IMG/VR virus record: IMGVR_UViG_3300048839_001250
Coordinates: 1 to 45,611 of that record
Reading direction: 5' to 3' (one strand)
From: a virus
Length of the DNA stretch: 45,611 bases
The notes beneath the pieces are model-generated. The model made no database searches and was not told where the DNA came from. It worked only from the letters and a program-made list of their open reading frames with translations. Positions within the stretch are counted from its first letter, which is position 1; each line of letters starts with the position of its first letter. Made by a program: the position numbers and the translations under genes. Positions 1-45,611 of this stretch are shown one piece after another.

Positions 1-113
1 CCTCGACGGTGCGCGCCTCGACGGTGCGCGCCTCGACGGTGCGAGCCTCGACGGTGCGAGCCTCGACGGTGCGAGCCTCGACGGTGCGAGCCTCGACGGT
101 GCGCGCCTCGACG
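1..113. repeat. Terminal overlap, left copy (113 bp)
   Basis: Positions 1-113 are identical, base by base, to 45499-45611. The sequence is made of 15-bp units CTCGACGGTGCGMGC that encode pentapeptides. The order of A/C variants at the variable base agrees between the copies, so they overlap as one sequence. This is what a circular or circularly permuted molecule gives when an assembler breaks it in a tandem repeat. A true terminal repeat of the virion DNA is less likely because the ends fall inside a gene. Confidence 0.85.
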
Positions 114-571
114 GTGCGAGCCTCGACGGTGCGAGCCTCGACGGTGCGAGCCTCGACGGTGCGAGCCTCGACGGTGCGCGCCTCGACGGTGCGAGCCTCG
201 TTCGTGCGAGCCTCGACGGTGCGCGCCTCGTTCGTGCGAGCCTCGACCCGATCAAGGAGGACGTGCACGAGGTGCTGTCGCACGCCGCGGCCGAGGCGCC
301 CGCCCTGCTCGCCGCCCTCCGCGATGGCCGCGTCGATGGCTCGTGCTACGAGGGCGCCTGCTGCTGCCTCGTCGGGACGCTGGCGAACGCTCGTGGGGTC
401 TCGTATAGCGACATGCCCGGCATCGAGCCGGACGGTTCGCGCCCGGCGGAGGTGTGGTTCATGGCGATCCGGTCCGGCGACACGCCGGAGCGCAGCCAGA
501 TCACCGCGATCACCGCGCGCTGGGTCGAGGAGTGGATCGCGGCGCACGGTCAGAGCGAGGCCGCGCGGTGA
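1..571 (+). CDS. Pentapeptide-repeat protein, C-terminal part (gene continues from 45299)
   Basis: Frame 2 reads LDG followed by A(S/R)LDG pentapeptides up to about base 245, where two repeats change to ASLVR and ARLVR. A non-repeat C-terminal domain follows, starting [20 protein letters not shown] and containing [18 protein letters not shown]-like residues. Pentapeptide repeats of the A(D/N)LXX type fold as a right-handed beta helix, and some family members mimic DNA and bind gyrase. The N-terminal half is at 45299-45611 in the same frame once the 113-bp overlap is merged. Phage proteins with this repeat plus this C-terminal domain are common, but their role is not known. The repeat number may be wrong because assembly collapses such arrays. 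The stop TGA overlaps the next GTG start. Confidence 0.85.
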
Positions 572-1338
572 TCCACGACGATGGCGACTTCGCCGCCGCG
601 GCCCGCGCCGCGATCGACCGCGCCGTCGAGGGCGTGGTGGCCGAGCTGCTCGAGCTCGGCCGGGCGAAGCTCGACGACCTGTTTGGGGCCGGAGCGGGCG
701 CGCGCGCTGTGGAAGCGCGTCCCCCCCGCCGCTCTGGCCCCGCTTCTGTTCGATCGCGCCGGCGTGCATCGTCCACCCCGAACGGGGCTGCACGGTCGGA
801 GAGGGCGCCGGCGCGATCACCTTCACGACCGGTGCGCCCGCGCGCGCCGACGCCGGCGGATTCTCGCCCGGCGCCGGACCCTCGGGATCAAGACGCGAAA
901 CCGCAGACGCGGGCGCGCCGGTCACCTTCTCCCCCGACGTGCCGCGCGTGCGGCGAGCCGGGCCACAACGCGCGGACGTGCGCGAGGCGGGCCGCGGTGT
1001 CTGTCCCCGCGATGTCCCCGCCGGCGCCTGCTCGCGAGGACATTGCGAGGACGTTGCCGCCGCCGCGTGCGCTGCGGCCCGCCGAGCTGATGCCGGCGCC
1101 GACATCGCGCCCCGTCCCGCGCTCGTGCCGGAAGTGCGGCGCCGGCGACGACGGCCGCGCCTGGTGCGGCCTCGACCTCTGCGCGCCGTGCGTGCGCGGC
1201 CCGCTGCTCGCCCGGCGCGCCCGTGAGGTCGACGAGGACGACGACCAGGACGAGGACGACCGCGACGAGCTCGGCGACGACGCGCCTGCGCCGGTGCGCG
1301 GCGAGCTGCCGGGGGGGGGGGACGACACGTGGGACTGA
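568..1338 (+). CDS. Zinc-knuckle protein with acidic tail
   Basis: Predicted 256-residue protein starting at the GTG of a GTGA overlap with the pentapeptide gene. The N-terminal 40 residues look helical. A low-complexity Arg/Pro/Ala linker follows, then a perfect CCHC zinc knuckle (CRACGEPGHNARTC, C-X2-C-X4-H-X4-C). A second Cys cluster (CRKCG then CGLDLCAPC) comes next, and the protein ends with a run of Asp and Glu. Zinc knuckles usually bind single-stranded nucleic acid, so a role beside the replication genes is plausible but inferred. An 11-G tract at 1311-1321 lies close to the stop. A -1 slip there would join the frame to the next zinc-knuckle reading frame without a stop. Confidence 0.7.
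   Translation: MIHDDGDFAAAARAAIDRAVEGVVAELLELGRAKLDDLFGAGAGARAVEARPPRRSGPASVRSRRRASSTPNGAARSERAPARSPSRPVRPRAPTPADSRPAPDPRDQDAKPQTRARRSPSPPTCRACGEPGHNARTCARRAAVSVPAMSPPAPAREDIARTLPPPRALRPAELMPAPTSRPVPRSCRKCGAGDDGRAWCGLDLCAPCVRGPLLARRAREVDEDDDQDEDDRDELGDDAPAPVRGELPGGGDDTWD
1311..1321 (+). other. G11 homopolymer: possible -1 slip site or phase-variable tract
   Basis: Eleven consecutive G residues lie 17 bases before the stop of the zinc-knuckle gene. In the -1 frame there is no stop between the tract and the frame used by the small zinc-knuckle ORF at 1329-1418, so ribosome slippage or a one-base length change would fuse the two. It could equally be a sequencing length error. Confidence 0.45.
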
Positions 1339-1418
1339 GGCGTCCGTACACCTGCGGTCGCTGCGGTGTGCAGGGGCACTCCTCGCGCGCGTGCGCCGCT
1401 GCCATGGAGACACCGTGA
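1329..1418 (+). CDS. Tiny zinc-knuckle ORF (29 aa)
   Basis: GTG start, 29 residues. It contains a complete CCHC knuckle, CGRCGVQGHSSRAC (Cys9, Cys12, His17, Cys22), very similar to the one in the upstream gene. The reading frame overlaps the end of that gene by 10 bases in the -1 frame. It may be a separate micro-protein or the C-terminal extension of the upstream protein reached by slipping on the G tract. The conserved metal ligands argue against chance, but no good ribosome binding site is visible for independent translation. Confidence 0.5.
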   Translation: MGLRRPYTCGRCGVQGHSSRACAAAMETP

Positions 1419-1434
1419 TCACACGAGGCATCGC

Positions 1435-1740
1435 ATGAGGCGCCGCCCGCCGATAAATGTGTCGCCGGGGCAGGCCGAGCGCGAGCGACAGGCGCTGCTG
1501 CGCCTGGCCGGCAGCCTCCTCGCGGCGCGCGAGCGATCGAAGCTGTCGCAGCGCGCGGTAGAGCGAGCGACCGGCTACTCGCACTCGATGCTGTGCTGCT
1601 GGGAGCGCGGTCGCAACGTGCCGCCGGTCGTCGCCCTGGTGCGGCTCGCCCATCTCTACGGGATGGACATCGGCGCACTGGTCAGTGGAATCAACCGCAA
1701 ATCGACCGGCGCGCGCCGCGGGAGCACGGTGGCAGCATGA
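1435..1740 (+). CDS. XRE-family HTH protein (paralogue of 44982-45302)
   Basis: 101 residues. Residues 20-85 match the XRE/Cro-CI helix-turn-helix: LLAARERSKLSQRAVERATG, then SHSMLCCWERGRNVPPVVALVRLAHLYGMDI. The pattern 'W-E-R-G-R-x-x-P' and the end of the protein (GINRKSTGARRGSTVAA) are shared with the HTH protein at 44982-45302, so the two are paralogues. The last codons contain the promoter at 1702-1730 that serves the next gene, which explains why this tail is conserved. ACGAGG upstream is a plausible ribosome binding site. Likely a regulator of early or replication genes; target unknown. Confidence 0.8.
   Translation: MRRRPPINVSPGQAERERQALLRLAGSLLAARERSKLSQRAVERATGYSHSMLCCWERGRNVPPVVALVRLAHLYGMDIGALVSGINRKSTGARRGSTVAA
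1702..1730 (+). promoter_or_regulatory. Class-TCGACC promoter for the replication genes (leaderless)
   Basis: TCGACC (1702-1707), 17-nt spacer, CACGGT (1725-1730), then GGCAGC and the ATG at 1737. One of eleven sites with the same spacing. With transcription starting 6-7 nt after the -10, the mRNA would begin at the ATG. Confidence 0.7.
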
Positions 1741-2708
1741 CCGCACCGATCCGCATCGAGGCGAAGGCGATCGGCGACACGAGGTTCAAGATCCTCGCGC
1801 GCCTGTGCGGCTTCGCAGATGGCGACCACGCGTTGATCAAGTGCGCCAGGATCTGGGCGTACCAGACCGACATCTACACCGACGACCGGCCGTCCTACGT
1901 GGTCAGCGCCGAGGTGATCGAGGCCGAGCTCGGGCCGGGCGGCGCCGAGCACCTCGTAACCGCCCGGCTGGCCACGCGCGAACCGGGCGGGGAACCGGGC
2001 GGGGAACCGGCCGGTTTCCGCATCCACGGCACGGAGGGCCGGATCGAGTGGCTCTACCGTTCCAGGCAGAACGGAAAAAGTGGCGGGAGACCGCCGAAGA
2101 AACCGGCCGGTTATCCGCCCGGTATACCGCCCGCCCCCCCGGACGAGAACCGCCCGCCCCCCCCTCTTACTCTTACTCTGGGATCAGAGTCAGACGAGCC
2201 AGTTGCGCGCGCGCGCGATCCTGGTGTTCCGGACGCCGGAGCCCCAGCTCCGGAACACGGGGGCCGTGTACCGCCGCCTCCGCCCGTGCTCGTACTCGAC
2301 CCGCAGGCTCGGCGGCGCAGCGAGATCCTGCGCGCGATCGCGCCGATGCACGCGGAGGTGTACAACCGCGTCCGCCGCGAGATCGGCTCGAACGCCAAAG
2401 CGCTCCAGCCGCTCGGCGACGTGCACGAGACGGCGCTGCGCAAGCTGCTCGAGTCGCTTCCGTCCCTCGACGGCGTCGAAGAACGCTGCAGGCACGTGCT
2501 CGATGTGCGGGCAGCCGAGGCGCGCCGCAGCGGATCCGTCGAGTACCTCGGCGCCAGCGTGTGGAGCGCGAACGCGTACGCGAGGGCTCTGTCCGTCGAC
2601 GACGCCGCACAGGCGCGAGCCGCCGGCGCACGGCCAGAGCGCCGTGACGAACCGCGCCGCGACGAGCCCCGCCCCGTGAAACAGCTCAACAGCGTGGAGC
2701 TCCCGTGA
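1737..2708 (+). CDS. Putative replication initiation / helicase-loading protein
   Basis: 323 residues, starting at the ATG of an ATGA overlap with the HTH gene and just 6 nt after a promoter-like -10. The N-terminal 110 residues begin TAPIRIEAKAIGDTRFKILA and resemble the winged-helix start of phage replication proteins. A Pro-rich, variable linker (residues about 125-205) follows, then a helical C-terminal domain (IAPMHAEVYNRVRREIGSNA onward). Its place directly upstream of the DnaB helicase, with the stop overlapping the helicase start, is typical of phage initiators that load the helicase. No catalytic motif is visible. The assignment is mainly from position and layout. Confidence 0.55.
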   Translation: MTAPIRIEAKAIGDTRFKILARLCGFADGDHALIKCARIWAYQTDIYTDDRPSYVVSAEVIEAELGPGGAEHLVTARLATREPGGEPGGEPAGFRIHGTEGRIEWLYRSRQNGKSGGRPPKKPAGYPPGIPPAPPDENRPPPPLTLTLGSESDEPVARARDPGVPDAGAPAPEHGGRVPPPPPVLVLDPQARRRSEILRAIAPMHAEVYNRVRREIGSNAKALQPLGDVHETALRKLLESLPSLDGVEERCRHVLDVRAAEARRSGSVEYLGASVWSANAYARALSVDDAAQARAAGARPERRDEPRRDEPRPVKQLNSVELP

Positions 2709-4078
2709 ACCTCGCCGACCTGAGTAAGCTGAGCGACCGCAACGTCGAGATGGCCGTCCTCGGCGGCATCCTGCTGAACCCTGAGATCCTGGCGTCGCTG
2801 CCGCGGCTCGAGCAGGACGACTTCGCGCACGGCGACACGCGCGCGCTGTTCACGGCGATGCGGAACCTCGAGGCCGCGGAGAAGCCGATCGATCTGACCC
2901 TCCTCGGCGACGAGCTCGCGCGCGCCGACAAGCTCGAGGCGATCGGCGGCTACGCGTTCCTCGGGTCGGCCGCGTTGTGCTGCACCACGCCGGCCAACAC
3001 CGAGCACTACGCCGAGGTGCTGCGTCGACATCGGCTTGCTCGTGACGTCGTCAAGGCAGCGAGGGAGGCGATCGCGTCGGCTGTCGACGGGGAATCAGGC
3101 GTCGACGTGCTCGACCAGCTCCAGGGATCGCTCGCGCGGATCGAGGCGGGCGACGACGACGACCGCGAGCGAACGCTCGGTCAGCTCTGCCGTGAGGAGT
3201 GGGACAACGTCGCGAGGGAAGCTGAGGCGCGCGCGGCTGGCAAGCAGGTCATCACCGGCATGCCGACCGGCCTGAGCGCGCTGGACAAGAGCACGGGCGG
3301 GATTCCGTTCGGCCTCCTGACCATCGTCGCGGCGCGCCCTGGGTGCGGCAAGACGACGTTCTCGATGCGGCTCGCGCACGCCGCGGCAGAGTGGGGCGAC
3401 GACCAGCCGTTCGTGTTCTCGTACGAGGACGGAAAGCGGTCGTTCGCGCAGCGGGCGATGGCGCAGCTGAGCGGCGTGCCGACGAGCGCGATCCGGTCGC
3501 GCGAGTTCGTCAACGGGCACATGCCGCTGCTCACGCAGGCTGCGCCGCGCATGATGCGGCGCGACGAGGTGATCGTTCGGGCGTCAGGCATGACGGTCGA
3601 GGACCTGTGCCGGCGCGTGAGGGCGATGCGCCGCAAGTCGTGCACGACGGGGAAGTCGACGCGCGGCAAGCTGGTGGTGATCGACTTCGTGCAGCGGATG
3701 CCGCTGCCGAGGATCCAGGGCGCCAGCACCAGCGACAAGCTGGGCGAGATCGCGAACCGGCTCGCCGACCTCGCCGCGAGCGAGGAGATCGCGATCGTGC
3801 TGTGCAGTCAGCTGAACCGCGAGATCGAGAAGCGCGACGACAAGGCGCCGCGGCTGAGCGACCTGCGCGGATCGGGCGAGCTCGAGGCGGCCGGCAAGCT
3901 GATCCTCGGTCTGAACCGCGACTCGACGAAGGATCGCGGAGGCTTCGGCGTCCTCGAGCTCCACGTGCTGAAGGACTTCAACGGCGAGAACAACACCAAG
4001 GTCGAGGTGTGCTGGCACCTCGCCACGCACACGATCTGCAACAACACCGCGGACCTGCCGTGGATGCGCGGGAGGTGA
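2705..4078 (+). CDS. dnaB: Replicative DNA helicase, DnaB family
   Basis: 457 residues from a GTG. The N-terminal domain (residues about 10-110, NVEMAVLGGILLNPEIL) and the RecA-like motor domain are both present, matching the usual DnaB length. Walker A is ARPGCGKTT at 210-218. Walker B is VVIDFVQ at 324-330, where cellular DnaB has VIDYLQ. Motif H4 is followed by LSDLRGSGELEAAGKLILGL, corresponding to the 'DLR-SG-IEQDAD' motif. It unwinds DNA at the replication fork and would be loaded by the preceding gene product. The start overlaps the upstream stop by 4 bp, so translation is probably coupled. Confidence 0.95.
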   Translation: MNLADLSKLSDRNVEMAVLGGILLNPEILASLPRLEQDDFAHGDTRALFTAMRNLEAAEKPIDLTLLGDELARADKLEAIGGYAFLGSAALCCTTPANTEHYAEVLRRHRLARDVVKAAREAIASAVDGESGVDVLDQLQGSLARIEAGDDDDRERTLGQLCREEWDNVAREAEARAAGKQVITGMPTGLSALDKSTGGIPFGLLTIVAARPGCGKTTFSMRLAHAAAEWGDDQPFVFSYEDGKRSFAQRAMAQLSGVPTSAIRSREFVNGHMPLLTQAAPRMMRRDEVIVRASGMTVEDLCRRVRAMRRKSCTTGKSTRGKLVVIDFVQRMPLPRIQGASTSDKLGEIANRLADLAASEEIAIVLCSQLNREIEKRDDKAPRLSDLRGSGELEAAGKLILGLNRDSTKDRGGFGVLELHVLKDFNGENNTKVEVCWHLATHTICNNTADLPWMRGR

Positions 4079-4081
4079 CTG

Positions 4082-4258
4082 ATGGCGCACACGAAGCGTA
4101 CCGGGCTCGAGTTGCTGCGCGACGCCTGCTCGGCGATCAAGGCGGCCCCCGCCGACATGCAGCGGATGGCTGTCGGAGACCAGGACGTCGCCGCGCTGGG
4201 TGCCGAGATCGAGAGCTACCTCTCTCGCGACGGTCGGCCGCCGCGGGAGGGCCGCTGA
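4082..4258 (+). CDS. Small hypothetical protein (58 aa)
   Basis: ATG start 3 bases after the helicase stop (GGAGGTGACTG upstream serves as ribosome binding site), ending in an ATG-overlapping TGA with the methyltransferase. Sequence begins MAHTKRTGLELLRDACSAIK and is probably helical. No family recognised. Spacing and overlaps on both sides support it as a real gene in the operon. Confidence 0.65.
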   Translation: MAHTKRTGLELLRDACSAIKAAPADMQRMAVGDQDVAALGAEIESYLSRDGRPPREGR

Positions 4259-5100
4259 TGCTCGAGCTCCGCACCGGCCGGTGGCAGGACGCGCTCGACG
4301 GCGTCGAGGGGATCGACGCGGCGATCTACGACCCGCCGTACTCGGCGCGGGTGCACGTCGGGGCGCGCACGACGAAGCGCGGCGGCGCCGACGGTATCAG
4401 CTACGCGGCGTGGACCGAGGATGACCACGCCGAGCTGCTGCTGTGGCTGACGGCGCGGGTGCGGCGGTGGATCGTGCCGCTGGTCGACCACGCGACCGTG
4501 CCGATGCTCGAGCAACTCGCCGCGCAGCTCGGATGGTACTGCTTCGCGCCGGTGCCGTGCGTGACGATGGGCGGCTCGGTGCGCAAGCAGGGCGACGGGC
4601 CGGCGTGCTGGACGGTGTTCGCGGTGCCGATGAGGCCGAGGCGGCGCGTCGGCGCCGGGCCCGGCATCTGGCGCGCGCTGCCGGGCGCGTACGTCGAGCG
4701 ACGCGACGCGAAGGACTCGGTGATCCAGGGCGGCGGCGACGGGCGGCGCAAGTCGACGGTGCTGCTGCGCAAGCTCGTCGCCGACTACACGGACGAGGGC
4801 GACCTGGTCGTGGACCCCACGGCCGGGTACGGCTCGACGCTGCTCGCGGCGCACCAGCTCGGCCGGCGCGCGATCGGCGCCGAGCTCGACGCCGGGGTGG
4901 CCGCGACGGCGCGGCTGGGGCTGTTCGGCGAGACCGGGATCGAGCCGGCCAGGCTGGATGGCTCCGCGGCGCGCAGGGCGCGCGCTGCGGCCCGGAGCGG
5001 CGCGACCCGAGCCGGAGACGCCCCGGACCGGGAATCGCCCGTCCTGGGGCAGCAGGCGCGCTCTGGCGAGGTGCCGGACACAACGCGGGAGGCAGGCTGA
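4258..5100 (+). CDS. DNA methyltransferase (N4/N6, beta-type motif order)
   Basis: 280 residues. The catalytic DPPY motif (AIYDPPYSARVH, residues 25-28) comes before the AdoMet-binding motif VVDPTAGYGST (186-194), followed by GAELD (207-211). DPPY before the Gly motif is the order of beta-class amino-methyltransferases that make N6-methyladenine or N4-methylcytosine. No endonuclease partner lies next to it, so it is probably an orphan enzyme that protects phage DNA or alters protein binding. The last 60 residues are low-complexity Arg/Ala and may not be part of the fold. Target sequence cannot be read from the gene. Confidence 0.85.
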   Translation: MLELRTGRWQDALDGVEGIDAAIYDPPYSARVHVGARTTKRGGADGISYAAWTEDDHAELLLWLTARVRRWIVPLVDHATVPMLEQLAAQLGWYCFAPVPCVTMGGSVRKQGDGPACWTVFAVPMRPRRRVGAGPGIWRALPGAYVERRDAKDSVIQGGGDGRRKSTVLLRKLVADYTDEGDLVVDPTAGYGSTLLAAHQLGRRAIGAELDAGVAATARLGLFGETGIEPARLDGSAARRARAAARSGATRAGDAPDRESPVLGQQARSGEVPDTTREAG

Positions 5101-5588
5101 TGGGTCTGATGCAGCGCAGGAAGGGCCGGGCGTTCGAGCAGTCGGTCGCGACGCGGCTGCGCGCGGCGTTCCCGGGCGCCGTGGTGCGGCGCACGTCGCA
5201 GGCGGACGGGGCGTACGCGAGCGACGTGGTGGTCGAGCCGCCGGCGCCGTCCGTGATCGGGCGGGTCTGGTGGGAGTGCCACGACGCGGCCTCGCCGCGG
5301 CCGCTGGACAAGCTGGCGCAGGCCGAGCGGGACACGCGGCACCTGGACGTGCTCCCCGTCGTGGTGTGGCACCGCCGCGGCGCGCGGATGACGCGCGTGA
5401 CGCTGCGGCTCGGCACGCTGCTCAAGCTGGTCGGCGATGACGGCTTCGGGGTGATCGGCGCGGGCATGGTCGTCGAGCTCGACCTGGTCGATCTGCTGCA
5501 GCGGATGGCCGACGCGGCGCTCGCCGGGCTGATCGGTGCCTGGGACGGCCGGCCCGTGCAGACGTCTGCACAGGAGGCGTCGCCGTGA
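5100..5588 (+). CDS. Putative PD-(D/E)XK-type nuclease / resolvase-like protein
   Basis: 162 residues, start in an ATGA overlap with the methyltransferase. It begins MGLMQRRKGRAFEQSVATRLR; the pattern 'KGRxFE...VA..LR' opens many Holliday-junction resolvase-like and VRR-type nucleases. A possible metal-binding strand follows (ASDVVVEP then VWWECHD). The active-site Lys is not obvious, so the call is moderate. Near its end the gene contains one 16-bp palindrome copy (5556-5571, read as VQTSA), immediately before the ribosome binding site of the next gene. Confidence 0.5.
   Translation: MGLMQRRKGRAFEQSVATRLRAAFPGAVVRRTSQADGAYASDVVVEPPAPSVIGRVWWECHDAASPRPLDKLAQAERDTRHLDVLPVVVWHRRGARMTRVTLRLGTLLKLVGDDGFGVIGAGMVVELDLVDLLQRMADAALAGLIGAWDGRPVQTSAQEASP
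5556..5571. promoter_or_regulatory. 16-bp palindrome copy 1 (GTGCAGACGTCTGCAC)
   Basis: Perfect 8+8 inverted repeat, identical in six places in the window. Here it sits inside the end of one gene and directly before the AGGAGG ribosome binding site of the gene at 5585, where a bound protein could block transcription or translation. Likely a protein-binding site. Confidence 0.75.
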
Positions 5589-6073
5589 AGGCCTGGTGGC
5601 TCGCTCACCCGCTGGGCGCCGACACGCGCCGCGGCGAGCTCGTCAACCTCGAGTCGGCCGAGGCGTGGCTGGCCGCGCTGTCGCACGCCGAGCCGGACGT
5701 CGCGATCATCGCGCCGTGGATCACGTCGCTGCGCGCGCAGATCGACGACGACCGCGACCCGGCGGCCCGGGCGCGCGCGATGCGGCGCAACCTCGCCATC
5801 GTGCGCCGGTGCGACGGCATCGTGCTGTGCGGGCCGCGGCTGAGCCCGGGGATGTGCGAGGAGCTGCGCGAGGCGCTCGAGCACGACCTGGAGGTGGCGT
5901 GGCTGATTGGCCACGAGCCGCCGGCGTCGGCCACGTGCGATCTGCTCGGCAGCGGCCGGCGGTACTGGCGGGCGCACCTGGCCGAGCTCGCGCGGCACTG
6001 GCGGGCGCGGCTCGACGCGATCACCGAGGAGCGGCGCGCCCTGGCCGCGGAAGGCAGCGAGGTCGCAGCGTGA
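5585..6073 (+). CDS. DUF4406 / nucleoside deoxyribosyltransferase-like protein
   Basis: 162 residues from a GTG, with AGGAGG 9 bases upstream. The sequence reads VAIIAPWITSLRAQIDDD, then RARAMRRNLAIVRRCDGIVLCGPRLSPGMCEELREA. This matches the layout of DUF4406 and related Rossmann-like deoxyribosyltransferase folds: a strand with a hydrophobic xPW/xPY motif, a helix carrying 'N...A', then 'CDGIVLxG...SxGMxxE'. In the enzymes the glutamate of the last motif is catalytic; here GMCEE keeps it. A role in nucleotide metabolism, or in counter-defence, is possible but unproven. Confidence 0.6.
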   Translation: MKAWWLAHPLGADTRRGELVNLESAEAWLAALSHAEPDVAIIAPWITSLRAQIDDDRDPAARARAMRRNLAIVRRCDGIVLCGPRLSPGMCEELREALEHDLEVAWLIGHEPPASATCDLLGSGRRYWRAHLAELARHWRARLDAITEERRALAAEGSEVAA

Positions 6074-6564
6074 TCGACGACGAGGCGCCGCGGAAGAAGC
6101 CGCCGCCGCCGTGGCGCGGCCCGGGCCGGCCGTTCCAGCCCGGGCAGAGCGGCAACCCGAAGGGGCCGCGGAAGAACCTCGACAAGATCATCCGCGAGAC
6201 GGTCGGCGACGACCTCGAGGAGATCATCAGAATGCAGATCGTCATCGCGAAGGGCCAGCTCCCTGCGGAGCTGCCGGAGGTGCAGCTCCGCGCGAGCGAC
6301 ATCACCCGCGCCGCCGAGTGGCTGACCGATCGCGGCTGGGGCAAGGCGCGGCAGGTCGTCGACCTCGCGGTCGAGCTGTCGCTGGCGCAGCGCGAGGCGT
6401 ACGGCGCGCTGACGGACGCGCAGCTCGAGGCGCTGGCGGTGCTGGACGTGGCGCCGCGCGAGCTGCCGGGCGGCGAGGAAGGGGACGGTGACGACCCGTC
6501 CGACAGCGAGTCTCCGACGACGAGTGTCAATGTCAGTGTCGTTGACCAGGATGGTGGGACATGA
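6070..6564 (+). CDS. DUF5681 protein, candidate small terminase subunit
   Basis: 164 residues from the GTG of a GTGA overlap. Residues 15-35 (GRPFQPGQSGNPKGP) carry the conserved 'G-x-F-x-x-GxSGNPxG' signature of DUF5681, a family usually found directly upstream of phage large terminases. A helical middle follows, and the C-terminus is acidic (GGEEGDGDDPSDSES). The DNA encoding the last residues holds a 37-bp repeat (6514-6550) with a second copy 311 bp downstream. Position and family suggest that it recognises packaging DNA, but no ATPase or nuclease motif is expected or seen. Confidence 0.65.
   Translation: MIDDEAPRKKPPPPWRGPGRPFQPGQSGNPKGPRKNLDKIIRETVGDDLEEIIRMQIVIAKGQLPAELPEVQLRASDITRAAEWLTDRGWGKARQVVDLAVELSLAQREAYGALTDAQLEALAVLDVAPRELPGGEEGDGDDPSDSESPTTSVNVSVVDQDGGT
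6514..6550 (+). repeat. 37-bp direct repeat, copy A (terminase region)
   Basis: 37 bp matching 6825-6861 with one mismatch (T/C). The core holds an inverted repeat, GTCAATG and CGTTGAC, around a 7-nt centre. It encodes PTTSVNVSVVDQ, so two unrelated proteins share a peptide only because the DNA is repeated. Candidate terminase or packaging site. Confidence 0.7.
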
Positions 6565-7181
6565 ACGCAGCCGAGCGCCGCGCCGACTACCAGGCGCGCA
6601 AGGAGTCGGGGCGGTGCATCGAGCGCCGGTGCGCCGAGGCCGCCGCGGACGGTAGCCTGCGGTGCGCGCGCCACGACGAGCTCCACCGGCACCGCCAGCG
6701 GATGGCGCGGCGGCGGCAGCGGCGCCGGCTGGCCGCGGCTGGGCTGTGCGTCGCGTGCCAGCGGCCGAGCGCGACGTACCGCTGTCCGGCGTGCCTGGTC
6801 CGGCAGGGCCTCGCACGGCTGCGCCCGACGACGAGTGTCAATGCCAGTGTCGTTGACCAGGGCAAGGGCCCGAAGGACACGTGGCGCCTCGAGCCGGGCA
6901 CGAACTGGAAGCGCTACCGCGGCCGCGCGCGCCAGGGCAGCCCGGCCGCCGCGGTGCTCGACGACCAGGACCTGGCGCAGGCGACCCGCGAGCTCGCGCG
7001 CGCCAAGGAGGCGCTCGCCTACGCCCGGTCCGCCGAGGTGCAGGCGCTCGGGTCGATCGCGCGCCGCGAGGTGCTGCGCGCCGCGCTCGGGCGGCTGGAG
7101 ATCGTCCAGCGCTGGCTCGGCGAGGTGATCGCCCGGCACCTGCGGCCGCCGAGGGCCGTGACGCGTGTCGCTGGGCCCTGA
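6561..7181 (+). CDS. Cys-rich zinc-binding protein of unknown function
   Basis: 206 residues, start in an ATGA overlap. The first 90 residues are rich in Cys, His and Arg: CIERRC, CARHDELHRHRQRMARR, CVACQRP, CPACLVRQ. This resembles the small zinc-binding DNA-associated proteins seen next to phage terminases. The second half is helical (DLAQATRELARAKEALAYAR). The middle (PTTSVNASVVDQ) comes from the second copy of the 37-bp repeat, suggesting that the DNA itself has a function here. It overlaps the terminase start by 17 bp. Function unknown; a packaging accessory role is possible. Confidence 0.6.
   Translation: MNAAERRADYQARKESGRCIERRCAEAAADGSLRCARHDELHRHRQRMARRRQRRRLAAAGLCVACQRPSATYRCPACLVRQGLARLRPTTSVNASVVDQGKGPKDTWRLEPGTNWKRYRGRARQGSPAAAVLDDQDLAQATRELARAKEALAYARSAEVQALGSIARREVLRAALGRLEIVQRWLGEVIARHLRPPRAVTRVAGP
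6825..6861 (+). repeat. 37-bp direct repeat, copy B
   Basis: Second copy of the repeat at 6514-6550, one base different, 311 bp apart and in the same orientation, inside the next gene and upstream of the large terminase. The same GTCAA / TTGAC dyad is present. Confidence 0.7.
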
Positions 7182-9756
7182 GCGGCGGCGCGAGCTGGCC
7201 GCGGGCGCGCGGGCCGAGCTCGCCCGGCGCTCGCTGATCCGGTTCGTCGAGCAGGCCTGGCCGGCGATGTCGATGGGCGTGCCGTTCGAGCCGACGTGGC
7301 ACATCGCGGCGCTGTCGCAGCACCTGCAGCGCCAGCTCGAGGACCGGGCCGCGGCGATGGCGAGCGGCGTGCCGCAGGCCGTCCACGACCTTTTGATCAA
7401 CATCCCGCCCCGGACGCTCAAGCCCTGCTGGGAGGGCGGAATCGTCGTCGAGAAGCGGCGAGGGATGATCGCGCTGCGCGATGTGTGCGTCGGGGATCAC
7501 GTGCTGACCCATGCGGGAAGGTTCCGTCGCGTGACGGCCGTGCACGAGCAAGGCGTGCTGCCCCTGTGGGAGCTGCGTACCGCGCGCGGGCGCATCGTGC
7601 GCGTCGCCGGCGACCATCCGGTGCTGACGCAGCGCGGATGGGTGCGCGCCGATCAGGTGACGACGCGCGACGTGCTCGCCGAGGTGCACGCCACCGAGGA
7701 GAGTGGGGCCGCAACGGTCGCCGCCGAGGAGGCGCGGCTCCTCGGTTACCTCATCGGCGATGGGTGCCTCTCGTGGGGCGTGAAGTTCACCAACGCCGAC
7801 CCTGAAACGCTGGATGACTTCACCGCATCGGCGGGTCGCCTCGGGTTCGCGACGTCGTCGCGGCGCGTTCGCAACACGTTCACCTTGACGCTCAAGGACC
7901 GCCCCGAGGCGAGGAAGGGCCGAGCGAGAGGCATGCTGGGGTCCGTGCGCACATGGCTGCGAGCGCACGGCCTGGACAAGACGAACAGCTACACGAAGCG
8001 CGTCCCGGCGCGCGTCAAGGCCGGCGATCGCGACGTCGTGATCGAGTACCTGGCAGCCTATTGGGCGTGCGACGGGGCGATTCACGATCGCCGCGACCTG
8101 CCTCGATCGCGCAGGGATCCGCGCAACCAAGGCACGTCGTCAGCCGTTCGCATCAGCGCGACCACGGTCAGCGAAGGACTGGCGCGCGACCATCAGGCGC
8201 TGCTCTCTCGCCTCGGCCTGTCGTTTCGGCTGCGTCGACACGAGAATCCCAAGGTCCGATCGAAGAAGCAGGACGGCGCCTACGTGTCCTGGGACCTGAA
8301 CGCCGCCGACCAGGACACCGCAGCGAAGTTCATGCAGATCATCGGCCCGCGGATGCGGCACGAGAAGCGACGGCGCGCGCCGAACCTCGAGCGGACATCC
8401 TTCGACCGCGTGCTCGTGCCCGATCCGGTGGTCAGCGCTGAGCCGCGCGGCGAGGCCTCGTGTCGCTGCTTGAGCGTAGAGAACGATCACAGCTTCGTCT
8501 ACGAGGGCGTGGCCGTGCACAACTCCACGATCCTGAGCTGCGCGACGGCGTGGGCGATGCTGCGGTGGCCGTCGATCCGGATCGGATGCCTTTCGGTCAA
8601 CCCGCGCGTCTCGTACAACAACGCGCTGCAGGTCCGCACGCTGATCCAGTCGCGGTGGTACCAGTCGCTGGAGCCGGGCTGGAAGATCCGCGACGAGCAG
8701 GGCAGCGTCAGCGCGTTCGGCACGACCGCGGGCGGCCTGCGGATGGCGCGCGGCTTCGACTCCAACGTCGTCGGCGAGGGCTTCGACTGGCTGATCGTCG
8801 ACGACCCGCACGACCCGCGCGACACCGAGTACCAGATCCAGCAGGTGCTCGACGGCTGGGACGTCGCGGTGGCGTCGCGCGTGACCGACGCCCGGTACTC
8901 GATCCGCACGTGCGTGATGCAGCGCGTGCGCGAGCTCGACTTCAGCTCGCACGTGCTCGCCCAGGGCTGGGGCCACCTGTGCCTGCCGATGGAGTTCGAG
9001 CCCGATCGCATCGTCGTGTCGCCGTACGGCTGGCGCGACCCGCGGACGACGCCGGGTGAGGTGCTGCACCCGGCGCGGTTCCCGCCGTCGGTGATCGACC
9101 AGCTCAAGCGCGAGCGGCGCTCCTACGGCTGGGCCGCGCAGTACCAGCAGCGGCCCGCGCCGATCGCCGGCGGCATCATCCAGCGCGGGTGGTTCGGGCG
9201 GTTCACGCTCGGCGAGCTGCCGAGCAAGCTCGACTGGACGACGATCAGCGTCGACGCGACGTACGGCGCCAAGAGCGAGACGGCCGACAACGTCGGGCTG
9301 CTCCTCGCCGCCGGCGCCGGCGCGCGCCGGTTCGTCCTGGCCGACGGCAGCCGGCGGATGTCGTTCCTCGAGACGATCGCGGCGATCAAGGCGTGGCTCG
9401 CCACGTTCAAGGTCGGCCGCGTGCTGATCGAGCGCGCCGCGGCGGGCGGCCCGATCGCCGAGGTCCTGCGCTCGCAGCTCGCCGCGGACCCGCACGGCGG
9501 CGGCGTGGTGGTCGAGGAGGTCCCGGTGCGCGGCAACAAGCGCGACCGGGTGATCGCCTGCCTGCCGCAGCTCGAGGCCGGCAACGTGCTGCTGCTCGAC
9601 GGCGCCGACTGGATCAACGCGTTCATCGACGAGCACGCGATCTTCCCCGCCGCGGCGCACGACGACCGCGTCGACGCGCTGTCGCAGCTGCTGATCCGGT
9701 ACGCGCCGCCGGCGCTGACCGCGCGCTCGCGCTGGGCCGCGCTGAGCCGGACGTGA
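7165..9756 (+). CDS. terL: Large terminase subunit interrupted by an intein
   Basis: 863-residue reading frame from a GTG; removing the 366-residue intein leaves 497 residues, normal for a large terminase. It packages DNA into the prohead using an ATPase and a nuclease domain. N-terminal extein: VEQAWPAMSMGVPFEPTWHI, then LLINIPPRTLKP. C-terminal extein: STILSCATAWAMLRWPSIRI, then FDWLIVDDPHD (Walker B) and, in the nuclease domain, TISVDATYG and HDDRVDALSQLL. The intein splits the P-loop region, PPRTLKP|S, a favoured site because splicing must be exact for activity. The gene lies directly after the DUF5681 and Cys-rich genes. Confidence 0.93.
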   Translation: MSLGPERRRELAAGARAELARRSLIRFVEQAWPAMSMGVPFEPTWHIAALSQHLQRQLEDRAAAMASGVPQAVHDLLINIPPRTLKPCWEGGIVVEKRRGMIALRDVCVGDHVLTHAGRFRRVTAVHEQGVLPLWELRTARGRIVRVAGDHPVLTQRGWVRADQVTTRDVLAEVHATEESGAATVAAEEARLLGYLIGDGCLSWGVKFTNADPETLDDFTASAGRLGFATSSRRVRNTFTLTLKDRPEARKGRARGMLGSVRTWLRAHGLDKTNSYTKRVPARVKAGDRDVVIEYLAAYWACDGAIHDRRDLPRSRRDPRNQGTSSAVRISATTVSEGLARDHQALLSRLGLSFRLRRHENPKVRSKKQDGAYVSWDLNAADQDTAAKFMQIIGPRMRHEKRRRAPNLERTSFDRVLVPDPVVSAEPRGEASCRCLSVENDHSFVYEGVAVHNSTILSCATAWAMLRWPSIRIGCLSVNPRVSYNNALQVRTLIQSRWYQSLEPGWKIRDEQGSVSAFGTTAGGLRMARGFDSNVVGEGFDWLIVDDPHDPRDTEYQIQQVLDGWDVAVASRVTDARYSIRTCVMQRVRELDFSSHVLAQGWGHLCLPMEFEPDRIVVSPYGWRDPRTTPGEVLHPARFPPSVIDQLKRERRSYGWAAQYQQRPAPIAGGIIQRGWFGRFTLGELPSKLDWTTISVDATYGAKSETADNVGLLLAAGAGARRFVLADGSRRMSFLETIAAIKAWLATFKVGRVLIERAAAGGPIAEVLRSQLAADPHGGGVVVEEVPVRGNKRDRVIACLPQLEAGNVLLLDGADWINAFIDEHAIFPAAAHDDRVDALSQLLIRYAPPALTARSRWAALSRT
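7426..8523 (+). other. Intein with LAGLIDADG-type homing endonuclease (366 aa)
   Basis: In-frame insertion within the large terminase. It starts with Cys (CWEGGIVVEKRRGMIALRDV, splicing block A), has VAGDHPVLTQ as block B, and ends FVYEGVAVHN before Ser, the canonical C-terminal 'HN|S'. Between them are two dodecapeptide motifs, LLGYLIGDG and YLAAYWACDG, of LAGLIDADG homing endonucleases, so it is a full mobile intein rather than a mini-intein. Codon use looks less extreme in G+C than in the flanking terminase parts, consistent with separate mobility. It should self-splice to restore the terminase. Confidence 0.93.
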
Positions 9757-9771
9757 GCCGGGCGCGGCGCG

Positions 9772-10110
9772 CTACTTGGTGACGTCCTGGAGCACGATCC
9801 AGCGCCCGCGCGCGACCGTGACGACGACGCCGGCGACGTCCGTGACCTGGACGTCGTAGTAGTAGACGCCGGGCCCGATCGCGGCCTGCGGCGCCGACGG
9901 CGCGAACCGCACCCGCGTCGCGTCGAGGATCGACCCGGCGATCGCGAACAGCTCCGATGTGTCGTCCGGCGGGTCGGCCAGCTCGCTGACGGTGAGCACC
10001 GCGGCGCCGCCGACGAGCGTGAACCCGACGTCGGTGGACGTCACGGTCAGCGTCTCGGCGTAGGTGTCGCCTCGCACGCGCGTGATGTCGATCGCCGATG
10101 GCGCTGGCAT
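9772..10110 (-). CDS. Virion-associated beta-rich protein (baseplate/fibre type)
   Basis: 112 residues, on the opposite strand to the flanking structural genes and ending 15 bp from the terminase stop. The sequence IDITRVRGDTYAETLTV, then GVYYYDVQVTD and TVARGRWIVLQDVT, resembles the N-terminal BppU-like immunoglobulin-type domains of phage baseplate or receptor-binding proteins, where a 'R-G-D-T' turn is typical. The ATG follows a promoter-like TAGGGT by 6 nt (10117-10145), again leaderless. It probably works with the other two minus-strand proteins on the particle surface. Confidence 0.6.
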   Translation of the reverse strand: MPAPSAIDITRVRGDTYAETLTVTSTDVGFTLVGGAAVLTVSELADPPDDTSELFAIAGSILDATRVRFAPSAPQAAIGPGVYYYDVQVTDVAGVVVTVARGRWIVLQDVTK

Positions 10111-10116
10111 GGGACG

Positions 10117-10145
10117 ACCCTACGCGATCGCCGCCGCCCGGTCTG
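10117..10145 (-). promoter_or_regulatory. Promoter-like site before the 112-aa minus-strand gene
   Basis: On the minus strand: CAGACC (10145-10140), 17-nt spacer, TAGGGT (10122-10117), 6 nt, ATG at 10110. The -35 differs from TCGACC at two positions, but the -10 is closer to TAnnnT and the spacing matches the class. Confidence 0.5.
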
Positions 10146-10164
10146 GATCGGCTCGGGTGGGCGG

Positions 10165-11556
10165 TCACTCCCAGCGCGCGGTGATGGTCGGCGTCGCGAG
10201 CTGGGCGGTGACGGTCGGCGTCGCGAGCTGGGCGCTGGTGTTCCGGGGTGGCACGTAGCCGAGTGGCACGACCGTGGCCGAGGCCGAGCCGGTCACCGCG
10301 CCCAGCACGGCCGCGCCGTCGGCGCGCCGCGGGGTGCTCGCCGTCGCCGCGCCCGCGACCGGGCCGAGCGTGGCGGCGCCGTCCGAGCCGATCGGCGCTG
10401 ACGCCGCGGCCGCGCCCGTGGTCGCGCCGAGCGTGGCTGAGCCGTCGGCGGCGATCGTCGCCGACGCGGTCGCCGCGCCCGTCACCGCGCCGAGGGTCGC
10501 CGCGCCGTCCGCGCGGGTCGGATCGACGAGCGCGACGCCCGATCCCGTGACGGCCCCGAGCGTCGCGGCGCCGTCGGCGTGGACCGGCGAGCTCGCGGTC
10601 GCGGCGCCCGTAACCGCGCCGAGCTGGGCGGCGCCGTCGGCAGCGATCGGGGCGCTGGCGGTCGCGCTGCCGGTGGCGGCGCCCAGCGTGGCGGCGCCGT
10701 CGGCGCCGATCGGCGCGCTGGCAGTCGCCGCGGCCGTGACGGCCCCGAGCGTCGCGGCGCCATCTGACCCGATCGGTGCGCTCGCGGTCGCGGCGCCCGT
10801 GACCGCGCCGAGCGTTGCCGCGCCGTCGGCCGCGATCGGTGCGCTGGCCGTCGCTGCGCCCGTGACCGCGCCGAGCGTCGCGGCGCCGTCGGCGAACAGC
10901 TCGGGGTCGCCGCCAGCGACGATCGTCAGCGTCGGCATCGCCGGACTGGCGTCCGCGTCCGCCGCGAAGATCGTCAGCCGGGTTGCCCCTGCCGCGCCCG
11001 GCGTCCCCGTGCCGACCGAAGCGACGAGCGTCCACCCGCTCGGGGTCTCGAGCTCCTCGTTTGCGGTCTGGACGTACAGGATCAGGTAGAAGTTGCCGCC
11101 GTAGATCGGCTCGTCCACCACCACCGCGTCGACGCCCTGGCCCTTGGTCTGGTCGTAGACCTCGGGCGGCTGCGAGCCGTAGAGCGCGAACGACGCGAGC
11201 GCCTGGGGCAGAGCGCTGCCGATCGTGCTGGTCCACGTGCCCGACGCCCCAGCGGTCGCGCGTGTCCCGGCGCCGCTGTAGATGCCGCCGCCGTGGCCGG
11301 TGTTGCCCTGCGCCCACACGTGGAAGGCCTCGCCGGTCACGCCAGCGTCGGCGGCGGCCCATGACGTCGAGCCGCTGAAGTCGTTGCTGTCCAGCGCCGC
11401 CGCGACCATCCCGACCATCGTGCGGTTCGCGCCGAGGGAGGTCGCGCTCGGGGCGACGACGTCATCATCTGCCGAAGCAAGGGTGTCGGTGACGACGCCC
11501 TCGATCCCGTCGCAGTAGCGGTACGCGACGCAGTTGTAGATGATGTGATCAGCCAC
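10165..11556 (-). CDS. Repeat-containing adhesin/tail-fibre-like protein
   Basis: 463 residues from a GTG. The N-terminal 220 residues form a beta-rich domain (GNTGHGGGIYSGAGTRATAG, PSGWTLVASVGTG; the 'PSGWTLV' strand is common in phage surface proteins). Residues about 220-430 consist of ten tandem units of about 21 residues, consensus DGAATLGAVTGAATASAPIA. Two copies of AQLATPTVT and the end ITARWE follow. The length and Gly/Ala/Ser/Thr content suit an extended fibre or capsid decoration. It probably lies in one operon with the upstream 132-aa gene. Binding target unknown. Confidence 0.65.
   Translation of the reverse strand: MADHIIYNCVAYRYCDGIEGVVTDTLASADDDVVAPSATSLGANRTMVGMVAAALDSNDFSGSTSWAAADAGVTGEAFHVWAQGNTGHGGGIYSGAGTRATAGASGTWTSTIGSALPQALASFALYGSQPPEVYDQTKGQGVDAVVVDEPIYGGNFYLILYVQTANEELETPSGWTLVASVGTGTPGAAGATRLTIFAADADASPAMPTLTIVAGGDPELFADGAATLGAVTGAATASAPIAADGAATLGAVTGAATASAPIGSDGAATLGAVTAAATASAPIGADGAATLGAATGSATASAPIAADGAAQLGAVTGAATASSPVHADGAATLGAVTGSGVALVDPTRADGAATLGAVTGAATASATIAADGSATLGATTGAAAASAPIGSDGAATLGPVAGAATASTPRRADGAAVLGAVTGSASATVVPLGYVPPRNTSAQLATPTVTAQLATPTITARWE
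10181..10230 (-). repeat. Short tandem repeat encoding AQLATPTVT
   Basis: Two adjacent copies of about 27 bp near the 3' end of the adhesin gene, coding for AQLATPTVT and AQLATPTIT. Confidence 0.6.
10262..10897 (-). repeat. Ten 60-63-bp tandem repeats in the adhesin gene
   Basis: Each unit encodes about 21 residues with core DGAATLGAVTGAATASAP. Units differ at several bases, so the array is old enough to have diverged. Recombination could change its length. Confidence 0.8.
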
Positions 11557-11589
11557 GGACGGTCACGGCCTCGACCATGCCGTCGAGGG

Positions 11590-11988
11590 TCAGGCGTTGG
11601 CGGCGGTGTACGTGAACGTGTCGACGGTGACGGTCTGGCCCGACGCGATCGTCACGTTGTCGATGATCAGGTCGCCGCCGCCGCCGGCCGCCGTGACCGT
11701 GCCCTGGGCGCGACACGTGGTCCCGTCCGACTCGTAGAGGCGGTAGTAGTCCGCGGTGCCGCTCGCGCCCGCGGTGCCGCTCCACGTCCCGGTCTTGGCC
11801 TTGACGCCCCCCGACGCCGCGGCGAACGCTGGGTTGGGCAGCGTCATCGACACCAGCTCGGTGCCAGCGTTCGCCGCGGCGCAGTTGGCGGGGAGGCTGC
11901 CGTCGAAGATCTTGAGGACCATCGCGCCCGAGGTCTGGATCGCGTCGAGGCCGTCGTTGCGAGCGTCGACGCTGAGCTGGATCGCCAT
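11590..11988 (-). CDS. Minus-strand virion protein (132 aa)
   Basis: 132 residues, MAIQLSVDARNDGLDAIQ, then GAMVLKIFDGSLPANCAAAN and YYRLYESDGTTCRAQGTV. Small phage proteins with 'LKIFDGSxPANCAAAxxGT' are common in Caudoviricetes structural clusters and seem to be head or fibre accessory proteins. Function unproven. The ATG lies 6 nt from a -10 of the TCGACC class on the minus strand, divergent from the portal promoter, so this gene heads the three-gene minus operon. Confidence 0.6.
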   Translation of the reverse strand: MAIQLSVDARNDGLDAIQTSGAMVLKIFDGSLPANCAAANAGTELVSMTLPNPAFAAASGGVKAKTGTWSGTAGASGTADYYRLYESDGTTCRAQGTVTAAGGGGDLIIDNVTIASGQTVTVDTFTYTAANA

Positions 11989-11994
11989 GGCCCC

Positions 11995-12023
11995 ACGGTG
12001 CGCGGCTCGAGCGCGCCGGTCGA
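11995..12023 (-). promoter_or_regulatory. Minus half of a bidirectional TCGACC promoter
   Basis: Minus strand: TCGACC (12023-12018), 17 nt, CACCGT (12000-11995), 6 nt, ATG at 11988. Its -35 is 2 bp from the -35 of the portal promoter; together they form CGGTCGAAATCGACCG, nearly palindromic. Confidence 0.75.
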
Positions 12024-12025
12024 AA

Positions 12026-12054
12026 TCGACCGTTCAGACGCCGGCGGCGACCGT
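12026..12054 (+). promoter_or_regulatory. Portal promoter, plus half of the bidirectional unit
   Basis: TCGACC (12026-12031), 17 nt, GACCGT (12049-12054), 5 nt, GTG at 12060. No ribosome binding site is visible, in keeping with a leaderless transcript. Confidence 0.75.
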
Positions 12055-12059
12055 GAGGC

Positions 12060-13478
12060 GTGACGAAGCGAGCCCGCCGTGACGGCTGGATCAACAGCGC
12101 GAGCGGGCACGGCACGTCCCGCGACCGGCGCACGCTGACCCAGTTCGGTCTCGACGTCGTGACGGACGTCGAGGCGCTGCAGCTGTGGCGGTCCGACTGG
12201 CTCGCGGCCCGGATCATCGAGACGGTCCCGCGCGAGGCGTTCCGCCGCGGCTGGGTGCTCCGGATCGACGGCGACAAGGGCAAGGACCAGGCCGAGGGCC
12301 TCGGCGCGCGGTGCGAGGAGTTGAGGGTGGCGCAGAAGCTCTCGCTCGCGGCGCAGTACGAGCGGGCGTTCGGCGGCGGCGCGATCTACCCGGTGGTCGA
12401 CGGCGCGGCCGGCGACCTGGCGACGCCGCTCGACGAGGGCCGGATCGCGCGCGTGCGGGCGCTCCACGTGCTCGAGCCGCGCGAGTTGATGCCGGTCGCG
12501 TGGGTCAGCGACATCAACTCGCCGCACTTCGGCCAGCCGGAGCGCTGGCGGCTGCAGTCCGTCGCGAGCAGCCGCGGCGCCGCGTCGCTGGGAAGCCTCG
12601 AGATCCACGCGAGCCGGCTGATCGAGCTGCCGGGCCTGCGCGTGTCGTCGCAGATCCAGCCGGGCCAGCGCCCGGGCTGGGGCGACTCGGTGCTGAGCCG
12701 GCCGCGCCAGGTGATGGCGGACTTCGGGCTGGCGTGGGGCTCGGCCGCGACGCTGCTCGCCGACTTCGCCCAGGGCGTGCTCAACCTCGACGGGCTCAGC
12801 GAGGTGCTGGCCAGCGAGGACGGCGAGAAGCTCGTCGCGCAGCGGCTCGCCGCGCTCGACATGGCCCGCAGTTCGCTGCGGTCCATGGTCATCGACTCCA
12901 AGGACACGTTCACCCGCTCCACGACGCCGATCAGCGGGCTGTCGGACGTGCTGACGCAGTTCGCCCAGCTCGTCGCGGCCGCGGCCGACATGCCGGTGAC
13001 GGTGCTGATGGGGATGTCGCCGGCGGGCATGAACGCCACGGGCGCGTTCGACCTGCGCGCCTGGTACGACCGCATCGGCGCGGCGCAGGTCAACCACTAC
13101 CAGACGCCGCTCGAGCGCGTGCTGCGCCTGCTGATGCGGTCCGCCGACTCGCCGACCCGCGGCAAGGAGCCGGCGGTGTGGTCCGTCGAGTGGCTGCCGC
13201 TGTGGGAGCCGTCCGAGCAGGAGCGCGCGGTGACGCGCAAGACCGTCGCTGAGGCCGACAAGCTGTACATCGACGCCGGCGTCGTGTCGCCGGACGACGT
13301 GGCGCGGTCGCGGTGGCGCGGCGACACCTACTCGGCCGAGATGACGATCGACTGGGCGGCGCGCGAGGCCCAGGCCGAGCTCGACGACGAGCGGCTCGAG
13401 CTGGACGACGAAGCGCTCGCCGCGATGGGGCGCAAGCCGCGCCGCGGCGCTGACGAGGTCGTCACCGAGGAGAACTGA
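12060..13478 (+). CDS. Portal protein, DUF1073 (phage Mu gp29-like / Acb1-like N-terminal) family
   Basis: 472 residues from a GTG. The stretch LQLWRSDWLAARIIETVPREAFRRGWVLRI, AQYERAFGGGAIYPVVDGA, LEPRELMPVAW and the late PSEQERAVTRKTVAEADKLY are characteristic of DUF1073 portal proteins, where 'W-x-x-x-x-L-A-x-x-I-x-x-x-P-x-D/E-x-x-R-x-G-W' opens the conserved core. The portal forms the dodecameric ring through which DNA enters the capsid. Length is normal. It starts the main head operon, overlaps the next gene by ATGA-type coupling at 13478, and is followed by the MuF gene as expected. Confidence 0.88.
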   Translation: MTKRARRDGWINSASGHGTSRDRRTLTQFGLDVVTDVEALQLWRSDWLAARIIETVPREAFRRGWVLRIDGDKGKDQAEGLGARCEELRVAQKLSLAAQYERAFGGGAIYPVVDGAAGDLATPLDEGRIARVRALHVLEPRELMPVAWVSDINSPHFGQPERWRLQSVASSRGAASLGSLEIHASRLIELPGLRVSSQIQPGQRPGWGDSVLSRPRQVMADFGLAWGSAATLLADFAQGVLNLDGLSEVLASEDGEKLVAQRLAALDMARSSLRSMVIDSKDTFTRSTTPISGLSDVLTQFAQLVAAAADMPVTVLMGMSPAGMNATGAFDLRAWYDRIGAAQVNHYQTPLERVLRLLMRSADSPTRGKEPAVWSVEWLPLWEPSEQERAVTRKTVAEADKLYIDAGVVSPDDVARSRWRGDTYSAEMTIDWAAREAQAELDDERLELDDEALAAMGRKPRRGADEVVTEEN

Positions 13479-15343
13479 TGGCGGATCTCGCGGCGACGCT
13501 GCGGGCGAACGCGCAGCGGACCGCGGCGATCGTCGCCCACGCGCGCCGGACGGGGCAGGCGACGCGGCGCACCCGCATGCCGGCCTACCAGTGGCCGGCG
13601 CGGATCGAGGAGGACTACGCGCGCGCGATCGCCGCCGCGGCGGACGTCCGCGACGACCTCGAGCCGCTGATGCGCGCGCTGCCCGAGCTGCTGCGAGGCG
13701 CGGCGCAAGCGCTCGGCCGCGCGGACGAGGGCGAGTCGGCCCGGGCCCGGCAGCTCCTGCAGCGGGCGCGGGCCCGGCTCGAGGCCTCGCTCGGCGATCA
13801 CACCCTCGAGCCGACCACGCGCCGCTACGCGCACCGGACGCTCGCGCACCACCAGGGCCAGCTGCAGCGCCAGATGCGCGCCAAGCTCGGCGTCGACCTC
13901 CAGACGGCCGACCCGGGCGCCGCGGCGCTGGTCGAGGCCTTCGTCAGCGAGAACGTCGCGCTGATCCGCTCGCTCGGCACGCGCACGCTCGACGAGGTCG
14001 CCGCGCTCGTCACGCGCGCGTTCGGCGACGGCGCCCGGGCCGAGTCGGTCGTCGATGAGATCCAGGCGCGCTACGGGATCGCCGAGCGGCACGCCAGGCT
14101 CATCGCGCGCGACCAGGTCGGCAAGCTCAACGGCCGGATCGCCGCGGCGCGCCACCAGGAGCTCGGCATCGCCTCGTTCAAGTGGCGGTCGATGAAGGAC
14201 CAGCGCGTGCGGCCGCGCCACGTCCACCTCGACGGCCAGGTGTTCCGCTACCCCGAGGGCGCGCCCGGCGAGGGCATCCCGGGCCACCCGATCCAGTGCC
14301 GGTGCTTCCAGGAACCGGTCGTCGACGACATCCTCGCCGAGCTCGAGGCGATCGAGGCCGGCGAGGGCGGGGGCGGGGCGCCGCCGCCGGGCGCGGGCGC
14401 GCCGGGCCAGGTCGCCGCGGCGGCCGGCGCGGCGGGCGGGGCGCCGCCGGCGGGCGCGGGTGGGCCGCCGGGCGGAGGCGGGGGAAGCGATTCCCCGCCT
14501 GGGCCGAGCGGGCGACGCAGGCAGAACCCCAAGGGAGCGCCGGCCGAGGCAGTCGCTCGTCACGTCGCCGCCGGCGAGTTCGGACAGGCGCGGGAAGTAC
14601 TCCAGGACCACCTCGAGCGCGGAGGGGTCGCGCTCAACGACGAGGCGCGTGGTGCGCGGGTTGTCGAGGTCAAGCAGGATGGAATCCTTGGGCAGCACCT
14701 GAAGGACGGAACCATCGAGCTGGACCCTTCGACGGCCGAGCGTGCGCGCGACTTCGGCGATGCCTGGACGCGCGACAGGGCCAAGGTGCGGGAGAAGCTC
14801 GAGCGCGCGACTGCCCAGCGGACGAGGCGCGGCCGAAACATGGACGCCACGCCGATCGAGCGCGACGGGATGGGGATGAAGACGTTCGTCCACGAAGTGC
14901 TGCACGGCTGCGGGCCGATGCGGCACGGCGAGTACGTCGGCCGCAGCGGCACCATCGAGGAGGTGGTCACCGAGATGGCCGCGCGCGCGACGATGCGGGA
15001 CATGTACGGATGGGACATCAGGACCGGCACATACAAGCAGCGCGTCAACGACGTCGTCGATGCGCTCCGGCGCGTGCCTGGGCTTCCCGTCGATCGGAGC
15101 GACGTCACCGGTATGCTGGCGGAGGCATCGCTTTCGCTCAAGGGTGACCCCCGCCCGGAACCTGGCGTCATGGGGCTCACGATGACGGACCGGTTGGCGC
15201 GCCACATCGCCGCAGCGCGACCATCCAGCGATGGCAACGCCAACGTCGTCGGTGTATCGTTCCCGGATGGACAGCCCGCGACGCCACACGAGCTCGCGAT
15301 CGCCAGCGCGATCCGACGCGCCGTCCCAGGCCTCGACCGATAA
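13478..15343 (+). CDS. MuF head-morphogenesis protein fused to a zincin metallopeptidase domain
   Basis: 621 residues. Residues 1-290 form the MuF (SPP1 gp7-like) domain, a minor head protein injected or packaged with the capsid, ending in the typical FKWRSMKDQRVRPRHVHLDG, GHPIQCRCF. A Gly/Pro-rich linker (about 295-350) leads to a new C-terminal domain with KTFVHEVLHGCGP: an HExxH zinc site (His-Glu-x-x-His) with a downstream EEVVTEMAAR supplying a third acidic ligand. MuF proteins carrying C-terminal toxin domains are a known class of phage polymorphic toxin, and the small gene after this one sits where an immunity gene would be. A simple internal head protease is the alternative. Confidence 0.8.
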   Translation: MADLAATLRANAQRTAAIVAHARRTGQATRRTRMPAYQWPARIEEDYARAIAAAADVRDDLEPLMRALPELLRGAAQALGRADEGESARARQLLQRARARLEASLGDHTLEPTTRRYAHRTLAHHQGQLQRQMRAKLGVDLQTADPGAAALVEAFVSENVALIRSLGTRTLDEVAALVTRAFGDGARAESVVDEIQARYGIAERHARLIARDQVGKLNGRIAAARHQELGIASFKWRSMKDQRVRPRHVHLDGQVFRYPEGAPGEGIPGHPIQCRCFQEPVVDDILAELEAIEAGEGGGGAPPPGAGAPGQVAAAAGAAGGAPPAGAGGPPGGGGGSDSPPGPSGRRRQNPKGAPAEAVARHVAAGEFGQAREVLQDHLERGGVALNDEARGARVVEVKQDGILGQHLKDGTIELDPSTAERARDFGDAWTRDRAKVREKLERATAQRTRRGRNMDATPIERDGMGMKTFVHEVLHGCGPMRHGEYVGRSGTIEEVVTEMAARATMRDMYGWDIRTGTYKQRVNDVVDALRRVPGLPVDRSDVTGMLAEASLSLKGDPRPEPGVMGLTMTDRLARHIAAARPSSDGNANVVGVSFPDGQPATPHELAIASAIRRAVPGLDR

Positions 15344-15344
15344 C

Positions 15345-15590
15345 GTGTTCAACGTCACCCCTTCGGTCGCGTCGTACGTCGCCTTCTACCAGCAGCACGG
15401 TGCCATCAGCAGCGACGAGGGCGAGATCATGATGAACTCCCTCTCGCGCCACGTGGACGACGTTGCCGTCAGGGAGCTCCAGGCGATCATCCGGCGCGAC
15501 AAGTGGGTCATCTGGGACGCTGGCGACGACGCGGCTGACCGCCGCCACTTGGCGGCTCGGCGCCGCCGCGCCCGCAGCGTCGCGGCCTGA
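15345..15590 (+). CDS. Small protein after the MuF-metallopeptidase gene, candidate immunity protein
   Basis: 81 residues from a GTG one base after the preceding stop; upstream in-frame starts at 15231 and 15267 exist but would add Ser/Arg-rich residues that look like out-of-frame coding. Sequence: VFNVTPSVASYVAFYQQHGA, then EGEIMMNSLSRHVDDVAV and RRDKWVIWDAGDDAAD. No family recognised. Position directly after a MuF protein with an added catalytic domain suggests a cognate immunity or chaperone function. No ribosome binding site is clear, so translation may be coupled to the upstream gene. Confidence 0.55.
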   Translation: MFNVTPSVASYVAFYQQHGAISSDEGEIMMNSLSRHVDDVAVRELQAIIRRDKWVIWDAGDDAADRRHLAARRRRARSVAA

Positions 15591-15591
15591 A

Positions 15592-15620
15592 TCGACCGCG
15601 CGCGCGCCGCCGCCCACGAT
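15592..15620 (+). promoter_or_regulatory. TCGACC-class promoter before the head protease
   Basis: TCGACC (15592-15597), 17 nt, CACGAT (15615-15620), GGCGGC, ATG at 15627. Leaderless arrangement. Confidence 0.7.
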
Positions 15621-15626
15621 GGCGGC

Positions 15627-16757
15627 ATGGCCCGCGCGTTTCGCCTCGACCACGGCAACCTCCGCTCGCCCCAGCGCACGCCGCAGGGGTTCCTCCGCGT
15701 CGACGGCTACGCGAGCCGGGTCGGCGTGTTCGAGTACCGCAACCCCGACGGGACGACGCGGCGCGAGCTGCGGCTACCGGAGGAGGTGTTCCGCGCCGAC
15801 GCGCTCGCCGGGTTCGAGGGCGCGCCGCTGACGCACGGCCACCCGTCCGAGCCGGTCACCGCCGCCAACGTGCGGCGCTACGAGGTCGGCACCGTCACCG
15901 GGCCGGCGCGGCGCGACGGCGACCACGTCGCCGCGTCGATCGTCGTGAAGGACCCGGCCGTCATCGCCGCGCTCGAGCACGGCGCCACCGGGCTGTCGGT
16001 CGGCTACGACGTCGACCTCGACGACTCGCCCGGCGTGCACCCGCAGTGGGGCCGCTACGACGCGATCCAGCGCAACATCGTCGTCAACCACCTCGCCGTC
16101 GGTGTCGACCCCCGCGCGGGCCACACCGCGCGCGTGCGGATGGACGCCGCGGAGCAGGTCGTGCAGACGTCTGCACGCGAGGATCTCGACCGCTCGGACG
16201 CGCCGCCCGAGCATGGCGACATGAAGACCGACAAGCAGCGTGCCGACGAGGCCGAGGCGATGGTCGCGACGCTCCGCGCCGAGGTCACCCGGCTCGAGGG
16301 GCTCGTCGCGTCCGGCGCCACGGCCGCCGAGTCCGAGGCCATCCAGCGCGAGCGCACCCGCGCGGACGCCGCCGAGTCGCAGGTGTCGCGGTTCGGCGAG
16401 CTGCTCGAGCGGCGCGCCGACGAGCGCGCCAAGCTGCGCCTGGAGGCGCGTGCGATCCTCGGCGAGGCGTTCCGCGCCGACTCGCTCACCGACCGGCAGA
16501 TCCAGGAGGCGGTCATCAAGCGCCTCGACAGCTCGGTCGACGTCCGCAGCGAGAACGACGACCAGGTCCGCGGCCGGTACGTGACGCTCGTCGAGCTCCA
16601 CGGCCGCAACGCCACGAACCAGGCGCGCGTCGGCGACATCCTGGCCAAGCAGCGCACCGACAGCGGCGCGCCGACCTCCGTGGCGCCCAACGCCTACGAG
16701 GACCACGTCAACAACGCCTGGCGCAAGACCCTCAACCCCGACCACGGGAAGGCCTGA
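15627..16757 (+). CDS. DUF2213 prohead protease with C-terminal scaffold domain
   Basis: 376 residues. Residues 1-180 match DUF2213: FLRVDGYASRVGVFEYRNPDG, the motif LTHGHPSEPVTAANV, and IVVNHLAVGVDPRAG with a conserved His and Gly. The family is a prohead protease related to the serine-type assembly proteases, which cut scaffold and capsid during maturation. Residues 200-300 are highly charged and predicted coiled coil (RADEAEAMVATLRAEVTRLE), a scaffolding domain. Within the gene a promoter-like site and an ATG at 16221 would make the scaffold alone. A 16-bp palindrome (16161-16176) lies between the two domains. Confidence 0.82.
   Translation: MARAFRLDHGNLRSPQRTPQGFLRVDGYASRVGVFEYRNPDGTTRRELRLPEEVFRADALAGFEGAPLTHGHPSEPVTAANVRRYEVGTVTGPARRDGDHVAASIVVKDPAVIAALEHGATGLSVGYDVDLDDSPGVHPQWGRYDAIQRNIVVNHLAVGVDPRAGHTARVRMDAAEQVVQTSAREDLDRSDAPPEHGDMKTDKQRADEAEAMVATLRAEVTRLEGLVASGATAAESEAIQRERTRADAAESQVSRFGELLERRADERAKLRLEARAILGEAFRADSLTDRQIQEAVIKRLDSSVDVRSENDDQVRGRYVTLVELHGRNATNQARVGDILAKQRTDSGAPTSVAPNAYEDHVNNAWRKTLNPDHGKA
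16161..16176. promoter_or_regulatory. 16-bp palindrome copy 2
   Basis: Perfect GTGCAGACGTCTGCAC, inside the protease coding region. It ends 9 bp before the -35 of the internal promoter at 16186-16214, a position where a bound protein could activate or block it. Confidence 0.75.
16186..16214 (+). promoter_or_regulatory. Internal TCGACC-class promoter for a free scaffold protein
   Basis: TCGACC (16186-16191), 17 nt, GAGCAT (16209-16214), GGCGAC, ATG at 16221, in frame with the protease gene. It lies wholly inside coding sequence. Confidence 0.65.
16221..16757 (+). CDS. Scaffolding protein from internal start (178 aa)
   Basis: In-frame internal start MKTDKQRADEAEAMVATLRA giving the coiled-coil part of the protease-scaffold protein alone. 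Phages such as lambda (C/Nu3) make a free scaffold from inside the protease gene in the same way. Here the support is a promoter-like site with leaderless spacing right before this ATG, and the domain boundary at the same point. The protein would fill the prohead interior and be cut out on maturation. Confidence 0.65.
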   Translation: MKTDKQRADEAEAMVATLRAEVTRLEGLVASGATAAESEAIQRERTRADAAESQVSRFGELLERRADERAKLRLEARAILGEAFRADSLTDRQIQEAVIKRLDSSVDVRSENDDQVRGRYVTLVELHGRNATNQARVGDILAKQRTDSGAPTSVAPNAYEDHVNNAWRKTLNPDHGKA

Positions 16758-16760
16758 TCC

Positions 16761-17285
16761 ATGTCCCAGACCGCCGTCCTCGCGACGCCGCTGCCCGGCC
16801 TGCCCGGTGACCTCGGCGATCACTACACCGCCACCGACGGTGACCTCGTCACCGCCATCAACGGCCACGCGTCCGCCGGCCTGGTCGCCGGCATCGCGGT
16901 CGCCGCCGCCGCCGCCGAGGGCGAGGTGACGCCGATGGCGGCCGCGGCCACGACCCCGTTCGGCGTCGTCCTGCGCGAGTTCTCCGACCCGGCGAAGCTC
17001 GCCGCGGCCGGGGGCTTCGCGCCCGACACCCTCATGACCATCGGCCGCCGCGGGCGGTTCTGGGTCTACATCGAGGAGAACGTCGCCATCGGCGGCGACG
17101 TCCGCGTGCGCCACACGGCGGCTGGCGCCGAGATCGCCGGCGCGTTCCGCTCGACCGCGGACGGCACCGACTGCACCGACCTCACCGACATGGGCGCGCG
17201 GTGGGTGACGGCCGGCACCGCCGGCGGCGCCGCGCTGCTCGAGATCGACTTCTCCAACAGCTCGCTCGCCGCGGCCGACGTCTGA
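16761..17285 (+). CDS. Capsid cement / head decoration protein
   Basis: 174 residues. Ala-rich beta protein with TATDGDLVTAINGHASAGLV, PFGVVLREFSD, IGRRGRFWVYIEENVAIGGDVRVRH. This matches the layout of the structural cement proteins that sit between protease and major capsid protein genes in small myo- and podoviruses. It stabilises the shell from outside. Directly before the capsid gene, with GGGAAGG as ribosome binding site. Confidence 0.7.
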   Translation: MSQTAVLATPLPGLPGDLGDHYTATDGDLVTAINGHASAGLVAGIAVAAAAAEGEVTPMAAAATTPFGVVLREFSDPAKLAAAGGFAPDTLMTIGRRGRFWVYIEENVAIGGDVRVRHTAAGAEIAGAFRSTADGTDCTDLTDMGARWVTAGTAGGAALLEIDFSNSSLAAADV

Positions 17286-17309
17286 TCCACCCCAAGGGAC
17301 ACCACCGCC

Positions 17310-18275
17310 ATGAAGCACAACGTCCAGGCCGTCGCGGCCAGCCAGCGTCTCGACGCGAACGAGACGATCTTCCTCTCGCGCGAGCTCGAGTCGAAGGACC
17401 CGGCGCGGTACATGGAGCTCTACGCCGGGCTCCGGGCGCGGCGCTTCGTGCCGCCCATCAACAACATCTCCCCCTACGACGAGTCGTACAGCTACTCGAT
17501 GTGGGGCATCCAGGGCGAGGCCAAGGCGCACGGCAAGCGCGCCAAGGACCTGCGCCAGGTCAGCGTGAAGCGCACCGAGTGGACGCGGCGGATCGTCCCG
17601 GTCACCGCCTCCTACGGGTGGTCGGTGACGGCGATCCGCGCGGCGGCCCAGAAGGGCATCCCGCTCGACGACGTCACGGTGATCGCGGCGATGTCGGCCA
17701 TCGAGCGCAAGCTCGACCGGCTGATCGCGCTCGGCGACAGCCAGCTCGGCTTCACCGGCCTGCTGAACGACGCCGCGATCATCTCCGGCAACACCGTCAC
17801 CGCGGTGTCCAACTTCTCCACCGCGCAGAACAAGTACGACTCGCTCGTCAAGCTCGTCTCGGACACGCGCGCGCGTCTGCAGCACGCGGCGGAGCTGCCG
17901 TCCGGGGACAACATCCCCGCGTTCGACCGCTTCATGATCCTGCTGCCGCCGAGCGACTACGCGACCTGCAAGTCGACGCCGATCTCGACGTCCGACTCGC
18001 GGTCGATCCTGACCGTGCTCGAGCAGAACCTGGGCGAGTGGCTCGCCGGCGTCGCGGAGTGGTCGCTGCTCGAGAACCTCGACAGCGGCACCGAGGGGCG
18101 CGCGGTGTGCTACCCCCTCAACCCGATGGCGCTCGGCCACGCCACCGCGCGCAACTACACCGAGGAGCCGCCGCAGGCCGACGGCCTCGACATCAACGTC
18201 CCGTGCCACGCAGCGTCGGGCGGGACGGTGATCCGCTACCCGGTGGCCTTCAGCTACATGCGGCTGGGGGCCTGA
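17310..18275 (+). CDS. Major capsid protein, DUF2184 family
   Basis: 321 residues. The core RRFVPPINNISPYDESYSYS, SVKRTEWTRRIVPVTASYGWSV, FTGLLNDAAI and LPPSDYATC corresponds to DUF2184, a HK97-fold major capsid family ('E...VPV...YGYS' and 'GLLN' patterns). Forms the icosahedral shell. AAGGGA 13 bases upstream. Position after the cement protein and before the head-tail connector genes fits. Confidence 0.88.
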   Translation: MKHNVQAVAASQRLDANETIFLSRELESKDPARYMELYAGLRARRFVPPINNISPYDESYSYSMWGIQGEAKAHGKRAKDLRQVSVKRTEWTRRIVPVTASYGWSVTAIRAAAQKGIPLDDVTVIAAMSAIERKLDRLIALGDSQLGFTGLLNDAAIISGNTVTAVSNFSTAQNKYDSLVKLVSDTRARLQHAAELPSGDNIPAFDRFMILLPPSDYATCKSTPISTSDSRSILTVLEQNLGEWLAGVAEWSLLENLDSGTEGRAVCYPLNPMALGHATARNYTEEPPQADGLDINVPCHAASGGTVIRYPVAFSYMRLGA

Positions 18276-18277
18276 TC

Positions 18278-18463
18278 GTGCCGTCGCCGGCGATGCAGCG
18301 TCACCTCGCGCGGCGCGCGGCGCTGCGCCGTGAGCGCGAGCTCGCGGCGGCGGGCGTGGCGGGCAAGCCGGCGGCGACCGTCCCCGCCGAGGCGCCCGCG
18401 CCGGCACCGGCCAGCACCGCTCCGGCGGCGCCGGCCTCGACCAAGCAGCGCGGCCGGGGCTGA
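18278..18463 (+). CDS. Small Arg/Ala/Pro-rich protein (61 aa)
   Basis: GTG start, 61 residues; an ATG at 18293 is an alternative. MQRHLARRAALRRERELAAA is a basic helix, followed by a Pro/Ala tail ending KQRGRG. No family recognised. Small basic proteins at this place after the capsid gene are common in phage head operons. Confidence 0.5.
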   Translation: MPSPAMQRHLARRAALRRERELAAAGVAGKPAATVPAEAPAPAPASTAPAAPASTKQRGRG

Positions 18464-18466
18464 CCC

Positions 18467-18838
18467 GTGGCGGCGATCGCCTGGGCGGACGTCACGGCGA
18501 TGGCGCCCGAGCTGGCGACCGTCGACGTCGGCGCGCAGGTCACCATCCTCGCGCACGTCAACGCCGCGCTGAGCGTCGCGACGTTCGGCGGCGAGGCGGC
18601 GCCGCGGCTGCGGCTCGCCCGCATCCTGCTCGCGGCGCACTTCGGGACCGTGGCGCTCTCGGGCGGCGCGGCGCCGGCCGGCCCGGTGGTGTCCGAGTCG
18701 GCGGGCGGCCTGTCGCGCACCTACGCGCAGGCCAGCGCCGGCGGCGCGGCGGACAGCGCCTGGTCGAGCACGTCCTACGGGCGCGAGCTCGCCGCCCTCA
18801 TCCGCTCGAGCGCGGCGCGGCTGCCGGTGGTGGCCTGA
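18467..18838 (+). CDS. Head-tail connector, DUF4054-like
   Basis: 123 residues from a GTG. MAAIAWADVTAMAPELATVD, then RLARILLAAHFGTVALSG and SSTSYGRELAALIRSSAARL. The 'F/W...P.....D' opening, 'A...L.AH' helix and 'T.YG..Y/L..L' end are the hallmarks of DUF4054 connector proteins that bind below the portal. The stop overlaps the next ATG by ATG-A coupling. Confidence 0.65.
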   Translation: MAAIAWADVTAMAPELATVDVGAQVTILAHVNAALSVATFGGEAAPRLRLARILLAAHFGTVALSGGAAPAGPVVSESAGGLSRTYAQASAGGAADSAWSSTSYGRELAALIRSSAARLPVVA

Positions 18839-19290
18839 TGGCCATCACCGTCAAGATCGACGACCGCGAGTGGCGCCGCATCGCGCGCAACGTCGAGCAG
18901 CTGCTCAAGGACCAGCGCGTGCGGGTCGGCATCCTGGGCGACGGTCGCAACGCGACGATCGGCGCGGTCCACGAGTTCGGCTCGCCGGCGCGCGGCATCC
19001 CGGAGCGCAGCTTCCTGCGCGCGTCCCTGCGCAAGATGCGGGCGACGGGGCAGCTCGCCGGCATGACCGAGCGGATCTCGCGCGCCATCCTGACCGGCAA
19101 GCTGGCGCCCGTGCGCGGCCTGCAGATGCTCGGCGCGTGGGCGAGCGCGCAGGTCAAGTCGCACATCGTCGACACCAACATCCCGCCGCCGCTGTCGCCG
19201 CGCACGATCGCGCGCAAGGGCTCCGATCGCGCCCTGGTCGACACCAGCCAGATGCTCAACGCGATCACCTGGTCCGTCGAGGGCAAGTGA
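18838..19290 (+). CDS. Head-completion / tail-attachment protein (HK97 gp10 or Mu gpG type)
   Basis: 150 residues. DQRVRVGILGDGRNATIGAV, HEFGSPARGIPERSFLRASL and IARKGSDRALVDTSQMLNAI are typical of the phage virion morphogenesis family, where 'HEFG...IP.RSF(L/M)R' and 'PL.DTG.L..SI' are the conserved blocks. It shapes the head-tail joint. Overlaps its neighbours by 1 to 4 bp. Confidence 0.78.
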   Translation: MAITVKIDDREWRRIARNVEQLLKDQRVRVGILGDGRNATIGAVHEFGSPARGIPERSFLRASLRKMRATGQLAGMTERISRAILTGKLAPVRGLQMLGAWASAQVKSHIVDTNIPPPLSPRTIARKGSDRALVDTSQMLNAITWSVEGK

Positions 19291-19652
19291 TGGCGCTGCG
19301 CGGCGCCATCGGCTCGCTGTCGACCGGGGTCTACACGGTCACCCGCACCGCGCCCGGGACGTACGACGCCAACGGCAAGTTCGTCGCCGGCGCCACGTCG
19401 GTCCTCGTCGGCGTCGTCGCCACCGTGCAGCCGGTGAGCGGCCGCCAGCTCCGCGACGTGCCCGAGGGACAGCGGGGCGACGAGCTGCGTGTCCTCTACA
19501 CCGAGACCGAGCTGTGGCCGCGCACGCCGAGCCAGGCAGGGGACCGCATCACCCTGGACGGCGAGGCGTGGGTCATCGTGCGCGCCGAGCGGTGGCAGGG
19601 GCTCGGCGGCGTGCACTGGCGCGCCTACGCCGCGCGGCAGGTGACCCCGTGA
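19290..19652 (+). CDS. Neck / head-closure-like protein (120 aa)
   Basis: ATG overlapping the previous TGA. Beta-rich: TGVYTVTRTAPGTYDANGKF, VATVQPVSGRQLRDVPEGQR, LWPRTPSQAGDRITLDGEAW. The 'A.VQP..G..L..LPEG.R....' block occurs in neck proteins located between connector and terminator genes. Likely head closure protein. Confidence 0.6.
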   Translation: MALRGAIGSLSTGVYTVTRTAPGTYDANGKFVAGATSVLVGVVATVQPVSGRQLRDVPEGQRGDELRVLYTETELWPRTPSQAGDRITLDGEAWVIVRAERWQGLGGVHWRAYAARQVTP

Positions 19653-20206
19653 TCAGCTGGGTGGCGCTCGAGAACGCGATCCACGCCTGGATCGTCGCCG
19701 GGACGCAGCTCGCCGCGACCCAGGTGATCTGGGCCGGGCAGGGCGGGCCGCAGCCGGCGGGCGTCTACGCCGTGCTGCGCCTGTCCGAGCTGCGCCGCGT
19801 CGGCCACGACTGGCGCGACGTGGTCGAGGTCGTGGACCCCGATCCGGGCGGGGAGCTTGAGCACCACGTCCGCGGCCCGCGCACGCTGAACCTGTCGATC
19901 CAGGTCTTCGGCGCGCCGCTGGCGGGCGCCAGCCGCGGCGCCGCGCTGCTCGAGCGCGCGCTGACCGCGCGGGCCCTGCCGTTCGTCGCCGAGGCGCTGC
20001 GCGCCGGCGGGGTCGGCGTCGGCGCGGTCGACGCCATCACCGAGCTCGACGGCGACCGGGACGGGCAGTTCGAGTCGCGGGCGCTGGTCGACGTGACGAT
20101 CCACGTCGCCGCCGACCTGGTCGAGCTCGGCACGTACATCGAGCGCGCCGAGGTCGAGAACGACGTCTCGGACACGACGACCTGGCTGCCCGACCCGCCG
20201 CCGTGA
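19649..20206 (+). CDS. Tail terminator-like protein (phage neck terminator gp12-like)
   Basis: 185 residues from the GTG of a 4-bp overlap. VISWVALENAIHAWIVAGTQ, VIWAGQGGPQPAGVYAVLRL, then beta strands RTLNLSIQVFGA and ALVDVTIHVAA. This order resembles the neck terminator family ('VIW..Q..P.P..PY..L.L...'), which closes the tail tube. It is the last gene before the sheath promoter region. Confidence 0.65.
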   Translation: MISWVALENAIHAWIVAGTQLAATQVIWAGQGGPQPAGVYAVLRLSELRRVGHDWRDVVEVVDPDPGGELEHHVRGPRTLNLSIQVFGAPLAGASRGAALLERALTARALPFVAEALRAGGVGVGAVDAITELDGDRDGQFESRALVDVTIHVAADLVELGTYIERAEVENDVSDTTTWLPDPPP

Positions 20207-20222
20207 CCGGCGCCGCGGGCCC

Positions 20223-20238
20223 GTGCAGACGTCTGCAC
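20223..20238. promoter_or_regulatory. 16-bp palindrome copy 3 (intergenic)
   Basis: Perfect GTGCAGACGTCTGCAC in the 102-bp gap between the terminator and sheath genes, the only copy outside coding DNA, 17 bp before the -35 of the sheath promoter. Its presence without coding need argues that the palindrome is selected as DNA. Confidence 0.8.
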
Positions 20239-20255
20239 GCCCGGCCCTGCCCATC

Positions 20256-20284
20256 TCGACCGACCACCCGCGCCGTCGGAGCCT
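20256..20284 (+). promoter_or_regulatory. TCGACC-class promoter for the tail operon
   Basis: TCGACC (20256-20261), 17 nt, GAGCCT (20279-20284), 7 nt, ATG at 20292, which opens a six-codon leader peptide rather than the sheath gene itself. Confidence 0.7.
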
Positions 20285-20291
20285 AGGCCAC

Positions 20292-20312
20292 ATGGAGGCC
20301 TGCCCGCGATGA
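20292..20312 (+). CDS. Leader peptide MEACPR, coupled to the sheath gene
   Basis: Starts where a leaderless mRNA from 20256-20284 would start. It reads MEACPR, and its TGA overlaps the sheath ATG (CGATGA). Ribosomes finishing the leader could restart on the sheath gene. The same design is seen at 45258-45302. Confidence 0.5.
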   Translation: MEACPR

Positions 20313-21640
20313 CGCTGACCGACCACGTCCAGCTCGCGATCACCGTCGACAACGTGGGCATCGCGCGCGCGGGGTTCGGCGTGCCGCTGATCCTGTCGCA
20401 CAACGCCGCGTTCGCCGAGCGCGTCCGCTACTACACGAGCCTCGCCGGCGTCGCCGCCGACTTCGCGGTGACCAGCTCGCCGGAGTACCGGGCCGCCGCG
20501 GCGGTGTTCGCCCAGTCGCCGCGCCCGAGCAAGCTCGCGATCGGCCGCGCCGCGCTCAAGCCGACGCAGGTGTTCACGCTCAGCGTCGCGACGGTGCGCA
20601 ACAGCCACACCTACCAGATCAAGGTCAAGGGCCAGGGGTTCGCCGACGCCACCGCCGAATACAGCTCCGACGCCAGCGCCACCGACGGCGAGATCGCCAC
20701 CGGGCTGGTTGCCGCCCTCAACGCGGTGACGGGCAACAACTACACCGCGGCAGGCGCCACCTCGCCGTTCACGGTCACGGGCGACGCGGCCGGCAGCTGG
20801 TTCAGCCTCGAGGTCGTGTCGGTCGACGACCTGTCGATCGCGCAGACCCACGCCGACCCGGGCGTCGCCACCGACCTCGCCGCGATCGCGCTCGCCGACC
20901 CGGGCTGGTACGGCCTGATCACGCTGTACAACAGCGAGGCGCTCGTCAACGCCGCGGCGGCGTGGGCCGAGTCGAACGGCAAGCTCTACGTCCCGGACAC
21001 CAACGCCAGCGCCAGCGTCACCGCGGCGTCGGGCGGCGGCGACGTCCTCGACGACATCCGCACCGGCAGCTACACGCGCACGATGGGCGTGTACCACCCG
21101 AGCCCCGCGGCGTTCCTCGCCGCGGCGTGGATGGGCCGCTGGCTGCCGACCGAGCCGGGCCAGGCCACCGCCAAGTTCAAGACGCTGGCCGGCGTCGACG
21201 CCGTCGTGCTGACGGCGACGCACAAGACCAACCTGCGCGCCAAGCGCGGCAACAGCTACGAGGAGATCGCGGGCCGCCCGATCACGTGGGAGGGCACGGT
21301 CGGCTCGACCGTCTACGGCTTCCTCGACGTCCGCCGCGACGTCGACTGGCTCGACGACGAGGTCAGCAAGTCGGTGTTCGGCGTGCTCGCCGGCGCCGAC
21401 AAGGTGCCGTACACCAGCGAGGGCATCGCGATGGTGGAGGGCGCGGTGCGCGGCGCCGTCGCGCGCGCGGTCACCCAGGGCGTGCTCGCCCCGGGCTCGA
21501 CCAGCGTCGAGGCGCCGGACATCGCCGACGTCGCGCCGGCGGACAAGTCGGCGCGCCAGCTCCGCGACGTGAAGTTCGCCGGCACGCTCGCCGGCGCGAT
21601 CCACTCGGTCATCCCCCTCAACGGCGTCGTCTCGTTCTGA
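20309..21640 (+). CDS. Contractile tail sheath protein, DUF3383 family
   Basis: 443 residues. Begins DHVQLAITVDNVGIARAGFG; includes FAQSPRPSKLAIGRA, WYGLITLYNSEALVNAAAAWAESNGKLY, MGVYHPSPAAFLAAAWMGRW and TNLRAKRGNSYEEIAG. DUF3383 proteins are the sheath of small contractile-tailed phages; the 'P......P..V..G.' start and 'WMG..L' block fit. Presence shows a myovirus. Translation probably depends on the short leader that overlaps its start. Confidence 0.85.
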   Translation: MTLTDHVQLAITVDNVGIARAGFGVPLILSHNAAFAERVRYYTSLAGVAADFAVTSSPEYRAAAAVFAQSPRPSKLAIGRAALKPTQVFTLSVATVRNSHTYQIKVKGQGFADATAEYSSDASATDGEIATGLVAALNAVTGNNYTAAGATSPFTVTGDAAGSWFSLEVVSVDDLSIAQTHADPGVATDLAAIALADPGWYGLITLYNSEALVNAAAAWAESNGKLYVPDTNASASVTAASGGGDVLDDIRTGSYTRTMGVYHPSPAAFLAAAWMGRWLPTEPGQATAKFKTLAGVDAVVLTATHKTNLRAKRGNSYEEIAGRPITWEGTVGSTVYGFLDVRRDVDWLDDEVSKSVFGVLAGADKVPYTSEGIAMVEGAVRGAVARAVTQGVLAPGSTSVEAPDIADVAPADKSARQLRDVKFAGTLAGAIHSVIPLNGVVSF

Positions 21641-21666
21641 TCTGACCCCCACCACCGAGGACCACC

Positions 21667-22098
21667 ATGCTCCGCCAGTACGACCCGCGCGACGTCATCG
21701 TGACCTGGGGGCCGCTGCTCCTCCAGGGGTTCTCGGACGGCACGTTCGTGTCCGCCGAGTACGACGAGGACGCGGTGACCAAGCACGTCGGCGCGCAGGG
21801 CGCCGTCACCGCCACGGTCAGCGCCAACCGCGGCGGCAAGGTGACGGTCACGATCGGCCAGGCCTCGTCGACCAACGACGCCCTGTCGCTGATCGCCGCG
21901 GCGCAGCGCCAGCCCGGCGCCGGCCTGCAGCGCCACGCGCTGATGGTCAAGCACGTCAACGGGACGACGCTGATCGCCGCGGCCGAGGCGTGGATCCAGA
22001 AGGTGCCCAACACCGAGTTCGGCGCCGAGCACGCCGCGCGCGAGTGGATCTTCGACTGCGCCGAGCTCGAGGCGCACGTGGGCGGGAGCGTCCGCTGA
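21667..22098 (+). CDS. Tail tube protein, DUF3277 family
   Basis: 143 residues: MLRQYDPRDVIVTWGPLLLQ, GTFVSAEYDEDAVTKHVGAQ, GGKVTVTIGQASSTNDALS. This is the DUF3277 tube pattern ('YDP..V.V......I.GFADGTFI...Y.ED.....G..G'). Polymerises as hexamer rings inside the sheath. GAGGACC upstream serves as ribosome binding site. Confidence 0.85.
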   Translation: MLRQYDPRDVIVTWGPLLLQGFSDGTFVSAEYDEDAVTKHVGAQGAVTATVSANRGGKVTVTIGQASSTNDALSLIAAAQRQPGAGLQRHALMVKHVNGTTLIAAAEAWIQKVPNTEFGAEHAAREWIFDCAELEAHVGGSVR

Positions 22099-22517
22099 TG
22101 GCGGGGCCGCAGACCAAGACGATCGACGGCCTGGCGGTCACGTGCGCGCCGCTGGACGGCTGGGACGGCTGGGCGCTGCTGCCCGACATCGCGGGCGTGC
22201 TCGGGCCGCTGCTGAGCGCGCGCGCGGCGAACGCCGACGAGGTCGACCTCGAGCAGCTCCTGCGCGAGGCGTCCAAGGCCCTCGCCGGCGAGCGTTTGCC
22301 GGAGCTGATGGTGCGCCTGATGCGCAACACGGTGATCGTCGCGCCGGGCCCGAGCGGGCCGGTCAAGCACGAGGTCCGGGACCGCGCCACCTTCTCGCTC
22401 GCGTTCAGCGGAGAGCGGTTCTGGTCGGCCCCGAAGGTCGCCGCGTTCGCGTTCGAGGTGACGTACGGAAATTTTTCCGCCGCGCTCGCCCAGTTCGCCG
22501 CCGTGGCGACGGGGTAG
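22098..22517 (+). CDS. Tail assembly chaperone, short (0-frame) product
   Basis: 139 residues from the ATG overlapping the tube stop: TKTIDGLAVTCAPLDGWDGW, then LPELMVRLMRNTVIVAPG and ERFWSAPKVAAFAFEVTYGN. Lies between tube and tape measure, the standard place for the G/GT-like chaperone pair that coats the tape measure during tail assembly. Near its end is a -1 slippery heptamer (22469-22475) leading into an open frame to 22696. Confidence 0.8.
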   Translation: MAGPQTKTIDGLAVTCAPLDGWDGWALLPDIAGVLGPLLSARAANADEVDLEQLLREASKALAGERLPELMVRLMRNTVIVAPGPSGPVKHEVRDRATFSLAFSGERFWSAPKVAAFAFEVTYGNFSAALAQFAAVATG

Positions 22518-22696
22518 CGCTCCGCGGCCTGCAGCCGGAGCACGAGCGCCTGTGGCCGTGCTACCGGCTCCTGCTCGAGGGCAAGGCGACCTGGACTGAG
22601 ATCGGGACCATGAGCTTCGACGACGTCGACCTCCTCAACCTCGCCCTCGACGCCTGGCAGGCGGCCGAGGCCGATGCGGCGCGGAAGGTGCGCTGA
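22098..22696 (+). CDS. Tail assembly chaperone, -1 frameshift fusion (199 aa)
   Basis: Reading 22098-22475 in frame 0 and then 22475-22696 in frame -1 gives 199 residues. The added part includes RGLQPEHERLWPCYRLLLEG and DVDLLNLALDAWQAAEADAA and ends just before the tape-measure start. This mirrors lambda gpGT, where a small fraction of ribosomes slip. The C-terminal T-like part has no ATG start of its own in the slip-site region, supporting the fusion. Confidence 0.82.
22469..22475 (+). other. -1 ribosomal slippery site A AAT TTT
   Basis: Heptamer of the form X XXY YYZ in exact frame (GGA AAT TTT TCC). GGAAATTTTTCC is the most A/T-rich stretch in this gene and stands out in very G+C-rich DNA, so it is kept for a purpose. 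It lies at the end of the chaperone, as in lambda-like tail operons. Confidence 0.85.
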
Positions 22697-24303
22697 TGGC
22701 GGGGATCAAGATCGCCGACCTGTTCGCCCGGCTCGGCATCGAGGTCGACCAGCGCGAGCTCGCCGGCGCGCACCGCGCGGTCGGGCAGCTCCGCGACGAG
22801 ATGGGCCGGTTCCGCAAGGCCGACCCGAGCCCGTGGGTGGCGAAGTGGAACGAGGGGATGGCGAGCCTGCGGAAGTCGATCAAGGGCGTCGCGCTCGGCC
22901 TCGGCCTGGGCGTCGGCGCCGCGGTCGTCAAGGGCGTGATGCTCAACGCCACGGTCGAGGACACCAAGAACCAGATCGCGGGGATGCTCGCGCTCTCGAA
23001 GAAGACGGACCTCGCCGACCAGCTCGGCGTCGCCGACAAGCTGTACGCCAACCTGCAGCGCCGCGCGGCCTCGCTGCCCGGCACCACCGCCGAGTACACG
23101 CAGATGCTCGGCCAGATCACCCAGCCGGTGACGGCGGCTGGGCTCGGCCTGCAGGACCTCGAGGACCTCGCGGTCAACGCGACGGTCGCGGCCAAGGCGC
23201 TGAGCATCTCCTGGGACGTCGCCGCGCGCGACATCGGCCAGGCGCTGCGCGGGCAGTTCAACAGCGTCGACCAGCTCACCGGGACGCTGCTCGGCTCGAT
23301 GGGCTACGTCGGCGAGAAGGGCCGCAAGCGCTTCAACGAGATGTCCGCCGCGCAGCGCGGCGCCGTGCTCAAGGCCGCCCTGACGCAGAAGCAGATCACC
23401 CAGCTCGCCGAGCGCCAGGGCCAGTCGTTCAGCGGCCGGCTCAGCCAGCTCCAGGACGCTGCGGCGCAGTTCCTCGCGCGCATCGGCAAGGGGCTGTTCG
23501 ACGCGCTCGGCCCCGCGATCGACCGAATGTCGGCGTGGATGGAGTCGAACCAGGCGGCGATCCAGTCGTTCGCCTCCACGGTGGGCGCGGTCATCGCCGG
23601 CGCGTTCAGCGCGATCGGCGCGGTGATCGGCTGGCTGATCGACCACGGCGACGTCGCGCGCGCGCTGCTGCTCGGGCTTGCCGGGCTCGGCGCGACGATG
23701 GCGGCGTCCTGGGTCATCGCGGCCGCGCCGGTGATCGCCGTCGTCGCCGCGCTGACCGCCGTCGGCTACGCGGCGATCAAGCTCTACAAGAACTGGGGCC
23801 GCATCGCCGCGTTCCTCAAGACGTCGATCCGCGGCGTCGGCCAGGCGTTCGCCGCCGTCGGCCGCGGCCTGGCGGCGCCGTTCATCGCCGCGTGGGACTT
23901 CATCGTCGACGGCTACCTCGCGATGGTCGACGGCTTCAAGGCACTCGCCGCCTTCATCGCCGCGCCGTTCCTCTGGGCCGCCGACGGCATCAAGTCGATC
24001 ATCGCTGGCTTCGTCAACTTCTTCATCGACCGGGTCAACAACGTCATCTGGCTGGCGAACAAGACGATCGACGCGATGAACTACCTGCCCGGCGTGGACA
24101 TCGACAAGATCAAGACGCTGGACCACATCGGCTCGGAGCCGACGCGCATGCCGACGGCGTCGGCGGCGGGCGCCACGACGAACAACGTCAGCACGACCAT
24201 CAACGTCAACGGCGCGCGTGATCCCCGGGCGACCGGTGAAGAGGTGCGTCGGATCGTGCGCGAAGAACGCGAGCGCGAGTACCGCGCGTCGGAGGGCGGC
24301 TGA
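22696..24303 (+). CDS. Tail tape measure protein
   Basis: 535 residues; start overlaps the stop of the frameshifted chaperone. Helical N-terminal part (LGIEVDQRELAGAHRAVGQL), a central region with hydrophobic helices (residues about 290-370, including GVGAAVVKGVM earlier and ARALLLGLAGLGATMAASWV) and a C-terminal tail NNVSTTINVNG. Sets tail length and is ejected with DNA. A protein this short implies a short tail. Located directly after the chaperone as expected. Confidence 0.88.
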   Translation: MAGIKIADLFARLGIEVDQRELAGAHRAVGQLRDEMGRFRKADPSPWVAKWNEGMASLRKSIKGVALGLGLGVGAAVVKGVMLNATVEDTKNQIAGMLALSKKTDLADQLGVADKLYANLQRRAASLPGTTAEYTQMLGQITQPVTAAGLGLQDLEDLAVNATVAAKALSISWDVAARDIGQALRGQFNSVDQLTGTLLGSMGYVGEKGRKRFNEMSAAQRGAVLKAALTQKQITQLAERQGQSFSGRLSQLQDAAAQFLARIGKGLFDALGPAIDRMSAWMESNQAAIQSFASTVGAVIAGAFSAIGAVIGWLIDHGDVARALLLGLAGLGATMAASWVIAAAPVIAVVAALTAVGYAAIKLYKNWGRIAAFLKTSIRGVGQAFAAVGRGLAAPFIAAWDFIVDGYLAMVDGFKALAAFIAAPFLWAADGIKSIIAGFVNFFIDRVNNVIWLANKTIDAMNYLPGVDIDKIKTLDHIGSEPTRMPTASAAGATTNNVSTTINVNGARDPRATGEEVRRIVREEREREYRASEGG

Positions 24304-25157
24304 TGGCCGTGTACATCGACGGCTACCCGATGGACCTCGCGATCAGCGAGGCGCACGGGTTCGAGGCGTCGGTCACCGAGCACCCGGTGGAGCGTGGCGC
24401 CGACATGGTCGACCACGTGCGCGCGCGGCCGATCGAGATCGAGCTGGAGTGCGTCGTCAGCGACACGCCGATCGGCGCGATCGCGACCGACCCGACGCGC
24501 CAGGCCGAGGGCCAGGACGCGCCGCTGCCGTCCGAGGACGCCTACGCGCGGCTGCAGGCGATCCGCGACGCGCGCCAGCCCGTGACGATCGAGACGTCCC
24601 TCGGCACGTGGACCTCGATGGCGCTGGTGATGCTCAGCGTCCCGCGGTCGCGCGAGACGACCGGCGGCCTGTTCTTCACCGCGACGTTCCGACAGGTCCG
24701 CGTCGTCGAGACCCAGCGCGTCACCGTTCGCACGGCGCAGCCGAACGCCAAGCGCACCGGGCGGCATGGGCACCGCTCAGGGAAGAAGGTTGCGGGGAAG
24801 ATCTTCGAGTGGCGCCCACGATACCCGCCGGGCACTGGCTCGGATGTCGGCGTGCTGATCCTCGTGGAGAGCCGCGACGGCGGGCTCTACTACGGGGAGG
24901 ACGTTCCGCGCGGCACGCTGCCGAGCGCGACGCTGTCGGGCGCGCGGGAGCGGAAGCGCGGAGAGGCGCTCGACTCCACCGACCGCAAGTGGTTCGCCAC
25001 GGATCTCGCTGGCACCACCCGCGACCGGGCGTCCCGGGTCAACTCCGACGCCATCGTCGGCGCGATCTTCGACGAGGACACGCCGGTCGGCAACGTGGCG
25101 CCGCCGCCCGAGGTCTACGAAGCCGAGAAGTTCCGCTCTGGAATCCCGGTGTTCTGA
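24303..25157 (+). CDS. Dit-like distal tail / baseplate protein
   Basis: 284 residues. AVYIDGYPMDLAISEAHGFE, VERGADMVDHVRARPIEIEL, then ARLQAIRDARQPVTIETSLG. This matches the Dit-like N-terminal domain of baseplates in small contractile phages ('S..V.....E..V.EHPVE.G..I.DHV...P..I...G.VS'). It makes a ring at the tube end that joins sheath and hub. The C-terminal 120 residues are less conserved and contain many Arg/Lys. Confidence 0.75.
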   Translation: MAVYIDGYPMDLAISEAHGFEASVTEHPVERGADMVDHVRARPIEIELECVVSDTPIGAIATDPTRQAEGQDAPLPSEDAYARLQAIRDARQPVTIETSLGTWTSMALVMLSVPRSRETTGGLFFTATFRQVRVVETQRVTVRTAQPNAKRTGRHGHRSGKKVAGKIFEWRPRYPPGTGSDVGVLILVESRDGGLYYGEDVPRGTLPSATLSGARERKRGEALDSTDRKWFATDLAGTTRDRASRVNSDAIVGAIFDEDTPVGNVAPPPEVYEAEKFRSGIPVF

Positions 25158-25513
25158 TGCCGACCATCCTCCCGATCGTGCAGGGCGACGCGGATCAGGC
25201 GTGGACGACGGACCTCGCCGGCGGCATCTACCTGGTGCGCCTGCGGTGGAACGAGCGCGAGGCGGCGTGGTACCTGGACGTGCTCGAGCGCGACGAGCGG
25301 ACGCCGATCGTCCAGGGCGTGAAGGTCGTGCTGGGCGCGATGCTGGGCCGGCGCGCGCAGCACACGCTGTTCCGGGACGGGGCGCTGATCGCGCGGGACA
25401 CCTCGGGCGCCGGGCGCGAGGCGACGCTGGAGGACCTGGGCGCGCGCGTCGAGCTCTGGTACTTCACGCGCTACGAGCTCGTGGCGGAGGCGTTCGGGAG
25501 CGAGCGGCCGTGA
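25157..25513 (+). CDS. Baseplate plug protein
   Basis: 118 residues: PTILPIVQGDADQAWTTDLA, then VRLRWNEREAAWYLDVLERD and LVLGAML-like 'VKVVLGAMLGRR'. The 'L.L.WN.....W.LD..D..G..I..G..L..G..L' pattern fits the plug family that sits in the hub of Pam3-like baseplates. Starts inside an ATG overlap and ends in a GTGA overlap with the hub gene. Confidence 0.72.
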   Translation: MPTILPIVQGDADQAWTTDLAGGIYLVRLRWNEREAAWYLDVLERDERTPIVQGVKVVLGAMLGRRAQHTLFRDGALIARDTSGAGREATLEDLGARVELWYFTRYELVAEAFGSERP

Positions 25514-26436
25514 GGCTGTTCGACCGCGTCTGCCGGGTCGTCGCGTTCCACGGCGGCGGCGCGGACAACGGCCTGGTGATCGACGGGCTGCGCGTGCAGT
25601 TCGAGATCACCAAGACGATCTCGAAGGAACCGAACACCGGCACCGTCACGCTGACCAACTGCAACGCCGAGACGCGCGCGTGGCTGCAGCGCGACGGCAT
25701 GACGGCGTGGCTCGAGGCGGGCTACGACGGCACGTACCGGCGGATCCTGGCGGGCGCGGTGCGCTGGTGCGAGTCGCGCCACGACGGCACCGACTGGACG
25801 ACGCGGCTCGAGGTGGTCGACGGCGCCCGGGCCGACCGCGCGCGCGTCGGTCGCACCTACCGCACGGGCACGCCGGTCGCGACGATCCTGCGCGACGTCG
25901 CCCAGGCGATGGGCTACGCGCTGCCCGCGGGCGTCGCCGAGCTCGGCGGCGCGCTGCCGGCAGGTGTGACGGTGTCCGGGCTGGCGCGTGACGAGCTGAC
26001 GCGCCTGCTCGCGCAGCTCGGCTACTCGTGGTCGATCCAGGGTGAGCAGCTCCAGGTCCTGCGCGACGGCGCGGTCAACGCGGACGAGGCCTGGGTGATC
26101 AGCGAGGCGACCGGGCTGATCGGCGTGCCGGAGTACAGCGCGCCGACCAAGAGCAAGCAGCAGCGGACGCTGACGTTCAGCGCGCTGCTGTTTCCCGAGC
26201 TGACGCCGGGCGGCCGGGTGCAGCTCGAGGCGCGCGTCGTGCGCGGCCTGCACCGGATGCGCAGCGTCAAGCACGTGGGCGACACGCACGGCTCGGAGTG
26301 GACCAGCCAGGTCGAGGCGACCCCGCTTGGCGGCTCGGCGAGCGCCACCGCCGGCGCGGCCGCGCCGACCCCGGCCGCCACAGCCGCCGAGGAGGCCGCC
26401 CTCAAGCCCGGCGGCGGCGGCGCCCCGCTCGGCTGA
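25510..26436 (+). CDS. Baseplate hub protein (gp27/gpD-like)
   Basis: 308 residues from a GTG. GLRVQFEITKTISKEPNTGT, VTLTNCNAETRAWLQRDGMT, LEAGYDGTYRRILAGAVRWC, TRLEVVDGARA and LLAQLGYSWSIQGEQLQVLR. The 'F.I.K......N...I.I.NL...' opening and 'L..L...W.....L.I' end are typical of hub proteins. A Gly/Ala/Pro tail (about 280-308) leads to the spike gene. Confidence 0.8.
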   Translation: MRLFDRVCRVVAFHGGGADNGLVIDGLRVQFEITKTISKEPNTGTVTLTNCNAETRAWLQRDGMTAWLEAGYDGTYRRILAGAVRWCESRHDGTDWTTRLEVVDGARADRARVGRTYRTGTPVATILRDVAQAMGYALPAGVAELGGALPAGVTVSGLARDELTRLLAQLGYSWSIQGEQLQVLRDGAVNADEAWVISEATGLIGVPEYSAPTKSKQQRTLTFSALLFPELTPGGRVQLEARVVRGLHRMRSVKHVGDTHGSEWTSQVEATPLGGSASATAGAAAPTPAATAAEEAALKPGGGGAPLG

Positions 26437-26443
26437 GGCCATC

Positions 26444-26472
26444 TCGACCGACGACGGCCCCGGCGGCACCGT
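26444..26472 (+). promoter_or_regulatory. TCGACC-class promoter before the spike gene
   Basis: TCGACC (26444-26449), 17 nt, CACCGT (26467-26472), 7 nt, GTG at 26480. Lies in the 43-bp gap between hub and spike genes. Confidence 0.7.
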
Positions 26473-26479
26473 CGAGGAC

Positions 26480-27133
26480 GTGGAACGCACCGCCACGCCG
26501 TCGCTGCGGACGCTGATCGCCGGCGCGCTCGAGCAGCGCCTCGCGGGCGTGAGGGTGGCACTGCCGGGCCAGGTCGTGGCCTACGACGCCGACCGCCAGG
26601 CCGTCGACGTCCAGCCGCTGGTGGCCGACGGCCTGGTCGACGAGGACGGCGCGCGCATGGCCGAGCCGCTCCCCGTCCTGGTCGACGTGCCGCTGGTTTT
26701 CCCTGGCGCCGGCGCCTACCGGATCACCTGGCCGGTCGAGGTCGGGGCGGTCGTCCTGCTCGTGATCGCCTCGAGCTCGATCGCGCGGTGGAAGGTCGGA
26801 GCGGGCGGTGAGGTGTCCGATCCGGGCAGCGATCACCGGCACCACCTGGAGGACGCGATCGCGATCCCCGGGCTGCACGCGTTCGGCGCGCCGCCGACCG
26901 AGGCGCCGACGGATGCGCTCGTCGTGCACGGCGCGGCGATCCGGCTCGGCTCGCCCGAGGCGGACGACCCGGTCGTGCGGCGGAGCGACCTCGCGGCCGT
27001 GGTCGGGGACGTCAACAACAGGCTGACGAACCACACGCACACCGGCGTGACGACCGGGTCCGGCGTCTCCGGCAACGGGACGGCCGTCACGATCACGACG
27101 CCGGCGTGCTCGCCGGTGGTGAGCGCGGACTGA
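26480..27133 (+). CDS. Membrane-puncturing spike, Gp138-like
   Basis: 217 residues from a GTG. An OB-like N-terminal domain, RVALPGQVVAYDADRQAVDV, PLPVLVDVPLVFPGAGAYRI and TWPVEVGAVVLLVIASSSIA, matches the Gp138 N-terminal fold ('G.V..YD....V.V.P.......P.L..VPV..P......PL..GD..LL'). The C-terminus HTHTGVTTGSGVSGNGTAVT holds the metal-binding His motif region of spikes. The trimeric spike pierces the outer membrane. Confidence 0.8.
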   Translation: MERTATPSLRTLIAGALEQRLAGVRVALPGQVVAYDADRQAVDVQPLVADGLVDEDGARMAEPLPVLVDVPLVFPGAGAYRITWPVEVGAVVLLVIASSSIARWKVGAGGEVSDPGSDHRHHLEDAIAIPGLHAFGAPPTEAPTDALVVHGAAIRLGSPEADDPVVRRSDLAAVVGDVNNRLTNHTHTGVTTGSGVSGNGTAVTITTPACSPVVSAD

Positions 27134-27135
27134 CC

Positions 27136-27531
27136 ATGGCGCTGCTCGTCACCGACCCGGTCTGCTTCGCGCGCGACGCCGATGGCGATCTCGAGATCCC
27201 GCTGCGCCTGGCCGCGGGCCTCGAGGCCGTGGCGATCGGTGTGCGGTCGCGGCTGCTGCTGTTCGCCGGCGAGTGGTTCCTCGACCTCGACGCGGGCGTG
27301 CCGTACCTGCCGGGGCTCGGCGTGGACGAGCGCGCGGCGCTGCTCGGGCAGCGCTACGACGCGACGCGCACGCGCGCGGCGTTCCGGCGTGAGATCCTCG
27401 CGACGCCCGGGGTCGTCGCGCTCACGGCGCTGCAGACGTCGTTCGACGGACCGTCGCGGCGGCTGTCGGTGTCGTGGCGCGCGCGCTGCGCGTTCGGCGA
27501 GCTCGTCGACCAGCTCGAGGTGGCAGCATGA
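27136..27531 (+). CDS. Baseplate wedge / sheath initiator (gp25-W-like)
   Basis: 131 residues. DGDLEIPLRLAAGLEAVAIG, LLLFAGEWFLDLDAGVPYLP, then ILATPGVVALTALQTSFDGP. This is the DUF2634/gp25-like pattern ('..R..L..GEW..D...G.P...', 'I....GV......'). It nucleates sheath assembly on the baseplate. Ends in an ATGA overlap with the J-like gene. Confidence 0.75.
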   Translation: MALLVTDPVCFARDADGDLEIPLRLAAGLEAVAIGVRSRLLLFAGEWFLDLDAGVPYLPGLGVDERAALLGQRYDATRTRAAFRREILATPGVVALTALQTSFDGPSRRLSVSWRARCAFGELVDQLEVAA

Positions 27532-28868
27532 CGTTCGGTCTCACGTCGGCCGGGTTCGCCGCGATGACGCTCGCGGACATCCGCGCGGACCTCAACGCGC
27601 GGGTGTGGGCCGCGTTCGGCGCCACGCTGGACCTGTCGGACCGCTCGCTCGAGGGCCAGCTCGTCGGCATCGTGGCCGAGCGCCTGGCCGCGCTGTGGGA
27701 GCTCGCCGAGGCCGTCAACTCGGCGATGGACATCGACGCGGCCAGTGGCGCGGCGCTCGACGCCCTCGCGATGCTCACGGGGACGCTGCGCCGCGGCGCC
27801 GCCCCGTCGCGCGTCACGCTGACCCTGACCGGGACGCCGGCGACGACGGTGCCCGCCGGATCGATCGCGCGCGTGCCCGACGGGGTGCAGTTCGCGACCG
27901 ACGAGGCCGCGACGCTCGAGGTCGTCTCGGCGTGGGCTGCGACCACCCCGTACGTCGTGGGCGACGTCGTCGAGAACGGCGGGCGCGTCTACGTGTGCGT
28001 GAACGCCGGCACGTCGGCGGGCAGCGGCGGCCCGGTCGAGACCGAGTACCTCGTCGAGGACGACGATGGGACGGTCGAGTGGCTGTACATGGGCGCCGGC
28101 ACGGCGATCGCCAACGTCCCGGCCGCGGCGACGCTGACCGGCGCGCTCGTGGCCAACGCCGGCACGGTGACCGAGATCGTGACGCCGGCCGGCGGCTGGT
28201 CGGGCGCCTACAACCAGGCCGACGCCAGCGTGGGCTCCGCGCAGGAGACCGACCAGGACCTGCGCATCCGGCGCGCGCTCGAGCTGGCGCAGCCCGGCAC
28301 CGGCACCGCCGACGCCATCCGCGCCGCGCTGCTCGCGGTCGCCGACGTCAGGGCGGTCCGCGTGTTCGTCAACAACACCGACGCGGTCGTCGACGGGATG
28401 CCGCCGCACTCGGTCGAGGCGCTCGTCCAGGGCGGCGACGACCAGGACCTCTGGGACACGCTGCTCGCGAACGTCGCGGCCGGCATCCAGACGCACGGCA
28501 CCGAGGGCGGCACGGCTACCGACTCGGCCGGCGTCGCGCACGCCGTCGCGTTCTCGCGGCCGGTGGAGATCGACGTGTACGTCGAGATCAGCGTCCTGGT
28601 CGACGCGTCGCTGTACCCCGCCGACGGCGACGACCAGATCGCGACGGCGATCGCGACGTGGGGCAACGCGCGCCCGACGGGCTGGGACCCCTACGCCTCG
28701 GCCGTGAGCGCGCAGGCGTTCACCGTCCCCGGCGTGATCGCCGTGACCGCCTGCACCGTCGACGACGTCGACCCGCCCGTCACCACGACGGTCGCGGTCG
28801 GCCCGCGCGAGCTCGCCGTCTACGACACGGCTCGCATCGAGGCCACCTCGACCGGAGGCACGCCGTGA
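27528..28868 (+). CDS. Baseplate J-like wedge protein
   Basis: 446 residues. LTSAGFAAMTLADIRADLNA, then DLSDRSLEGQLVGIVAERLA, MDIDAASGAALDALAMLTGT, VPAGSIARVPDGVQFATDEA, and ETDQDLRIRRALELAQPGTG. These are the classic baseplate J blocks. Together with gp25-like and I-like proteins it builds the wedges that transmit contraction. Length normal. Confidence 0.9.
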   Translation: MTFGLTSAGFAAMTLADIRADLNARVWAAFGATLDLSDRSLEGQLVGIVAERLAALWELAEAVNSAMDIDAASGAALDALAMLTGTLRRGAAPSRVTLTLTGTPATTVPAGSIARVPDGVQFATDEAATLEVVSAWAATTPYVVGDVVENGGRVYVCVNAGTSAGSGGPVETEYLVEDDDGTVEWLYMGAGTAIANVPAAATLTGALVANAGTVTEIVTPAGGWSGAYNQADASVGSAQETDQDLRIRRALELAQPGTGTADAIRAALLAVADVRAVRVFVNNTDAVVDGMPPHSVEALVQGGDDQDLWDTLLANVAAGIQTHGTEGGTATDSAGVAHAVAFSRPVEIDVYVEISVLVDASLYPADGDDQIATAIATWGNARPTGWDPYASAVSAQAFTVPGVIAVTACTVDDVDPPVTTTVAVGPRELAVYDTARIEATSTGGTP

Positions 28869-29170
28869 GCATGATGGTCGACATCGCCAGCTTCATCCCG
28901 CCCGCGATCGCGCGCGACCTCCGACGGATGGTGGAAGACCTGCGCAGCCGCGGCGCCCAGAACATCCTGATCCAGATCCCGAACGAGGACTACGCGACGA
29001 CGTTGCTCGCGGTCAGCCAGCACCTGTTCGTCCCGTTCACGCCCGTGTTCCACGGGTGCGCCGTCGCGGGCTGGGACGGCGACCACGTCGGCGTGATGGC
29101 GCAGGCGGCGCCGACCGAGAAGCACCCCACGATCTTCACCGCGGACGGGCGCGAGCACCCGGTCGCCTGA
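28865..29170 (+). CDS. Hypothetical baseplate-region protein (101 aa)
   Basis: GTG start in a 4-bp overlap (ATG at 28871 possible). DIASFIPPAIARDLRRMVED, LRSRGAQNILIQIPNEDYAT, then PFTPVFHGCAVAGWDGDHVG. No family recognised. Its place in the overlap chain supports it as real. Confidence 0.6.
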   Translation: MSMMVDIASFIPPAIARDLRRMVEDLRSRGAQNILIQIPNEDYATTLLAVSQHLFVPFTPVFHGCAVAGWDGDHVGVMAQAAPTEKHPTIFTADGREHPVA

Positions 29171-29182
29171 CAGGAGCACGAC

Positions 29183-29533
29183 ATGGCCACCTTCCAGCAC
29201 GCCGGCATCACCACCACCGCCACGACGGCGGACCAGGTGATCAGCAGCTTCACCCCGGCGAACACCGTCTCGTGGAAGTGCACTGCGCTGACCGCCTACC
29301 TCACCACGTACAGCGGCACCGAGTCGAACATGGGCGTGGCGAAGCTGCAGTCCGGCGGCGCGGACATCTTCGAGACGCGCATCATGAACACCGACCTGGA
29401 CACGCGCCCCGGCGTCGTCATCCTCCCGTGGGGCAACGGGCTGACGTTCGACGGCAGCACGGTCGTGCGGTGGATCTGCACGCCGGCCGCGGCGACCTCG
29501 ATGAAGTGGAACGGCAGCTTCTTCGGCCAGTGA
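29183..29533 (+). CDS. Beta-sandwich structural protein 1 (tandem family)
   Basis: 116 residues with AGGAGCACG upstream. VSWKCTALTAYLTTYSGTES, then VILPWGNGLTFDGSTVVRWI. Shares the 'W-K-C...L.Y', 'xPWGxGLxF' and 'W' pattern with the next two genes, suggesting tandem duplication of a small virion domain. Probably attached to the baseplate or fibre. No known family. Confidence 0.6.
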   Translation: MATFQHAGITTTATTADQVISSFTPANTVSWKCTALTAYLTTYSGTESNMGVAKLQSGGADIFETRIMNTDLDTRPGVVILPWGNGLTFDGSTVVRWICTPAAATSMKWNGSFFGQ

Positions 29534-29536
29534 GCC

Positions 29537-29926
29537 ATGCCCGGCCGCGCCGCCATCCTGCACTCCCACCTGCTCACGACGGCGTCGTCCGACGACACCT
29601 CGATGGGGCAGCACACGCCCTCGGCCGACGTGCTGTGGAAGTGCGCGACGATCTCGCTCTACGCCTCGACGTTCCAGGCTGAGACCACCCAGGCCAACCC
29701 CGACGGCGGGGTCGTGCAGGTGCGGGTGAACGCCTCCGCGATCTTCGCGGCGTGGCTCAGCGGCCAGGTGGCCCAGTCGCGGCACGCGTTCTCGCTGGTC
29801 GTGCCGTGGGGTGACGGGCTGCGGTTCACCGCCGGCGAGGCGATCGACTGGTACCTCGCCACGCCGTGGGGGCTCAGCGGCTTCGTCAACGCCGGGTTCC
29901 TCGGCACCTTCGAGCCGGAGGCCTGA
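29537..29926 (+). CDS. Beta-sandwich structural protein 2 (tandem family)
   Basis: 129 residues. DVLWKCATISLYASTFQAET, then LVVPWGDGLRFTAGEAIDWY. Clearly related to the gene before it by the 'W-K-C', 'PWGDGLRFTAGE' and trailing aromatic residues. Three bases separate the genes. Function unknown. Confidence 0.6.
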   Translation: MPGRAAILHSHLLTTASSDDTSMGQHTPSADVLWKCATISLYASTFQAETTQANPDGGVVQVRVNASAIFAAWLSGQVAQSRHAFSLVVPWGDGLRFTAGEAIDWYLATPWGLSGFVNAGFLGTFEPEA

Positions 29927-29928
29927 CC

Positions 29929-31287
29929 GTGCCGCTCCTGGGCGACGCGCCGTACACGCACACGGATCTGGGGCAGCAGCGCGCGTGCGACCCGGTCGGG
30001 TTCTCGTCGTCGACCACCCCGCCGTCGCAGCTCCACCATGTCGCGTACGACGACCTCGCCGCGGTGTGGAGCTACACGGTCCCGGCGGACGTGAAGACCA
30101 CGGTGGCGGCGATCAACGTCGGGGCCTACCTGGGAACCATCGCCACCAACACCAACTTCCAACACGTGCGCGATGGTCGCGTCGAACGCGGCGCGATCGT
30201 GACCCTGTCCGTGGACGGGAACGCGGTGCTGGAGATGGAAGCCCGCATGGTCGGTATGATCGAGGAGGGCCCGATCGCCACGACGGCGAAGCAGTACGCC
30301 CCGGCGCGAGACGATGGCGCGTGCCCCCTGAAGTTCGACTTCGGCGACGGGCTCCAGCTCACCGCTGGCCAGGACCTCGCCGCGGCGGCGGCCGTGGTGA
30401 ACCCGTCCGGCACGCTCCCCGGCATCTTCCCGCAAGTGCACCACCTCCGGCTGTGGGGCAAGCGCACGGACACTGGCGCACCGCTCCACTACGACGCCGT
30501 GTGCCGGCCCTCCGCCGACGGGATCGTGGCGTTCACCTGGAGCGGGCAGGCCCAGCAGGAGGTCGGCGCCGGCGGATTCACCGTCCTCGGCGCCTCGCTG
30601 CGGTCCGAGTGCGTCGACAACGTCGTGAGCTGGTACAACGTGCTGATGCTCAACGAGCAGCCGCTGGCGTTCGTGGGGCACTTCACCAGCTCGGGCGGCT
30701 CCAACATCGAGCCCCAGCACATCCCTCTGTGGGGGCTCGAGCTGTACCCCGGCGATCGCCTGGAGCTCCGCGCCATGCTCGGGCCCGACATCGGGCAGGT
30801 GATCAACGTCGCGATGGCGGCGGTCGAGGAGTCCATGGCCGGCGGCGCGGCTCCGACGATCGCACTCGTCTCGCCCGCCGAGGGCGCGATCGCCGCGGAC
30901 GACGCGCTGGTGATCGACGTGACGGCAGACGACACGCTCGCGCTCGTGACGCTCCACGTCGCGCTGGGCGACTCGCCCGTGGCGGTCCCGGTCTACCTGT
31001 CCGGCGCCTGGCAGGCCGGGTTCACCGCGAGCTCGGCCGCGGCGATCACGGGCGGGCTGCGCTTCACGATCCGACGCTCCGGCGGCTGGCCGGCGGGCGC
31101 CGTGCAGACGTCTGCACACGCGGTGGCCGGGGGCGAGCTGGCCTCCGATGCGTGGGCCTGGGCGGTCGCCGGCGAGGCAGAGCTGCCCGCGCTGCCGCTG
31201 CCCGTCGTGCACGACGAGCTCGCCGAGGTCGACCACACCGCCGCGGCGCTGGCCCGGCTGCCCCAGCAGTACCGAGGTGACCTGTGA
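29929..31287 (+). CDS. Large virion protein with the same beta domain (452 aa)
   Basis: GTG start 2 bases after the previous stop. Residues 40-190 carry AAVWSYTVPADVKTTVAAIN and LKFDFGDGLQLTAGQDLAAA, a version of the 'GDGLxxTAG' domain; a second such domain follows around IPLWGLELYPGDRLELRAML. A domain with TIALVSPAEGAIAADDALVI resembles Ig-like repeats. Ends LARLPQQYRG, a motif often found in wedge proteins that contact the I-like gene product next in order. Contains palindrome copy 4 (31102-31117). Likely fibre or baseplate collar protein. Confidence 0.6.
   Translation: MPLLGDAPYTHTDLGQQRACDPVGFSSSTTPPSQLHHVAYDDLAAVWSYTVPADVKTTVAAINVGAYLGTIATNTNFQHVRDGRVERGAIVTLSVDGNAVLEMEARMVGMIEEGPIATTAKQYAPARDDGACPLKFDFGDGLQLTAGQDLAAAAAVVNPSGTLPGIFPQVHHLRLWGKRTDTGAPLHYDAVCRPSADGIVAFTWSGQAQQEVGAGGFTVLGASLRSECVDNVVSWYNVLMLNEQPLAFVGHFTSSGGSNIEPQHIPLWGLELYPGDRLELRAMLGPDIGQVINVAMAAVEESMAGGAAPTIALVSPAEGAIAADDALVIDVTADDTLALVTLHVALGDSPVAVPVYLSGAWQAGFTASSAAAITGGLRFTIRRSGGWPAGAVQTSAHAVAGGELASDAWAWAVAGEAELPALPLPVVHDELAEVDHTAAALARLPQQYRGDL
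31102..31117. promoter_or_regulatory. 16-bp palindrome copy 4
   Basis: Perfect GTGCAGACGTCTGCAC inside the 452-aa gene (coding VQTSA), about 180 bp before the next gene. No promoter-like site next to it. Confidence 0.7.
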
Positions 31288-31826
31288 CCAACGCGCAGCT
31301 CCTCGTCTCGGCGCTGGTCGGCGCGTGCCAGCCGCTCGAGGCCGCGCTGATGCAGCTCCTGCTGCTGCGCCGCGTGGACACCGCGGAGGGCGCGCAGCTC
31401 GACGTGATCGGGGCGATCGTCGGCCGGGCGCGCGACGGCGCGGACGACGACGCGTACCGGCGGCGGATCCGCGCGCAGATCGCGACGAACGCCAGCGACG
31501 GCCGCACCGAGGACCTGATCGCCATCACCGACCTGGTCGTGTACGACGACGAGGCGCTGGCGCGGATCGAGACGACCGGCGTCGCCGCGGTCGTCGTGCA
31601 CGTGGAAGGAGTCGCCGTCGCCATGTCGATCGCGTGGTTGCTGATCGAGTTCCTGCGCCGCGCGGTCGCCGCTGGCGTGCGCGTCGTGCTCGACACGCTG
31701 TCCGAGGCGCCGGACGACTCGTTCACGTTCGAGGCGAGCGTGCTCGGCTTCCCGGGCGGCCCTGGCCTGGGGTTCGCGGAGTACGACGGCAGCGGCGGCG
31801 GCGCTCTGGGCAGCTCGGTGGCGTGA
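31284..31826 (+). CDS. Baseplate I-like / DUF2612 protein
   Basis: 180 residues from a GTG in a 4-bp overlap. EGAQLDVIGAIVGRARDGAD, DDAYRRRIRAQIATNASDGR, TEDLIAITDLV. The 'G..LD.IG..VG..R.G..D..YR..I...I..N.S.GT...I' pattern is DUF2612, which ties baseplate wedges to tail fibres. It follows the J-like module as in other myoviruses. Confidence 0.8.
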   Translation: MTNAQLLVSALVGACQPLEAALMQLLLLRRVDTAEGAQLDVIGAIVGRARDGADDDAYRRRIRAQIATNASDGRTEDLIAITDLVVYDDEALARIETTGVAAVVVHVEGVAVAMSIAWLLIEFLRRAVAAGVRVVLDTLSEAPDDSFTFEASVLGFPGGPGLGFAEYDGSGGGALGSSVA

Positions 31827-31828
31827 TC

Positions 31829-31857
31829 TCGCCCGACGGCCGCGCCGGCGCGACGCT
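31829..31857 (+). promoter_or_regulatory. TCGACC-class promoter before the fibre gene
   Basis: TCGCCC (31829-31834; one base off), 17 nt, GACGCT (31852-31857), 8 nt, ATG at 31866. Confidence 0.6.
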
Positions 31858-31865
31858 GAGCGTCG

Positions 31866-32693
31866 ATGCTCCGCCCCGCGCAACTTCCGTCGTACGCGAC
31901 CGACGCCAACTACCCGGCCGGGCCGGAGCCCGAGGCCGGCACGCCGACCAAGGTCGCGCCGACCAGCGGCGAGCTCGCGGTGGGCTACCGGCCGGGCGCC
32001 AAGCCGACGGCGCAGAAGTTCAACTGGTGGCGCAACCTCGTCGGCGAGTGGGTGGACCACCTCGACGACGTGCGCGTCGACGAGCCGTGGATGTTCAACG
32101 CGGCCGACCCTGCGGCCTTCGCCGACAACGGCTGGACGTACACGGCGACGAACGCCGACACGCCCACGATCCAGACCCCGGACGCGGATCACCCGCGCCG
32201 CTTCGCCGAGATCGGCAACAACAACGGCATCGGCGAGTCGGCGCTGCGCGGCCTGTTCTTCGGGTGGGACCCGGGAACCGCGGTCTACGGGATGCGCGGC
32301 CAGGTGGAGATCTCCGGGTTCGGGACGGCCACGGCGTACTCGATCGAGTGGGGCTTCCACATCAACTCCAACGCCGCCCACCGGATCGTGATCAAGAAGA
32401 AGAGCGGCTCGGCCAACTGGTGGCTGCACGTGCAGGACGCCACCGGGACGAGCGAGGTCGACACCGACGTGCCGTGCGTCGCCGGCCAGGTCTACGAGCT
32501 CGGCTTGCGGATCCTCACGGGCAGCGTCTACGCGTCGATCGACGGCGAGGTCGTGGCGACGCTCGAGGGCAGCGCCGACTTCCCGTTCAACGACGCGATC
32601 CGGTACCTGCTGACCTCCACGTCGACGGCGGCGGGCACGCTGGGCTACACCCGGATCGGCCCGATCCGCGGCTGGTTCCACCCCGGGGCCTGA
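31866..32693 (+). CDS. Tail fibre with lectin-like domain
   Basis: 275 residues. The N-terminus LPSYATDANYPAGPEPEAGT, KVAPTSGELAVGYRPGAKPT, AQKFNWWRNLVGEWV is a common fibre-attachment start in phages. Residues 90-270 form a beta-jelly-roll like concanavalin-type domain (ASIDGEVVATLEGSADFPF). Probably binds the host surface. It is the last structural gene before lysis. Confidence 0.7.
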   Translation: MLRPAQLPSYATDANYPAGPEPEAGTPTKVAPTSGELAVGYRPGAKPTAQKFNWWRNLVGEWVDHLDDVRVDEPWMFNAADPAAFADNGWTYTATNADTPTIQTPDADHPRRFAEIGNNNGIGESALRGLFFGWDPGTAVYGMRGQVEISGFGTATAYSIEWGFHINSNAAHRIVIKKKSGSANWWLHVQDATGTSEVDTDVPCVAGQVYELGLRILTGSVYASIDGEVVATLEGSADFPFNDAIRYLLTSTSTAAGTLGYTRIGPIRGWFHPGA

Positions 32694-32695
32694 TC

Positions 32696-32724
32696 TCGAC
32701 CGACCCGGCCGCCGGCGCGACCGT
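32696..32724 (+). promoter_or_regulatory. TCGACC-class promoter for the lysis genes
   Basis: TCGACC (32696-32701), 17 nt, GACCGT (32719-32724), 6 nt, GTG at 32731. Very close match to the portal promoter, including GAGGC after the -10. Confidence 0.72.
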
Positions 32725-32730
32725 GAGGCC

Positions 32731-33198
32731 GTGACCCTGGAGGCCCTCGACGCTCGTGTCGACGACCTGGACGCGCACCAGCGGGCCATCCGCGACGCCG
32801 TGCAGGACGTGGCCGTGTCGCTCGCCGAGTTGCGCGTCGACCTGGAAGGCACGCGCGGCAACACCGGCAAGCTCGGCACGCTGGCGGCCTCGGTCGGCCA
32901 GCTCGCCGCGGACGTCGAGCAGCTCGGCAAGGCGGTCACCGAGGTCCGCCCTGTCGTGGAGCTCCGCGCCTGGGTGATGGCGCGGGTGCGCGCGGCGCTG
33001 GGCGGGCTTGCGCTGCTCGCGGGCACCGCCTTCGCGATCGTCTACCAGCGCGGCCGGGCGGACGAGCGCGCCGCGGCCGCGACCACCTCGGTCGAGCAGC
33101 GCCTCGACCGCCTCGAGCACGCCACCACGACGCTCCAGCGCGCCCTGTGGCGCGACTTCGTTCCCGACCTGCCGCTGCCCAAGGAGCCTCTGCCATGA
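32731..33198 (+). CDS. Lysis-region membrane protein with coiled coils
   Basis: 155 residues from a GTG. Residues 1-80 are a coiled coil, 85-107 a single membrane helix (LGGLALLAGTAFAIVYQRG), then a second coiled coil (VEQRLDRLEHATTTLQRAL). Similar single-pass coiled-coil proteins open many lysis cassettes and may act as holin or holin partner. Overlaps the next ATG. Confidence 0.55.
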   Translation: MTLEALDARVDDLDAHQRAIRDAVQDVAVSLAELRVDLEGTRGNTGKLGTLAASVGQLAADVEQLGKAVTEVRPVVELRAWVMARVRAALGGLALLAGTAFAIVYQRGRADERAAAATTSVEQRLDRLEHATTTLQRALWRDFVPDLPLPKEPLP

Positions 33199-33731
33199 CC
33201 CCCACGCGCGCCTCGCTCATCGAGGCCACCGTCTACCTCGCCCTGTTCGCCGTGGCGCTCGCGCTCGGCTCGATGCTGGCGTCCTGCGAGCGCGCCAGTC
33301 ACGCGGCCGGCCCCACCGCTGGCGCCGTCGCCGAGCTCGACGCGGGCGCCACCGCTGCGGCCCCGGCGACCCAGCCGCCCGCGATCGTCACCCCCGACGC
33401 GATCGACGAGCCATCCGCCGCGGTGCGCGTCGTGCGCGAGACGCGCGCCGAGGACGGCTGGGCCGCGGCGATCGGCGTCGCGCTGCTCATCCTGTTGCGG
33501 ACGCTGAGCAAGCGCGTGCAGACGACCTCCGCGCTGGCGTTCCTGCGGCGAGGATGGTGGCCACTGGCGCTCGCCAGCGCCGTGACGATAGTCGGCGCCG
33601 TCGTCGCCGTCCTGGTCGGCGAGGCGAGCTGGACGAGCGTGCTGGTCGCCAGCCTGACGCTCGGGCTGGTGCTGCTCGAGGGCCGCGGCGCCGATGCCGC
33701 GCCGCCGAGCTCGCCGCCGGCGACGTCGTGA
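33195..33731 (+). CDS. Holin-like multi-pass membrane protein
   Basis: 178 residues. N-terminal hydrophobic segment (VYLALFAVALALGSMLASC, residues 13-31), an Ala/Pro-rich stretch, then three more hydrophobic segments near residues 95-108, 117-135 and 140-155. A lipobox-like LASC follows the first helix, so the N-terminal part could be lipid-anchored. Position between two lysis genes supports a holin role. Start AAGGAGCC in good spacing. Confidence 0.5.
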   Translation: MTPTRASLIEATVYLALFAVALALGSMLASCERASHAAGPTAGAVAELDAGATAAAPATQPPAIVTPDAIDEPSAAVRVVRETRAEDGWAAAIGVALLILLRTLSKRVQTTSALAFLRRGWWPLALASAVTIVGAVVAVLVGEASWTSVLVASLTLGLVLLEGRGADAAPPSSPPATS

Positions 33732-34153
33732 CCCTCGCCGTCGCGCTCGGCGCGCTCGCCGTCGCCCTGGCCGCGCTTGGGCTGACTGGCGCCGCCTTCG
33801 CCTCCGCGCTCCGCCGCGCCGACCGCGCCGCGGACGCCGAGGCGCGCGCCGCCGCCGCCGCCGTGGAGGTCGAGCGCGCCCACGACGCGATCGCCGAGAT
33901 CGCCGCCGCCGAACGCCGGCAGCGGGTTCGTGCCGATGCCCTCGAGGAGGAACTCGCCCATGCCGATGCGTACCCGCTGCTTCCTGGTCCTGAGCCTGTG
34001 GACCGCCCTGGCCGCGCCCGGCTGCGGGCGTCGCTGCGCCTCGTCGCCGCCGACCGCTCCGCGCGCGCCGGTGGTGGTGCCGGGGCCGCCGCGGTGCCTG
34101 AGCCAGCCGCCCCCGGCGCCGCCCGCACAGGTGACGGAGCTGGCGGCGAGTGA
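33728..34153 (+). CDS. Inner-membrane spanin (Rz-like)
   Basis: 141 residues from the GTG of a GTGA overlap. N-terminal membrane helix (VTLAVALGALAVALAALGLT), then a helical stretch AADAEARAAAAAVEVERAHD and ERRQRVRADALEEELAHADA predicted to form a coiled coil in the periplasm. A second gene with a lipoprotein signal starts inside it in another frame, the classical nested Rz/Rz1 layout. With the outer subunit it fuses inner and outer membranes at lysis. Confidence 0.7.
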   Translation: MTLAVALGALAVALAALGLTGAAFASALRRADRAADAEARAAAAAVEVERAHDAIAEIAAAERRQRVRADALEEELAHADAYPLLPGPEPVDRPGRARLRASLRLVAADRSARAGGGAGAAAVPEPAAPGAARTGDGAGGE

Positions 34154-34259
34154 CCAGCCGGCGACCGCCGAGCAGCTCGACGCGCTCGAGTGGTGGGCCG
34201 GCGTGCTCCATGCCTACGCTGCGCGCGCGTGGCGGGCGTGCGGGCCGGTGACGCCGTGA
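33960..34259 (+). CDS. Outer-membrane spanin lipoprotein (Rz1-like), nested in the Rz frame
   Basis: 99 residues; AGGAGG lies 9 bases before the ATG. The signal peptide CFLVLSLWTALAAPGC ends in a lipobox Cys, followed by a Pro-rich stretch (PTAPRAPVVVPGPPRC, QPPPAPPAQ) as in Rz1. It starts within the i-spanin gene and runs past its stop, an arrangement seen in many spanin pairs. A two-part spanin requires an outer membrane, so the host is Gram-negative in envelope. Confidence 0.75.
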   Translation: MPMRTRCFLVLSLWTALAAPGCGRRCASSPPTAPRAPVVVPGPPRCLSQPPPAPPAQVTELAASDQPATAEQLDALEWWAGVLHAYAARAWRACGPVTP

Positions 34260-34969
34260 TCCTCGAGCTCGTCCAGTTCGACGTCGACCAGGTCGTCGGC
34301 ATCTACCGCGTCGGCGGCCAGCCGGGGCGCATGCCGGAGCGCGCCCGGTACCTCCACCCTGGCGCCGCGGCCGACTACCTCGCGCTGGTGCGGCGCGGGC
34401 GCGTCGTCGTGTCCGACATGTTCCGCACCGCCGAGAGCTCCCTCGCGGCCGTCAAGGCAGGGCGCGGGGCGCAGCGGCCCGGCTACTCGGCGCACAACCT
34501 CGGCCTGGCGATCGACGTCGACATCCGCCCGACCATGAAGGGCCTCGGCGCGCGCACCAAGACCGAGCTCGACGCGGTGATGGAGGAGCACGGCTACTTC
34601 TGCCACCGGCGCGACCACCAGCTCGCGCACGAGGCCTGGCACTACACATGGCTCGGCCGCGGCGCCGTCATCATCCCGAAGGTCCGCACCATCGTGAACT
34701 ACACCGAGGCGCAGATCGTCGCGATCGCCGGCGCCGCCGCGCTCGCCCCGGACGATGCCGAGTGCCAGCGCGCCCTGGCTCGCCTGCGGCTCTACAGCGG
34801 CGCCATCGACGGCAAGATCGGCCAGCTATCCAAGGCCGCCATCGGCGCGTTCCAGCGCGCGTGGGACCTCCCGGCCACCGAGGCGCTCACCGCCCGGACC
34901 CGCCGGACCCTCGCCCTCGTCGCCGCGGAGCGCAGGATCGTGCCGCTGCCGGCCGCGGCGTTGCGCTAG
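34256..34969 (+). CDS. Endolysin: D-Ala-D-Ala carboxypeptidase (VanY/M15) plus peptidoglycan-binding domain
   Basis: 237 residues from a GTG. Residues 55-135 hold the M15 zinc site: SAHNLGLAIDVDI (His80, Asp87) and HEAWHYTW (Glu126, His129). Residues about 165-225 form a PG_binding_1 domain (CQRALARLRLYSGAIDGKIG, AAIGAFQRAWDL). It would cut cross-link peptides of peptidoglycan at lysis. No signal peptide, so it needs the holin. The gene converges with the integrase gene. Confidence 0.88.
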   Translation: MILELVQFDVDQVVGIYRVGGQPGRMPERARYLHPGAAADYLALVRRGRVVVSDMFRTAESSLAAVKAGRGAQRPGYSAHNLGLAIDVDIRPTMKGLGARTKTELDAVMEEHGYFCHRRDHQLAHEAWHYTWLGRGAVIIPKVRTIVNYTEAQIVAIAGAAALAPDDAECQRALARLRLYSGAIDGKIGQLSKAAIGAFQRAWDLPATEALTARTRRTLALVAAERRIVPLPAAALR

Positions 34970-35004
34970 GCCCGTTCAGCATCGCCGCCAGATCGTCGAC
35001 GCTT

Positions 35005-35018
35005 CCGGCGAACGCCGG
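35005..35018. terminator. Possible hairpin terminator after the endolysin
   Basis: CCGGC and GCCGG arms around GAAC. No T-run follows, so intrinsic termination is uncertain. It lies where convergent transcripts meet. Confidence 0.3.
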
Positions 35019-35068
35019 CGGCGCCATCGCCGCGCGGTTGTCCTGCGCGTCGGCTCGCCGCAGGCCGC

Positions 35069-35085
35069 TGCACACCCGTTGCACA
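35069..35085 (+). repeat. Arm-type integrase site, left (17 bp)
   Basis: TGCACACCCGTTGCACA, identical to 35277-35293 and in the same orientation. The two copies flank the attP core at about 65-90 bp on either side, as arm-type sites do in tyrosine-integrase phages. Confidence 0.7.
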
Positions 35086-35086
35086 G

Positions 35087-36373
35087 CTACCCGGTGCTCT
35101 TGAGGATTCGCAAGCGATCACGGATCGTTGCGACGCGTGCGGGGCGCTCTGAAAATCCGCGTGTCGGCGGTTCAACTCCGTCCCTGGGCACGACGACTTC
35201 CGCGAGATCCTTGGAGATTCGGCCCTCGCCGCGAGTCTCAGGAGTCTCTCCAGTAGCACCGCGTGCGCCTGTGTCTTGCACACCCGTTGCACACGAGGTC
35301 GCCGCCGCGAGCCAGCCCGCGCGCGCGGACATCGCGTCGATCGCGTCCTGGTAGTTCGAGGTCGCGAGGTGGCCGTAGACGCGCTCGACCATCCGCGTGC
35401 TGGTGTGCCCGAGCAGCCGCGCGACGACGTAGAGCGGCACGCCGGCCTGCACGAGCCAGCTCGCGTAGGTCCGCCGCAGGTCGTTGGGCGAGATCGGGTC
35501 GCGCCTCGGGTACGGCGCCGCGCCGTTCGGCTGCCGCACGCGCGCGCCGTGCAGCCCGCGATCGAGCGCCGCGGTGAGGTCGCGGTCCACGTTGCTCCAC
35601 GTCTCGACGACCAGGTCGTCACCGGTCGCGCCGCGCGCCGCCGCGAGCTCGGCCGCCTCAGCGAGCAGCGTCGCGAGCGGCGGCGGGATCGGGACCATCC
35701 GGTGCGCGCCCTCCGTCTTGGTACCGTCGACGCGGATCCAGCCGCGCTCGCGGTCGACGCGGCCCCAGCGCAGGCGCTCGACCTCGGAGTCGCGCAGCCC
35801 GGCGTACAGCGCGATCGCGGCCCACAGCCGGCGGTGCGGCCGCAGCGCGGCGAGCATCGCGTCCGCCTCGTGGTGCGTCAGCCAGCGGTCGCGCGGCCGG
35901 TACTGCTGCTTCACCTTCGGGATGACGGCGCCCGGGTTGCCCGTCCACACGCCGCGATCGATCGCGACCTTGAGCGCGCGCCGCAGCACGACGAGCTCCT
36001 TGTAGATCGTCGACGGGTGCGCGCCCTCGTCGACGCGCGTCGTGACGTAGCTGGTCGTCCGGTCGCGCGAGACGTCGGCGAGCCGCAGGTCCTGGCCGAG
36101 GAGCCGCTCGAGGTGCCGCGCCTTCTGCTGGTAGCTGCCGATCGTCGCCGCCGCGGCGTGCTCGGCGACCATCGCGCGGAACAGGTGGTCGAGCGCCGCG
36201 CCTAGCGTGTGCGTCGAGTACGCGGCTGGATCGGCCGTCGCCAGCTCGAGCTCGCGGAGTCGGGCGGCGGCGACGCGGCCGTCCTTGGTGCCGAGCGATC
36301 GCCGGTGGTGCGTGCCGCGCGTGTCCGTCCAGTACGCGTGATAGGTGTCCCCACGACGGTAGATGCGTCCCAC
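35087..36373 (-). CDS. int: Tyrosine-family integrase
   Basis: 428 residues from a GTG with GGAG upstream. N-terminal MGRIYRRGDTYHAYWTDTRG is typical. Catalytic blocks: Arg194 (ALYAGLRDSEVERLRW), Lys219 (GTKT), NDLRR at 297-301 with Arg300, LGH at 321-323, and nucleophile Tyr333 (ERVYGHL). The first position of the usual H-x-x-R box is Asn297. It joins phage and host DNA at attP/attB. The last 50 codons overlap the attP core, so integration replaces the 3' end of the gene with host DNA. The peptide VVPRDGVEPPTRGFS there is tRNA-gene antisense. Confidence 0.92.
   Translation of the reverse strand: MGRIYRRGDTYHAYWTDTRGTHHRRSLGTKDGRVAAARLRELELATADPAAYSTHTLGAALDHLFRAMVAEHAAAATIGSYQQKARHLERLLGQDLRLADVSRDRTTSYVTTRVDEGAHPSTIYKELVVLRRALKVAIDRGVWTGNPGAVIPKVKQQYRPRDRWLTHHEADAMLAALRPHRRLWAAIALYAGLRDSEVERLRWGRVDRERGWIRVDGTKTEGAHRMVPIPPPLATLLAEAAELAAARGATGDDLVVETWSNVDRDLTAALDRGLHGARVRQPNGAAPYPRRDPISPNDLRRTYASWLVQAGVPLYVVARLLGHTSTRMVERVYGHLATSNYQDAIDAMSARAGWLAAATSCATGVQDTGARGATGETPETRGEGRISKDLAEVVVPRDGVEPPTRGFSERPARVATIRDRLRILKSTG
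35149..35190 (+). other. attP: attP core: 3' half of tRNA-Phe(GAA)
   Basis: Plus strand reads an anticodon loop CTGAAAA (anticodon GAA), the variable region GTGTC, a T arm GGCGG-TTCAACT-CCGTC, and an acceptor strand CCTGGGC with discriminator A. The 5' half of a tRNA is absent and the left anticodon stem does not pair fully, so this is a partial tRNA copied from attB. Integration would rebuild the host tRNA-Phe, whose 5' end is predicted to read GCCCAGG. Confidence 0.82.
35277..35293 (+). repeat. Arm-type integrase site, right (17 bp)
   Basis: Second copy of TGCACACCCGTTGCACA, inside the 3' part of the integrase gene. Confidence 0.7.
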
Positions 36374-36552
36374 TTCGGCGGCTCCTTGGTGTGGCGGCGA
36401 ACGTACTCGCCGAACGCGCGCTCGGGAACGCGGATCGTCCGACCGATCGCGACGTGCAGCATCTCGCGCGCGAGCCGGTACGCGGTGGCGCGCGACACGC
36501 CGAGGCGCTCGGCGATCTGCGGCACGGACAGGTAGGTGACGGGCGCGCTCAC
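36202..36552 (-). CDS. Excisionase-like / MerR-type HTH protein
   Basis: 116 residues from a GTG. YLSVPQIAERLGVSRATAYR is a helix-turn-helix of the HTH_17/excisionase type; VAIGRTIRVPERAFGEYVRR follows as the wing. It overlaps the integrase start by about 170 bp because the frame stays open; the functional part is probably the first 65 residues. Likely directs excision or represses int. Start lies in a GTGA overlap with the gene upstream. Confidence 0.7.
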   Translation of the reverse strand: MSAPVTYLSVPQIAERLGVSRATAYRLAREMLHVAIGRTIRVPERAFGEYVRRHTKEPPKWDASTVVGTPITRTGRTRAARTTGDRSAPRTAASPPPDSASSSWRRPIQPRTRRTR

Positions 36553-36986
36553 GCCGCGCACCTCGCCGCGTGCGCCGTGACGGCCTGGTCGAGGCTGGGG
36601 CACGCGTTGCAGCGAGCGATCGGGGCGCGGCAGCGCGCGCAGCGGCCGCCGTCGACCCGCGCGGCGTGGTAGTCGGTCAGCCGGTCGTCCTGGCCGATCC
36701 GCCGGCAGGCGCGGCCGGGGCGCGCGCCGCAGCTCCGGCACGCCCGGCGCAGCGGGCTGCCGTCGCCGAGCAGGCGGGCGATGTAGTCGGCGGCGCGGGC
36801 GCGCTCCTCGAGCCAGATCCGGTAGGGCAGGCGCGCGCGCTCGCCGAACGGGTACGCCTGGTCGACGGCCTCGAGCAGGCCGGCGACGGACGGCGTGCGG
36901 CCGACGCGATCGGCGGCGCGCATGCGGTGGGTGATCGCGCCGGTGATCGCGCGCCGCGCCCGCTCGCGCCAGAGCGAGGCGCTCAC
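36549..36986 (-). CDS. Zinc-finger phage protein (145 aa)
   Basis: GTG start in a 4-bp overlap. The N-terminal half is helical ([20 protein letters not shown]). The C-terminal half has [16 protein letters not shown] with [13 protein letters not shown], then [10 protein letters not shown]. The 'CxxCGAxPGxxC...HxxR' block is a phage zinc-binding motif found in DNA-associated proteins. Function unknown. Confidence 0.6.
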
Positions 36987-37408
36987 GCTTCCTCCGAGCG
37001 CGATAGGTCGCGGATGGCTTCCTGCAGCTTGACGACCGCAGGGTGCTTGGAGCACGTCGCAGCGTGCGCGCGCGCACCCTCTTGGCCTTCCGAGATCGTG
37101 CCGCACCAACTGCACCGGGCTGGGCGGTCGAGTCCGAATCCCTCGTCGAGCGCTGCGACGGCGCGCGCCATCGCAGCGCGCAGGTGGCGCTCGCGCTCGT
37201 GTGCGGCGTCGAGGTCCCGATGCTGCTTGACCAGCAGGGGGACGCCGTCACCCGTCGGCGTCATGCCGTGCTTCGCCGCGTCTTCGGCGATGATGTCGAC
37301 GCACAGCGCGACGCACTCGTCGCAGATCATCACCAGTGGCCCACAGATCAGGCGCTGGACCTCCTTGCTCGTCTTGGCGCAGAACGAGCAGGCCTGCAGG
37401 CTCGTCAC
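36983..37408 (-). CDS. Stand-alone ClpX-type zinc-binding domain protein
   Basis: 141 residues from a [23 protein letters not shown] then [17 protein letters not shown]: Cys7-x2-Cys10-x18-Cys29-x2-Cys32, exact spacing and wording of the ClpX N-terminal zinc domain, which forms dimers and binds adaptors. The AAA+ motor is missing. A second Cys/His cluster ([20 protein letters not shown]) lies at residues about 100-120. It could compete with or redirect host ClpXP, or have been reused as a DNA-binding or dimer module. Confidence 0.75.
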
Positions 37409-37641
37409 GCGCGCACCTCCCCGAGCTCGGCGGCGCGGCCCTCCTCGACCAGGTCGAGCAGCCACTCGCCGGCGGCGAGCACCAGGTCGGCGAGCCAGCA
37501 TGCGCCGCGGACCGCGCCGGTCGCGAGTGCGGCGGCGAGCTCGGCGAGGGCGTGGCGTGCCAGCGCGGGCAGGGCGTGCGCGAGGCCGACGAGCGCGGCG
37601 TGGGTGCCGTCCGGCGACGCGCCGAGGTCGAGCGCCGTCAC
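37405..37641 (-). CDS. Small helical protein (78 aa)
   Basis: GTG start overlapping the ParB stop, and its own stop overlaps the next GTG. Ala/Leu-rich helices: [40 protein letters not shown]. Probably amphipathic rather than a membrane segment. No family recognised; overlaps on both sides support it. Confidence 0.55.
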
Positions 37642-39431
37642 GCGCCCCCCATCTCGAGCTGCTGGCCGCGGCTGTTCCACGCCGGCTTCTTCGCGGCGGC
37701 CTTCTTCGCCGGCGACTTGGCGGGCGCGGGCTTCTTGGCCGAGGCCTTCCCCGGCTTCTTCTTCGGCGGCGCGGCGCGCTTCTTCGGCGCGGGCGGCGAG
37801 AACTCGTCGCGCCAGTCGACCTCCTCGCCGGCGGGCCGCCCGGGCTCGCGGACCGGCTCGAGCTCCACGTCGAGCAGCTCGGCGACCTCGCGCAGGCTGC
37901 GCCCGTAGGAGCCGGCCTGCCACAGCCCGTGCACCGCGCTCGACGCGCACGACAGCAGCACGGTGATCTGCAGCCAGTGATCGGCCGACGACGCGAGCGC
38001 GAACAGCTCGGCGAGCGCCTTGTCGGCCGGCCCGTGCTGGCTGCCGCTGCCGTCCTTCTCGAGGTGGAGGCCGAGCATCTTGCACAGCCGCGCCTTGTCC
38101 TCGGCGTCGAGCTCGCGGACCAGCGCGCGCGCCGCGATCGCGTAGACCTCGCGCGGCTCGAGACGGGTGCAGTCGTCCTTGATCGTGCGGATCGCGGTTT
38201 GCGCGCGCTCGCGCCGCAGCGCGACGACCTGCTCGCGCTTCTTGTCCTCGGGCGTCTTGTGGCTGGCCGGCTTCATCGCGCCCGCGTGCGCCCCGTGGAC
38301 GATGCCTGCCGCCTTGCCGTGCTCCTCCAGCGCGGCCTTGAGCGCGGCGCGCGGGATCAGCTCGCGCACCATGCCGGCGCCGTCCCGCGCCAGGACGAGC
38401 TCGGGCGCCGCGTCGATCGGCAGCCGCTCGAGCACCTCGATCCCGGTCTTCCCGCCGACGCCGAACTCGTAGATCGCGCTCCGGGCGTCGACGTACTTGC
38501 GGTCGGTCAGGTAGGTGCCGTCGAACACGCTGTCGGTCGGGCCGAGCACCTTGACTCCGGCGGCTCGCGCCTGGGCGATGCGGGCGTCGCCGGCCTTGGT
38601 GACCTTGCGCTCGAAGCATGCCCGGTCGGCGCAGCGCGGCGGGCGCGCGCCGCTGCCCTCCTGGTTCGCCGTGTTGAACATGCAGCCGCCGCACGGCGGC
38701 GCGCCCAGGGTGACGTCGTCGACGTCGAACGGCGGCGCCTCGAGGCTGCGCGTGTAGGTCGTGCGGATCAGGTGCTCGGCGGCCTGGACCGTGTAGGGCC
38801 GCCGCGTCGGCTCGTCCGCGTCGTCGTCGTAGTCCTCGACGCCCTCGCCGAGCTCCTTGGCCGCGGCGAGCTGGTCGATCTCGGGCAGCCCGGTCAGCAG
38901 CAGCGCGACCGAGTCGCTGATCGGGCAGGCCGCGGCCTCGAGCACCTCGCGCGTCGCCAGCGTCAGCTTCGCCAGCGACAGCCGGCCGTAGACGTAGCGG
39001 CGCGACTTGCCGATCTTCGCGGCGATCTGGTCGACGCTGAGGCCGTGCCGGTCGCGGAGCTGCTGGTAGCCGGCGGCCTCCTCCAGCGCGGTGACGTCGG
39101 CGCGCTGCAGGTTCTCCACGACCTGGAGCTCGAGCACCTCGAGGTCGTCGAGCTCGCGCACCATCGCAGGGACGGCGCTGAGCCCGGCGAGCCGCGCCGC
39201 CCGCAGCCGGCGCGCGCCGAACACCAGCTCGTACCGCTCGCGCACCGTCGGGTGCGGGCGGACCAGGATCGGCGAGACGACGCCGGCGGTGCGGATCGAG
39301 TCGGCCAGCTCGGCGAGCGCCGCCTCGTCGAAGCGGCGCCGCGGGTTGGTCGGCGACTCGTCGATCGCCTCGATCCAGACCTCGCGCACGTCGGGCAGGG
39401 CGACGAACGCAGGAGATGTACGCTTGCTCAC
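37638..39431 (-). CDS. ParB-like DNA-binding protein (597 aa)
   Basis: GTG start in a GTGA overlap. Residues 20-130 form the ParB N-terminal (CTP-binding) domain: [59 protein letters not shown]. The HTH follows: [21 protein letters not shown] Cys cluster ([20 protein letters not shown]) and a long Lys/Ala/Pro tail are typical of the larger phage/plasmid type. No ParA is encoded, so a role other than partition is likely: regulation, DNA compaction or recombination support. The six 16-bp palindromes have the size of parS sites and are candidate targets. Confidence 0.85.
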
Positions 39432-40765
39432 GCTGCCACCTCACTGCGCGTCTCGGCGACGCGCCCCTCGCTGATCACGATCGCGCCGGCGTCGCGCGTG
39501 CCGACCCGCTCGAGCCAGACGCGCTTGCCGGCGCGCTCGGCCAGCTCGGCGACGGCGGCCACGGCCTCGTCGTCGAGCACCGCGGCGTCGCGGATCCACA
39601 CGTCGTCCAGGCCGGGCGACGCGGCCATGGCGAGCGCGAGCGCGACGCGGAACCGCTCGGCGCTCGAGGCCTGCGCCAGCGGCACGCCGCCGAGCGTGAT
39701 GTGATCGGCCTCCAGGCCCAGGCCCTCGACGGGCAGGGCGGCGGCGCTGAGGATCGCCGCCTTGCGCTCGTCGATCGTCGCGAGCACGGCGGTCAGCTTC
39801 TCGCGCTCGGCGCCGAGCTGCTCGACCTCGATCGCCACCTGCGCACGGCGCGCGGCGGCGGCGCGGCGCTCCGCGGCCTCCCGGTTGCGCGTGGTCGCCT
39901 CGGTGATCTGCCGGTCGATCGCCGCGATCGCCTCGGCCGCTGGCGCGGCGGCGCGGGCCGCCCCGACCGCCTGCGTCGCGGCGCGGGCCTCCTCCTTGCG
40001 CGCCTCGAGCTGCGTCTGGTGCGTCTGCTGGAGCGCGCGCGCCTGGACGAGCTCGGCCTCGAGCTGGGCGATGCGGTTGGTCACCGCCTCGAGCTGCGCG
40101 GTCACCGCCTCGACGCGGCGCTCGGCGCCGATCATCAGGTCCTGCTGCCGGTCGACGGCCGCGCGCGCCTGCACCGCGGCGTCCCGCTGCGCGAGCAGCA
40201 CGTCGAGCGGCACCTCGGCCGCGTCGCCGGCGTCCGCGGGCAGCCGCTCGAGCTCGGCCTGCGCGCGCGTGAGGTCGCGGCCGACCTCGGTGCGCCGCGT
40301 GAACGCGCGGTCCCGCTTGGCGTCCAGCTCGGCGATGCGCTCGGCCTCGCCGATGACGCGCATGAGCTGCGCGCGCTGGTCCTTGGGCGACAGCGCCAGG
40401 AACTGCAGCGGGTCGAGGAAGCGCGTGCCGACGAGCTTGTCGAGGACGGTCTGCGGCGCGCGGACCTTGCCGAGCCGATCGCGCACCTCGAGCGCGCTCT
40501 CGCCGTCCGGCTGGATCACGCGGCGCACGGTCAGCTCGCCTCCGTCGAGCTCCACGACGATCTCGGCCTCCTCGGCGCCGTGCCGGACCGGATCGGGCGG
40601 GACCGACGACTTGCCGCCGAACGCCGCCGTGAGGGCGTCGAGCGTCGAGGACTTGCCCTGGCGGTTGCGGCCGCCGAGCAGGATGATCGCGCGGTCGGCG
40701 CCCGGCGTGACCCGGACGTCCTCGACGCGCTTGAAGTTCGTGATGTGGGCAGCGGTGATGCGCAT
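39428..40765 (-). CDS. SMC/Rad50-like ATPase
   Basis: 445 residues. MRITAAHITNFKRVEDVRVT and Walker A GGRNRQGKSS (31-40). The middle is a long coiled coil (about 150-340). The C-terminal part has the ABC signature-like ASSAERFRVALALAMA and a Walker B region (LDDVWIRDAAVLDDEAVAAV). Such phage ATPases pair with nucleases in replication or recombination; here RecE-like and ParB-like genes flank it. GAGGCACC upstream. Confidence 0.82.
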   Translation of the reverse strand: MRITAAHITNFKRVEDVRVTPGADRAIILLGGRNRQGKSSTLDALTAAFGGKSSVPPDPVRHGAEEAEIVVELDGGELTVRRVIQPDGESALEVRDRLGKVRAPQTVLDKLVGTRFLDPLQFLALSPKDQRAQLMRVIGEAERIAELDAKRDRAFTRRTEVGRDLTRAQAELERLPADAGDAAEVPLDVLLAQRDAAVQARAAVDRQQDLMIGAERRVEAVTAQLEAVTNRIAQLEAELVQARALQQTHQTQLEARKEEARAATQAVGAARAAAPAAEAIAAIDRQITEATTRNREAAERRAAAARRAQVAIEVEQLGAEREKLTAVLATIDERKAAILSAAALPVEGLGLEADHITLGGVPLAQASSAERFRVALALAMAASPGLDDVWIRDAAVLDDEAVAAVAELAERAGKRVWLERVGTRDAGAIVISEGRVAETRSEVAA

Positions 40766-40796
40766 GGTGCCTCGTGAAAATGGTGGTGGTCCGCGG

Positions 40797-41765
40797 CTAC
40801 GCGAACGGGTCGGCGTCGAGCGCGTCGACGTCGATCGGGTTGGGGTCGGGCGCCGTGTCGCGGGTGCCGAACGCGACGACGGCCTCGGTGTAGGCCGGCC
40901 AGTCGTCGGCGGCCTCGCACTGCAGCAGGCGCTCGAACCACAGCCGGCACTGCTGCATGCCGGCCAGGCGCGCCTCGTCCTCGAGCCGCAGGACGGTCAC
41001 GGCGTACGGCCGCTTGGACTCGACGGCGACGACGTAGAGCTCCTCGACGTCCTGGCCGGTGAGGGCCGCCGTGGCCATCGCGTAGAACGCGAGCTGCGCC
41101 GGGTAGCCCATCGACGTCGCGTCGCGCTGGAACCGGTACGGCTCGGCGCACCGGGTGGTCTTGAGGTCGGTGACGATCCGGCCGCCCAGGCGCGCGTCGG
41201 GGCGGCTCGTGCAGGCGCGGCCCATCCACGCCCACTCGATCGTCTGCTCGCGCGTCACCTCGGGCCCGAGCAGGAGCTCGACGGCGATCGGGTGACGCAG
41301 GATGTTGCGCGAGATGCCGGCGGCGACGTCCCACTCGCGCTCGTTCAGGATCTCGCTGCCCTCGTGGCGCGCGGCGAACTGCTCCCACGCCTTGCCGACG
41401 CGGCGGCCCGGGTAGCACACGACCGGCTCGCCGAGGACCATCGCGTGCGTGCCGCGGCCGAGCCGCATCGCGAGCGTGTCGTCGCGGTCGGCCTGGCAGG
41501 CGTCCCAGTAGTGCAGCGGCGACAGCGCCATGTGCTTGAGCCGGCTGAACCGCACCGGGATGGTGCGCGGGTCGACGGCCGGCACCGCGTCGGGCTCGTC
41601 GATCTGGTCGGCGAGCTGGCGGCTGAGCTGCTCGACCGCGCGCTCGCGCTCGACCGCGGCCGGGACGACCCGGGCGGGGGCGGGGCGGTGTGCAGACGTC
41701 TGCACCTCGCCGCCGCTGCCCAGGGCCGACACGAGCAGCGCGTCGATGTCCGCGTCGTCGGTCAC
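40797..41765 (-). CDS. RecE-like PD-(D/E)XK exonuclease
   Basis: 322 residues from a GTG. FSRLKHMALSPLHYWDACQA opening; RACTSRPDARLGGRIVTDLKTTR carries the PD...D-x-K core (Asp in PDAR, Asp-Leu-Lys in DLKTT); QLAFYAMATAALTGQDVEEL follows with the QxxxY helix. Degrades one DNA strand to start recombination. Works next to SMC-like and SSB-like genes. A 16-bp palindrome (41690-41705) lies about 60 bp inside its start. Confidence 0.82.
   Translation of the reverse strand: MTDDADIDALLVSALGSGGEVQTSAHRPAPARVVPAAVERERAVEQLSRQLADQIDEPDAVPAVDPRTIPVRFSRLKHMALSPLHYWDACQADRDDTLAMRLGRGTHAMVLGEPVVCYPGRRVGKAWEQFAARHEGSEILNEREWDVAAGISRNILRHPIAVELLLGPEVTREQTIEWAWMGRACTSRPDARLGGRIVTDLKTTRCAEPYRFQRDATSMGYPAQLAFYAMATAALTGQDVEELYVVAVESKRPYAVTVLRLEDEARLAGMQQCRLWFERLLQCEAADDWPAYTEAVVAFGTRDTAPDPNPIDVDALDADPFA
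41690..41705. promoter_or_regulatory. 16-bp palindrome copy 5
   Basis: Perfect GTGCAGACGTCTGCAC within the first 80 bases of the RecE-like gene (reads VQTSAH on the minus strand as well). A block to transcription through the early operon is one possible role. Confidence 0.75.
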
Positions 41766-42022
41766 TCGGTCCTCGCCAGCACGGCGCGCACCGTCGCGTC
41801 CTTGCACTCGAGCAGCTTGCGGAGCGCCACGGTGCGCTCCGGGTTGCGCGGGACGTTGAGGATGATCCACGCCGCGTCGACGGCGAACCGGCGCGAGACG
41901 GGGCGCAGGTGCGCGGGCAGGTGCTGCCACGCGAAGAACTGCGCGATGAGCGCGGCCTGGATCGTGTCGTCCGACGGCTCGTCGACCCGGAGCGTCAGGG
42001 TCATGTCGTGGCTCGCCATCAC
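41762..42022 (-). CDS. Early-operon hypothetical protein (86 aa)
   Basis: GTG followed by ATG (GTGATG); overlaps both neighbours. MASHDMTLTLRVDEPSDDTI, AALIAQFFAWQHLPAHLRPV, FAVDAAWIILNVPRNPERTV. Sequences of this type ('..PRNPERTVALRKLLE.KD..VRA') occur near phage replication genes and may be related to an accessory subunit. Function unknown. Confidence 0.6.
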   Translation of the reverse strand: MMASHDMTLTLRVDEPSDDTIQAALIAQFFAWQHLPAHLRPVSRRFAVDAAWIILNVPRNPERTVALRKLLECKDATVRAVLARTE

Positions 42023-42357
42023 TTCCCCTCCGCCTTGGGCGCGGTCGGCCGGATGCGGATGCAGCTCGTCTGCTGCCCCGCGTACTCGGTCACCGTCGGG
42101 TAGAGCGTGACCCGCACGCCGACCCAGTCGTCGACGTCCTCGCTGCCGGCGATCGACGCGATCGTCTTGCAGTTGGTCGAGTTGAGGGCGAGCTTCTTCG
42201 CCACGCCCTTCAGCGTCGCGATCGGCTTCTTCGTCTCGCCGGACGCGCCCTTGACGACGCCCCCGTCGACCTTCTCGATCGTCACGATCGTGTCGTGGCC
42301 GTCGAGGTCCTCCGCGTACAGGTAGTTGCGGTCGATGAACTTGCGCCAGTTGGCCAT
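42019..42357 (-). CDS. SSB-like conserved phage protein
   Basis: 112 residues. NWRKFIDRNYLYAEDLDGHD, TIVTIEKVDGGVV, KPIATLKGVAKKLALNSTNC, KTIASIAGSEDVDDWVGVRV. This conserved phage protein ('W......YL.A.DL.G....T...V..........KP.....G..K...LN.TN...I') is an OB-like protein often next to RecE/RecT genes and proposed to bind single-stranded DNA. CAGGAGC upstream. Confidence 0.65.
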   Translation of the reverse strand: MANWRKFIDRNYLYAEDLDGHDTIVTIEKVDGGVVKGASGETKKPIATLKGVAKKLALNSTNCKTIASIAGSEDVDDWVGVRVTLYPTVTEYAGQQTSCIRIRPTAPKAEGK

Positions 42358-42391
42358 GGTCTGTGCTCCTGTGAGGTCTGTTGCGGGTTGC

Positions 42392-42733
42392 TCAGGACGC
42401 GTCGGCGATCCGCCGCCGCTCCAGCGCCTCGGCGTCGAGCGACAGCCCGACGCGGGCGAGGCCGTCGGCTCGCCACGAGCCGACGCGCAGGAAGTCGAAG
42501 GTGCCGCTCGCGCGCAGCACCGCGTCGATCGTCACCTCGTAGACCGGGACGTCATCGACGGTCAGGACGTACGCGACGCCCAGGCCGGTCGCGTGGAGCT
42601 CGCGCTGATCGATCCGGCCGGCGGCGATGCCGCGCGCGACGAGATGGGCGCCGGCGGCCGCGAGCTGGTCGACCAGGGCGCCCTGGAGGCGCTCGGCGAT
42701 GACCGCGGCGCGGGTGACGGGGCGGCCCTTCAC
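42392..42733 (-). CDS. Early-operon hypothetical protein (113 aa)
   Basis: GTG start overlapping the previous stop. RAAVIAERLQGALVDQLAAA, then VAYVLTVDDVPVYEVTIDAV. Looks like a small alpha/beta protein. Not recognised. Confidence 0.55.
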   Translation of the reverse strand: MKGRPVTRAAVIAERLQGALVDQLAAAGAHLVARGIAAGRIDQRELHATGLGVAYVLTVDDVPVYEVTIDAVLRASGTFDFLRVGSWRADGLARVGLSLDAEALERRRIADAS

Positions 42734-43044
42734 GGCGCGCCTCCTGCCGCCGCGCGCTGCTCGGCGCGCTCCTTCACGCGGGCGAGCGCCTTGGTGATCA
42801 CCGCGTCGTCCAGCCCGACCTGGGCGCACAGGGCGCCGAGCGCGTAGCTGTAGAGCGCCGTGCTGTTGCCGATCGCCGGCGCGCTGTCGAGGACGTACCG
42901 CGACTCGGCCGCGTCCTGGAACGCTGCGGCGAGCAGCTCGCGCATCCGGGCGCGCGCGTCGTCCTCGCGCCGCAACCGCTCGCGCCGCGCCCGCAGCGAC
43001 TCGGGCCGTGCAGACGTCTGCACACGGGACGTGTCGCCCTTCAC
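42730..43044 (-). CDS. Early-operon hypothetical protein (104 aa)
   Basis: GTG start in a GTGA overlap. RLRREDDARARMRELLAAAF helix, then YVLDSAPAIGNSTALYSYAL. Contains palindrome copy 6 about 22 bp after its start (VQTSA). Family not recognised. Confidence 0.55.
   Translation of the reverse strand: MKGDTSRVQTSARPESLRARRERLRREDDARARMRELLAAAFQDAAESRYVLDSAPAIGNSTALYSYALGALCAQVGLDDAVITKALARVKERAEQRAAAGGAP
43008..43023. promoter_or_regulatory. 16-bp palindrome copy 6
   Basis: Perfect GTGCAGACGTCTGCAC, 21 bases inside the coding start of the gene at 43044 on the minus strand. Confidence 0.75.
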
Positions 43045-43274
43045 AGCGGCGCCTCCCACACGACCTCGGCGCCGAGCCCGCCCTCGATGCCGTCGTCTTC
43101 GTCCTCGTCGTCGCGGGCCACCTCGCCGAACCCCAGGCACACGCTGCACCGGGCCGCCTCGCTCCGGTGCTCGCCGCGCCCGTCGCAGCCGTCCGTCTCG
43201 ACCCAGCCCGTGCCGTCGCACGCGCCGCACTCGACCAGCGCCGCCGCCGCCGCGGTCTCCCCGGGCCGGCTCAC
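43041..43274 (-). CDS. Small protein with DnaJ-type zinc motifs (77 aa)
   Basis: GTG start overlapping the upstream stop. CGACDGTGW and CSVCLGFG repeat the CxxCxGxG zinc motif of DnaJ. The tail is acidic (DDEDEDDGIEGG). It may bind protein or nucleic acid. Real by overlap and motif. Confidence 0.6.
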   Translation of the reverse strand: MSRPGETAAAAALVECGACDGTGWVETDGCDGRGEHRSEAARCSVCLGFGEVARDDEDEDDGIEGGLGAEVVWEAPL

Positions 43275-43513
43275 GACGCACGCTCCGCGGTCAGCGCGTG
43301 GCTGGTCGTCGCCGACGACGCGAGCCGGTCCACGATCGCCGCCAGGTGCTCGGAGATCCGCGACAGCTCGTCCGCTACCGCCTCCAGCAGCAGCTTGTCC
43401 GCCGCGCTGAACGTCCGCTGCCCCAGCGACACCGCACGGATCGCCGCGCCAGCCGCCGACCGCTTCGCCTCGTCCGCCCGGTCGATCACCGCCGCGAGCT
43501 GCTCGCGCGTCAC
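43271..43513 (-). CDS. Early-operon helical protein (80 aa)
   Basis: GTG start in a GTGA overlap. TREQLAAVIDRADEAKRSAA and LEAVADELSRISEHLAAIVD are two long helices. Unknown. Confidence 0.55.
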   Translation of the reverse strand: MTREQLAAVIDRADEAKRSAAGAAIRAVSLGQRTFSAADKLLLEAVADELSRISEHLAAIVDRLASSATTSHALTAERAS

Positions 43514-43752
43514 AGGATCACCTCGACCAGGCCGTCGGCCTCAGCCTCGTACAGCTCGTTGATCTCCGCGACCAGCGCCCGCCGCTTGTCCAGCTCCCGC
43601 CCCAGCATCACCCCGCCGGCGCCGTGCTCCCGGGCCTCCTCGATCTGAACGTCCAGCCGGCGCAGCCGCGCCTCCGCCTGCCGGATCGCCTCGCTGATCG
43701 CGATGCCGCTTCGACCTGCGGCGGGGTGGGGGACGCTGGTGTTTGCTCGCAT
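43510..43752 (-). CDS. First gene of the minus early operon (80 aa)
   Basis: ATG at 43752. IAISEAIRQAEARLRRLDVQ, ELDKRRALVAEINELYEAEA: coiled-coil helices. It follows a good promoter (TTGACA, 17 nt, TACACG) and an operator. The likely product is a small regulator or unknown early protein. Confidence 0.6.
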   Translation of the reverse strand: MRANTSVPHPAAGRSGIAISEAIRQAEARLRRLDVQIEEAREHGAGGVMLGRELDKRRALVAEINELYEAEADGLVEVIL

Positions 43753-43757
43753 CGTTC

Positions 43758-43772
43758 TTACGTACCGTGTAA
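43758..43772. promoter_or_regulatory. 15-bp operator O1 (TTACGTACCGTGTAA)
   Basis: Inverted repeat TTAC-N7-GTAA; overlaps the -10 of the minus early promoter. Consensus with O2 and O3: TTACGKANNNTGTAA. Confidence 0.75.
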
Positions 43773-43794
43773 GGCATGGGGAGTTCTGTGTCAA
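43766..43794 (-). promoter_or_regulatory. Early promoter for the minus operon
   Basis: Minus strand: TTGACA (43794-43789), 17 nt, TACACG (43771-43766), then 13 nt to ATG 43752. O1 covers the -10; O2 lies 9 bp upstream of the -35, so a repressor could close it. Confidence 0.75.
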
Positions 43795-43802
43795 CCGTTC
43801 TG

Positions 43803-43817
43803 TTACGTAGTCTGTAA
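43803..43817. promoter_or_regulatory. 15-bp operator O2 (TTACGTAGTCTGTAA)
   Basis: Same dyad as O1. It overlaps TAGTCT (43808-43813), a possible -10 for the plus-strand gene that starts 7 nt later at 43821. Confidence 0.75.
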
Positions 43818-43820
43818 GAA

Positions 43821-44075
43821 GTGGGCCGCAAGCCGGAGGATCGCCAGCGCCACGCAACCGTCGGCGTGCTCGCCCGACAGCTCGCCGTCATGAACCACGA
43901 CCCCATCGCCGCCGCATTCTGGATCTGCAGCCTGGCCGCTGACGGCGGGCCGGTTGCGATCTCCAACGAGCTCGAGGAGCTGCTAATCAGGTCGCTTCGC
44001 GCGTGGACGCTTCGGGTGCAGTGCCGCGCGGCATCGCGTGAATTCTCGCGTCTACTGAACGTACAGGGGGTGTAA
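43821..44075 (+). CDS. Plus-strand immunity-region protein (84 aa)
   Basis: GTG start 7 nt after a possible -10 and next to O2. GRKPEDRQRHATVGVLARQL, AAFWICSLAADGGPVAISNE, ELEELLIRSLRAWTLRVQCR. No HTH or other family recognised. Position divergent from the early operon makes a regulator plausible. Confidence 0.5.
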   Translation: MGRKPEDRQRHATVGVLARQLAVMNHDPIAAAFWICSLAADGGPVAISNELEELLIRSLRAWTLRVQCRAASREFSRLLNVQGV

Positions 44076-44103
44076 TCAGATCCCGCGCGAGAGGCGCGCC
44101 GGG

Positions 44104-44132
44104 TTGACGTATTCTTACGGACAGTGTAACGA
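44104..44132 (+). promoter_or_regulatory. Promoter for the HTH gene at 44140 (leaderless)
   Basis: TTGACG (44104-44109), 17 nt, TAACGA (44127-44132), 7 nt, ATG at 44140. O3 covers the spacer end and -10. Confidence 0.7.
44115..44129. promoter_or_regulatory. 15-bp operator O3 (TTACGGACAGTGTAA)
   Basis: Third copy of the TTAC-N7-GTAA operator; it overlaps the promoter of the HTH gene, consistent with autoregulation. Confidence 0.75.
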
Positions 44133-44139
44133 ACGGGGT

Positions 44140-44373
44140 ATGACCCTGCGCGAGCAGCTCCGCGCTGCGTGGATCGACAGCGGCCTGACCCTGGACCAGC
44201 TGCGCGGTCGCGCCGGGTTGCAGATGTCGATCGTCAGCCTGAGCCGGAAGTTGAGCGGGGCGCAGACGCTGAGCGTTGGAGAGTGCGAGGCGCTTGCCGC
44301 GGCGCTTGGAGTCGTCGCGTCTACCCCCGCGGCTCCGAGCCGGAAGCGTCGCGAGCGCTCTCGAGCTGCCTGA
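44140..44373 (+). CDS. HTH repressor-like protein (77 aa)
   Basis: MTLREQLRAAWIDSGLTLDQ, LRGRAGLQMSIVSLSRKLSG, then GECEALAAALGVVAS: an XRE/Cro-type helix-turn-helix in a short protein with a basic tail (KRRERSRAA). Its own promoter is covered by O3, and two more copies of the operator control the divergent early operon. The simplest reading is the phage repressor or Cro-like switch protein. Confidence 0.7.
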   Translation: MTLREQLRAAWIDSGLTLDQLRGRAGLQMSIVSLSRKLSGAQTLSVGECEALAAALGVVASTPAAPSRKRRERSRAA

Positions 44374-44410
44374 CATCCGCCGATCGTCCCGCTCCGTCCA
44401 CTGCGAACGC

Positions 44411-44569
44411 ATGCGAAAAACCACTGAACAGACCGGGGAGGAGCAGCTGGCGCTCGGGTTCGTCGTCCCGCGGCGGCGCACGCCCGAGCAGCGCGCCGAG
44501 GACCTGGAGCGCGCGCTGCTGTCGTTCGGCGAGGCCGGGCGGAAGAAGCTCGACGAGGTTCCTCGGTGA
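44411..44569 (+). CDS. Small charged protein (52 aa)
   Basis: ATG at 44411. TEQTGEEQLALGFVVPRRRT, PEQRAEDLERALLSFGEAGR. Helical, charged. No family recognised. The upstream 37 bp (44374-44410) show no clear promoter. Confidence 0.5.
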   Translation: MRKTTEQTGEEQLALGFVVPRRRTPEQRAEDLERALLSFGEAGRKKLDEVPR

Positions 44570-44574
44570 CGGCG

Positions 44575-44916
44575 CTACTGGACGCGGACCCAGTCCGGCG
44601 GCGGCGGCGTGGGCTGATGCTGCTGAGTCTGAGCTGGCGGTGGAGGCGGCGGCGGCGGCTGCTGGCGCAGCGCGGCGCTGGTGTGCATGGCGCCGCGCTG
44701 GATCTCGGCGACGATGCGGGTGGCCGCGGCGTCGATGGCGGCGATGAGGACGGCGCCGATGAGCAGGAGCGCGCCGACGATGAGCGGCGTGCTGGCGAGC
44801 TGCCAGGCCATGGCCGCCTCAAGTCCGTCGCGCGCGGAGAACACGATGTTCACGCCCGTGACGAGGCCGTAGGCGCCGCCGACGAAGAACACGACCGCAA
44901 CGATCCAGAGCACCAT
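44575..44916 (-). CDS. Two-helix membrane protein with Pro/Gln tail (113 aa)
   Basis: Two membrane helices, VLWIVAVVFFVGGAYGLVTG and LIVGALLLIGAVLIAAIDAA, then a helix and a Pro/Gln-rich C-terminus. Start chosen at ATG 44916, 6 nt after a TACCGT -10-like box on the minus strand (44923-44928); an upstream ATG at 44949 is possible. Single minus-strand gene in the immunity region. Could be a lysogenic-conversion or superinfection-exclusion protein; that is inference. Confidence 0.6.
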   Translation of the reverse strand: MVLWIVAVVFFVGGAYGLVTGVNIVFSARDGLEAAMAWQLASTPLIVGALLLIGAVLIAAIDAAATRIVAEIQRGAMHTSAALRQQPPPPPPPPAQTQQHQPTPPPPDWVRVQ

Positions 44917-44981
44917 CGGCCGACGGTATCTCACCGCGCCATCGTCCACATCACCCCAGCGGTGCGAGGGGAGGCGTGGCG

Positions 44982-45302
44982 GTGAGGGGGCGACGGCTGC
45001 CGGTGGAGCTGGACCCGGAGCTGGCGGCGCGGCTGCGGGCGGCGCGCGAGCGGGCTGGGCTGTCGCAGCGGGACGTCGCGGAGCGGATCGGCGCGACGCA
45101 GACGATGGTGTGCGTCTGGGAGCGTGGGCGGTACGAGCCGACGCTGACCGCGCTGCGCCGGCTCGCGGAGATCTACGGCACGACCGCGGCGGCGCTGATC
45201 GGTGGCGTCAACCGCGACAAATCGACCGGCGAAGGCGGGCGGCGCACGGTGGCTGACATGCCCGCGCGGCGCCCGTCGCCACATCCACGGAGGACACGAT
45301 GA
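44982..45302 (+). CDS. XRE-family HTH protein, paralogue of 1435-1740
   Basis: 106 residues from GTG 44982 (AGGGGAGG 7 bases upstream; GTG 44976 also in frame). LRAARERAGLSQRDVAERIG, then TMVCVWERGRYEPTLTALRR: XRE helix-turn-helix. Its end (GVNRDKSTGEGGRRTVAD) resembles the end of the other HTH protein because both encode a TCGACC promoter. The last 15 codons are the same frame as the leader peptide at 45258. Confidence 0.8.
   Translation: MRGRRLPVELDPELAARLRAARERAGLSQRDVAERIGATQTMVCVWERGRYEPTLTALRRLAEIYGTTAAALIGGVNRDKSTGEGGRRTVADMPARRPSPHPRRTR
45222..45250 (+). promoter_or_regulatory. TCGACC-class promoter for the pentapeptide gene
   Basis: TCGACC (45222-45227), 17 nt, CACGGT (45245-45250), 7 nt, ATG at 45258. 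Inside the HTH gene; nearly identical to the site at 1702-1730. Confidence 0.7.
45258..45302 (+). CDS. Leader peptide MPARRPSPHPRRTR, coupled to the pentapeptide gene
   Basis: 14 codons in the HTH frame, starting where a leaderless mRNA from 45222-45250 begins. Its TGA overlaps the ATG of the next gene (CGATGA), as in the sheath leader at 20292. It could be made only as the end of the HTH protein. Confidence 0.45.
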   Translation: MPARRPSPHPRRTR

Positions 45303-45611
45303 GCGATGACACGGCCGCGCCCGACGCGGCGACGACGACCGAGGCGCCGGCGACCGCGCCGATGCGGACGGTGACGATCAAGCACCGCTGGACGGACGCG
45401 GTGCTGTACACGGCCGAGGTCAAGGCGAGTGACCCGATGCCGCTGCGGACCGCGCTCGAGCGCGCCGTCGCGGACGGTGCGAGCCTCGACGGTGCGCGCC
45501 TCGACGGTGCGCGCCTCGACGGTGCGCGCCTCGACGGTGCGAGCCTCGACGGTGCGAGCCTCGACGGTGCGAGCCTCGACGGTGCGAGCCTCGACGGTGC
45601 GCGCCTCGACG
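45299..45611 (+). CDS. Pentapeptide-repeat protein, N-terminal part (continues at position 1)
   Basis: ATG with CGGAGG upstream. An Asp/Ala/Thr-rich start, then MRTVTIKHRWTDAVLYTAEV and [20 protein letters not shown] before the repeats. The N-terminal domain 'I.....T..VL..AEV.......R.ALE.AV..GA.L.GA.L' opens many phage pentapeptide-repeat proteins. The repeat [10 protein letters not shown] fits the beta-helix type. Cut by the window end; the rest is 1-571. Joined, the gene has at least 20 repeats. Confidence 0.85.
   Translation, partial: MSDDTAAPDAATTTEAPATAPMRTVTIKHRWTDAVLYTAEVKASDPMPLRTALERAVADGASLDGARLDGARLDGARLDGASLDGASLDGASLDGASLDGARLD
45499..45611. repeat. Terminal overlap, right copy (113 bp)
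   Basis: Identical to positions 1-113. Merging the two copies keeps the pentapeptide frame open. Confidence 0.85.

What the first reader, a model, noticed from the sequence alone, without database searches (positions are those of the whole stretch)
13478..15590. MuF protein with HExxH metallopeptidase tail and a candidate immunity gene
The C-terminal domain has HEVLH and a downstream E-rich helix of a zincin and is joined by a low-complexity linker, followed at once by an 81-aa gene. MuF polymorphic toxins are described mainly for other effector domains; a metallopeptidase version with its partner in a small myovirus of a Gram-negative host would be new to me. The enzyme could instead act in head maturation or be injected into the host.
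Basis: partly seen in the sequence, partly recalled or inferred. Interest (0 to 1): 0.72.

Follow-up and report, generated by a model that had tools for sequence, protein, structure and literature searches.

The report
Phage-head protease toxin with partner gene
This phage fuses a predicted zinc-protease tail to a protein of its DNA-filled head and follows it with a small partner gene; the same pair recurs on differently built heads of other phages, which is what a protease carried into bacteria plus its own antidote would look like, although nothing has been tested at the bench.

Summary
The 621-aa gene has a MuF domain, an Ala/Gly/Pro linker and a C-terminal domain with HEVLH472-476 and EEVVTE494-499; an 81-aa gene starts 1 base after its stop. 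The tail has no Pfam, PHROG, NCBIfam, PADLOC, PDB, isolated-phage or plasmid match, but IMG/VR yielded 15 further non-redundant carriers. Across all 16, H472, E473, H476, E495, E499 and Y519 are invariant. The tail sits on at least two MuF types and on a portal protein, and the window's nearest head relatives lack it. A family of 54-84-aa genes lies next to the tail in 12 of the 15 others, once on the opposite strand; the window's 81-aa gene is a diverged relative (E = 3e-5 to the partner of its closest tail). A search with that small family alone returned only tail carriers, and no MuF locus without this tail has it. This is a mobile two-gene module, best read as a capsid-delivered zinc peptidase with its cognate inhibitor or immunity protein. 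It is not the head-maturation protease, a separate gene downstream. MuF toxins with metallopeptidase tails are already known, so the class is not new; this protease family and its partner appear to be. Toxicity, cleavage and inhibition are untested.

The parts
12060..13478 (+). portal protein (472 aa)
   Evidence: PF06381 1.5e-81, PHROG 146
13478..15343 (+). MuF-zincin gene, 621 aa
13994..14308 (+). MuF domain (aa 173-277)
   Evidence: PF04233 4.2e-18; PHROG 324
14371..14512 (+). Ala/Gly/Pro linker, 92% GC
   Evidence: sequence
14513..15340 (+). zincin-like tail (aa 346-621); GC3 0.83 against at least 0.92 in every equal-sized window of the other late genes
   Evidence: 15 other carriers; AF2 pLDDT 81.7, pTM 0.81; GC3
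14891..14905 (+). HEVLH (aa 472-476), predicted zinc ligands and catalytic Glu
   Evidence: H, E, H invariant in 16 of 16
14957..14974 (+). EEVVTE (aa 494-499); E495 or E499 is the likely third zinc ligand
   Evidence: E495 and E499 invariant in 16 of 16
15345..15590 (+). 81-aa partner gene (GTG start), candidate inhibitor/immunity protein
   Evidence: position; similarity to the L122 partner; partner family restricted to tail carriers
15627..16757 (+). separate head-maturation protease (DUF2213)
   Evidence: PF09979 2e-37, PHROG 530 1.2e-80
35087..36373 (-). integrase: phage is probably temperate
   Evidence: PHROG 1, 3.5e-57

Best explanation
A two-gene effector module carried by the phage head. 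The MuF domain places the protein at the portal inside the capsid; the C-terminal domain is a gluzincin-type zinc peptidase that travels in the virion and acts on host (or rival-element) proteins after ejection. The small gene after it makes a protein that binds and restrains the peptidase in the producing cell, as an immunity protein or inhibitor. Shown by computation: the architecture, the conserved metal-site pattern, a tail that is optional and moves between head types, and a partner family exclusive to this tail. Inferred: virion location (from MuF knowledge), proteolysis, host target, and that the partner inhibits.
For: Catalytic pattern invariant in 16 divergent carriers. AF2 topology helix - 3 short strands - helix with HExxH - helix with EExxxE, the order given for zincin metallopeptidases in PMC5512222. 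The tail is optional: nearest heads, 40-42% identical (L021-L024), have tails of 6-9 aa, and other phages with the same head type carry instead an ADP-ribosyltransferase (L010) or an alarmone-synthetase-like tail next to an HD hydrolase gene (L020, the synthetase reading is mine). Tail and head have separate histories: closest tail L122 (1e-31) is on an unrelated head (E = 0.047), while the closest zincin-bearing head L110 (1e-51) has a distant tail. The module also sits on other MuF types and on a portal. GC3 drops at the linker. Partner next to the tail in 12 of the 15 others plus the window; a search with the partner alone finds only tail carriers, three of them new; no partner in MuF loci without this tail among 13,478 ORFs; in L110 it is kept on the opposite strand.
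Against: No wet evidence. No sequence or Foldseek match to a solved peptidase (the one zinc-metalloproteinase line has E = 2.3), so the fold class rests on motif and predicted topology. The window's 81-aa protein matches the partner family only through L122; the family HMM does not recognise it, and L102, L113 and L116 have no detectable partner. No known immunity fold is recognised, and a chaperone would show the same genomic pattern. Integrases or recombinases were found in only 4 of 13 other carrier records tested, so lysogen immunity may not be its general purpose, although those records may be fragments.
Confidence: 0.6

Rival explanations
1. The tail is an autoprocessing or assembly protease: it cuts the MuF protein or another head protein during packaging or ejection, and the small gene is its chaperone or timing inhibitor.
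For: Metallopeptidases in phage polyvalent proteins are proposed to autoprocess before packaging (P1 DdrB; PMC5512222). The tail ends the protein and lies among late head genes.
Against: The tail is absent from the nearest head relatives and is found on unrelated heads and on portals, so it has no fixed head substrate; in the window no further effector domain lies behind it to be released.
Confidence: 0.22
2. It is the phage's head-maturation protease.
For: Encoded among head genes; PHROG 595, labelled head maturation protease, matches the MuF part.
Against: The PHROG 595 match covers the MuF domain, not the tail. A dedicated DUF2213 head-maturation protease follows at 15627, and relatives without the tail keep that gene.
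Confidence: 0.03
3. The effector acts in phage-host or phage-phage conflict (anti-defence, superinfection, lysis-lysogeny choice) instead of as a growth-inhibiting toxin, and the partner only protects phage proteins late in infection.
For: Jamet et al. propose that weakly toxic MuF peptidases tune the lysis-lysogeny decision. Many carrier records have no detected integrase.
Against: No target evidence; it differs from the best explanation only in the target.
Confidence: 0.15

Closest known systems
MuF polymorphic toxins (Jamet et al. 2017, PMC5576092)
   Same: MuF head plus exchangeable C-terminal domain, a small ORF directly downstream, a phage with an integrase; 20% of their 191 MuF toxins carry a metallopeptidase domain
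   Different: This metallopeptidase family matches no Pfam, PHROG or NCBIfam model; the partner is a defined family tied to it; the tail also occurs on portal proteins
Zincin-like MPTases of phage polyvalent proteins (Iyer et al. 2017, PMC5512222; PF18818)
   Same: HExxH on one helix, Glu on the next, preceded by three strands; fused to virion proteins
   Different: Not recognised by PF18818; end of a MuF or portal protein, with a dedicated small partner gene
Bxa-Bsi/BAH of a Bacteroides stercoris prophage (PMC11699363)
   Same: MuF-fused antibacterial toxin with adjacent immunity genes in a Gram-negative host, tested experimentally
   Different: ADP-ribosyltransferase, unrelated immunity proteins
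Tox-MPTase and other metallopeptidase toxins of polymorphic toxin systems (PMC3482391)
   Same: Zincin-type C-terminal toxin domain with HExxH
   Different: No Pfam match of this tail to any of them at E up to 1

Membership tests
MuF polymorphic toxins | N-terminal MuF domain | tested here: met
   PF04233 4e-18
MuF polymorphic toxins | C-terminal domains exchange on a common head | tested here: met
   none / ADP-ribosyltransferase / alarmone-synthetase-like / several kinds of HExxH or HExxxH tail on PHROG-324-type heads
MuF polymorphic toxins | C-terminal domain homologous to a known toxin domain | tested here: not met
   no Pfam, NCBIfam or PADLOC match for the window tail
MuF polymorphic toxins | small ORF (<150 aa) directly downstream, rare after short MuF genes | tested here: met
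   81 aa, 1 base after the stop; most short MuF relatives have none
MuF polymorphic toxins | temperate phage | tested here: met
   integrase in the window; integrase or recombinase in 4 of 13 other carrier records
MuF polymorphic toxins | toxic, neutralised by the downstream gene | not testable with these tools
   needs expression experiments
Zincin metallopeptidases | HExxH plus downstream Glu ligand, conserved | tested here: met
   H472, E473, H476, E495, E499 invariant in 16
Zincin metallopeptidases | three-stranded sheet, HExxH helix, Glu helix | tested here: inconclusive
   AF2 topology agrees, but Foldseek against PDB gives nothing significant
MPTase-PolyVal (PF18818) | match to the Pfam model | tested here: not met
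   (Pfam, E up to 1); no match in the window (where the control genomes also gave none)
Head-maturation protease | kept in all related phages | tested here: not met
   nearest head relatives lack the tail; separate DUF2213 gene

The most novel reading that the evidence does not exclude
A previously undescribed family of virion-delivered zinc-peptidase effectors with its own inhibitor family, moving as a two-gene cassette between unrelated capsid platforms (at least two MuF types and the portal itself), in phages both with and without a detected integrase, so that the inhibitor serves the producing infection and not only lysogen immunity.
Probability: 0.5. Interest if true: 0.72.

Novelty: new variant of a known kind. 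Interest (0 to 1): 0.6.

Why it matters
MuF toxins were catalogued through known toxin domains, and the C-terminal extensions common in proteobacterial phages were left as 'unknown domain' (PMC5576092). Here one such extension is resolved into a predicted protease family with a reciprocal partner gene, which gives a cheap and direct test (express the tail with and without the partner) of whether phage heads deliver proteases to bacteria.

Tried and rejected
Direct searches with the window tail, its core or its MuF head found nothing in viral or genome contigs, isolated phages or plasmids; relatives appeared only after surveying MuF heads with an alignment and spotting L079. The AF2 single-sequence model was unusable (pLDDT 43). 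The weak Klebsiella-phage match of the 81-aa protein (E about 0.9 and above) was rejected: no significance, and it lies kilobases from the portal gene of those phages. That any downstream small gene means immunity was rejected: similar small genes with a C..C and FPxGIP motif follow unlike tails in L039, L052 and L074. Profile comparison with the other HExxH tails (L063, L074) gave nothing (two-sequence profile, so inconclusive).

Full report
OBSERVATION. The window is a virus record of 45,611 bases. Gene 13478-15343 encodes 621 aa with a MuF domain (PF04233 4e-18; PHROG 324 5e-59), a linker of 92% GC (14371-14512) and a tail with HEVLH (aa 472-476) and EEVVTE (aa 494-499). An 81-aa GTG-start frame begins 1 base after the stop. 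Portal (12060) and a DUF2213 head-maturation protease (15627) flank it; an integrase lies at 35087-36373.

THE TAIL BELONGS TO AN UNDESCRIBED FAMILY. Alone it has no match in Pfam, PHROGs, phages or plasmids and no significant one in PDB sequences. A survey of MuF heads in IMG/VR and isolated phages gave 94 MuF ORFs; among the long ones, L079 carried a similar tail (BLAST 7e-8). Alignment-based searches then found L101-L104, L106-L118 and, through the partner, L122, L123/L124 and L127. Counting near-identical or close loci once, there are 16 carriers including the window (window, L079, L101, L102, L106, L107, L110, L111, L112, L113, L114, L116, L117, L122, L123, L127). Identity to the window tail is 19-33%, with H472, E473, H476, E495, E499 and Y519 invariant. 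The family matches no PHROG, and only isolated, inconsistent single-member matches appeared in Pfam and NCBIfam. With a 15-row alignment AF2 reaches pLDDT 81.7, pTM 0.81: helix, three short strands, helices, a helix ending in HExxH, a helix with EExxxE, the order given for zincins in PMC5512222. Foldseek gives no significant PDB match; the best viral one is an uncharacterised siphovirus protein (E = 0.02).

THE TAIL IS MODULAR. Nearest heads (40-42% identity; L021-L024) stop 6-9 aa after the MuF domain. Other heads of this type end in an ADP-ribosyltransferase (L010, PF03496), an alarmone-synthetase-like domain followed by an HD hydrolase gene (L020; the synthetase reading is mine) or other HExxH/HExxxH domains (L063, L074, L039). 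The window tail is closest to that of L122 (1e-31, 32% over 277 aa), whose head is unrelated by BLAST (E = 0.047), while the head is closest, among tail carriers, to L110 (1e-51), whose tail is distant. In L113 and L116 the tail is fused to a portal protein. Third-position GC is 0.98 in the head, 0.83 in the tail, and never below 0.92 in equal-sized windows of the other late genes, which fits late acquisition at the linker.

THE PARTNER IS SPECIFIC. Small genes beside the tail share an (E/P/T)RND...LLMLQDD pattern; L079 joins by HMM (0 of 500 shuffles reach its score) and L111 through L079 (3e-5). In L110 the partner is on the opposite strand, convergent with the tail gene. A search of IMG/VR with the partner alone returned ten loci, all with this tail directly upstream, including three carriers not known before. 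Over 13,478 ORFs of all loci the partner HMM finds nothing outside tail carriers (positives were partly used for training, so the negatives are the informative part). The window's 81-aa protein is not recognised by the HMM, but it matches the partner of its closest tail relative (L122; E = 3e-5; 2 of 5000 shuffles). L102, L113 and L116 lack a detectable partner. More generally, short MuF genes in the survey mostly have no gene before the protease, while long-tailed ones mostly do, as Jamet et al. report (89% against 26%).

MECHANISM. Most likely the tail is a zinc peptidase carried at the portal inside the capsid and released with the DNA, and the partner blocks it in the producing cell. Delivery is inferred from MuF biology (PMC5576092, PMC5512222). 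Head maturation is contradicted by the optional tail and the separate protease; autoprocessing with a chaperone remains the main rival.

KNOWN AND NEW. MuF toxins with metallopeptidase domains and downstream small ORFs are published, and a MuF toxin-immunity system has been tested in Bacteroides. New here, as far as the held libraries show: this protease family, its partner family, their reciprocal linkage, and the portal fusions.

Noticed in passing
window 7165-9756 (+): Large terminase interrupted in frame by an intein with LAGLIDADG homing-endonuclease matches (PF14528, PF14890).
   Followed up: partly
window 9772-11988 (-): Three opposite-strand genes between terminase and portal; the 463-aa one is built of imperfect 63-base (21-aa) repeats, about 9.7 copies.
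   Followed up: partly
L015:2728-5127 and L099:2917-4779: Intein-like insertions in the MuF protein at its conserved cysteine motif (PF14890 match in L015, Haemophilus phage Aaphi23; L099 by eye).
   Followed up: no
L113:1571-4399, L116:60-2042: Portal proteins fused to the same zincin tail, with no MuF match; a P-loop kinase-like gene is read downstream, and a similar P-loop segment is embedded in the MuF protein of L102.
   Followed up: partly
L110:4392-4652 (-): Partner gene inverted relative to the zincin gene, so it probably has its own promoter.
   Followed up: partly
L039, L052, L074 downstream of MuF: Similar small genes with C..C and FPxGIP motifs follow three MuF genes with unlike tails, so a downstream small gene is not by itself evidence of immunity.
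   Followed up: partly
L016:3621-4994: 457-aa gene annotated as HEPN-domain protein between a short MuF gene and the protease in Acinetobacter phage vB_AbaSI_5.
   Followed up: no
carrier records of L101, L107, L112, L114, L117, L118 and others: No tyrosine integrase, serine recombinase or rve transposase detected in 9 of 13 carrier records, against the published restriction of MuF toxins to temperate phages; the records may be fragments.
   Followed up: partly
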